Assembly: GCA_026702745.1 (NCBI GenBank)
Contig: JAPPBT010000006.1
Coordinates: 1 to 36,262, forward strand
Direction of reading: 5' to 3'
Source of the DNA: Gemmatimonadota bacterium
GTDB lineage: Bacteria; JAAXHH01
Length of the DNA stretch: 36,262 nucleotides
The stretch's first letter is position 1. Each line of letters begins with the position of its first letter. The notes below the pieces were generated by a model. The model worked only from the letters and a program-made list of their open reading frames with translations. It did no database searches and was not told where the DNA came from. The position numbers and the translations under genes are program-made. Positions 1 through 36,262 of this stretch are shown here, piece by piece.

Positions 1-620
1 AACTGCCCGAACGTGGCGTCCACTTGCCTCGGCTCACCCATGAACGTCACCATGATGTCGACCAGGTGACCGGCCATTTCGAAATAAAGGGAACCCTTGT
101 ACCGGTCGAGCTCCTCTACCAGTCGGGCGTGGTACCCCATGGGTTTCGGGATGTGCCCCCTGAAGTAGAAGGGTTCGCCGAGCGCGCCGGCCCTGCAGAG
201 CCGGATCATTTCGGCGATCGCCGGGTTGTACCGCCACATGTAGGCCATCTGCAGGTGCAGTTTCTTGCGCCGCGCCGTGTCGTGCAGCCGCTCGAGCCGA
301 GCCATGTCGACACCCGCCGGCTTCTCGAGCAGCACGTGCTTGTCCGCCGCGAGTGCCCGTTCGGCGTAGTTCAGGTTCTCCGAGACCCGCCCCTCGCAGA
401 TGATCGCTTCCGCATCGCTGTCCAACGCCTGCTCGATCGATTCGAAGGCGGAGATGTCGGGAAGGTCAGATGACCAGTCTCCCAGCTTCGTGTTCCGGAT
501 CGCGGGATCCGGCTCGTAGGCGCCGACGAGTTGGAATTCGTCCGGCCGGCTCGCGGCGTCGCGGATGTGCATGACGGTGTGACTGTGCCACAGGCCCAGG
601 TACGCGAATTTCAGAGGCAT
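1..620 (-). CDS. Gfo/Idh/MocA family oxidoreductase, partial (C-terminus off the window)
   Basis: The first 206 codons of a gene that continues beyond the left edge. The translation starts MPLKFAYLGLWHSH and carries the family signature EKPAG at residues 99-103, in which the Lys is the catalytic or cofactor-binding residue of Gfo/Idh/MocA enzymes. A region near residue 190 (EMAGHLVDIM) matches the conserved His helix of the C-terminal domain. The family carries out NAD(P)-dependent oxidation or reduction of sugars and cyclitols in the cytoplasm. The usual GxGxxG nucleotide loop is replaced by GLWHSH, as in a divergent subgroup, so the substrate cannot be guessed. The ATG at 620 is preceded by AAAGGAA as ribosome binding site. 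It is transcribed divergently from the EamA transporter gene. Confidence 0.85.
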   Translation of the reverse strand, partial: MPLKFAYLGLWHSHTVMHIRDAASRPDEFQLVGAYEPDPAIRNTKLGDWSSDLPDISAFESIEQALDSDAEAIICEGRVSENLNYAERALAADKHVLLEKPAGVDMARLERLHDTARRKKLHLQMAYMWRYNPAIAEMIRLCRAGALGEPFYFRGHIPKPMGYHARLVEELDRYKGSLYFEMAGHLVDIMVTFMGEPRQVDATFGQ

Positions 621-736
621 GGGGGTTCCTTTCGGTGGTCGGAAGGAATGGGTGCGGCGCTGTACGGAAAACCGGAAACCGACACCGCTGCCCTTCGCAA
701 AAGGGGATGCATGCAAAAGACAGATTCTGGAACAAA

Positions 737-809
737 AAGTTAGCCGTGCCCCTTGTGCCTGTCAAGCCACCATAAAACCGTTGACAGGCGGGTTTGCCGG
801 TTCAACTTA
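737..809. promoter_or_regulatory. Candidate divergent promoter pair with back-to-back TTGACAGG boxes
   Basis: CCTGTCAA at 758-765 and TTGACAGG at 781-788 form a perfect 8-bp inverted repeat with a 15-bp spacer. Each arm supplies a consensus -35 (TTGACA) pointing outward. On the minus strand, TTGACA (765-760), a 17-bp spacer and TAACTT (742-737) would serve the oxidoreductase starting at 620. On the plus strand, TTGACA (781-786) would serve the transporter starting at 817, but its -10 is poor (AACTTA at 804-809 with 17-bp spacing). The symmetry could equally be an operator. Identified by eye only. Confidence 0.4.
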
Positions 810-816
810 CCCGTCC

Positions 817-1683
817 ATGCCCACTGACCTCTTCGTCTTCGTCCTGCTGTCCGCCGTCCTGCACGCCACGTGGAATTTCGTCGCCCGGCGCAGCTCTGGG
901 AATCTCACCATATTCTGGTGGTCCCTCTGGATCAGCTGCCTGTTCCTTCTGCCCTTCGTGGCGATCGTGGCATCCGGAATGGGTCCCGCGGGATTCACGG
1001 CCATGCTGGAAGCCGGATGGTTCTACGTGCTCGCCACGGGCATCATTCATACCTTCTACTTCCTGTTCCTGGCCCGGGCGTACGAACACGGAGAGATCTC
1101 CCTGGTCTACCCCATCGCCCGGGGATCGGGCATCGGACTCACGGGATTCCTCGGATGGCTGTTGCTGGGTGAAGAACTGACGCCGATGGGGGTGGCCGGC
1201 ATCGGCCTGATCTGCTTCGGTATTCTGTTGATGGGCGTATCGGTCTTCCGACACACGAGGGCCGTCAACCGCGGGTTCGTATCCGCCCTGGTTGTGGGCG
1301 CCACGATCGTGAGCTACTCCCTCGTCGACAAGGTGGGCGTGAGTATCGTCCATCCCGTCGTATACATCTTCGGCATGTTTTTTTTGAGCGCCGTATTTGC
1401 CACGCCCTTCGTCGCGGTCCGCCACCTGGGGATCCGGTGGCGCGGATTCGCGGAGACCTGGAAGCCCGCGGCGCTGATCGGCATCGGATCCACGGCCGCC
1501 TACCTGATGATCCTCTTCGCCATGACCGTGGGGCAGGTGGGCTATATCGTCGCGTTGCGGGAATTCGCCGTGGTGCTCGGCGCGGTGCTGGGGTTCGTCT
1601 TTCTCAAGGAGCGCGTCACCGCGCTGAAGGTGGGTTCGGTGCTCATGATCGTCGCCGGACTCGTCTTCATCAAATTCGGTTGA
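817..1683 (+). CDS. EamA/DMT-superfamily transporter
   Basis: A 288-residue, very hydrophobic protein with about ten transmembrane helices arranged as two EamA repeats. The second repeat ends in the typical pattern of a helix, FLKERVTALKVGSVLMI and a final helix. The inner-membrane DMT superfamily exports or imports small metabolites such as amino acids, nucleosides or sugars; the substrate cannot be read from the sequence. Length fits the family (280-300 residues). I chose the ATG at 817 because the protein then begins directly at the first helix; the open frame extends upstream without homologous-looking sequence. There is no good ribosome binding site, and the start lies only about 30 bases downstream of a TTGACA box, so a leaderless or near-leaderless message is possible. 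Confidence 0.85.
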   Translation: MPTDLFVFVLLSAVLHATWNFVARRSSGNLTIFWWSLWISCLFLLPFVAIVASGMGPAGFTAMLEAGWFYVLATGIIHTFYFLFLARAYEHGEISLVYPIARGSGIGLTGFLGWLLLGEELTPMGVAGIGLICFGILLMGVSVFRHTRAVNRGFVSALVVGATIVSYSLVDKVGVSIVHPVVYIFGMFFLSAVFATPFVAVRHLGIRWRGFAETWKPAALIGIGSTAAYLMILFAMTVGQVGYIVALREFAVVLGAVLGFVFLKERVTALKVGSVLMIVAGLVFIKFG

Positions 1684-1844
1684 AGCAGGATGCGAATTAC
1701 CTCGTAACGCACCTTGCTTTTGTGGGTTGGTATGACTACATTGCCTGACGATTCCTATCGTGATCCGACCCGTTCACACGCTTCGCTGCTGTCGCTTGAT
1801 AATCGTCGCCTCCGCAGGATGATCAATAAAGGAGATCCGCGAAA

Positions 1845-3257
1845 GTGTCCCGTCTGAACCGACGTTCCTTCATTCGAAACACCGCCATATCCGTTGGCGC
1901 GCTGACCGTCGGCGGCACGGCGCTGCAGGGCCTGATTGCCCGGCGCGCCCGGGCCATGTCCGACGGGTACGCCCACCTTGTCGCGCCTCGCGGAGAAGGG
2001 GGATACGGACCCCTTTCTCCCGTGCCCTCGCAAAATACGGGGGAGACCATGCTTGAACTGCCGCAGGGATTCTCCTATACGGTCTTCGGGAAGAAGGGCG
2101 GCCTCATGTCGGACGGCCATCCCACGCCGGCCGCCCACGACGGCATGGCCGCCTTCGCCGCGGGCGGGATGGTCCGGCTCCTGCGGAACCACGAGATCAA
2201 CACGGGCAAACCGGTGGAAGCTATCGGCAACCGGGACGCGGCCTACGATCCCACGGCCCCCGGCGGCGTCACCACGCTGATCGTCGATCCCACAACGCGC
2301 GAACTGGTCCGCGATTTCGTCAGCGTGGGCGGGACGCTTCACAACTGCGCCGGCGGTCCCACGCCGTGGGGGTCCTGGATCACCTGTGAAGAGACCACCA
2401 TGGGTACGGACCGGATCTTCAGTGCGCGTTGGCTCCAGTACCTGGGCGGGTACGACAAGGATCACGGGTACTGCTTCGAAGTGCCGGCCGATGCCGAGGA
2501 GAGCGTAGCGGGCGAACCCCTGACCGGGATGGGAAGGTTTGTCCACGAGGCCATCGCCGTCGATCCGGCAACCGGCATCGTGTACGAGACCGAAGACAAC
2601 AATCCGAGCGGGTTCTTCCAGTATATCCCCGATCACCCCGGCGAGCTTGCCCGGGGAGGGCGCCTGCGCATGCTCGCGGTCAAGGATCAACCCGGATATG
2701 ATACGCGCGATGGCCAGACCATGGGCACCTCCTTGCCCGTGACCTGGGTGGAGATCGAAGACCCCGATCCCGCCGGGGCCGGTCTGGACGAGCACATGGT
2801 ATACCAGGAGGGAGCCGACAAGGGCGGTGCCGCCTTCGACCGCCTGGAGGGTTGCTGGCACGGCAACGGCCGCATATTCTTCACGGCGACTACCGGGGGC
2901 GACGAAGGACTCGGACAGGTGTGGGAATACAGCCCCGAAAGCGACGATGAAGGCGTGCTGACGCTCCTGTTCGAATCGCCCGACGCTTCGCTCATGGCCG
3001 CGCCGGACAACGTCTGCGTGAGTCCCCGCGGCGGCCTGATCGTGTGCGAGGACTACCGGAACGGGATACAGCACATCCGGGGCCTGACGAAGGACGGCCG
3101 CGTGTTCGACGTGGCTCGTGACGTGGCCGGCATCGCCTACCGGGGCGAATTCGCCGGAGCGACCTTCAGCCCGGACGGCGAGACGCTCTTCGTCAACATG
3201 CAGCGGCCCGGACTGACCTACGCCATCTGGGGCCCCTGGCAGAAAGGCGCGGTCTAG
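1845..3257 (+). CDS. PhoX / DUF839 family protein, Tat-exported (probable alkaline phosphatase)
   Basis: 470 residues. It begins with a twin-arginine signal (R6-R7-S-F-I, then a hydrophobic stretch to about residue 30), so it should be exported folded to the periplasm. The PhoX-type block CAGGPTPWGSWITCEE lies at 168-183; the first Cys is the position known to ligand the iron in PhoX phosphatases. Further DUF839 blocks are LRNHEIN (113-119), NPSGFFQYIPDHPGEL, the VCEDY segment, and the C-terminal GATFSPDGETLFVNMQ with PGLTYAIWGPW. PhoX enzymes are calcium-dependent phosphomonoesterases that scavenge phosphate. DUF839 also includes members of unproven activity, so phosphatase function is probable, not certain. 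The start is GTG with AAAGGAG at 1828-1834, 10 bases upstream. The 161-base gap before it shows no clear terminator or promoter. Confidence 0.85.
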   Translation: MSRLNRRSFIRNTAISVGALTVGGTALQGLIARRARAMSDGYAHLVAPRGEGGYGPLSPVPSQNTGETMLELPQGFSYTVFGKKGGLMSDGHPTPAAHDGMAAFAAGGMVRLLRNHEINTGKPVEAIGNRDAAYDPTAPGGVTTLIVDPTTRELVRDFVSVGGTLHNCAGGPTPWGSWITCEETTMGTDRIFSARWLQYLGGYDKDHGYCFEVPADAEESVAGEPLTGMGRFVHEAIAVDPATGIVYETEDNNPSGFFQYIPDHPGELARGGRLRMLAVKDQPGYDTRDGQTMGTSLPVTWVEIEDPDPAGAGLDEHMVYQEGADKGGAAFDRLEGCWHGNGRIFFTATTGGDEGLGQVWEYSPESDDEGVLTLLFESPDASLMAAPDNVCVSPRGGLIVCEDYRNGIQHIRGLTKDGRVFDVARDVAGIAYRGEFAGATFSPDGETLFVNMQRPGLTYAIWGPWQKGAV

Positions 3258-3300
3258 GGACCCGCAAGCGACTCCGACAGCCCGATCTTGATCCATATCC

Positions 3301-4095
3301 GTGGAGCAGCGGTTGTTTTCAAATGAAATCAGGGCGTTCCGGGAACGCCTCGCCGCCGGGCAACTCTGTCTTGGTCCCGCCGTGACCTTCACCGATCCGG
3401 CCGTGACCGAGGCCCTGTGCGATTCGGCCGACTTCATCTGGATCGACACCGAGCACATGGCGATGAACCCCGAGTCGGTCACGAGACACCTCATGGCCGC
3501 ACGGGCGGGAGGCACTGCCGCGTTGGTCCGCGTGCCGTCGAGCGCCATCGGGCACGTCAAGCCCATCCTGGACGCCGGTGCGCCCGGGATTGTCGTGCCG
3601 CAGGTCCGCTCCGCCGCCGAAGTGCGGAGCGTGGTTGACGCCTGTCGATACCCGCCTGCGGGAGACCGGGGCTTCGGGCCGCACCGTCCGTCCAATTACG
3701 GAAGGGCCTTTTCGGATATAGATTCGTTCGTGGACGACATGAACCGGGACCTCTTCGTCTCGGTCCAGATCGAGCACGTCGAGGCCTACCGTGAACTGGA
3801 GGACATCGCGGCCATACCCGGCCTGGACAGTCTGGTCATCGGGCCCGTGGACCTCAGCGGGTCCATCAATACACTGGGGCGCCTCGAAAACGACGAGGTC
3901 GTGGCCGCCATGGAACGCATCATCGACGTAGGGCACGAAGCGGGCCTCTCCATCGGCATGGGCATGGGATCGCAGTACGCCTTCGGCCGACGCTGGAGCA
4001 GCCGGGGCGTCGACTGGATTCAGGTCGACTGCGACTACAGCTACCTGATCAGCGGTTTCGAACGGACCGCCGCCGGGATTCGCGGCGACGGCTAG
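3301..4095 (+). CDS. HpcH/HpaI family aldolase (first of two)
   Basis: 264 residues forming a single HpcH/HpaI TIM barrel. Visible active-site elements are the catalytic His in IDTEHM (H52), the substrate-carboxylate Arg in LVRVP (R77), and the metal ligands Glu in VQIE (E158) and Asp in GPVDL (D184). The GDRGFGPHR loop (121-129) is also typical. Family members cleave 2-keto-3-deoxy or 4-hydroxy-2-keto acids to pyruvate plus an aldehyde, using a divalent metal in the cytoplasm. The GTG start at 3301 has no recognisable ribosome binding site, so the first few residues are uncertain. It lies 43 bases after phoX and 12 bases before the Ldh-family gene, consistent with an operon. Confidence 0.88.
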   Translation: MEQRLFSNEIRAFRERLAAGQLCLGPAVTFTDPAVTEALCDSADFIWIDTEHMAMNPESVTRHLMAARAGGTAALVRVPSSAIGHVKPILDAGAPGIVVPQVRSAAEVRSVVDACRYPPAGDRGFGPHRPSNYGRAFSDIDSFVDDMNRDLFVSVQIEHVEAYRELEDIAAIPGLDSLVIGPVDLSGSINTLGRLENDEVVAAMERIIDVGHEAGLSIGMGMGSQYAFGRRWSSRGVDWIQVDCDYSYLISGFERTAAGIRGDG

Positions 4096-4107
4096 ACCTC
4101 CTTCAGA

Positions 4108-5232
4108 ATGGTAAAAACCAGCACCGAAGCGAACCAGGCAAACTCCGTGAACGACCTCTACGTACTGAGGACGCCGCCCGAACCGCTCGCGGACTTCTGT
4201 ATCTCGGCGATGGCCGCGGCGGGACTCTCGAAGGCGGACGCCCGACTGACGGCGGATGTCGTGGTCCGCACCGACATGCGCGGGATCTTCACCCACGGCA
4301 CGGTCGCACTCAGGCGTTACGTGCAGTTGATGCGCGACGGCGGCATCGACGTGGGCGCGGTGCCGGAAACCACGGACGACGGACCCGCATGGGCGCGGAT
4401 CGACGCACACCGGGCCGTGGGCATGGTAGCCTCGCACCACGGTATGACTGTGGCCATGGACAAGGCCGCAAGCTGTGGGATCGGCATGGCCACGGTACGC
4501 CGGAGCAACCACTTCGGAGCGGCATCGGCCTACACGGTCATGGCGGTGGAAAATGCGGACCGGCCCATGATCGGCGTCGCCATGAGCAATACCGACGTGG
4601 TCATGAACATTCCGGGAGGACGCGGCGCGGCCATCGGAAACAATCCACTCTCCTACGCCGTTCCGGCCCGGTCCCAGCCGCCCATCGTGCTGGACATCGC
4701 CATGAGCACGGTGGCGGGGGGCAAGGTGGCCTCGTACCAGGCCCGGGGCGAACCGCTTCCGGAGGGATGGCTCACCGACGCGGAGGGCCTGCCCACGACG
4801 GATCCCGGCGTGTTCACCGTCACCGGCGCCCTGACGCCTTTCAGTGCGCACAAGGGCTACGGCCTGGCATTGCTGGTGGAATCCCTGTCCGGGGTGCTGG
4901 CCGGCGCGGGGGTCACGACGGACATCCTGTCCTGGTCCAAAGTCTCGGACGATACCTGCGACGAGGGACACACCTTCATGGCCATCGACGTGGGCGCCAT
5001 GATGCCGCTGGACGAATACTACGACCGCATTGACGAACTCATCCGCCGCATGCGGGAAGCGCCGAAGGCCGCAGGGGTGGAACGTACCTACGTACCCGGG
5101 GAAATGGAACTCGACAGCGAAGCAGTTTCCCGGCGCGAGGGCGTTCCGCTCACGCGAATGGCGGCGGAGAACCTCAAGGGTCTGGCCGAAGATACGGACC
5201 TGATGGACCGGCTGCCCTTCGACTGGACGTGA
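4108..5232 (+). CDS. Ldh-family (malate/L-lactate dehydrogenase-type) oxidoreductase
   Basis: 374 residues of the Ldh_2 fold, unrelated to classical Rossmann lactate dehydrogenases. Diagnostic blocks are RTDMRGIFTHG (54-64, with the conserved His 63), RRSNHFGAASAY, GNNPLSYAVPA, VLDIAMS and HKGYGLALLVESLSGVLAGAG. Relatives oxidise 2-hydroxy acids such as malate, L-sulfolactate or ureidoglycolate, or reduce the corresponding keto acids, with NAD(P). Its place between two HpcH/HpaI aldolases suggests it interconverts a hydroxy acid and the keto acid used or made by them. No good ribosome binding site precedes the ATG. A GTG at 4147 is an alternative start that would remove the poorly conserved first 13 residues. 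Confidence 0.87.
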   Translation: MVKTSTEANQANSVNDLYVLRTPPEPLADFCISAMAAAGLSKADARLTADVVVRTDMRGIFTHGTVALRRYVQLMRDGGIDVGAVPETTDDGPAWARIDAHRAVGMVASHHGMTVAMDKAASCGIGMATVRRSNHFGAASAYTVMAVENADRPMIGVAMSNTDVVMNIPGGRGAAIGNNPLSYAVPARSQPPIVLDIAMSTVAGGKVASYQARGEPLPEGWLTDAEGLPTTDPGVFTVTGALTPFSAHKGYGLALLVESLSGVLAGAGVTTDILSWSKVSDDTCDEGHTFMAIDVGAMMPLDEYYDRIDELIRRMREAPKAAGVERTYVPGEMELDSEAVSRREGVPLTRMAAENLKGLAEDTDLMDRLPFDWT

Positions 5233-5272
5233 AGTAGCGGACGCGGCTGGCCGCAGCGGTCACGGCCCGCCA

Positions 5273-5298
5273 GTCACCAGACTGCCGGTCTCGGTGAC
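5273..5298 (+). other. Strong hairpin just upstream of the second aldolase gene
   Basis: GTCACCAGAC (5273-5282), loop TGCCG (5283-5287), then GTCT and GGTGAC (5288-5291, 5293-5298) with a single bulged C at 5292, giving a ten-pair stem. It ends 31 bases before the ATG at 5330. No T-run follows, so it is not a standard intrinsic terminator. It might protect an mRNA end, attenuate transcription or affect translation of the downstream gene. Confidence 0.45.
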
Positions 5299-5329
5299 AC
5301 ACCAGCCTTTAAGTACACGGGAGCAGGAA

Positions 5330-6193
5330 ATGCCCAACGTAAACCGAGCCGTCGAACTGCTCAGGCGGGGCCAGCCCATTTACTATGGCGGCGCCGGCGA
5401 ACTGAGCTACGAAAAGGGCGTCGAAGCCTCCGGGAGATGGGAGGACTACCTCGTCGTCGAAATGGAGCACGGCCTCTTCGACCTGCCGAGTCTCAAGGCC
5501 TTCATGGCCGGCCTGGTGGACGGCGGTCCCGCGCCTACCGGACACCTGACGCCCTGCATCATCGTCACGCTGCCCACGAACGGGACCAGCGAGGCCGTCA
5601 TGCGGGCGAACGCCTGGATGGTCAAGCAGCTTCTGGCACTGGGCGTCCACGGGCTCCTGCTGTGTCACGCGGAGACACCGGGCGCCGTGCGCGCCTTCGT
5701 GGAAGCGGCCCGCTACCCCTTCCAGACCCGGGGCGTGGGCGCAGGCCTCGAAGTGGGCCAGCGCGGCTCGGGCGGCCAGGGCTTCGCCGCGCGCACCTGG
5801 GGACTCCCCGTGCAGGAATACGTACAGCGGGCTGACGTCTGGCCTGTGAACCCGGATGGAGAGCTGATGCTTGGCCTCAAGATCGAGAACCGGCGTGCCC
5901 TGGCCAACGTGGACGAGAGCCTAGCCGTGCCCGGCATCGCCTTCGCGGAGTGGGGCCCGGGCGACATGGGCATGTCCTTCGGGTATCCGGACGGTCACGA
6001 TCCGCCCTACCCGCCGGAGATGATCGCCGCGCGGACCGCGGTGCTGAAGGCCTGCAAGGCCAACGGTGTCGCCTTCCTGGACGGGGCTACACCCGAAAAC
6101 GTGACCGACCGAATCGACGAGGGCGTGATGGTCTCGGGCTGCGGTCTGGAGGCCGCCGAAATCGGTAAAAAACACACGGGACGCGATTCGTAG
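5330..6193 (+). CDS. HpcH/HpaI family aldolase-like protein (second of two, divergent)
   Basis: 287 residues. The block YLVVEMEHGLFDLPSLKAFM (with the catalytic-type Glu and His, E46-H47), the Glu in LKIENRR and the Asp in WGPGDMGMSFG place it in the HpcH/HpaI aldolase/citrate-lyase barrel family. Unlike the first aldolase, the VRVP segment that carries the substrate-binding Arg reads VTLPTNG here, so the Arg appears lost. The substrate or the reaction may therefore differ. I chose ATG 5330 over the in-frame GTG at 5294 because GGAG sits 7 bases before it and the leading segment would overlap the hairpin at 5273-5298. Gene order suggests the same pathway as the preceding Ldh-family and aldolase genes. 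Confidence 0.78.
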   Translation: MPNVNRAVELLRRGQPIYYGGAGELSYEKGVEASGRWEDYLVVEMEHGLFDLPSLKAFMAGLVDGGPAPTGHLTPCIIVTLPTNGTSEAVMRANAWMVKQLLALGVHGLLLCHAETPGAVRAFVEAARYPFQTRGVGAGLEVGQRGSGGQGFAARTWGLPVQEYVQRADVWPVNPDGELMLGLKIENRRALANVDESLAVPGIAFAEWGPGDMGMSFGYPDGHDPPYPPEMIAARTAVLKACKANGVAFLDGATPENVTDRIDEGVMVSGCGLEAAEIGKKHTGRDS

Positions 6194-6216
6194 GACCTTT
6201 CGGACTGCGGCAGCGC

Positions 6217-6957
6217 ATGACGACCTACACCGTATACTTCGCCGGCGACCTCTTCGACCACAAACACCTCGCCGGAAACGAGCTCCTCGCCGGGGCCATC
6301 GATCGCCGGTCCGGGGGGCGTTACGCCTGCGTGGTGCCCCAGGACCTCGAACAGGCCACGGGCCGAATGGTCGACATACGAAATCAGGACCTCATGCAGG
6401 TCATGGCCTGCGACCTGGGCCTGTTCAACTTCGACGGGACGGACCTGGACTCGGGCACGGTGGTGGAGTTCATGATGGCCAAGATGCTCGACATCCCGTC
6501 CGTCCTCCTGAGATCGGATTTCCGGGCGTCGGGCGACCAGGAACGGGAAGGCGACGACTGGAACCTGATGTGCTCCTTCTACCCCCGGTCTAAGAAAGTC
6601 CAGTTCAACGCCATGGCGTGGTACCAGGAGGCGCGCCGGGGCGGCAGCCCAGACGGCGGCCCGGGGGACGATGCACCGGCGACGCGCAGGGACGACGGCC
6701 AGGGGCACGGCAGTCCGGGGGAAGGCACACCGGCGGCCGGCTGGTCCGACCGGCTCTACGACCGGATGGCGGACGCCGTCATCGAAGCGCTGGACGCGGT
6801 ACGGGCCGAACCCTCCGCCTTCGGCGGCGACGAAGCGCGGATCAACGCCGTCTATGCATGGGCGGCGCGGTTTCCGGGCAGCGGGTTCGACACCCTGTGC
6901 GAAGCCGGATTCGTGGAGAAAACCATAGAGGAAAAACTCCGCAAAAGGCTGTTGTAA
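6217..6957 (+). CDS. Nucleoside 2-deoxyribosyltransferase-like protein
   Basis: 246 residues. The N-terminal half matches the nucleoside 2-deoxyribosyltransferase fold: YFAGDLFDHKHL (7-18), IRNQDL (54-59), the Asp-rich LFNFDGTDLDSGTVVEF (69-85) with the candidate catalytic Glu 84, and KMLDIPSVLLRSDFR. Enzymes of this family cleave the N-glycosidic bond of deoxynucleosides or related compounds, forming a glycosyl-enzyme on the Glu. Residues about 144-180 are a low-complexity Gly/Asp/Pro-rich insertion, after which a short helical C-terminal domain (about 185-246) follows that I do not recognise. The insertion is unusual for a family whose members are mostly 150-180 residues long. It lies 23 bases after the aldolase gene. 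The start ATG has only a weak ribosome binding site. Confidence 0.7.
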   Translation: MTTYTVYFAGDLFDHKHLAGNELLAGAIDRRSGGRYACVVPQDLEQATGRMVDIRNQDLMQVMACDLGLFNFDGTDLDSGTVVEFMMAKMLDIPSVLLRSDFRASGDQEREGDDWNLMCSFYPRSKKVQFNAMAWYQEARRGGSPDGGPGDDAPATRRDDGQGHGSPGEGTPAAGWSDRLYDRMADAVIEALDAVRAEPSAFGGDEARINAVYAWAARFPGSGFDTLCEAGFVEKTIEEKLRKRLL

Positions 6958-7060
6958 CCACTGCGGACATGCGCGGCAGTCAGGGACTGCTGAAGCCCGG
7001 GTATCGATATCAAGCCGCAACCAGGCCGAACCGGAATCCAATAAGAAAAGGGAGCGCGAA

Positions 7061-8149
7061 ATGATCGACTATGGCATGTTCCTCATGCCGGTGCACGACC
7101 CGGCCAAGCCGCCGGGACAGTGTTACGACGAAGACATGGAACTGCTGGTGCGATCGGAGGAGCTTGGTTTCAGCGAATTCTGGGTCGGCGAGCACCACTC
7201 ATCGAGCTACGAGAACATCGTCATGCCCGAGATTTTCATCGGCAAGGCCCTGGGGCTTACCAGCCGCATGCGGCTCGGTGCCGCGCCCGTGTGCCTGCCC
7301 TACCACCATCCCGCCCACGTGGCCGGCCGCCTGGCCTTCCTCGATCATCTCTCCCACGGCAGGCTGAACATCTGCTTCGGTCCCGGCGCGATTCCGACCG
7401 ACCTGGAGATGTTCGGGATCCGGCCCGAGGACTCCGGCGCCATGGTGGGCGAGGCGATCCAGATGATCATGACGCTATGGACCACCGATCCCCCGTACGA
7501 TATAAACGGGCGGTTCTGGCAGGTGCACGTGGGCCGGGAAGTCCGGGAGGACCTGGGGGTGGGCGTTTACCTCAAACCCCTGCAGAAACCCCACCCGCCC
7601 CTGTCCGTGCCCGTGATCATGCGGGATTCGGCCGGGACCCGCATCGCGGGCCAGAAAGGCTATTCTCCCTTCAGCCACCACATGGTCGCCTCGAACGTGC
7701 TGGCGAACCACTGGGAGACCTACGCAAGCGGCGCGCAAACCGCCGGACAGGAACCGGACCGGCGCAAGTGGAAGATCTCCCGCAACATCTTCGTGGCGGA
7801 GACGACGAAGGAAGCCCGCGAAAGGGCGCGGAACAATTCCCTGGGCAAGTGCCTGGAATACATCATGAAGCTCACGGACCTGGGACCGGGGCGGGCATTC
7901 TGGAAGCGGGACCTGGACATGCCGGACTCCGAATGCACCCTGGACTACATGATGGACGAGCAGGTCATCGCCGGCGATCCCGATGAGTGCGTGCGGCAGC
8001 TGCACCGCATGATGGAGGAGACGGGCGAATTCGGCACGTTCATCATGACCGCCCACGACTGGGACGACCGGGAGGCCTGGATCAACAGCCTGGAACTGTT
8101 CGCGAAAGAAGTCATGCCGAGGTTCAACCGGTCGCTGGGTTACGCCTGA
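7061..8149 (+). CDS. LLM-class flavin-dependent oxidoreductase (copy 1)
   Basis: 362 residues, a luciferase-like monooxygenase barrel. Family features are EELGFSEFWVGEHH (33-46), the conserved PYHHPAHVA, and SHGRLNICFGPGAIPTDLEMFGI, which resembles the limonene 1,2-monooxygenase-like branch. Such enzymes use reduced FMN delivered by a separate reductase to insert oxygen into organic substrates; no flavin reductase is encoded nearby. The ATG at 7061 follows AAAAGGGAG. The next gene but one feature downstream (8311) is a close paralogue, clearly a tandem duplicate by alignment along the whole length. Context with aldolases, a deoxyribosyltransferase and a creatininase-family hydrolase suggests a catabolic role; the substrate is unknown. 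Confidence 0.88.
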   Translation: MIDYGMFLMPVHDPAKPPGQCYDEDMELLVRSEELGFSEFWVGEHHSSSYENIVMPEIFIGKALGLTSRMRLGAAPVCLPYHHPAHVAGRLAFLDHLSHGRLNICFGPGAIPTDLEMFGIRPEDSGAMVGEAIQMIMTLWTTDPPYDINGRFWQVHVGREVREDLGVGVYLKPLQKPHPPLSVPVIMRDSAGTRIAGQKGYSPFSHHMVASNVLANHWETYASGAQTAGQEPDRRKWKISRNIFVAETTKEARERARNNSLGKCLEYIMKLTDLGPGRAFWKRDLDMPDSECTLDYMMDEQVIAGDPDECVRQLHRMMEETGEFGTFIMTAHDWDDREAWINSLELFAKEVMPRFNRSLGYA

Positions 8150-8203
8150 GTTTACCTGGCGGTTTTTGGCAGGCATGTGCGCGGGCTGAGTGTTTACCAC
8201 GGG

Positions 8204-8232
8204 TTGTGTATTTTGCGGGTGAAGGGTATACC
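8204..8232 (+). promoter_or_regulatory. Candidate weak promoter for the second LLM gene
   Basis: TTGTGT (8204-8209), a 17-base spacer and TATACC (8227-8232). The -10 overlaps a perfect GGTATACC palindrome at 8225-8232, and the tandem site at 8259-8280 lies just downstream of the expected start point. Matches to consensus are moderate and the call rests on spacing and context only. Confidence 0.25.
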
Positions 8233-8280
8233 GCGAGCGAAGCATTGACCGGCGGCTAGTGTATACAATGTAGATACAAC
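8225..8280. promoter_or_regulatory. GTATAC-type operator cluster upstream of LLM copy 2
   Basis: Two palindromes centred on GTATAC, GGTATACC (8225-8232) and TGTATACA (8260-8267), lie 35 bases apart. The second is part of a tandem element, with ATACAA at 8263-8268 repeated at 8274-8279, a spacing of 11 bases or one helical turn. Nineteen of 22 bases of this element recur at 28031-28052. Palindromes with a GTATAC core are known for FCD-type GntR regulators such as UxuR/ExuR; no regulator gene is present in the window, so the family assignment is inference. Confidence 0.5.
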
Positions 8281-8310
8281 GGGGATCAATACCACACTTC
8301 GGAGTCCAAT

Positions 8311-9375
8311 ATGAACTACGGCATGTTCATCATGCCCTTCCACGATCCGGTGAAGCCGGCGGCGCAATGCCACGACGAGGACCTTGAACTCATCGTGCGC
8401 TGCGAGGAACTGGGATTCACCGAGTTCTGGATCGGCGAGCACCATACCATGAAGTACGAGCACATCGTCCTGCCCGAGGCCTTCATCGGAAAGGCCCTGG
8501 CCATGACCCACTCCATCCGGCTCGGCACCGCGCCCACTTGCCTGCCCTATCACCATCCAGCCCACGTGGCCAGCCGGCTGGCCTTCATGGACCAGCTTTC
8601 CCACGGTCGGCTCAACCTGTGCTTCGGCCCGGGCAGCGTGACCTCCGACCTGGAACTTTACAAGATCGATCCGAAACTCAACAGCGCCATGGCCGTCGAA
8701 TCGGCCGAGATGATCCTGCAGATCTGGAGCCAGGATCCGCCCTATCATCTGAAGGGCCGCTTCTGGGAGATCGACCTCGAAGAAAACGTGGATCACGACA
8801 CGCTGATCGGGTATATCCACAAGCCGCTGCAGCAACCCCATCCCCCCATCTGCGCCCCTGGGATGAGCATGAACTCTTCCACCATGAAGCTGGCGGGAGA
8901 AAAGGGCTGGTTTCCCATCAGCGCCAACATTTCCACGAGTAATGTCGTCGCCGACAACTGGCGGGTGTACGAACAGGCGGCCCTGGGCGCCGGACGGACG
9001 CCCGACCGGAAGGACTGGCGCATCTGCCGCAGCATCTTCCTGGCCGACAGCAAGGAAGATGCGGCGGCGAAAGTACGCAACAATTCCCTGGGACGGGGCT
9101 TCGAATACCTCGGCGGCCTCTTCGACCAGGGTCTGGGGCGGAAGATGCTGAAGCGGGACCCGGACATGCCCGACGCGGAGTGCAACCTGGACTACCTGAT
9201 GACGGAACAGATCATCCACGGCGACGTGGACGAGGTGGTCCGGCGGCTGGACCTGATGCGGGAGGAGACCGGCGATTTCGGCACGCTGATCCTCATGGGG
9301 TACGACTGGGACGACAAGGAATCCTGGCTTCGCAGCATGGACCTCTTCGTCCACGAAGTCATGCCGCGCATGTAA
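8311..9375 (+). CDS. LLM-class flavin-dependent oxidoreductase (copy 2)
   Basis: 354 residues, collinear with copy 1 over the full length and sharing blocks such as YGMF-MP-HDP, EELGFTEFWIGEHH, LPYHHPAHVA, LSHGRLNLCFGPGS and the C-terminal DWDD segment. It is a flavin-dependent luciferase-like monooxygenase, probably needing an external FMN reductase. The substrate-proximal region after residue 110 (SVTSDLELYKIDPKLNSAM) differs most from copy 1, which hints at different substrates or successive steps. Unlike copy 1, it has its own 161-base upstream region with operator-like palindromes, so it may be separately controlled. GGAG about 8 bases upstream of the ATG serves as ribosome binding site. 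The creatininase-family gene follows after 35 bases. Confidence 0.88.
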   Translation: MNYGMFIMPFHDPVKPAAQCHDEDLELIVRCEELGFTEFWIGEHHTMKYEHIVLPEAFIGKALAMTHSIRLGTAPTCLPYHHPAHVASRLAFMDQLSHGRLNLCFGPGSVTSDLELYKIDPKLNSAMAVESAEMILQIWSQDPPYHLKGRFWEIDLEENVDHDTLIGYIHKPLQQPHPPICAPGMSMNSSTMKLAGEKGWFPISANISTSNVVADNWRVYEQAALGAGRTPDRKDWRICRSIFLADSKEDAAAKVRNNSLGRGFEYLGGLFDQGLGRKMLKRDPDMPDAECNLDYLMTEQIIHGDVDEVVRRLDLMREETGDFGTLILMGYDWDDKESWLRSMDLFVHEVMPRM

Positions 9376-9410
9376 ACTGAGCGCTTCGCCACACCGTCTA
9401 AGGAGCACAG

Positions 9411-10217
9411 ATGAAGGGTCCACGCCTGCCCTACCGCTACGATCACTACACCTGGGTCGAACTGAAGGAGAAGGTCGAGGACCAGCCTGCCGTCATCCTG
9501 CCCGTCGGGTCCACGGAGGACCACGGCTACCACATGCCCCTGGACGTGGACACCTTCCTGGTGAGCAGCGTGTGCGAAGGCGCCGCGAAGCTCATCCCGG
9601 ACGAAGTGCTGATCCTGCCGGCCCTGCCCTATGGGTTCGAGGACCACCACATGGACTTCCCGGGGACGATCACGGTGCGGGACGACCACCTGCAGGACTT
9701 TGTTGTGGACATCACCCGGAGCGTGGCCCACCACGGTTTCCGCAAGATACTCATCGTCAACGGCCACGGTTCCAACGCCACTATCCTGGAGACGGCCTCG
9801 CGACGGACGGTCATCGAGACGGACGCCCACTGCGGGACGCTCAACTGGTGGAGCGTAGCCCAGTCGAAACTCTGGGAAATCGGCGACTCCGAGCTCCAGT
9901 CCCACGCCGACGAGATCGAGACCTCGGTCTACCGCTACCTCAACGACGACGCGATCCAGATGGACAAGGCGGTGCGCGAGGTGAAGATCCCCGTGTCGAA
10001 GTACTACTGGCGCGGCTGGATCCGCGGCAAGGGCGCTTCGCCCCTGCGCATGATGGACCAGTGGTCCCGGATCTCCGATTCCGGCGTCATCGGCGACGCC
10101 ACCGTCGCCACCGTGGAGAAGGGCGAGGAACTCTACCGCGCGGCCTCGGAGGAACTGGCCGGCTTGATCCGTGAATTTCGCGCACTGCCCATCGAGCCCC
10201 GGGTGGACCGGCACTGA
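9411..10217 (+). CDS. Creatininase family amidohydrolase
   Basis: 268 residues with the metal-binding signature of creatininase-family enzymes: PVGSTEDHGYHMPLDVDT (31-48, ligands E36, H38 and D47), GFEDHHMDFPGTIT, NGHGSN and HADEIETS. Members hydrolyse cyclic amides or related C-N bonds (creatinine, formamidopyrimidines, 3-dehydro-scyllo-inosose, or the MftA peptide in mycofactocin maturation). None of the mycofactocin genes is present. Following two flavin monooxygenases, ring opening of an oxidised heterocycle is a reasonable guess but only inference. AAGGAG stands 7 bases before the ATG. It ends the plus-strand catabolic cluster; a repeat-rich gap follows. Confidence 0.87.
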   Translation: MKGPRLPYRYDHYTWVELKEKVEDQPAVILPVGSTEDHGYHMPLDVDTFLVSSVCEGAAKLIPDEVLILPALPYGFEDHHMDFPGTITVRDDHLQDFVVDITRSVAHHGFRKILIVNGHGSNATILETASRRTVIETDAHCGTLNWWSVAQSKLWEIGDSELQSHADEIETSVYRYLNDDAIQMDKAVREVKIPVSKYYWRGWIRGKGASPLRMMDQWSRISDSGVIGDATVATVEKGEELYRAASEELAGLIREFRALPIEPRVDRH

Positions 10218-10241
10218 CGACTTTCCGTTGGTTCGGCCGGC

Positions 10242-10296
10242 CGGGCTGTCCGCGCCGGCCCGGCTGTCCGGGCCGACCGGGCTGTCCGGGCTGTCC
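10242..10296 (+). repeat. GC-rich tandem repeat, 18/9-base period
   Basis: CTGTCC recurs at 10246, 10264, 10282 and 10291, that is with periods of 18, 18 and 9 bases, inside units of the form CCGGGCTGTCCGGG. It lies in the 157-base gap between the creatininase-family and phosphatase genes. The units are largely self-complementary, so the transcript could fold, but no T-run is present. Function unknown. Confidence 0.6.
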
Positions 10297-10374
10297 CGGC
10301 CGACCGACGCTCGGCGACCCGCTGCGGCAATGTGCATGGGCGCCCGCCGAACCAACCCCCTGGAGTACCTTCAC

Positions 10375-12423
10375 ATGAAGCGCGCCGCACGCACAGCTGC
10401 ACGCAAGGCCGCACGATTCGGGTCCGCCATCCTCCGGGCGCTGACGCGGCTGGCCCCGGATACCTGGACGAAGCGCTGCATCTATGCGGGACTGGTCATG
10501 GCGGCCGGGGTCTTCCTGGTCCTGGGCACCTGGCAGGGTGTGGTCACCTGGCTCGGTTGGCCCGCGATCGCCCTGCTGGCCGCCGGCATTTTCTACTACA
10601 CGTGGAAGGTCTTTTCGTGGCTGCGGGACCATCTGCTGTGGAAAGTCCGAAATCGCATTATCGTCGTTTTCCTCTTCGCCGGCATCGCTCCCCTGTGTAT
10701 CGCTACTTCGATCAGCATACTCGTCGGATGGCTCTGGATCGGCACCCTGGGCACCAACCTGGTCACCCGCCATATCGAAGAAACCGTCGACCGGCTCGAT
10801 CACATACCGGTCGATATGCAGCTGGCCCTGCTGAGGACGGCTTCGGAAGACAGACCGCCTTACGCCGGGATCGTGGACGAGATCTTGCGGGATAATCCGG
10901 ACCTTACCGGCCTGTCGATCAGCGTATTCGAGGATGGCCGTCCGGTACTTGCATCGCTCCCATTCGATACACCCGAACCCCACCCGGACTGGCTGCTCCG
11001 GGAAGACCACTTCGCCGACGTAGTCTACGACAGCCTGTCCGACGGCCTCTCCGCGCTGTCCTTTCGCGCCGGCACCACGATCGAGTTCCGCGGACGGAAC
11101 CTGTACGTCCTCTCCTACAAGCCGCTGGGGGAGGAATACCGGACGAAGATCTGGGAAGATCTCGGCACGCAGGTCGCGTTTCGGTCGGGACCGGGCGATT
11201 TCGAAGACGTCACCGTCTATGAGTCTGCACCTTCGGAAGTGGAAAGGTCCCGGTTGCCGCTCTGGGGGGAGCTTCATGTACCCTGGGCCGCCTCGTTCGC
11301 CGTCCGGTCCTGGAATTCAGGGGCGCAGACCATGGCGATACTGGGCCTGGATCTCGATCCGGCACACATTTTCGAAGCGACCGTCACCGGCGACATGCTG
11401 CTGTCCGGTTTTCCTCCACTGTTTGTCGTCGTCATCGTCCTGTGTTCGGTATTCGTCTGCTTCGAGCTGATCTCCTTCATGATCGGGCTGCTCATCTCGC
11501 GGCGGATTACCACGGCGGTGCACGGGCTGTACGAGGGCACGGAAGCCATCCGCGCCGGCAGGACGGACTTCCGCGTGGAAGAAAAGGCGCGGGATCAGCT
11601 GGGCGAACTCGGCCGCTCCTTCAACACCATGGCGCATAGCATCGAGATGCTGATGAATGAAGAAAGAGAAAAGGAGCGTATCGAAACGGAACTTTCCATG
11701 GCACGGGAGGTGCAGGCCCGTTTCATACCCAACATGCCGCCGCAGCGGGGTCCCCTCGAACTGGCCGGCGCCTGGATCCCCGCCCGCACAGTCAGCGGAG
11801 ACTACTACGACTTCATCGAACACCGGGATCGAGTGCTGGATATCGTGGTCGGCGACATCTCGGGCAAGGGCATATCGGCGGCGCTCATGATGGCCGGTCT
11901 GCAGGCGTCGCTGCGGTCCCAGGCGCTGGACCCCGCGCTGGAAGGAAGCCCGGACCGGTTGTCCAGGCTGATGTCCCGCCTCAACGTCTACCTGTGCCAC
12001 AGCACGGCGCCGGAACGCTTCGCCACCGTATTCATCTGCTCGTACCACATGGAGACGGCCCGGCTCAATTACTGCTGCGCCGGGCACAATCCCCCACTTC
12101 TCTTGCGCAACGGCAGCGACGATGTCTCGTTGCTCGAAAGCGGCGGTTACCCCATCGGGTTGTTTCCGGAAGCGGAATACGAAGATTCCTCCGTCATTGT
12201 CGATCCGGGGGATCTCTTCGCGGTCTATACCGACGGCATTACGGATGCGCTCAACCGAGAGGACGAGGACTTCGGGGAAGCCCGCCTTCGCGGGGTCCTT
12301 TCGCGTAACCGCGACCGGTCCAGCGAGGAGATCCTGGAGCGGATCCTCGCCTCCGTCCGCGACTTCTCCCTCGGCGTGGAACAGTTCGACGACCAGACCG
12401 CCGTCATCGGCCGGGTGCGCTAA
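10375..12423 (+). CDS. Membrane-bound SpoIIE/RsbU-type PP2C phosphatase with HAMP domain
   Basis: 682 residues. About three hydrophobic helices lie in residues 35-125. They are followed by a probable extracytoplasmic sensor region (about 125-340) and a last helix at about 345-373. A HAMP domain starts near 375 (RRITTAVHGLYEGTEAI), and a C-terminal SpoIIE/PP2C phosphatase domain runs from about 435. Phosphatase motifs seen are AREVQARFIP, SGDYYDF (about 474), VVGDISGKGISAALMM (about 490), CCAGHNPP, YTDGITDA (about 618) and FDDQTAV (about 671), with the metal-binding aspartates in place. Relatives dephosphorylate anti-anti-sigma factors in partner-switching pathways; no such partner is encoded here. 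The open frame extends upstream through the repeat at 10242-10296, but the ATG at 10375 has GGAG 9 bases before it and fits the family. It converges with the nuclease/helicase gene 8 bases away. Confidence 0.88.
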   Translation: MKRAARTAARKAARFGSAILRALTRLAPDTWTKRCIYAGLVMAAGVFLVLGTWQGVVTWLGWPAIALLAAGIFYYTWKVFSWLRDHLLWKVRNRIIVVFLFAGIAPLCIATSISILVGWLWIGTLGTNLVTRHIEETVDRLDHIPVDMQLALLRTASEDRPPYAGIVDEILRDNPDLTGLSISVFEDGRPVLASLPFDTPEPHPDWLLREDHFADVVYDSLSDGLSALSFRAGTTIEFRGRNLYVLSYKPLGEEYRTKIWEDLGTQVAFRSGPGDFEDVTVYESAPSEVERSRLPLWGELHVPWAASFAVRSWNSGAQTMAILGLDLDPAHIFEATVTGDMLLSGFPPLFVVVIVLCSVFVCFELISFMIGLLISRRITTAVHGLYEGTEAIRAGRTDFRVEEKARDQLGELGRSFNTMAHSIEMLMNEEREKERIETELSMAREVQARFIPNMPPQRGPLELAGAWIPARTVSGDYYDFIEHRDRVLDIVVGDISGKGISAALMMAGLQASLRSQALDPALEGSPDRLSRLMSRLNVYLCHSTAPERFATVFICSYHMETARLNYCCAGHNPPLLLRNGSDDVSLLESGGYPIGLFPEAEYEDSSVIVDPGDLFAVYTDGITDALNREDEDFGEARLRGVLSRNRDRSSEEILERILASVRDFSLGVEQFDDQTAVIGRVR

Positions 12424-12431
12424 AGCGGTCG

Positions 12432-15400
12432 TCAACCCAGCCCGTAGGCGTATTGCTCCAGCCGGCAAAACACGTTGACCAGACGCATCTGTTCCACCGT
12501 CCGGCACGGGGCCTCCAGCAACCGTGGATTGAGGACGACGATGGCCAGGCACTGCGCCCGGGAGACGGCCACGTTGAGCCGGTTCCGGCTGTACAGGAAC
12601 TCCATGTGCCTGGGCAGGTCCTCGGCTGTGGACGTCACCATGGAGACGAGCACCACGGGCGCCTCCTGCCCCTGAAACTTGTCCACCGTGCCCACCCGCG
12701 CGCCCTCGGGCAACACCGAGCGCAGGTGGTTGACCTGCACGTTATAGGGCGAGACCACCAGGATGTCCGCCCTGGTCAGCGTACGGGTCCGGCCGCGGTC
12801 GTCCGCAAATGTTTGCCCCAGCAGCTCTTCGTAGCAGGCCCTGACGACTTGGCCTTCCGCCACGCTCTTCTGGGAGCATCCTCCGTGGTCCGCCGCGATC
12901 ATGACGATGCCCTCTTCGGGAAGTTCCGTTTTTTCCAGCAACAGCCTGCGCCTCGCGGTCTCGGGATGGTTCCCCAGCCTTCCCTCGTAGAAGGCGTCGG
13001 AAACGAACCGGCAAATACTCGGCTTGAGGCGCCAGGTCGTCCCGAGGAAGATCCCGCGGTCGGGTGGTATGGTGTCCCTGTCCTGCAGAAGGTATTCCAG
13101 GACCGACATGCCGGCCTCGCCTGGATGGGTGCCTTTCATGGGTTGGCCCAGCTGCATCTGGTCGCCCACCAGGACAATGTTACTGGTCGACGTCGACATG
13201 CCCACGACGTTGGCGGTAGACACCTGTCCCGCTTCGTCGATGAAGAGGTAGTCCAGGCGGTCGACGAGGCGTGGGTCGGAAAACAGCCATGCCGTCCCGG
13301 CGTAGAGGTCCGCATCGCGTCTGATGTCCCCTGTTTTGTCGACATTCGTCACGAATTCACCTTTGTAAACGCTGTCCGGGTTACCCCCGCTGCTCTTCTT
13401 GACGCCCCGGAATGACACACCCCTTTCCCGCGCCACCTCAACGACCATGTCCAGCAAGTTGTGGATGGCCTGGTGGGCGTTGGACGTGATGCCGACTGTA
13501 TGACCCCTCTCGATCAGCGCGACGATGAGATGACCACTCGTGTAGGTCTTTCCGGCGCCGGGCGGTCCCTGGATGAAGAGATAGCTGTCGTCAAGATGCT
13601 CCACGGCATCCAGATAGCCGCCTATCCCTTCGCGGCCGGACTCGACGATCGGCGAGCCCGGGGTGCGCCCCTTGATCCGCGGGACCGCCCGGCGCAGCAG
13701 ATCCGTGGCAGCCCGCCGGGTCTTCGCGTCACGGATGAACCGATCCGCATGGCGGTAGATCCCCGCCCGGATGACCTTCGCGTCTACCGGTCCGCCGGGG
13801 CCGATCGAAGCACCCGCAGGCAATGGCTGGACGCTCGGTCCCTGCCTGACCTGTACGGTCCCTTTCGATTCGTCGATTTCCTGAATCGTGCCGGCCCTGT
13901 CCATGGTCTGCGCATTCGCGACCTGGTCGCCGACCTTGAGCTTGAAGTCCTGGGGCGGGAACCCGAAAGTGTATACCATCGATTTCTTGTCCTGTACGGG
14001 TGGCTCCCCCGACTTTTCCAATCCCCCCAGACACTCCACGTCCTCGATGAGTTCATCTGTCGTCTTGTCGCGGCGTTCGAAGGCGGCCCACCATTCGGGC
14101 TTGGCTTCCCGGTTATGGAATTCCAGCAGGTCCGCGACCCGCCTGCCGTCTTCCGGGGGGTCCTCGTCGAAGACGCCCAGCCTGCGCTGGCATTCCTCGT
14201 ACTCGATCTCCCATTCCTTGCGCGCGGGCGTCGCCGGCGGCGCCGCAGCGGACTCCCCTGCGCTATCGTCTCCGCCGTTTTCGTGCCCGCCGCTTTCGTC
14301 TCCGTCGTTTTCGTGCCCGCGGAACCAGGACGCATGGGGAGGGCGGAGGGACACCAGCCAGTCGCGCAGCTTCCACGTGGAAACGCAGTCTTCCTCGTTG
14401 TACTCGGCGATTTGTCGCAGGAGATCGTCATTGCCGGTCTCCTGCCAGAGGTTGTATACGACGACGCTCTCTGCGGCCGTCGCCACCTCACCGCCGCGTC
14501 GCATGTAAAAAGTCTCGAGGTTCTTCAGCGAGTAACGCGGCTCGGAGGTGCGGATACTCTCCCGCACGACCAGGTAGAGGTCGACAAACCGATTCCGGCG
14601 CAGCAGGTTGTCGAGTTGTTCCTCGCAGGTGCCGTAGCGGCCCGCCAGCCGTTTCAGGGCCGTGGTCTCATAGTGGTTGTAGTGATAGATATAGGCCGCG
14701 GGATACCGCAGCAGATGCGCGTCCAGAAAGGCCATGAATTCCTCAAACGCCTTCTTCTCCTCCACGTGGTCATGGGCCCAGAAAGCCTTGAAGGCCGGAC
14801 GGCCATCCGTCACGGTGACCGCACCGAAGAGGTATTCCAACCCGCCCGGATACAGCGGATCGCCTTCCATGTCGAAGAACAGATCGCCCCGGTCAGGCTC
14901 GGGCATCCGCGACAGTCCCTTCCCTTCGTCGTAGTCGAGCCGTTCCCAAGCGTCCTTTCCCGTCTTCGTCTTTTCGTACTGCAATGCGGCCTGGGCGCGA
15001 AGCCGTGCGAGACCCTCCTCACTCGTGTCCTCGATTTGCCGGTCGGCATCCAGATGAGCGAGATCGAACAACGTGTTGATGCCGGCGTTTCTCAGCGCGG
15101 CGATCTGGGTCTTGCGGATATTGGCCACACGGGACAGATGGTCGTCGTCCTCCCAGCGACGGGCGCAGAGATCACGCCAGTGACAATATTTGCAATGCGA
15201 GCAGGGATCGGGATTCGTATCGGCGGGAGGCTCCGCGACCCACGCTTCGAAGCGCTGGCGCGCCAGGGCGTAGTAGTAGAAGAAATCATCCACCTTGAAA
15301 CACGCTTCCGTCCCGTCTCCCTGCAGCAGGTACATGTATTCGGGCCGCCGTTCCTGCAGACTTTCCAGCAGGTCGGTATATACGCAGAGTTGAATGAGGT

Positions 15401-15830
15401 GTCTCGGCGCTGCCTTTTTGGCGAGCTTGGTATCCAGTACCTCGTAGCTGTAGTCTCCGAGCGCGGAAGGCCGGGGACAGCGGATCAGGAAATCGGCGTC
15501 ACCGCGCCAGGGTTCCCGGTGGAGCACTGCCTGGAAGATGACGTCCTCGCCACGCGACATGGCCGACCGGGTCGCGGCCGCCCGGTCCTGAAGCGATCCG
15601 TCCCGGTCTATCTCGACAATGTCCCGGCCTTCGCTCCGCAGCCGTTCCAGGTAGGCTTTCTCGTGTTCCAGGCCCTTGCGCTGCAACAACCGCATCGTGT
15701 CATCGTCTTCCGACTTCTCGAGATCTTCCTCCAGGCTCCGCATATCGAGATAGGTCGCGTGGCGGCAGCCCAGGTAGTTGACCAGGTCCGTCGCGGAAAA
15801 CCGGCGGCCTCCGTCCTCGGTTCTTTGCAT
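12432..15830 (-). CDS. TM0106-type RecB-like nuclease fused to RNase H-like and SF1 helicase domains
   Basis: 1132 residues. The N-terminal PD-(D/E)XK nuclease (about 10-230) has ADFL (112-115), E130-x-x-D133-x-K135 and Q147. Cys 22 plus C210, C213, C216 and C222 match the iron-sulfur pattern of Cas4/AddB/Dna2-type nucleases. A central RNase H-like DEDD domain follows: FFDMEGDP at 318-325 and EYNEEDCVSTWKL at 476-488. The C-terminal superfamily 1 (UPF1/Dna2-like) helicase has Walker A GPPGAGKT 755-762, Walker B IDEAG 864-868, VGDQMQLGQ about 888-896, VDKFQGQE and NVAVSRAQ. It probably acts on DNA ends or RNA-DNA structures in repair; a defence role is possible but has no support from neighbours. 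A 10-residue acidic repeat lies in the linker at about 505-525. It is the last gene of the minus-strand run, 39 bases after the membrane protein. Confidence 0.88.
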   Translation of the reverse strand: MQRTEDGGRRFSATDLVNYLGCRHATYLDMRSLEEDLEKSEDDDTMRLLQRKGLEHEKAYLERLRSEGRDIVEIDRDGSLQDRAAATRSAMSRGEDVIFQAVLHREPWRGDADFLIRCPRPSALGDYSYEVLDTKLAKKAAPRHLIQLCVYTDLLESLQERRPEYMYLLQGDGTEACFKVDDFFYYYALARQRFEAWVAEPPADTNPDPCSHCKYCHWRDLCARRWEDDDHLSRVANIRKTQIAALRNAGINTLFDLAHLDADRQIEDTSEEGLARLRAQAALQYEKTKTGKDAWERLDYDEGKGLSRMPEPDRGDLFFDMEGDPLYPGGLEYLFGAVTVTDGRPAFKAFWAHDHVEEKKAFEEFMAFLDAHLLRYPAAYIYHYNHYETTALKRLAGRYGTCEEQLDNLLRRNRFVDLYLVVRESIRTSEPRYSLKNLETFYMRRGGEVATAAESVVVYNLWQETGNDDLLRQIAEYNEEDCVSTWKLRDWLVSLRPPHASWFRGHENDGDESGGHENGGDDSAGESAAAPPATPARKEWEIEYEECQRRLGVFDEDPPEDGRRVADLLEFHNREAKPEWWAAFERRDKTTDELIEDVECLGGLEKSGEPPVQDKKSMVYTFGFPPQDFKLKVGDQVANAQTMDRAGTIQEIDESKGTVQVRQGPSVQPLPAGASIGPGGPVDAKVIRAGIYRHADRFIRDAKTRRAATDLLRRAVPRIKGRTPGSPIVESGREGIGGYLDAVEHLDDSYLFIQGPPGAGKTYTSGHLIVALIERGHTVGITSNAHQAIHNLLDMVVEVARERGVSFRGVKKSSGGNPDSVYKGEFVTNVDKTGDIRRDADLYAGTAWLFSDPRLVDRLDYLFIDEAGQVSTANVVGMSTSTSNIVLVGDQMQLGQPMKGTHPGEAGMSVLEYLLQDRDTIPPDRGIFLGTTWRLKPSICRFVSDAFYEGRLGNHPETARRRLLLEKTELPEEGIVMIAADHGGCSQKSVAEGQVVRACYEELLGQTFADDRGRTRTLTRADILVVSPYNVQVNHLRSVLPEGARVGTVDKFQGQEAPVVLVSMVTSTAEDLPRHMEFLYSRNRLNVAVSRAQCLAIVVLNPRLLEAPCRTVEQMRLVNVFCRLEQYAYGLG
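14268..14320. repeat. 30-base in-frame direct repeat in the nuclease/helicase linker
   Basis: A 23-base segment beginning GTCTCCGCCGTTTTCGTG at 14268 recurs at 14298 with one mismatch, a 30-base period. On the coding (minus) strand this gives an acidic repeat of the form GHENxGDxS between the RNase H-like and helicase domains. The repeat is in frame, so it only changes linker length. Confidence 0.7.
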
Positions 15831-15869
15831 GGAAGTTTCTGTCTCCCTAGAGTGATTGCAGGAATGCGA

Positions 15870-18380
15870 TCAATGTCTCGCTCCGCTCCAAACCGCCGCG
15901 CACGCCGCGGCGACATAGCAGGCCGCCGCCACCGATACCGTGAGCACGAATCCCCACTGCATGGCGATGATCATGGCCAGCGGCGAGGCCAGGACGGAAG
16001 CGCAGCCGTTCACGCCCCAGGCCCAGGGCACTAGCGCGGCGGACCGCGCCCCGAACCATCGCAGCCCCAGCGGGAAGGGCAGCCCCATGGTGAAGGCCAG
16101 AGGTGTGATGAGGACGAGTACCGCTGCGAGTCGGATGCCCAGCGGCCAGGCGCCTCCGAACAGCGCAAGGAGGACCAGGCCCGTGAATACGGGTATGGCC
16201 AGTACCGCCGGCACCAGGGCGAGCCTGCCCAGCGAGACGCCGGGTAACGCGGCGATGCGATTCGCTGCAAGGCTGCCCAGGCCCGAGCAGAACAGAAAGC
16301 CCCCCACGGTGGCCGCGCCGCCGATCACGGGATCGCCCAGCAGGCGCTGGATGCCCGAAAGAAAAGCGATTTCCAGCACCAGGTAGGCCAGCCCGATGGC
16401 CAGGAAGTACACGGCGGCGACCGACCGTCCGGACGCCCTTCGGATGTCGGCGCGGAAAACGAAGGGCAACAGCGTCAGCACCAGGCCCGCGCACGTGACG
16501 ATGACGGCGGTGGACAGGACGAAGAGAAAGGCCAGTTCCGACCGCAGCAGCCACCCCGCACCATAGGCCCGCCGGAAATCGGGCAGGGCGCCGAGCTTCC
16601 CGAAATTGCCGAAGAAGGGGCGGTCGTCGGTGGCCGGCCGGACTTCGAAGGGCCACTCGTCGAAGAACCGGGCGGTTTCGTCCGGATCCCCGGACAACAG
16701 ACTGCGCATCACGTGGTACAGGTAGTCACCGTCTTCACCTGGTGGTCCGGGCAGTTCGTCGGGACGGTTCAGTTCGCCGGTCGTTATCCCTTCGAAGTAC
16801 ACCGAGGTCAGGTTCCGCTCCGCGGCCCGGTCCCGCAGCCGTCGGATCTCCCCTGGCTGCCAGGGTCTTGGCCGGACCATGGTGCAGACGCCCAGGAAAT
16901 CCCGGACCATGGCGATGTGCGCACCGGGTCGGACCGGCCAGGTGGGCCGTGCAATCCCCGACTGTTCGAGGGCGGCAATGACCGTCGCCGCGATCTTGGC
17001 GTTGTCCCGGGGCGGCAGCTGTATCCCGCGGGACACGTGGAGGATGCCGTCCGGTGACAGCAGTCGCAGGGCGGCCGCCACGCCCTCCACCGTCATGAGT
17101 TGGTCCTGGTTCAGCCCTTCCAGGCCGCCCGCGGCCGCCGACCAGGATTCCATGCCCGCCAGCTGGATGAGATCGAAGGAACCCCGCGTCCCTTCGAGGA
17201 AGGCCCGGGATTCCACCGAATGGAGCGCGACGCCCGGCAGGCCGAACACCATGCCGCCTTCGTCCTGCAGAGGACCGGTCAGAAGGTTCGACAACACCCG
17301 GTTCGATTGCACGACGTCGACCGCGGCCGCGCCGTGCCGCCGGGCCAGCCAGATGTTGCCGCCTCCGACCTCGTCCAGCAGCAGTACCCTGGGATTGGAG
17401 GGGACCAGGCCATAGGGCAGGGCCATGAGCGTGCCGTCCAGCACCTCCGCCTGTTCCGGCCGGTCGATGCGCAACAGGGAGCCGGCGCGGTGACCGTCCA
17501 CGACGATCGACGCCATAGACGGCGGCACACGCTCGTCGGTCATGAAGGCCATATCGTGAAAGGCATCGCTGCCGAAGGCCTCCACGACCCCCGACGGGCC
17601 GACGGCACGGGCCAGTTGCTCGGCCTGACCGTCCGCTTCCAGGCGGTCCACATAGGCCAGGTACTTGTCGCCATCTACACGGATGGAAGGGGGATAAAGC
17701 AACGCCAGCAACGCGCCGGCAAGTACGGCAAGCACGGCGAGCACGGTCAGCACACTCGCGGATATCGGTCCGGCGCTCACCGCCCGCCGGTCGCCTCGGT
17801 ATGCCGCGGCCAGGACCACGGCCCCGGTCACGTAGCCCAGCCACGCGGGTTCCACGAAGTACATGACGATGGTCACGCCGACCGCGCCGGACGCGCTGCC
17901 GATGAGGTTCGACGCGTAGACCGCGGTCAGCCGCTGCCCGGCAGACATCAGCGCCAGTCCGATGGCGGTAGCGCCCAGGGCGAAGGGGACGGTCAGCAGG
18001 GCCCAGTATCCGGCCCACCAGGCCAGCTGCCCCACGACGAGGCCGGGCAGGAAACGGCCGGTCACGGGAAGGAGCTGCGCGGCCTGGAGCATGAGGGGGA
18101 TGGAGAGGGCCGTGAGCAGGGCCAGTACCGGAAGGGCCGTATGCCGGTGCCGCAGTAGGTAACCGCGCCACAGCGACAGGATGGCGCCGCTCATGCCGAA
18201 GCCGAGGAGCGCGATGGTGATGACGAGGAAGGCGAAATGGTACCAGCTCGCGTACTGCAGGACGCGTATGAGCCCGATCTCGAAGGCGATGACCCCGCAG
18301 GAGACCAGGCCGGCAGCCCGTACGAGGTAACCCGCCGGAAAACCCCCGGGCGTATCCGTGTTTTCGGTTCGGGACGTCAC
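15870..18380 (-). CDS. Large membrane protein with degenerate spermidine-synthase-like domain
   Basis: 836 residues. Roughly seven transmembrane helices fill the first 230 residues. A soluble Rossmann-like region (about 240-620) follows, and about seven more helices make up the C-terminus. The middle matches spermidine-synthase-like membrane proteins: VLLLDEVGGGNIWLARRH in place of the SAM-type glycine loop, FDLIQLAGMESW where active enzymes have an Asp-containing DSTDP-type motif, ATDDRPFFGNFGK, and later WAWGVNGCASVL, a hallmark of this fused family. Loss of the catalytic Asp argues against aminopropyltransferase activity. The GTG start at 18380 overlaps the TGA of the upstream methyltransferase gene (GTGA), so the two are translationally coupled; the open frame continues further upstream but only inside that gene. 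A four-copy 9-base repeat encodes part of a helix. Confidence 0.75.
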   Translation of the reverse strand: MTSRTENTDTPGGFPAGYLVRAAGLVSCGVIAFEIGLIRVLQYASWYHFAFLVITIALLGFGMSGAILSLWRGYLLRHRHTALPVLALLTALSIPLMLQAAQLLPVTGRFLPGLVVGQLAWWAGYWALLTVPFALGATAIGLALMSAGQRLTAVYASNLIGSASGAVGVTIVMYFVEPAWLGYVTGAVVLAAAYRGDRRAVSAGPISASVLTVLAVLAVLAGALLALLYPPSIRVDGDKYLAYVDRLEADGQAEQLARAVGPSGVVEAFGSDAFHDMAFMTDERVPPSMASIVVDGHRAGSLLRIDRPEQAEVLDGTLMALPYGLVPSNPRVLLLDEVGGGNIWLARRHGAAAVDVVQSNRVLSNLLTGPLQDEGGMVFGLPGVALHSVESRAFLEGTRGSFDLIQLAGMESWSAAAGGLEGLNQDQLMTVEGVAAALRLLSPDGILHVSRGIQLPPRDNAKIAATVIAALEQSGIARPTWPVRPGAHIAMVRDFLGVCTMVRPRPWQPGEIRRLRDRAAERNLTSVYFEGITTGELNRPDELPGPPGEDGDYLYHVMRSLLSGDPDETARFFDEWPFEVRPATDDRPFFGNFGKLGALPDFRRAYGAGWLLRSELAFLFVLSTAVIVTCAGLVLTLLPFVFRADIRRASGRSVAAVYFLAIGLAYLVLEIAFLSGIQRLLGDPVIGGAATVGGFLFCSGLGSLAANRIAALPGVSLGRLALVPAVLAIPVFTGLVLLALFGGAWPLGIRLAAVLVLITPLAFTMGLPFPLGLRWFGARSAALVPWAWGVNGCASVLASPLAMIIAMQWGFVLTVSVAAACYVAAACAAVWSGARH
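17718..17753. repeat. Four 9-base tandem units encoding a transmembrane helix segment
   Basis: GGCAAGTAC, GGCAAGCAC, GGCGAGCAC and GGTCAGCAC follow each other without gaps. On the coding strand they give a three-residue Val-Leu-Ala/Thr repeat (VLTVLAVLAVLA) in a predicted membrane helix. This looks like in-frame expansion of a 9-base unit. Confidence 0.65.
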
Positions 18381-19210
18381 TGTTCGACCCGGCCGGTCAT
18401 GGGCACGAAGCGAACGGGCATCACAGTGCGGGAGGAGCGCTCTCCGTCCGCCGTCTTGCGGACCACGACGAGCCGCTGCACACCCGTCATCTCGCCGATG
18501 GGTATGACGATCCGGCCGCCGGGCTTGAGCTGGGACCACAGGAGCGGCGGCAGGTGTCCGGCCGCGCAGGTGACGATGATGGCGTCGTAGGGCCCCGCCT
18601 CCGGCCACCCGTAATAACCGTCTCCGTGACGCGTCTGAACGGTGTCGTACCCCTCCTCGGCGAGCAGTCCGCGGGCCCGGTCCAGCAGAGGTTCGATGAT
18701 CTCCATGGTATACACGTGGGGCGTAATGTGGGCAAGCACGGCGGCCTGGTAACCCGAACCGGTACCGATCTCCAGTACCTTTGAAGCCGGATCGATTTCG
18801 AGTAACTCGGTCATGTACGCCACGATGTAGGGCTGGGAGATGGTCTGCCCGAGGCCGATGGGCAGAGGCGTGTCGTCGTAGGCGATGCGCCGCGTCTGCT
18901 CGTGGACGAACACGTGGCGGGGTGCGTCCATCATGGCCCGGATTACGGCGCCATCCGTGACCATGGGCGACTTGCCCAGGACCACCTCGACCATGCGTGT
19001 CCGCTCCCGCTGCCGCTCATGGACGGAGCGGGGCTGCGGCGGCGTCCAGGCCGTGTCGGCGGCGGCGGTGGACGTGGCCGCGGCCTGAACTACTCCATCG
19101 CGGCCTTCAGTGTCCGCGGTCGACGCCGAAGGATCCGATTCCGATGCACACGCCAACAACATGAATCCGCAAAGCAGCGTTGAAGTCAATAGACTGATCG
19201 CACCTGGCAT
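18377..19210 (-). CDS. pcm: Protein-L-isoaspartate O-methyltransferase, with lipoprotein signal
   Basis: 277 residues. From about residue 65 the sequence follows the PCMT family: RTRMVEVVLGKSPMVTDGAVIRAM, APRHVFV, TISQPYIVAYMTELL, the SAM loop VLEIGTGSGYQAA, and the later DAIIVTCAAGHLPP and LKPGGRIVIPIG. These enzymes methylate isoaspartyl residues in damaged proteins. Residues 1-21 look like a lipoprotein signal ending in a lipobox LLAC with Cys 21, followed by a Ser/Thr/Ala-rich linker. This predicts a periplasmic, lipid-anchored enzyme, odd for a SAM-dependent reaction. A cytoplasmic form starting further down cannot be excluded. It is 17 bases after the enolase-family gene and overlaps the next gene by 4 bases. 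Confidence 0.85.
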   Translation of the reverse strand: MPGAISLLTSTLLCGFMLLACASESDPSASTADTEGRDGVVQAAATSTAAADTAWTPPQPRSVHERQRERTRMVEVVLGKSPMVTDGAVIRAMMDAPRHVFVHEQTRRIAYDDTPLPIGLGQTISQPYIVAYMTELLEIDPASKVLEIGTGSGYQAAVLAHITPHVYTMEIIEPLLDRARGLLAEEGYDTVQTRHGDGYYGWPEAGPYDAIIVTCAAGHLPPLLWSQLKPGGRIVIPIGEMTGVQRLVVVRKTADGERSSRTVMPVRFVPMTGRVEQ

Positions 19211-19227
19211 ATACCTTCGTCCCGGTT

Positions 19228-20352
19228 TCAGATGTCGGAATAGGACCGATCGTCCGGATCGCGGCGCATGTTGCGGAGCGGCCAGGACACGGCCGTGTTG
19301 GCCGCGAGGCCTTCCTCCGAGATCTCGATGCCCAGTCCGGGCCCCTGCGGCAGCTCGACGAAACCGTCCTTGAACACCAGGGGCCGGGTAAAGAGCGTAT
19401 CGCCGCCACCGCCGCCGTATTCCTGGATCAGGAAATTGGGCGTGCCGGCCATGGCCTGCAGGGACGCGGCCACGCCCACCGGATCGGCGGCGGAGTGGGG
19501 CGCCATGGCCACGTAGTGAACCTCGGCCAGGGCCGCGACCTTCTTCATCTCCAGGATACCCCCGCAGTGGCGCACGTCGGGCTGGAGAATCGCGGCGGCC
19601 TTCTTCTCCACCAGTTCCCGGAACCCCCAGCGGGTCGTGTTCCGCTCGCCGGTGGCGATGGGGATGGTGGTGCAGCGGGTGATCTCGAGCAGGGCGTCGA
19701 CGTTCTCCGGATGGGCGGGTTCCTCCACGAACATCGGCTTAAGGGGTTCCAGTTCCTTCAGCAGGCGTCTGGCCATGGCCGGACTGACCGCCCGGTGGAA
19801 ATCCACGGCCACGTCGATCTCCGGTCCCACGGCCTCGCGGATCGTGGCGACGCGGGCGACGATGCGCTCCATGGCCGCCGGCGTATCCACGTAACGCACC
19901 GGATCGGGAAACGGGGTGCACTTGAGCGCGGTGTACCCTTCCGCTACCCGCGCCCGGGCGTGCTTCGCGTAGGCTTCCGGCGACGGACCGCCGACGGACG
20001 CGTAGACCCGGACGCGATCCCGGCAGGAACCGCCCAGCAGTCGCCACACCGGCACGTCCAGCGACTTGCCGAGGATATCGAGACAGGCGTGTTCGATACC
20101 GCTCAGCGCGGAGAGCAGGATAGGCATCTGGCGGCTGTAACTCGAACGAAAGAGTGTCTGCCAGTGGTCCTCGATCTGCCGGGGGTCGCGGCCGCGGAGA
20201 TAGTCCTCCATGTCATGGATGGCCCGGGTGACCGTCCGGCCGTGCTCGTAGTTCATGGGAGACCCGTAGCCCACGAGTTCCGAATCGGTATGCACCTTGA
20301 GCAGCAGGCCGCGCTGCTTCAGGGGAATGACCTCGAACCGCGTGATCTTCAT
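19228..20352 (-). CDS. Enolase-superfamily (mandelate racemase/muconate lactonizing type) sugar-acid dehydratase
   Basis: 374 residues with capping and barrel domains of the MR/MLE family. Active-site elements are ALKC at the second strand, DFH (184-186), the metal ligands in VDFHRAV, FVEEPAHPEN and ATGERNTTRW, then QPDVRHCGGILEMKKVAALAE and APHSAADPVG. A His after the first Asp ligand (DFH) and the APH block resemble D-galactonate and D-mannonate dehydratases, which remove water from sugar acids to give 2-keto-3-deoxy acids. The exact sugar is not predictable. The ATG at 20352 overlaps the stop of the upstream SDR gene (ATGA), so they are translationally coupled and probably act on the same substrate chain. 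Confidence 0.87.
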   Translation of the reverse strand: MKITRFEVIPLKQRGLLLKVHTDSELVGYGSPMNYEHGRTVTRAIHDMEDYLRGRDPRQIEDHWQTLFRSSYSRQMPILLSALSGIEHACLDILGKSLDVPVWRLLGGSCRDRVRVYASVGGPSPEAYAKHARARVAEGYTALKCTPFPDPVRYVDTPAAMERIVARVATIREAVGPEIDVAVDFHRAVSPAMARRLLKELEPLKPMFVEEPAHPENVDALLEITRCTTIPIATGERNTTRWGFRELVEKKAAAILQPDVRHCGGILEMKKVAALAEVHYVAMAPHSAADPVGVAASLQAMAGTPNFLIQEYGGGGGDTLFTRPLVFKDGFVELPQGPGLGIEISEEGLAANTAVSWPLRNMRRDPDDRSYSDI

Positions 20353-21071
20353 CCTGCCGCCACCGGCCGCCGGTAGAACCGCTGGGGATTGGTCCGGGGT
20401 TCGTAGCCGAGGATGCGCCGGGCTTTGTCGATGGTGTACTTGCCCTGCTGCAGGTAGCTGCCCATGTTGAAGGCCTGAAAGTAGTCCGGCACCTCCTCGA
20501 TCTCCAGGGCCAGCCGGCAGGCCTCCACCAGGTCGTCGTAGACGATGGTGAAGGGCGGATGGTCGGCATTTCTGACCGGCTCTTCGGGCATCGGGCCCAG
20601 TCCGTTGAACTGGTAGCACACGGTGTGTATACGGTACTTGCGGGCGTAAATTTTGCAGATCTCCATGGCCAGGTGCTTGGTCAGCATGTAGTACGCCGTG
20701 CCCGGCGCCTGGGGCACGTCGCCGATGTCGTGGTCGTGGAGGTAGCCGGGGATGATAATCTCCGGCCCCGTGTGCAGGACCTTCTCGATACCGAGCTCCG
20801 CCGCGGCCTTCATCACGTGCCAGGCGCCCCGGACGGACACGGCGAAACTCGCCACGGGGTCCTGTCGGACCACGGTCCAGTTCATGATCGCGTCCATGCC
20901 GCGGGCGGCTTCAAGCACCTGCCCGTAATCGCCCATGTCCACGTGCATGGTGGCCTTTCCGCCGGGATGGGGACGGATATCGGCCAGGCTCAGATTGTAG
21001 TGTTTTTCGAGGCCGGGGATGATGAATGGCGCGATATTGCCGGAGGCGCCCAGGAGGAGGACGTTTTTCAT
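20349..21071 (-). CDS. NAD-dependent epimerase/dehydratase-type SDR
   Basis: 240 residues, an extended short-chain dehydrogenase/reductase. It has the nucleotide loop LLLGASGNIA (5-14), an acidic residue at the end of the second strand (LADIRP) pointing to NAD, and a YYMLTK segment as the YxxxK catalytic pair. It is shorter than typical epimerases (about 300), lacking part of the C-terminal substrate domain. It probably oxidises or epimerises a sugar or sugar acid. Its 4-base overlap with the sugar-acid dehydratase gene downstream supports a shared pathway. GAAGGAG lies 9 bases before the ATG, and the class III aminotransferase gene ends 17 bases upstream. Confidence 0.82.
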   Translation of the reverse strand: MKNVLLLGASGNIAPFIIPGLEKHYNLSLADIRPHPGGKATMHVDMGDYGQVLEAARGMDAIMNWTVVRQDPVASFAVSVRGAWHVMKAAAELGIEKVLHTGPEIIIPGYLHDHDIGDVPQAPGTAYYMLTKHLAMEICKIYARKYRIHTVCYQFNGLGPMPEEPVRNADHPPFTIVYDDLVEACRLALEIEEVPDYFQAFNMGSYLQQGKYTIDKARRILGYEPRTNPQRFYRRPVAAG

Positions 21072-21088
21072 GGCTTTGCTCCTTCCGT

Positions 21089-22384
21089 TCAGTCCATTTT
21101 AGCGATCACGTCCCGCAGCACCTCTTCCGCCGACTCGAGAAGCCGGTCGATGTGGCCGTCCGTGTGCACGAGGGACAGGTAGATCTTCTCGTAGGGACTG
21201 ACGAAGAGCCCCCGCTTGATCATCTCGACGCCGAAGACATAGGCCTTCTGCTTGTCGGCACGGAACATGGAACCGTAGTCGACGATCTCCCGTTCGTCGG
21301 TGAACAGCACCTGGAGCACGGGGCCTTCGCCGCCGACGAGCAGGGGGACCGAATGCCGCGCGCCCATGGCCGTGATCTCCCGGGTGATGCGGTCGCCCAT
21401 GGCAAAGAGCCGTTCGTAGGTCCCGGGACGTTCCAGCACGTCGAGGGTGGCCAGCCCGGCGACGGCGCCCACGGGATAGCCGTTGAAGGTGCCGGAGGCG
21501 ATGACCCGCTTCGGATCGTCCGCCGGTCGCCAGCCGTTCATGACGTCCATCACGTCGGCCCGTCCGCACATGGCGGCCAGGGGATAGCCGCCGCTGATCG
21601 TCTTTCCGTAGGTAGCCAGGTCCGCGGTCACGCCGTAGCGTTCCTGCGCCCCGCCCCAGGCCATGCGGAAACCCGTGACGATCTCGTCGAAGATGAGGAC
21701 GATGCCGTACTGGTCGCAAAGTGCCCGCATCGCCTCGAAAAAACCCGGCCGGGGCAGGATGCACCGCTGAAGGGGCTCGATGACGATCGCGGCAAGCTCA
21801 TCGTGGTGGCGTTCCACGATTTCGGTAGCCCGCTCCACGTCGTTGAAGGGCACGGCGAGCATGTCCGCCGACCAGCTCCGGGGAATACCGCCGCCGTCCG
21901 GCAACGTGGCAGGATAGGCGCCGGGCTCCAGCGTCCGCGCCCCGTGCAGCGCCGCATCGCTCACCCCGTGCCAGCCCCCTTCGAAGCGCAGGCAGCGGTC
22001 GCGGCCGGTGAAGGCCCGGGCCGCCCGCAGGGCGAACTGCATCGATTCGGAACCGGTGATGACCAGGCGGACCTTCTCCCCGCAGGGCGAGGCGTCGGCC
22101 ACCCGTTCGGCCAGCTCGATGGCCGGTTCGTTGAGGGCCATGAAGGTCGTCCCGCGCGCGACCTGGCGGGTCACCGCATCCACCACTTCGGGATGGGCGT
22201 GACCGAGGATCATTGGACCGGAACCCAGGAGAAAGTCGATGTACGTCTTTCCCGCGGTGTCGTATATCTTTGCGCCCTCGCCGCGGGTCACGACCAGGTT
22301 GGCTTCGGGCGGAAGGCGGAATTCTCCGTTCCCTCCGCCCACGAAGACCCGTTCGGCCCGTTCGATCAATGCGGATTGCGACAT
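21089..22384 (-). CDS. Class III PLP aminotransferase (glutamate-1-semialdehyde aminomutase-like)
   Basis: 431 residues of fold type I class III. Key segments are DFLLGSGPMILGHAHPEV, the phosphate-binding TGSES, GGWHG, IVIEPL, LIFDEIVTGFR (the Asp contacting the PLP nitrogen) and LATYGKTISGGYPLAA, with the Schiff-base Lys. The N-terminal and GGWHG regions resemble glutamate-1-semialdehyde aminomutase. Many homologues in environmental bacteria have no heme role, and the catabolic context argues against HemL here. It is more likely an omega- or beta-amino-acid aminotransferase. The ATG at 22384 has AAAGGG upstream; an in-frame upstream extension lacks homology. It follows the class I/II aminotransferase by 10 bases. 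Confidence 0.85.
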   Translation of the reverse strand: MSQSALIERAERVFVGGGNGEFRLPPEANLVVTRGEGAKIYDTAGKTYIDFLLGSGPMILGHAHPEVVDAVTRQVARGTTFMALNEPAIELAERVADASPCGEKVRLVITGSESMQFALRAARAFTGRDRCLRFEGGWHGVSDAALHGARTLEPGAYPATLPDGGGIPRSWSADMLAVPFNDVERATEIVERHHDELAAIVIEPLQRCILPRPGFFEAMRALCDQYGIVLIFDEIVTGFRMAWGGAQERYGVTADLATYGKTISGGYPLAAMCGRADVMDVMNGWRPADDPKRVIASGTFNGYPVGAVAGLATLDVLERPGTYERLFAMGDRITREITAMGARHSVPLLVGGEGPVLQVLFTDEREIVDYGSMFRADKQKAYVFGVEMIKRGLFVSPYEKIYLSLVHTDGHIDRLLESAEEVLRDVIAKMD

Positions 22385-22394
22385 GCGTTTCCCT

Positions 22395-23429
22395 TTACAC
22401 GGGCTGCCTGTGGTCGGCCAGGATGCTCTCCAGCGCCGATATGAAGGCCGCGTTCGCCTCCGGATGGCCGACACTGACCCGGATGCTGTGCGTCAGGCCG
22501 AAACGGCTGCCCGATCCCACGAGTATGCCCCGGTCGGCCATGCGCGCCGTCAGCTCGTCGGCGGGGACCGGCGTCCGGAAAAGCACGAAGTTGCCTTCAC
22601 TCGGCCAGCAAACGACACCCAGCCGGTCGAAGGCCGCGTAGAGCGTTTTCTTGCCTCGCTCCGCCAGCGCCACCGATTGCGCGACGTGGTCCTGGTCCTC
22701 GATGGCCGCGACGGCCGCCTCCATCTCGAGCGAACCCAGGTGAAAGGTCCGGCGAAGTCCCGCCAGGCGTTCGACGATGTCGGGACGGGATATGACCACG
22801 CCGACGCGAAGGCCGGCCAGCCCGTAGACCTTCGAAAAAGAGTGTAGGACGATCACGTTGCGCCCGGCCACGGCATCGGCGGGCGAATCCGGATAGTCCG
22901 GGCGGGTCACGAACTGATGGTACACCTCGTCGGAAACCAGGGTCACGCCACCGGGCAGGCCCCGGTAAAGCCGGTCCATGTCGTCCCGGGTAACGATGGA
23001 GCCCGTCGGATTGTTGGGATTGCCCAGGTAGACCAGGCGCGTCCGGGCCGTCACCGCCTCCATGACCGCGTCCACCCGGACGCTGAAATCTTCGGGGTCC
23101 AGGGGTACGTCGACGACTTTCGCATCCTGCCACGCGGCCGTCCGTTCGTATACGTGAAACGTGGGCCCGCATACGATGACCTCGTCGCCGGACGCCAGGT
23201 AGACCCGGGCGATGAGGTCCAGGGCTTCGGATCCGCTGTAGGTCGAGAACAGGTGGGCCGGCGTTACGCCCCTGCCATAAAACGCCGCGAGGCGGTTTCT
23301 CAGCGCTTCATCGTCCCTGGGCGGATAGAGGCTGAGTCCGGCCAGATGAGCCCTGATCCGGTCCATCACCAGCGGGGACGGACCGAGCGGGTTCTCGTTG
23401 TAATGCAGTCGGTAGGGAGTATTCGACAT
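22395..23429 (-). CDS. Class I/II PLP aminotransferase, histidinol-phosphate aminotransferase-like
   Basis: 344 residues. Characteristic segments are LHYNENPLGPSPLVMD at the N-terminus (HisC-type), STYSGSEALDLIARVYL, LGNPNNPTGSIV, LVSDEVYHQFV, the PLP-Lys motif SFSKVYGLAGLRVG and the C-terminal SIRVSVGHPEAN. HisC-like enzymes transaminate histidinol phosphate or aromatic and other amino acids. No histidine-biosynthesis neighbours are present, so an amino-acid catabolic or aromatic aminotransferase role is as likely. The ATG at 23429 gives the family N-terminus; a GTG at 23456 is possible but no clear ribosome binding site supports either. DapA-family and class III aminotransferase genes flank it closely. 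Confidence 0.83.
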   Translation of the reverse strand: MSNTPYRLHYNENPLGPSPLVMDRIRAHLAGLSLYPPRDDEALRNRLAAFYGRGVTPAHLFSTYSGSEALDLIARVYLASGDEVIVCGPTFHVYERTAAWQDAKVVDVPLDPEDFSVRVDAVMEAVTARTRLVYLGNPNNPTGSIVTRDDMDRLYRGLPGGVTLVSDEVYHQFVTRPDYPDSPADAVAGRNVIVLHSFSKVYGLAGLRVGVVISRPDIVERLAGLRRTFHLGSLEMEAAVAAIEDQDHVAQSVALAERGKKTLYAAFDRLGVVCWPSEGNFVLFRTPVPADELTARMADRGILVGSGSRFGLTHSIRVSVGHPEANAAFISALESILADHRQPV

Positions 23430-23478
23430 AAATGTGACCGGCCGGCAAGCGGCCACGACCGGCAGCGGCTTTGACCGG

Positions 23479-24354
23479 CTAGCCGATCAGTCCGTAGTCC
23501 GCCAGGATCCCGCGCAGCTTCTCGCGGTTCGGTTCCGACAACGGGGCCAGGGGCAGCCTGACCTCGGGACTGATCTTGCCCATCATGCCCAGGGCCGTCT
23601 TGACCGGCACGGGATTGATCTCCATGAACACGGCGTCGTTGAGCGTCATCATGTGGTAATGGAGTTCGCGCGCCTCCAGCCACTTGCCCTCCTGGACCAG
23701 GTCGTACAGCCGCGCCACTTCCGCCGGCATCAGGTTGCCCGTGGCGCTCACGAACCCCGCCCCGCCGATGGCCAGAATGGGATAGCAGAGCAGTTCGATC
23801 CCCGAGTACACGAGGAAGTCCCGGCCCATGCGGTGCAGGAGCCGGTTGATGTGCTCGAAATCCTTGTTCGACTCCTTGACGCCGATGAGATTGTCGTTGG
23901 CCTCCTTCAGACGCGCCACGGTATCGATCTCGATGTTGACGGCCGTGCGACCGGGGATGTTGTACAGGATGACCGGCAGGTCCACACATTTGGCAAGCGC
24001 GTCGAAATGACGGAAGATCCCTTCCTGCCCCGGCCGGCTGTAGTACGGCGCGATGAAGAGCAGGGCGTCGGCGCCGTTCGCCTGGGCGAAGCGGGAAAGC
24101 TCGACGGACTCCTCGTGGTTGGTGGATGCGCTGCCCGGTACGAAGGGTACCCTTCCGTCCACGGCCGCGGCCGCGGCACGGATCACTTCCTTTCGCTCTT
24201 CGAGGGACAGCGAACCCGGTTCGCCCGTCGTTCCCTGCACCGACACGCCATGGGACCCGCTGCTGATCTGCCATTCGACCAGGCCAGCCAGGCCGTCCAG
24301 GTCCAGCGACCCGTTCTTGAAGGGTGTAACCACCGGTACGATCGACCCGCGCAT
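23479..24354 (-). CDS. dapA: DapA-family lyase (4-hydroxy-tetrahydrodipicolinate synthase-like)
   Basis: 291 residues, the normal length. Active-site residues of dihydrodipicolinate synthase are all visible: T42-T43 in GTTGE, Y105 in APYYSRPG, Y131 and R136 in YNIPGR, and the Schiff-base K160 in GVKES. The C-terminal NPVPVKTALGMMG segment is also typical of true DapA. The enzyme condenses pyruvate and aspartate semialdehyde in lysine and peptidoglycan precursor synthesis. Presence of the Arg that binds the aspartate semialdehyde carboxylate favours DapA, but the DapA family also contains sugar-acid aldolases and the neighbours are catabolic. A near-perfect ribosome binding site, AAAGGAGG, lies before the ATG. 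No dapB or lysA is nearby. Confidence 0.83.
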   Translation of the reverse strand: MRGSIVPVVTPFKNGSLDLDGLAGLVEWQISSGSHGVSVQGTTGEPGSLSLEERKEVIRAAAAAVDGRVPFVPGSASTNHEESVELSRFAQANGADALLFIAPYYSRPGQEGIFRHFDALAKCVDLPVILYNIPGRTAVNIEIDTVARLKEANDNLIGVKESNKDFEHINRLLHRMGRDFLVYSGIELLCYPILAIGGAGFVSATGNLMPAEVARLYDLVQEGKWLEARELHYHMMTLNDAVFMEINPVPVKTALGMMGKISPEVRLPLAPLSEPNREKLRGILADYGLIG

Positions 24355-24420
24355 TCATCCTCCTTTAACGAATGTCCCTTTGGTCCAATCTGATTTTGCC
24401 CGGACGCGCTTGGAGCCCGG

Positions 24421-24458
24421 CCCGCGCCGCGCCCGCGCCGCGCCCCGCCCGCGCCGCG
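24421..24458. repeat. CG-only 11-base repeat, three copies
   Basis: CCCGCGCCGCG occurs at 24421-24431, 24432-24442 and 24448-24458 with only C and G between. It fills much of the 106-base gap between the deiodinase-like gene and dapA, the widest gap in the minus-strand run. It could be a replication-slippage product, or could pause transcription between the two halves of the run. Confidence 0.65.
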
Positions 24459-24460
24459 CT

Positions 24461-25129
24461 TCAAATAAACGTGGCGATGTCTTCCAGCGGTTTCTTCGTG
24501 ATGACCGGCACTTTCGCGTCCTCCGCCGGATGGCCCACGACCAGGAGCAGGAAGGGCCGTTCGTTGGCCGGCCTGCCCAGCAGGCGGTTCAGGAAGTTCA
24601 TGGGGCTGGGTGTGTGGGTAAGCGACGCCAGGCCAGCCTGGTGTACCGCCGCGATCAGCATGCCCGTGGCGATGCCCACCGATTCCACGGCGTAGTAGTG
24701 CTTGACGCTCCGGCCGTCGGGCAGCACGCCGTGGCGCTGCACGAAGATCGCGATCAGCCACGGCGCCGTTTCCAGAAAGGGCTTGTGTTCGTCGGTACCC
24801 AGGGGTGCCAGGGCGTCGAGCCATTCCTGTGGCGCTTTCTCGCGGTAGAACTGCTGTTCCTCCTGCTCGGCGGCGACCCGGATCTTCGCCTTGATCTCCG
24901 GGTCGGACACCGCGGCGAAATGCCACGGTTGCATGTTCGCGCCGCTGGGCGCCGTACCGGCCGCCAGCAGGCAGTGATCGATGACCTGCTTCGGCACGGG
25001 CCGGTCCGAGAAATCGCGGACCGTTCTCCGTCGTCGAAGCTCCCGGTAGAACGCTTCGGCCCGCTGCTTCATCTCTTCGGGCGGATACTCCCGGTAGGTC
25101 GACAGGGATTGAAAAACGGGATCTTTCAC
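24461..25129 (-). CDS. Iodotyrosine deiodinase-like nitroreductase-family flavoprotein
   Basis: 222 residues of the nitroreductase fold. FMN-binding signals are RRRTVRDF (33-40), [12 protein letters not shown] (58-69) and a C-terminal [17 protein letters not shown]. Within the fold it matches the iodotyrosine deiodinase (IYD) branch. The active-site lid has Glu 91, Tyr 95 and Lys 116, with the same spacing (4 and 21) as the Glu-Tyr-Lys triad that grips the zwitterion of halotyrosines in mammalian [21 protein letters not shown] and the GxPAxE segment also agree. The predicted reaction is reductive dehalogenation of iodo-, bromo- or chlorotyrosine in the cytoplasm. The start is GTG with AAAGGGG upstream, 21 bases after the membrane hydrolase gene. 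Unlike vertebrate IYD there is no membrane anchor. Confidence 0.85.
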
Positions 25130-25150
25130 GCCAGTACCCCTTTGCGCGCG

Positions 25151-26554
25151 CTAGCGGGTGTCATCGGAAGCCCCGCCTCCGGCCGGCGAGTCCGAGTCTT
25201 CGGTATCGTCTCCCGCCGGCGACTCCAGGTCATCGGAATCCCCGCCTTCGGCCGGCGATTCCCGGTCAGCGGTAAACCCCGACTTCTCCAGGAAGGCCAG
25301 CACTTTCTCCGCGTACGCTTGCCGGTCCATTTCCCAGATGTCGCCGTGGGTCGCGCCGTCGGCCACGTAGATCTCCTTGCCGGCGCCGGGGATCTGCTCG
25401 AACAACCGCTCGTTGTTCGAAAGCGGCATGCGCCGGTCCGCCGAACCGCCCACCAGGAGCACGGACGTGTCTTCCAGTCCGGACACCGCGCGGCCGATGT
25501 CCAGGTCATCGATCTTGATGCCCACGCGGAGTTCCGTGATCGTACCCGTCAGAAACCCGAAGGGCACCGTGGGAAGGCCGAACATCCGGTTCAGGTCGCT
25601 TCGAAGCGTTTCGGAGGCGGCGTAGAAACTGCTCTCGGCGATGACGGCGTCGATCCCGGATACTTCCGACGTCGTGAACAGCGCGGTGGCGGCACCCATG
25701 GAGATCCCCCACAGGATGACCGGTCCCTCCTCGCCCCGTTCGTCGATCGCGTACCTTACGGCCGCCTGCACGTCGCGCCACTCATAGTATCCGAACGTGG
25801 TCAGGTCGCCTTCACTGTCCCCGTGGCGGCGGAAGTCGAACAGCATCCCCCTGAACCCGTTTTCGTGCAGAAAAGCGGCCTGGTCAAGCATCTGGCCACG
25901 ATGGTTGGTGTGGCCGTGGCAGTAGATGACCGTACCCCGGCCGGCGTCGTTCGGGATGTACCAGGCGGCCAGGTTCAGGCCATCGGACGTGGTCAGCGTC
26001 ACGTCCTCGTATGCCAGACTGTGGTCCGCGGGGGTACGCTGTGCCGTGCGCCGGGGACCCACGCTGCCGGTGTACAGGGTCGAGATGAGGTAAGGCAGGC
26101 CGATGAAGACGATCAGGAGGATGACCACGACGCCCATGGCAGCGCCTCGATAGGAGACCTGACTCCGGCGCATGGCCAGGGCCAGGACCGGCCAGATCAA
26201 CGTGCCCACGATGAAGGTGACCACCGGCCACAGGAAGACGTGGGGAATGACCAGTCCGAAGAGGACGTTGCGGCCCCAGGTGAAATACTCGCCACCGAGC
26301 CCCGCCGTCTTGCCCACTATCGCCAGCAGGATGATCAGCAGGCGGACGCCCGCCGTATAGAGCAGTGCCGCGGAGAGAAACCCGCCGTAACCCCTGCCCG
26401 CACGGAGACAGATGACCGCGAGCCATACGGCGGCGGCCGGAATGGTCCAGTTGATATTGAAGGGGCCGCCCGCAGCGAGGTTCGTGACGTCCAGCAGGAA
26501 CCACAGGACGACCAGGCCCCAGGTAACGATCAGGGGCAGGCGTATGAGCGACAT
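25151..26554 (-). CDS. Alpha/beta hydrolase with N-terminal membrane domain
   Basis: 467 residues. About five hydrophobic helices cover residues 1-160, followed by an alpha/beta hydrolase domain: IYCHGHTNHRGQ (oxyanion region), FDFRRHGDSEG, the nucleophile elbow WGISMGAA (Ser), GGSADRRMP (candidate Asp) and GATHGDIW (candidate His). The form resembles BAAT/DUF1749/prolyl-oligopeptidase-like membrane-linked hydrolases; the substrate is unknown. The last 40 residues are an acidic repeat of SPAxGxDSDD-type units, encoded by a 69-base repeat, with no predicted fold. It starts 16 bases after the Tat-exported aminotransferase and ends 21 bases before the deiodinase-like gene, so all three are probably co-transcribed. 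Confidence 0.82.
   Translation of the reverse strand: MSLIRLPLIVTWGLVVLWFLLDVTNLAAGGPFNINWTIPAAAVWLAVICLRAGRGYGGFLSAALLYTAGVRLLIILLAIVGKTAGLGGEYFTWGRNVLFGLVIPHVFLWPVVTFIVGTLIWPVLALAMRRSQVSYRGAAMGVVVILLIVFIGLPYLISTLYTGSVGPRRTAQRTPADHSLAYEDVTLTTSDGLNLAAWYIPNDAGRGTVIYCHGHTNHRGQMLDQAAFLHENGFRGMLFDFRRHGDSEGDLTTFGYYEWRDVQAAVRYAIDERGEEGPVILWGISMGAATALFTTSEVSGIDAVIAESSFYAASETLRSDLNRMFGLPTVPFGFLTGTITELRVGIKIDDLDIGRAVSGLEDTSVLLVGGSADRRMPLSNNERLFEQIPGAGKEIYVADGATHGDIWEMDRQAYAEKVLAFLEKSGFTADRESPAEGGDSDDLESPAGDDTEDSDSPAGGGASDDTR
25161..25263. repeat. 69-base imperfect repeat at the hydrolase C-terminus
   Basis: TCATCGGAAGCCCCGCCT at 25161 recurs with few changes at 25230, a 69-base (23-residue) period, with a related half-unit in between. 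It encodes an acidic tail built from ESPAxGDDxxD-like units. Confidence 0.6.
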
Positions 26555-26570
26555 GGGCGGCCCCGTGCTG

Positions 26571-27833
26571 CTAGCTGGTCTTGCCCAGCGCTTCTTTCAG
26601 CACGTTGAGGAAGACTTCCGTTTCCCGCTCGTCGCCGGAGGATACGCGGATCCACGTGGGCATCTGCTGCCTGCGCCGGTTCGTCACCATAACGCCTTTC
26701 TGGAACATCGCCCGCATGATGTTCATCGACGGCTTGCCCAGGTCGACCATCATGAAATTGCTTTCGGACGGGATGTACTCCAGCCCCATCTTCGTGAATT
26801 CGTCTTCGAGCCGGTCCCGGAAATGCTGAACGACCGCCCGGGAGCGGTTGTAGTGGTTCCGGTCCTTGAGAGACGCCTCGCCCGCGGCGTAGGCCAGGGC
26901 GTTGGCCCGGCCCGTGCTGTAAAACCGCAGCTTCTCCTGGATGGCCTGGCTGCAGATCCCGTAACCGAGGCGCATGCCCGGCATGCCGAAGACCTTGGAA
27001 AAGGTGCGGGTGACGATCACGTTGTCGTACTTCTGGGTCAGCGACACGGCGGTCTGATACTGCGGGTCCCGGACGAAATGAATGTAGGCCTCGTCGATGA
27101 CCACGAGCACGTTCTCGGGCACGGCGGCAACGAATTTCTCCGTCTCTTCGAAGGAGAGCAGCGTGCCGGTAGGGTTGTTCGGATTGGTGATGACCACCAC
27201 GGACGTCTTCGGCGTGATCGCCGCAAGCATGGCGTCCAGGTCGTGCCTGTAGTCCTTCATGGGCGTGCGGACGATGTTCACGTCGAGTCCGGCTTCCTGG
27301 TAGTTCTCGGCATCACCCGAAATGTCGCCGTAGCCCATATCGGCCTCTATGACCTCGGTGCCGCCTTTGCTCAGATAGGTCAGCGCGATCTGGGAAAGGA
27401 GCGCGCCGGATCCCGCCGTAATGTAGAACGGAGTCTGCCTGAAGAAACGGCCTCCACCGCCCATGCGACCCGTACCGCCGAACCGGGGAGGGGGCGGCAG
27501 CTCCAGCCCATCGAATTCGGCCAGTGCGCCGAAGATGTCGCCGCCGCCGAATGAATACCGGTTGATATTGAACATGCTCTCGGCGATGGCTTCCAACGCC
27601 CGCGGGGACGGTCCGATGGGGTTCTCGTTCAGCGCCATGCGGACGAGCCCCGGCTCGACGCCGATCCCGTGGATGTCCTTGGCGGTCAGGCCGCCCGTAG
27701 CCATGGTCTGGGCCAGGGCCAGGCGATCGGCCAGCGTCAGTGCGGCGCCGGCGAGGCCGCCCGCCAGTGCTCCCGAGAGAAATCGGCGACGGGAGAGGCC
27801 GGAATCGACCGTCTCCTTGATACGGTTCAACAT
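26571..27833 (-). CDS. Tat-exported histidinol-phosphate aminotransferase-like protein
   Basis: 420 residues. The N-terminus is a twin-arginine signal (S14-RRR-F-L, hydrophobic 20-38, probable cleavage after ALA near 41), which predicts export of a folded, PLP-loaded enzyme. The rest is a class I/II aminotransferase: LNENPIGPSPRALEAI, TAGSGALLSQIAL, ITNPNNPTG, VVIDEAYIHFV, the PLP-Lys motif TFSKVFGMPGMRLGYG and a C-terminal RVSSGDERET. A glycine- and proline-rich insertion (about 111-130, containing GGTGRMGGGG) interrupts the substrate-binding region. Relatives with Tat signals are known among HisC-like annotations, but their function is unsettled. GGGAGAA precedes the ATG. It is the first gene of the long minus-strand run. 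Confidence 0.84.
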   Translation of the reverse strand: MLNRIKETVDSGLSRRRFLSGALAGGLAGAALTLADRLALAQTMATGGLTAKDIHGIGVEPGLVRMALNENPIGPSPRALEAIAESMFNINRYSFGGGDIFGALAEFDGLELPPPPRFGGTGRMGGGGRFFRQTPFYITAGSGALLSQIALTYLSKGGTEVIEADMGYGDISGDAENYQEAGLDVNIVRTPMKDYRHDLDAMLAAITPKTSVVVITNPNNPTGTLLSFEETEKFVAAVPENVLVVIDEAYIHFVRDPQYQTAVSLTQKYDNVIVTRTFSKVFGMPGMRLGYGICSQAIQEKLRFYSTGRANALAYAAGEASLKDRNHYNRSRAVVQHFRDRLEDEFTKMGLEYIPSESNFMMVDLGKPSMNIMRAMFQKGVMVTNRRRQQMPTWIRVSSGDERETEVFLNVLKEALGKTS

Positions 27834-28003
27834 GAAAGTTCTCCCTGTGTGTGTGGACGCCGCCGCGACGCTGCGGCGGTCGAATCCGGTCCACCCGCAT
27901 GTACGTCCCGCAAGTACGTGGATGACCCGGTTCGATTACGATGTCGAATATACGCGCCCTGGGGTGTCCTGACAACCCTTAAAGTCACGGAACCGGGACA
28001 CGA

Positions 28004-28018
28004 TACCGGGACCCGGTA
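28004..28018. promoter_or_regulatory. Perfect palindrome TACCGGG-A-CCCGGTA
   Basis: Seven-base arms with a one-base centre. Its left half overlaps a direct repeat, ACCGGGAC at 27992-27999 and 28005-28012. It lies 13 bases before the GTATAC tandem site. The form suits a dimeric repressor or activator site; a terminator is less likely because no T-run follows. Confidence 0.45.
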
Positions 28019-28030
28019 CTGGGCGGATTC

Positions 28031-28052
28031 GTGTATACAATCTGGATACATC
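28031..28052. promoter_or_regulatory. GTATAC tandem site, second copy
   Basis: TGTATACA (28032-28039) followed by GGATACAT, with ATACAA/ATACAT repeated 11 bases apart (28035 and 28046). It matches the element at 8259-8280 at 19 of 22 positions. Both copies are in gaps upstream of genes. Probably the binding site of a GntR/FCD-type regulator encoded elsewhere. Confidence 0.5.
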
Positions 28053-28129
28053 CGAACCACCGACTTCATTCTAACATATTCCTGCCAACCTGTTCCCTGG
28101 GACGCCTGCTGCAGCCGGTTCAATATTTC

Positions 28130-28158
28130 TTGACACCAAACCAACCCGCCCATACTAT
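28130..28158 (+). promoter_or_regulatory. Sigma-70-type promoter for the porin gene
   Basis: A consensus -35 TTGACA (28130-28135), a 17-base spacer and TACTAT (28153-28158) as -10. The start point would be near 28165, leaving a leader of about 115 bases before the porin ATG at 28281. The surrounding sequence is AT-richer than the rest of the window. Confidence 0.5.
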
Positions 28159-28280
28159 CCCTTTTTCAAGACCCGCCATCGATTTCTGGATCGCCTGCCG
28201 GCGTATCCTGGCGTATTCCGGCGAAACCGGCTCACTTTCGCGAAGCCCGGGAGAACCGATACACTGGAGGGATTGAGCCC

Positions 28281-29432
28281 ATGCGGACCAGATGCGCCTT
28301 TTTGTGCGTCCTTGCACTCTCCGTCCTGACGTACGATGTTCCCGCCTTCGGACAGGACGCCGGGCAGAAAGAAGACCGTTTCTCCTGGAACGGCATGATC
28401 AGGACGCGGTTGCAGGGCGACTACCAGGACGGCAGCCGCGCGGTGAACCGGTTCATGTACGGCTTCTTCCTCAACGGCGCATTCCGCCTCACCGACCGGA
28501 TCGACGTGGCTGGCCGTATCAAGACGGGGAACCCCAATGCCATCGTCACTTCGGAATGGATGTCCTACGGCGACTTTCTGGTACACGAACACCCCCATGT
28601 TTCCTTGATGTACGTCAAGGTGCGCCCGAATCCCACCCTGACCCTTACCGCGGGCAAGTTTCCCCTGCCCTTCTTCAGGCCGACGCAGGTGGTCCTGGAC
28701 AACGACCTCTCGCCGGAGGGCTTCGCCCAGCAGATCGTGATCGACAACGAGGACGGATCGTCGTCCTTCGGCATGAACTTCGGCCAGTTCATGATCAACC
28801 AGTTGGCCTCTCCGGTAAAGGACCTCGACCGCACGTACTTTCTCGGCGGACAGCTGGTGGCCCGCTTCACCCAGCCGGGAAGTTCGCAGACGCTGGCCGC
28901 CGCCATCTATACCGTGTCCGGGGCGGATTCAGTCTTCGTCGCGCAGAACCTGAGATCTCCGCCACTGATCGTCGCACCGAATACCAACCGGGCGAACCGG
29001 TACGGGGACGGTTACCTGTCCGAGTTCCGAATGATCAACCTCAGCGGTCGGTATACCCGGACCGTGAACGGCCGGCCGCTGACCATAAGCGCCGATTACG
29101 TGTTCAATACCGGGGCCGACGACATGCGCCAGGGCGTCACCGGCATGATCGTCTACGGCAGCACGGCGCGGGTCGGCGGCACGCGGGGCGGGGTCCATGC
29201 CTTTCTCATGCAGCAGGACGCCACCCTGGCTCCGTTCAGCAACATCGACTACTCCCAGACCAATACAAAGGGTGTCGGGCTCCTGTTCGGTCACCAGCTC
29301 ATCGAACGGTTTAACGTCGACATCGTGCTGTACACCCGCAAGTACGATTCTCCCGAAACGCTCGTCTCCCCGGCGGCCAACAACGCGTGGCGTACCCGAT
29401 TGCGCTTCATGTTGAGTTTCCTGTTAAACTGA
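28281..29432 (+). CDS. Putative outer-membrane porin
   Basis: 383 residues. It has a signal peptide (MRTR, hydrophobic 5-18, probable cleavage after AFG at 24) and then a barrel-like series of alternating hydrophobic strands, for example SWNGMIRTRLQGDY, FFLNGAFRLTDRIDVAGRIKTG, TLTLTAGKFPLPF, GVGLLFGHQLIERFNVDIVLYTR and the final RTRLRFMLSFLLN. This matches the putative porin family of Bacteroidota- and Gemmatimonadota-like bacteria. It should form a channel in the outer membrane; selectivity is unknown. The ATG at 28281 follows GGAGG by 10 bases. It precedes the tungstate-binding protein gene by 11 bases, so the two are probably co-transcribed. Confidence 0.75.
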   Translation: MRTRCAFLCVLALSVLTYDVPAFGQDAGQKEDRFSWNGMIRTRLQGDYQDGSRAVNRFMYGFFLNGAFRLTDRIDVAGRIKTGNPNAIVTSEWMSYGDFLVHEHPHVSLMYVKVRPNPTLTLTAGKFPLPFFRPTQVVLDNDLSPEGFAQQIVIDNEDGSSSFGMNFGQFMINQLASPVKDLDRTYFLGGQLVARFTQPGSSQTLAAAIYTVSGADSVFVAQNLRSPPLIVAPNTNRANRYGDGYLSEFRMINLSGRYTRTVNGRPLTISADYVFNTGADDMRQGVTGMIVYGSTARVGGTRGGVHAFLMQQDATLAPFSNIDYSQTNTKGVGLLFGHQLIERFNVDIVLYTRKYDSPETLVSPAANNAWRTRLRFMLSFLLN

Positions 29433-29443
29433 CGGCCCACAGC

Positions 29444-30292
29444 ATGCGTCTCGGATTTATCTCGCTCCTGCCGCTTTTCGTCGCAACCTTCGCAATCTTC
29501 GCGGTCTTCACGGTCTTTGCGATCTTCGCGGACACCGCGCAGGCGCAGCCGCGCCTCAAGCTCGCAACGACCACCAGCACCTACGACTCCGGCCTGCTGG
29601 ACATCCTCCTGCCCCCCTTCGAGGAAACGCGGGCAGACGGGATCCGGGTAGACGTCATCGCCGTGGGTACGGGCAAGGCGCTGAAGCTGGCCGAGAACGG
29701 GGACGTGGACGCGGTCCTCGTACACGCGCCGGAGCTGGAAGAGGCCTTCGTGGCCGCCGGCTTCGGGGTGGATCGCCGGGACGTCATGTACAACGATTTC
29801 GTCGTCGTCGGTCCGGCGGACGACCAGGCGGGGATCTCCGGGACGGAACGGGTCGCCGACGCCTTCGCCACCATCGCGCGGAAGGAAGCGTTGTTTTTCT
29901 CGCGGGGAGACCTGTCCGGTACCCACCTGAAGGAACGGGCGATCTGGGACCTTTCGGAGGTCGAGCCCTCGGGGAGTTGGTACGTGGAAGTGGGACAGGG
30001 AATGGCGGCCACGCTGCGGATGGCGGACGAGAAGCGGGGTTACGTGCTGATCGACCGGGGCACCTACCTGGCCCTGCGGGAAACGGTAAACCTGCGGGTC
30101 CTGGTGGAATACGATCCCCCGCTGCACAACCCCTACAGCATCATCGCCGTCAACCCCGAACGCTGGCCCCACGTCAAGTACGGGCATGCGCGCGCGCTCA
30201 TCGACTACGTGACCTCGCCGGAAGCCCAGGCCATCATCGGCGGATACCGGAAATACGGCCAGCGGTTGTTTACGCCGTCCGCGACGGACTAA
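29444..30292 (+). CDS. tupA: Tungstate-binding ABC transporter substrate protein
   Basis: 282 residues. A signal peptide (1 to about 31, ending DTAQA) precedes a mature region with TupA hallmarks: ATTTSTYDSGLLDILLPPFEE, VIAVGTGKALKLAENGDVDAVLVHAPE, MYNDFVVVGP, FFSRGDLSGTH, GQGMAATLRMADE and a C-terminal PYSIIAVNPE. TupA binds tungstate in the periplasm for a TupB-TupC permease and ATPase; neither is in the window. The signal peptide core is encoded by five tandem 9-base units. The ATG at 29444 is chosen because the signal peptide begins there, though an upstream in-frame start inside the porin gene exists. The substrate could be molybdate, which the sequence does not settle. Confidence 0.85.
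   Translation: MRLGFISLLPLFVATFAIFAVFTVFAIFADTAQAQPRLKLATTTSTYDSGLLDILLPPFEETRADGIRVDVIAVGTGKALKLAENGDVDAVLVHAPELEEAFVAAGFGVDRRDVMYNDFVVVGPADDQAGISGTERVADAFATIARKEALFFSRGDLSGTHLKERAIWDLSEVEPSGSWYVEVGQGMAATLRMADEKRGYVLIDRGTYLALRETVNLRVLVEYDPPLHNPYSIIAVNPERWPHVKYGHARALIDYVTSPEAQAIIGGYRKYGQRLFTPSATD
29489..29533 (+). repeat. Five 9-base tandem units encoding the TupA signal peptide core
   Basis: TTCGCAATC, TTCGCGGTC, TTCACGGTC, TTTGCGATC and TTCGCGGAC follow each other exactly, encoding FAI-FAV-FTV-FAI-FAD. The hydrophobic core of the signal peptide is therefore a three-residue repeat and can change length without frameshift. Confidence 0.75.
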
Positions 30293-30319
30293 AGCGCACG
30301 AAGCAAAGGAGGAACTGAA

Positions 30320-31342
30320 TTGATACGCATCGGCATCCTGGGCATCGGTTTCATGGGGACGACCCACTTCCTGGCGATCAAGCACCTCGCCAACGCGGAG
30401 GTAGGCGCCATCTGCACGCGGGACGAGCGGAAACTGAGCGGCGACTGGCGGCATATCCAGGGCAATTTCGGGGGCGGGGGCGGCGTGCAGGACCTCACCG
30501 GCATCCGTACCTGTACCGAAATCGACGAGGTGCTGGGCGATCCGGATATCGACCTGGTCGACGTGTGCCTGCCCACGGCCCTGCACCACGACGTCGTCCT
30601 CCGCGCGCTTGACGCGGGCAAGCACGTCCTCGTCGAGAAGCCCATCGCCCTCGGACTGGACGAGGCGGACCGCATGATCGCCCGGGCCAGGGAAACGGGC
30701 CGGACCCTGATGGTCGCCCACGTGCTGAAGTTCTTCCCCGAGTTCGCCTTCCTCAAGGCCGCCATCGACGACGGCCGCTACGGCCGCCTGCTGGGCCTGC
30801 ACCTCAAGCGGGTCATCTCCAAGCCCCTCTGGGGAGAAGGCAACTGGTTCGGAGACTACGAGCGCACGGGCGCGGCGGGCATCGACCTGCACATACACGA
30901 CACCGACTACCTGCGCTACCTCTTCGGCATGCCCGACAGCGTGCACGCCGACGGCAAGACGAGTCCGAACGGCTACGTGCTCTACCTGAATACGCAGTAC
31001 GGGTACGACGACCGCGACATCACCGTCTCGTCCCAGTGCGGGGCCATCAGCTCGGCCGCCTTCGAACACGGTTACGACGCCTATTTCGAGGAAGGCACGC
31101 TCTGGTACAACGTGCTCTCCGAACGGCCGGTTACGCTGTACACGCCCGACGGCGGCCGAACCGAACCGGAAATCGACTTCCCCGAGGCCTTCGAGTCCCA
31201 GTTGGGATACGCCGTCGACGCCCTGGAAAACGGCACGGAGCCAGACCTGGTCTCGGCCGGCGCGGCCCGCGACGCCCTGCGGATCTGCCACGGAGAGGCC
31301 GAATCGGTGAAGACGGGTAAGACCGTGCGGTTCCCGGACTGA
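30320..31342 (+). CDS. Gfo/Idh/MocA family oxidoreductase
   Basis: 340 residues. The Rossmann loop GIGFMG (8-13), the catalytic-Lys motif VLVEKPIALG and the GIDLHIHDTDYLRYLFG helix with the conserved Asp and His are all present. It is an NAD(P)-dependent dehydrogenase for a sugar, cyclitol or related substrate in the cytoplasm. The start is TTG at 30320, fixed by a strong AAAGGAGG at 30305-30312; an ATG start would need a less fitting position. It sits 27 bases after tupA and 7 bases before the ceramidase-like gene. The pairing with the latter suggests they work on one compound, but the porin-tupA pair before it has no obvious link. Confidence 0.88.
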   Translation: MIRIGILGIGFMGTTHFLAIKHLANAEVGAICTRDERKLSGDWRHIQGNFGGGGGVQDLTGIRTCTEIDEVLGDPDIDLVDVCLPTALHHDVVLRALDAGKHVLVEKPIALGLDEADRMIARARETGRTLMVAHVLKFFPEFAFLKAAIDDGRYGRLLGLHLKRVISKPLWGEGNWFGDYERTGAAGIDLHIHDTDYLRYLFGMPDSVHADGKTSPNGYVLYLNTQYGYDDRDITVSSQCGAISSAAFEHGYDAYFEEGTLWYNVLSERPVTLYTPDGGRTEPEIDFPEAFESQLGYAVDALENGTEPDLVSAGAARDALRICHGEAESVKTGKTVRFPD

Positions 31343-31349
31343 GCCGACC

Positions 31350-32666
31350 ATGCCCCAGCTGCATTTCGGCACCGGCCGAACCGTCATCACGCCATCCGTG
31401 GGGATTGAGCTCTGCGGATACGGTCCCTACCTCGAACGCAGGGCCACCGCGGTGCACCAGGACCTCCATTGCACGGCCCTGGCCCTGTCGGACGGGGACC
31501 GGATCTTCGTATGGGTGTCGAACGACCTGGTGTGGACGGACCGCTCCCTGGCCGACGAGACCCACCGCATCGTCCGCGACCGGTACGGCCTCGACCCGGC
31601 CCGCGTGGTCATCACCAACACCCATACCCATTCCGGCCCGGCCACCATGAAGACCGTGGCCTGGGGGAAATGGGACGAAGAATACACGGCGGGGTTGCCA
31701 GCGTTGTTCGCCGATGCCATAGGGCAGGCCGTGTCGAACCTGGAACCCGGACGTATCGGTTTAGGAAGAACACCCGTGCCGGAGCTTTCGGTCAACCGGG
31801 TAGACGAGGGCGGGGAAGCCGACGGGGAAGCGCTGCTGATGCGTATCGACGATACCCGCGGCTTTATGCGCGCCGCCGCGATCAATTTCGGCGCTCATCC
31901 CGTTACGCTCGGCGCCGACACTGTAATCTGCGGCGACTATCCGGCCGATGCCATCGGGAAAATGGAGCTGGACCGGGAAGGCCTGCGGGTGCTGTTCCTC
32001 CAGGGCAGTTGCGGCGACCTCAACTGCCGGGGATTCGGCGATGGCATGGATAGGATGAAGGCGAACGGTTCCCTCCTCCGCGATCACGTCCTGCCCGCCC
32101 TGGACGACATCGCGACGAACTCCGAGGTGGAGCTGGACGGCGACACCTTCGAGGTCGCGCTGCCCACGGAAGTCCCGGACCAGGCCGACCAGGCGACGCT
32201 GGAAGCAGAACTGGCCGATAGTCGCGACCGTCTCGAGGCTTCGGACAGTGATGCGGACCCCGCAGACCTGCGCAAACTGCGTTTCGAGGCGGACTGGCGC
32301 GCGCACCGTCTCGGCCTGCTAGACGGCCCCCATCCGCAGCGGCTGGAGTTCCGCGTTTCGTGGATGCGCATCAACGATGCCGTGCTGATCGCCCATCCGC
32401 TGGAGTTGTTCCTGACCTACGGCAAGCAGGTCCAGTCGGCCTCCCCTTACCCACACACCATGATCATCGGGTACGCCAACGAGACCGTCGGCTACCTGGC
32501 GCGGCCCAAGGACTTCGACCAGGAAGGATTCGGCTGGTACGCCGCGGTGTTCGCGCCACGGATCTGCCGCCATCTGCCCTTCGAACCTGGTGCAGGCACC
32601 GTGTTTCGCGATCACCTCATCGCCCTGCTTCACCGAATCAGGCAACGGGAATTGGAATCCGCCTGA
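31350..32666 (+). CDS. Neutral/alkaline ceramidase-like hydrolase, no signal peptide
   Basis: 438 residues corresponding to the N-terminal catalytic domain of the neutral/alkaline non-lysosomal ceramidase family. FGTGRTVITPSVGIELCGYG opens the domain. NTHTHSGPA and INFGAHPVTLG supply the usual zinc-binding histidines, and FLQGSCGDLNCRG is at the active-site position where ceramidases have a GDVSPN-type motif. Later GYANETVGYLARPKDF resembles the family's C-terminal catalytic block. Real ceramidases are secreted and about 650-700 residues with an Ig-like C-terminal domain. This one has neither a signal peptide nor that domain, so it probably hydrolyses another amide or ester in the cytoplasm. 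The segment at about 275-310 is an acidic helical insertion. Confidence 0.8.
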   Translation: MPQLHFGTGRTVITPSVGIELCGYGPYLERRATAVHQDLHCTALALSDGDRIFVWVSNDLVWTDRSLADETHRIVRDRYGLDPARVVITNTHTHSGPATMKTVAWGKWDEEYTAGLPALFADAIGQAVSNLEPGRIGLGRTPVPELSVNRVDEGGEADGEALLMRIDDTRGFMRAAAINFGAHPVTLGADTVICGDYPADAIGKMELDREGLRVLFLQGSCGDLNCRGFGDGMDRMKANGSLLRDHVLPALDDIATNSEVELDGDTFEVALPTEVPDQADQATLEAELADSRDRLEASDSDADPADLRKLRFEADWRAHRLGLLDGPHPQRLEFRVSWMRINDAVLIAHPLELFLTYGKQVQSASPYPHTMIIGYANETVGYLARPKDFDQEGFGWYAAVFAPRICRHLPFEPGAGTVFRDHLIALLHRIRQRELESA

Positions 32667-32694
32667 ATGAGCAACAAGACTGCCATTATTACGG

Positions 32695-33057
32695 TCATTG
32701 TGACTCCTTTGAACTGTTCGCTGCGGAGATGCTCATGTGACCTTCTACCCGGCCCAGCCGGCCGTTCATGTCGTGCATCTCCTCACGTAGCGACTTGATC
32801 TCACCGAAGACCGCCATCCGATCGGTACGCATCTCTTCGCGTAAAGTGCTGAATCCAGCGTGCATCTCCTCACGAAGCGATTTGATCTCACCGAAAATGA
32901 CTTCCCGATCCGCACGCATCTCTACGTGTAAGGAGTTGACTTTTTTATCCATCTCCTCACGCAGAGACTTCGTGATCCGTCCCGTGGAGGTCACGATTCC
33001 GAGCAACAGGACCCCCGCCGCGCAAATCACCTGGGTAACCACCATGAATTCCGTCAT
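32695..33057 (-). CDS. Small membrane-anchored coiled-coil protein with 29-residue repeats
   Basis: 120 residues. One hydrophobic helix (about 4-23) anchors a charged, heptad-patterned region with recurring KSLREEM. DREVIFGEIKSLREEM and DRMAVFGEIKSLREEM are successive copies of a 29-residue unit. I do not recognise a family with a known function; similar short proteins of this type occur in many bacteria next to unrelated genes. The ATG lacks a good ribosome binding site. It converges with the ceramidase-like gene (28-base gap). Confidence 0.6.
   Translation of the reverse strand: MTEFMVVTQVICAAGVLLLGIVTSTGRITKSLREEMDKKVNSLHVEMRADREVIFGEIKSLREEMHAGFSTLREEMRTDRMAVFGEIKSLREEMHDMNGRLGRVEGHMSISAANSSKESQ
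32774..32950. repeat. 87-base repeat inside the coiled-coil gene
   Basis: TGCATCTCCTCACG at 32774-32787 recurs at 32861-32874, 87 bases away, and the following sequence through TTGATCTCACCGAA is also repeated. It gives two full 29-residue units in the protein, with partial echoes around 32950. Confidence 0.6.
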
Positions 33058-33095
33058 TTGATTCTACAGCCCCCTTTCCAGGATGCGTCCCTACG

Positions 33096-33123
33096 TTGAC
33101 AACGCTCGATAGTACACTATCTT
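33096..33123 (+). promoter_or_regulatory. Promoter with embedded palindrome upstream of the phosphatase gene
   Basis: TTGACA (33096-33101), a 16-base spacer and TATCTT (33118-33123). A palindrome GATAGT-AC-ACTATC (33108-33121) lies in the spacer and overlaps the -10, the usual arrangement for a repressor site. The leader to the ATG at 33315 would be about 185 bases. Confidence 0.45.
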
Positions 33124-33314
33124 AAAACCTACCTGCTGACGGGCCGTCCCGAACGTCCCCGACCCGGCCATGAAGTCGACGGCAAATACGTCGATCGGAA
33201 CCCGGAACCGGCAACAGCGCCCGACACTCGTGTTTAAAGGGTTAGTCCTGCGCACCTTCTGTAATCTCGTAATAAAAAAACCTGTAACACATCCGACATC
33301 TGAAAGGGCCGAAC

Positions 33315-35129
33315 ATGTCCATATCCGGATTCATCAGGACGGGTTTGATCCTGTCGATTCTATTGATCTTTACGACTGCTTCAATGGCACGCACCAACGG
33401 CGAAACGGTACACAGGGAAACGGCCGGACCAACCGCGCCGGCAAATCAGGCGGCCGGACCAACCGCGCCGGTCGACCCGATCGCGCAGTCATCGGCGTCC
33501 GCGCCGGCCGATCCGATCGCACAGTCGTCGGCGTCCGCGCCGACCGTCCCGCCCCGGCTCACGGTGCTGATCATCATCGACCAGTTCCGCCACGACTACC
33601 TGCAGCGGTTCGACGACCTCTTCGTTGAGGACGGATTCCGCCGGTTCATGGACCGCGGCGCGTGGATGCAGGACGCCCGTTTCACGCATGTGCACGCCTC
33701 CACTTCACCGGGCCACAGCGTGGTCACTTCCGGTACCTACGCCTACAAGACGGGGATGGTCAACAACGCGTGGTACAGCCGGTCCATGGGGGTGTTTCGG
33801 CCGTCGCTGGTGGATCCGGAAAGCCACATCCTCGGATTGTGGCCTACCGCGACCGGACGCGCGTCCACGCGGGAACTGGTCGGCTCTTCCCTGGCGGATG
33901 AACTGCGCATGGCCACGCGCTACCGGGGCAAGGCCATCACGATATCACTCAAGGACTACAGCGCCATGATCTCCGCCGGGAAACTCGGCGCGCCGTACTG
34001 GTTTGAAGCGGGCCTGGGCCGGATCACGTCGAGCAGCTACTTCATGGACGATCTGCCCGACTGGGTCAAACGCTTCAACGACCGGAGAATCCCGGACCAG
34101 TCTTTCGGCCGCAAATGGGAACGCCTGCTGCCGGAGGAAATGTACCTCGAACGGGCGGGGAAAGACATCCGCGAAGGCGAGGAGGACAACCGGAACAGCG
34201 GGATCGTCTTCCCCCACGTGACGAAAGGCGGTCTGGAAGCCCCGGGACCTCGGTACTGGAACGCCTTCAAGCACACGCCCTGGTCCACCGACTTCCAGCT
34301 GGAATTCGCCCGGCAGGCGATCATCGAGGAAGAACTGGGGCAGGACGACATCCCGGACGTCCTGGTCATCTCTCTCTCCGCCAATGACTACATCGGCCAC
34401 GATTTCGGCCCCTTCAGCCAGGAATCCATGGACACCACCCTGCGCACGGATCGGCAGCTCGCGGACTTCTTCGCCTTCCTCGACGAGCGGGTCGGGCGCG
34501 ACCGCACCCTCCTGGTCCTGACGGCCGACCACGGCGCGCTGGAACTACCGGAGCAGTTGGCGCTCAGGGGCCTGGAGGCCGGACGGGCCGGACCCGAGCC
34601 GCTGACGGCCTTGGTGGAGGATGCCCTGGACGGGCTGCACGGGGAAGACGACTGGGTTCTGCACGTGGCGGAATCGGGCGTGTACCTGAACTGGGAGGCC
34701 ATCGACAGCCGCGGCCTGAGCCGGGCCGAGGTGGAAGAGACGGCAGCCGCGGCCGTCGTGACCCATCCCGCCGTAATGCGGGCCTACACGCGCAACCGCA
34801 TCGAGCGGCGGCTGTTGCCGGAATCAAACCTCACGAAGACAGTCTATCACAGCTTCCATTCCGAGAACAGCGGCGACATCATGCTCATCGCCACGCCCTT
34901 CTACCTGCTGCTGGGCGAGTACGGGTCGACCACGGTGGGCACCTCCCACGGTTGGCCCCACGACTACGATACGCACATTCCGATCATGTTCCACGGTCCG
35001 TGGATCGCGCCCGGCCACTACCGGCATTCCGTCGACGCGGCGGATATCACGCCGACGATCTGCAACCTGCTGCGGATCACCCTGCCGTCGAACCGCGACG
35101 GACGCATACTGGACGAGATCATCAAGTAG
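33315..35129 (+). CDS. PafA-like alkaline phosphatase family protein
   Basis: 604 residues. After a signal peptide (1-25) and a repeat-rich linker (about 36-76), the alkaline phosphatase superfamily domain begins with VLIIIDQFRHDYL (metal Asp). THVHASTSPGHSVVTSG has the nucleophile Thr position seen in PafA-type phosphatases. ISLSANDYIGHDFGP and LTADHGALELP supply further metal ligands, and HGWPHDYDTHIPIMF closes the site. Members are secreted phosphomonoesterases or phosphodiesterases; the Thr nucleophile and length favour PafA. The linker is built from two 10-residue GPTAPxNQAA-like units and two 12-residue DPIAQSSASAP units. AAAGGG stands before the ATG at 33315. It converges with PPK2 with only 5 bases between stop codons. 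Confidence 0.85.
   Translation: MSISGFIRTGLILSILLIFTTASMARTNGETVHRETAGPTAPANQAAGPTAPVDPIAQSSASAPADPIAQSSASAPTVPPRLTVLIIIDQFRHDYLQRFDDLFVEDGFRRFMDRGAWMQDARFTHVHASTSPGHSVVTSGTYAYKTGMVNNAWYSRSMGVFRPSLVDPESHILGLWPTATGRASTRELVGSSLADELRMATRYRGKAITISLKDYSAMISAGKLGAPYWFEAGLGRITSSSYFMDDLPDWVKRFNDRRIPDQSFGRKWERLLPEEMYLERAGKDIREGEEDNRNSGIVFPHVTKGGLEAPGPRYWNAFKHTPWSTDFQLEFARQAIIEEELGQDDIPDVLVISLSANDYIGHDFGPFSQESMDTTLRTDRQLADFFAFLDERVGRDRTLLVLTADHGALELPEQLALRGLEAGRAGPEPLTALVEDALDGLHGEDDWVLHVAESGVYLNWEAIDSRGLSRAEVEETAAAAVVTHPAVMRAYTRNRIERRLLPESNLTKTVYHSFHSENSGDIMLIATPFYLLLGEYGSTTVGTSHGWPHDYDTHIPIMFHGPWIAPGHYRHSVDAADITPTICNLLRITLPSNRDGRILDEIIK
33421..33541 (+). repeat. 30- and 36-base tandem repeats in the phosphatase linker
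   Basis: A 21-base sequence beginning CGGCCGGACCAACCGCGC at 33421 is repeated exactly at 33451. TCGGCGTCCGCGCC occurs at 33492 and 33528, a 36-base period. Both are in frame and lengthen the linker between signal peptide and enzyme domain. Confidence 0.75.
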
Positions 35130-35134
35130 GGACT

Positions 35135-35968
35135 TCAGTACACTTCGGGGATGAACCGCTGGTCGTCCATGGGAGGGCGGACGTAACCGGCGTCGGTTTC
35201 GCGGTCCGGCAGGCTGGTTTTCGACGTAGGAGGATCCTTGTCGTAGGGGAAGAGGCTCAGCAGGTGGGTGATGCAGTTCAGGCGCGCGCGGCGCTTGCTG
35301 TCCGACGGCACGACGTACCAGGGCGCCTGCTTGAGGTCGGTGTAGTTCATCATCTCGTCCTTGGCGTGCGAATACTCGTCCCACTTCATGTAGGACTGCC
35401 GGTCCATGTCGCTGAACTTCCAGCTTTTCAGGGGATCCTTGATCCGGTTCTTGAACCGCCGTGCCTGTTCCTTCGCGCTCACCGAGAACCAGTACTTGAT
35501 CAACTTGATGTCGGATCGGACGAGCATGCGTTCGAATTCCGGACAGGACCGGAGGAACTCCCGGTACTCCTCTTCGGTGCAGAAACCCATCACGTGCTCT
35601 ACACCGGCCCGGTTGTACCAACTCCGGTCGAAGAGTACGATCTCGCCGGCCGAAGGCAGGTGCGCGATGTACCGCTGGAAGTACCACTGGGTCTGTTCGC
35701 GTTCCGTCGGCTTGGCCAGGGCGGCCACGCGGCAGACGCGGGGATTGAGCCGTGCGGTGATGCGGGAGATGGTGCCGCCCTTGCCGGCCGCGTCGCGGCC
35801 CTCGAAGATGACCACCACCTTCCTGCCATGGTCGACCACCCACTCCTGGAGCTTGGACAATTCGACCTGCAGCCGGGCCAGTTCCTTTTCGTAGTGTTTC
35901 TGGCTCAGCTTTTTCTTTTTCTTTTTCGTCCCCGGGGCCGCAGGTTGGTTTTCGTCGATTTTATTCAC
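35135..35968 (-). CDS. ppk2: Polyphosphate kinase 2 (PPK2)
   Basis: 277 residues. Walker A GRDAAGKGG (57-65), the VCRVAALAKPTEREQTQWYFQRY block, Walker B LFDRSWYNRAGVE and the lid region FSVSAKEQARRFKNRIKDP are all characteristic of single-domain PPK2. The enzyme transfers phosphate between polyphosphate and nucleotides in the cytoplasm. The sequence context fits class I, which phosphorylates nucleoside diphosphates, but class cannot be fixed from motifs alone. The start is GTG at 35968 because AGGAGG lies 8 bases upstream; a longer open frame from ATG 35998 would contain that ribosome binding site inside the coding region. Residues 15-20 are a run of six lysines. Confidence 0.9.
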   Translation of the reverse strand: MNKIDENQPAAPGTKKKKKKLSQKHYEKELARLQVELSKLQEWVVDHGRKVVVIFEGRDAAGKGGTISRITARLNPRVCRVAALAKPTEREQTQWYFQRYIAHLPSAGEIVLFDRSWYNRAGVEHVMGFCTEEEYREFLRSCPEFERMLVRSDIKLIKYWFSVSAKEQARRFKNRIKDPLKSWKFSDMDRQSYMKWDEYSHAKDEMMNYTDLKQAPWYVVPSDSKRRARLNCITHLLSLFPYDKDPPTSKTSLPDRETDAGYVRPPMDDQRFIPEVY

Positions 35969-36078
35969 GCGCGTTCCTCCTGTACCGCGAAAGGCCACCT
36001 GGTCCGTGACCGGCTGCCCGGCAAAAGATCGGCTGCCGGCATGCGATAGACCACCCGACCGGTACGCACCGGGTCTCC

Positions 36079-36262
36079 TCAGCTTCCGCTCATCGTGAAC
36101 CGCACGCCCATCCGGTCGAGCTCGTCGATCATCGTATCGAAACCGTCCCCGTAAATCGCCTGCTCGGGGGTAACAAAGGGCCGTCCGGGATGGGGCAGGT
36201 CTCCCCGGGCCGTCATCCGCGCGCCGATGGCCGCGGTGAAGGCCGTGGTCCGCGCCATGGAG
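36079..36262 (-). CDS. Saccharopine dehydrogenase family protein, C-terminal end (partial)
   Basis: The last 61 codons of a gene entering from the right edge, ending in a TGA at 36081-36079. The sequence MARTTAFTAAIGARM, then GRPFVTPEQAIYGDGFD and ELDRMGVRF resembles the C-terminus of saccharopine dehydrogenase/homospermidine synthase-like oxidoreductases. The match is over a short piece only, so the family call is tentative. A gap of 110 bases separates it from the PPK2 start and contains nothing I recognise. Confidence 0.45.
   Translation of the reverse strand, partial: SMARTTAFTAAIGARMTARGDLPHPGRPFVTPEQAIYGDGFDTMIDELDRMGVRFTMSGS

Follow-up and report, generated by a model that had tools for sequence, protein, structure and literature searches.

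A tandem operator recurring in a Latescibacterota genus and its predicted regulator, a MazEF-like pair that may have lost toxicity

Introduction

Two near-identical short elements precede unrelated genes in the window (the whole stretch of DNA analysed here, 36,262 nucleotides). Do they mark a regulon, and which protein would read them? A sequence-only reading of the window had proposed that they join a luciferase-like monooxygenase gene (LLM2) with divergent porin and aminotransferase genes, and had pointed to a GntR/FCD regulator. The element leads instead to a toxin-antitoxin family, and thereby to a long-standing question, namely whether toxin-antitoxin systems on chromosomes have any role other than their own maintenance.

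Results

The 22-mers at 8259-8280 (GTGTATACAATGTAGATACAAC) and 28031-28052 (GTGTATACAATCTGGATACATC) are identical at 19 of 22 positions, exactly as first reported, and neither overlaps a called gene, so that the gene calls bear out their non-coding location. The earlier judgement that such a recurrence is unlikely to arise by chance was upheld as well, since dinucleotide shuffles of the window gave 0 expected matches of the 22-mer pair. LLM2 is the nearest gene downstream of the first operator, with a start codon 30 bp past it (34 bp when measured from the 19-mer). This operator is kept in four other species (G006, G008, G002 and G010) despite diverged, indel-rich flanks. Around the second operator, the candidate targets are the aminotransferase and the porin (Table 1), whose starts lie 198 bp and 232 bp away, respectively, and the equivalent place is occupied in at least eight further species. 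By eye, a TTGACA-17-TACTAT promoter-like pair also precedes the porin, at about 28132-28160.

The palindrome noticed upstream of the first operator is present as GGTATACC (8225-8232). In this region (window 8180-8280, L192, L193 and L194), several species carry an array of GTGTATACC upstream of LLM2; in G006, G008 and G002 the stretch matching the palindrome holds several such units, with a spacing of 17-18 bp that differs from the 11-bp phase of the operator.

Table 1. Features of the window, predicted regulator loci, contigs with the linked antitoxin and conserved candidate targets.
Feature	Location	Strand	Basis or remark
Extra unit-like palindrome GGTATACC, upstream of first operator	8225..8232	none	
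Two-unit operator GTGTATAC-AAT-GTAGATAC-AAC	8259..8280	+	Sequence; genome and genus scans
LLM2, luciferase-like monooxygenase, 354 aa	8311..9375	+	Pfam PF00296 2e-33; gene call
Exported aminotransferase class I/II, 420 aa	26571..27833	-	Pfam PF00155 5e-47
Two-unit operator GTGTATAC-AAT-CTGGATAC-ATC, divergent intergenic region	28031..28052	+	Sequence
Porin-like protein, 383 aa	28281..29432	+	Pfam PF16930 4e-9
mazEF-like operon	G000 C48, L233:1489-2093		MazE family search
PrlF-like AbrB antitoxin, downstream of GIY-YIG gene	L235, L236, L237, L238		PIN-like toxin in G007
MazE-linked contigs	L158, L160, L161, L164, L166, L167, L171, L172, L174, L175, L176		Exact GTRTATACAATGTAGATAC
Conserved target: aminotransferase/porin			Orthologous site
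Conserved target: GIY-YIG nuclease/M20 peptidase			Orthologous site
Conserved target: PhyH dioxygenase			Orthologous site
Conserved targets: two short-chain dehydrogenases			Orthologous sites
Conserved target: sodium:solute symporter			Orthologous site
Conserved target: HisI-like protein			Orthologous site
Conserved target: TPR protein			Orthologous site
Conserved target: 674-aa unknown			Orthologous site

The element is made of two 8-bp GTAKATAC units placed 11 bp apart, which together form an imperfect 19-bp palindrome. When the spacing was left free between 0 and 30 bp, a 3-bp gap, corresponding to an 11-bp period, was by far the commonest. Of the 11-base repeat of ATACA described earlier, the period thus stands, and the repeated unit has to be replaced by the 8-mer. 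Among the 18 doubly asymmetric sites, the units point in the same direction in 16 and are opposed in 2, many of these sites being orthologous and hence not independent. Some promoters (c10, c88 and c209) carry three or four units. A strict palindrome was rejected as a description of the site: although the 19-mer has some palindromic character, most of the doubly asymmetric sites are direct repeats. A hairpin or RNA-level element was also discarded, as pairing of GTAGATAC with GTAGATAC would leave A.G mismatches and the element faces genes in either orientation.

The units contain TATACT- or TACAAT-like hexamers, often at plausible -10 positions, and could on this account be A+T-rich core-promoter boxes served by no dedicated regulator; the operator of M. 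tuberculosis MazE6, which overlaps a TANNNT -10 element (PMC9477884), offers a precedent for such an overlap. However, the doubled 19-bp pattern in 11-bp phase, which is conserved within diverged flanks that hold no conserved -35, has a specificity well beyond that of a -10 box, and the promoter-like pair of the porin is an ordinary one that lies apart from the site. We regard a pure core-promoter explanation as very unlikely.

The element is not limited to two copies, as had been supposed. The genome to which the window belongs (G000; 3.88 Mb, 102 contigs) holds a third site that is almost identical. Ten exact symmetric matches to two GTAKATAC units at the 11-bp period were counted there, and, when up to 3 mismatches were allowed, about 35 places, among which some of the weaker ones will have arisen by chance. 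With up to 2 mismatches, the 19-bp form was found at 10-18 places in each of the 12 genomes of the genus, and the reversed control of this form gave 0 matches in the same 12 genomes. Among the other 47 genomes searched, we observed two weak matches only, one in the sister genus (G013) and one in G056. The element is nearly absent outside the Latescibacterota genus.

Genome-wide statistics were drawn from pattern searches and from about 271 kb of G000 sequence chosen around sites. In this sequence, 14 of the 21 sites with at most one mismatch are intergenic, compared to 14.4% expected (p = 7e-8). The coding share behind this expectation (85.6% of the 271 kb called coding) is only an estimate for the genome, because the loci were picked for holding sites. 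Most sites are followed by a start codon at a distance of 5-110 bp, typically 5-56 bp, the start codons being approximate because the genes come from a self-trained caller. Strong sites also occur, in some cases, inside genes or between convergent genes. A perfect two-unit site (L076:4219-4237) is located between convergent genes with no gene start nearby, and is found in other genus members as well. Two sites that lie 85 and 69 nt into a coding sequence (L078:4005-4023 and L070:4247-4265, the latter in a CDP-alcohol phosphatidyltransferase gene), use rare codons and are identical in five species; they are possibly intragenic operators. Three other within-gene groups were set aside as probable coding coincidences, c1 and c29 since their DNA varies between species and c93 since only three species were compared.

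Orthologous sites precede equivalent genes in two to five of the five species compared, and many orthologues have kept them (Table 1). At the promoter of the short-chain dehydrogenase c46, the site forms a conserved block amid indels in 6 of 7 aligned species and has been lost in G004. The sites are thus neither as common inside genes as between them nor unconserved at orthologous promoters, the two outcomes that the sequence-only reading had named as speaking against a regulon. What it had foreseen of a regulon is consistent with the genus-wide occurrence, the intergenic enrichment and the conserved promoters; the small set of LLM2 and porin/aminotransferase has to give way to about 20 predicted target promoters of mixed function, whose genes show no evident common role. 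The site precedes LLM2 in five species (G000, G006, G008, G002 and G010), precedes the middle LLM paralogue in G004 and G009, and is absent at the LLM genes of G001, G003, G005 and G007. Since the LLM2 site is this patchy, the regulon turns over between species.

A scan of GTDB for the exact 19-mer GTRTATACAATGTAGATAC matched 22 contigs, where a uniform-base estimate gives about 7 by chance. Four belong to the genus or resemble it, namely L162, L163 and L169 (Latescibacterota) and L168. The last of these (JAPOZT010000021.1) is labelled Gemmatimonadetes, and the flank of its site is nearly identical to that of L163; the label is probably a taxonomic error. In 11 of the 18 remaining contigs, the start codon of a MazE of the KWGNS type lies only 7-36 bp from the site, and in several of these 11 MazF comes next. 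These contigs span Nomurabacteria, Chloroflexi/Anaerolineae, Oscillospiraceae, Deltaproteobacteria, Burkholderiaceae, Sphaerochaetaceae, Fermentibacteraceae and others, with the reservation that L164 and L176, which are identical over the stretch shown, may represent the same sequence assembled twice. Another of the 18, L170, ends at the site. In two related Aliiruegeria species, the exact 19-mer (L157:5789-5807 and L178:3181-3199) lies 10-20 bp upstream of a small gene beside a ParA-like gene; by eye, the product of the small gene resembles a ribbon-helix-helix protein and not MazE.

The same arrangement can be recognised in E. coli K-12, where the region upstream of mazEF contains GTATCTACAATGTAGATTGATATATACTGTATCTAC, with matching units and an AAT linker; this region is the alternating-palindrome operator described for mazEF (PMC4803016). 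Closer to the genus, the sister genus represented by G013 has a single site, directly before an intact canonical mazEF, and in G012, from another genus of the same family, we found 0 sites and a MazE family search returned nothing comparable. The distance of 5-56 bp between site and start in the genus also resembles the 7-36 bp seen before mazE elsewhere. Taken together, the best reading of these sequences is that the element is the operator of a MazE-type antitoxin (AbrB/MazE swapped-hairpin fold). The correlation across phyla is a good guide to the protein family that binds; within the genus, MazE is assigned over other AbrB-type proteins by elimination.

Conventional regulators were weighed against this linkage. 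HutC-type regulators of the GntR family bind the consensus GTNTANAC. The unit GTRTATAC fits GTNTANAC, and metabolic genes and transporters are among the targets; both points speak for a repressor of a conventional kind, such as one of the GntR family (FCD or HutC). Yet the single match to the GntR family model in G000 (L181) lies on an atypical contig and its promoter holds no site, the annotated target genes yielded no transcription factor, and the operators that precede MazE in other phyla would be left unexplained. The GntR/FCD regulator proposed earlier is on these grounds highly improbable. In L181 (G000 C44), the GntR gene stands beside a TonB-receptor-like gene and has a low coding score; the contig may be a contaminant or of foreign origin. 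A response regulator of the OmpR/PhoB type would account for head-to-tail repeats of 11 bp and for the co-orientation of 16 of 18 asymmetric pairs, but neither of the two OmpR proteins of response-regulator size in the genome has a site upstream, a near-palindromic 8-mer is atypical of the family, and here too the association with MazE across phyla finds no explanation; we give this possibility hardly any credence. Overall, GntR, ribbon-helix-helix (PF01402) and OmpR family searches of the genome yielded no member with a convincing upstream site, and neither the target genes nor their annotated neighbours revealed a regulator.

MazE family searches of four of the 12 genus genomes found a syntenic mazEF-like pair in each, G000 (L233), G001 (L232), G005 (L234) and G007 (L239), flanked in all four by a conserved 125-aa gene and a dehydrogenase. 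The MazE protein matches PF04014 (MazE_antitoxin; 5e-9 over 44 residues) and the MazE structures 7d2n, 1mvf and 1ub4, and its partner matches PF02452 (PemK_toxin; 9e-17) and the MazF structure 7d28 (8e-24). The DNA-reading part of MazE is preserved: KWGNS-LALRIPK is kept and the motif KWGNSLALRIPK is present in all genus copies, with retention of the Trp, Asn and Arg that correspond to the operator contacts W9/N11/R16 of E. coli MazE (PMC4803016). The C-terminal tail is shortened and ends in ISKRNLHGRISIGSHG, with loss of the acidic residues and the final Trp, a tail retained in most MazEs of other phyla.

In the MazF homologue, GKGTYLPSGRPA or GKGSNLTPGRPA stands in place of G-EQ-G-RP. The position of Glu24, a Glu in E. 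coli and in all seven other MazFs aligned, is Tyr in G000, G001 and G005 and Asn in G007, while Arg29-Pro30 is retained (RPA/RPAI). When MazF loses this residue, which is E24 in the E. coli protein and E20 in another member of the family, cleavage ceases completely or almost completely (PMC8634880). Both the toxin and the neutralising tail are thus predicted to be impaired in the genus. Pairwise dN/dS values of mazE and mazF range from 0.04 to 0.34, the G007 comparisons being near synonymous saturation, and both genes are under purifying selection. Upstream of the genus mazE, GTnnnnAC-like units at -41, -30 and -19 follow the 11-bp phase, and one good unit is located at about -64; the phased units are degenerate and weaker than many target sites.

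Another antitoxin of the AbrB type might own the operator and leave MazE uninvolved. The strongest site, of three units, stands in the promoter of the GIY-YIG gene, and the PrlF-like gene listed in Table 1 adjoins it just downstream of that gene in 4 of 4 genomes examined, in an operon-like arrangement that would fit autoregulation. Nevertheless, its DNA-binding strand (SKGQTTLPK or similar) belongs to a subtype other than the KWGNS-type MazEs that own the operator elsewhere, its reading frame is less conserved than mazE in G000, and its partner in G007 is a PIN toxin, with which it could simply form a resident toxin-antitoxin pair. Ownership by the PrlF-like protein seems unlikely to us.

Discussion

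From these sequences we infer, with a probability of about 0.7, that a disarmed MazEF pair now acts as a multi-promoter regulator in this genus; DNA binding, regulation and loss of toxicity are all part of this inference. Several observations weigh against it: the phased units before the genus mazE are degenerate, the strongest site precedes a GIY-YIG gene with another AbrB-type antitoxin gene behind it, the targets show no common function, and some strong sites are intragenic or separate convergent genes. A single, vertically kept mazEF-like operon would have ceased to be a toxin-antitoxin module and become a transcription regulator. Its MazE would, as a dimer, read the 8-bp GTAKATAC units, of which two or more adjoin at a distance of one helical turn; binding would probably be strengthened by dimers on neighbouring units and by the MazF homologue. 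The pair is probably a repressor rather than an activator, and its occupancy near a promoter or leader would repress about 20 promoters besides its own, including those of LLM2 and of the divergent aminotransferase and porin. By analogy with E. coli, proteolysis of MazE may serve as the signal, which is a guess. We also lean, with somewhat less assurance, towards a genus-wide conversion of a chromosomal, vertically inherited mazEF, comprising the loss of the Glu and of the tail, continued purifying selection and the spread of the operator to about 20 promoters.

Compared to E. coli MazEF, the genus system shares the operator plan (units GTATCTAC-AAT-GTAGAT in E. coli), the Trp, Asn and Arg contacts and a mazF gene next to mazE. 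It differs in that E. coli MazEF is described at its own operator, whereas the genus operator precedes about 20 other promoters, and in that E. coli MazF is an active RNase, unlike a homologue that has no Glu24. MtvTA, from the P. aeruginosa plasmid pPAD8, has a non-toxic MazF-like partner that also carries no Glu24 (Ala in MtvT), and its complex binds the promoters of unrelated genes (PMC11826091). Restoring Glu at the Ala position alone did not make MtvT toxic (PMC11826091), so that this one residue need not explain the loss of toxicity entirely. MtvTA is plasmid-borne, reads the motif TAACATTGTTA, has few targets and was demonstrated experimentally (PMC11826091), whereas the genus pair is chromosomal, genus-wide and predicted from sequence, with an operator of the MazE type in 11-bp phase before about 20 promoters that are its predicted targets. 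The E. coli antitoxin MqsA also has its operator before other genes, e.g., rpoS and csgD (reviewed in PMC4803016), but it belongs to another protein family, with an active toxin and few targets.

Antitoxins acting on other promoters (MqsA) and an inactive, plasmid-borne MazEF-like regulator (MtvTA) are thus already known. In the open-access part of the literature, we found neither a MazE regulon nor a motif of Latescibacterota that matches directly. If the proposed reading is true, the new element is a chromosomal, genus-wide case in which a large set of promoters shares the ancestral type of operator. A toxin apparently disarmed, with the DNA-binding half and its operator kept and multiplied, would amount to a natural experiment in the origin of a regulator. 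Its steps could be followed through twelve genomes that gain and lose sites promoter by promoter, with sister genera that still show what the genus would have started from, either a canonical mazEF and its one site or neither of the two. The operator consensus that precedes MazE across phyla could also be used for predicting MazE targets elsewhere. Separately, on contig C101 of G000 (L094, 52500-60500), three genes of 800 codons each stand in tandem and seem to stem from a recent duplication.
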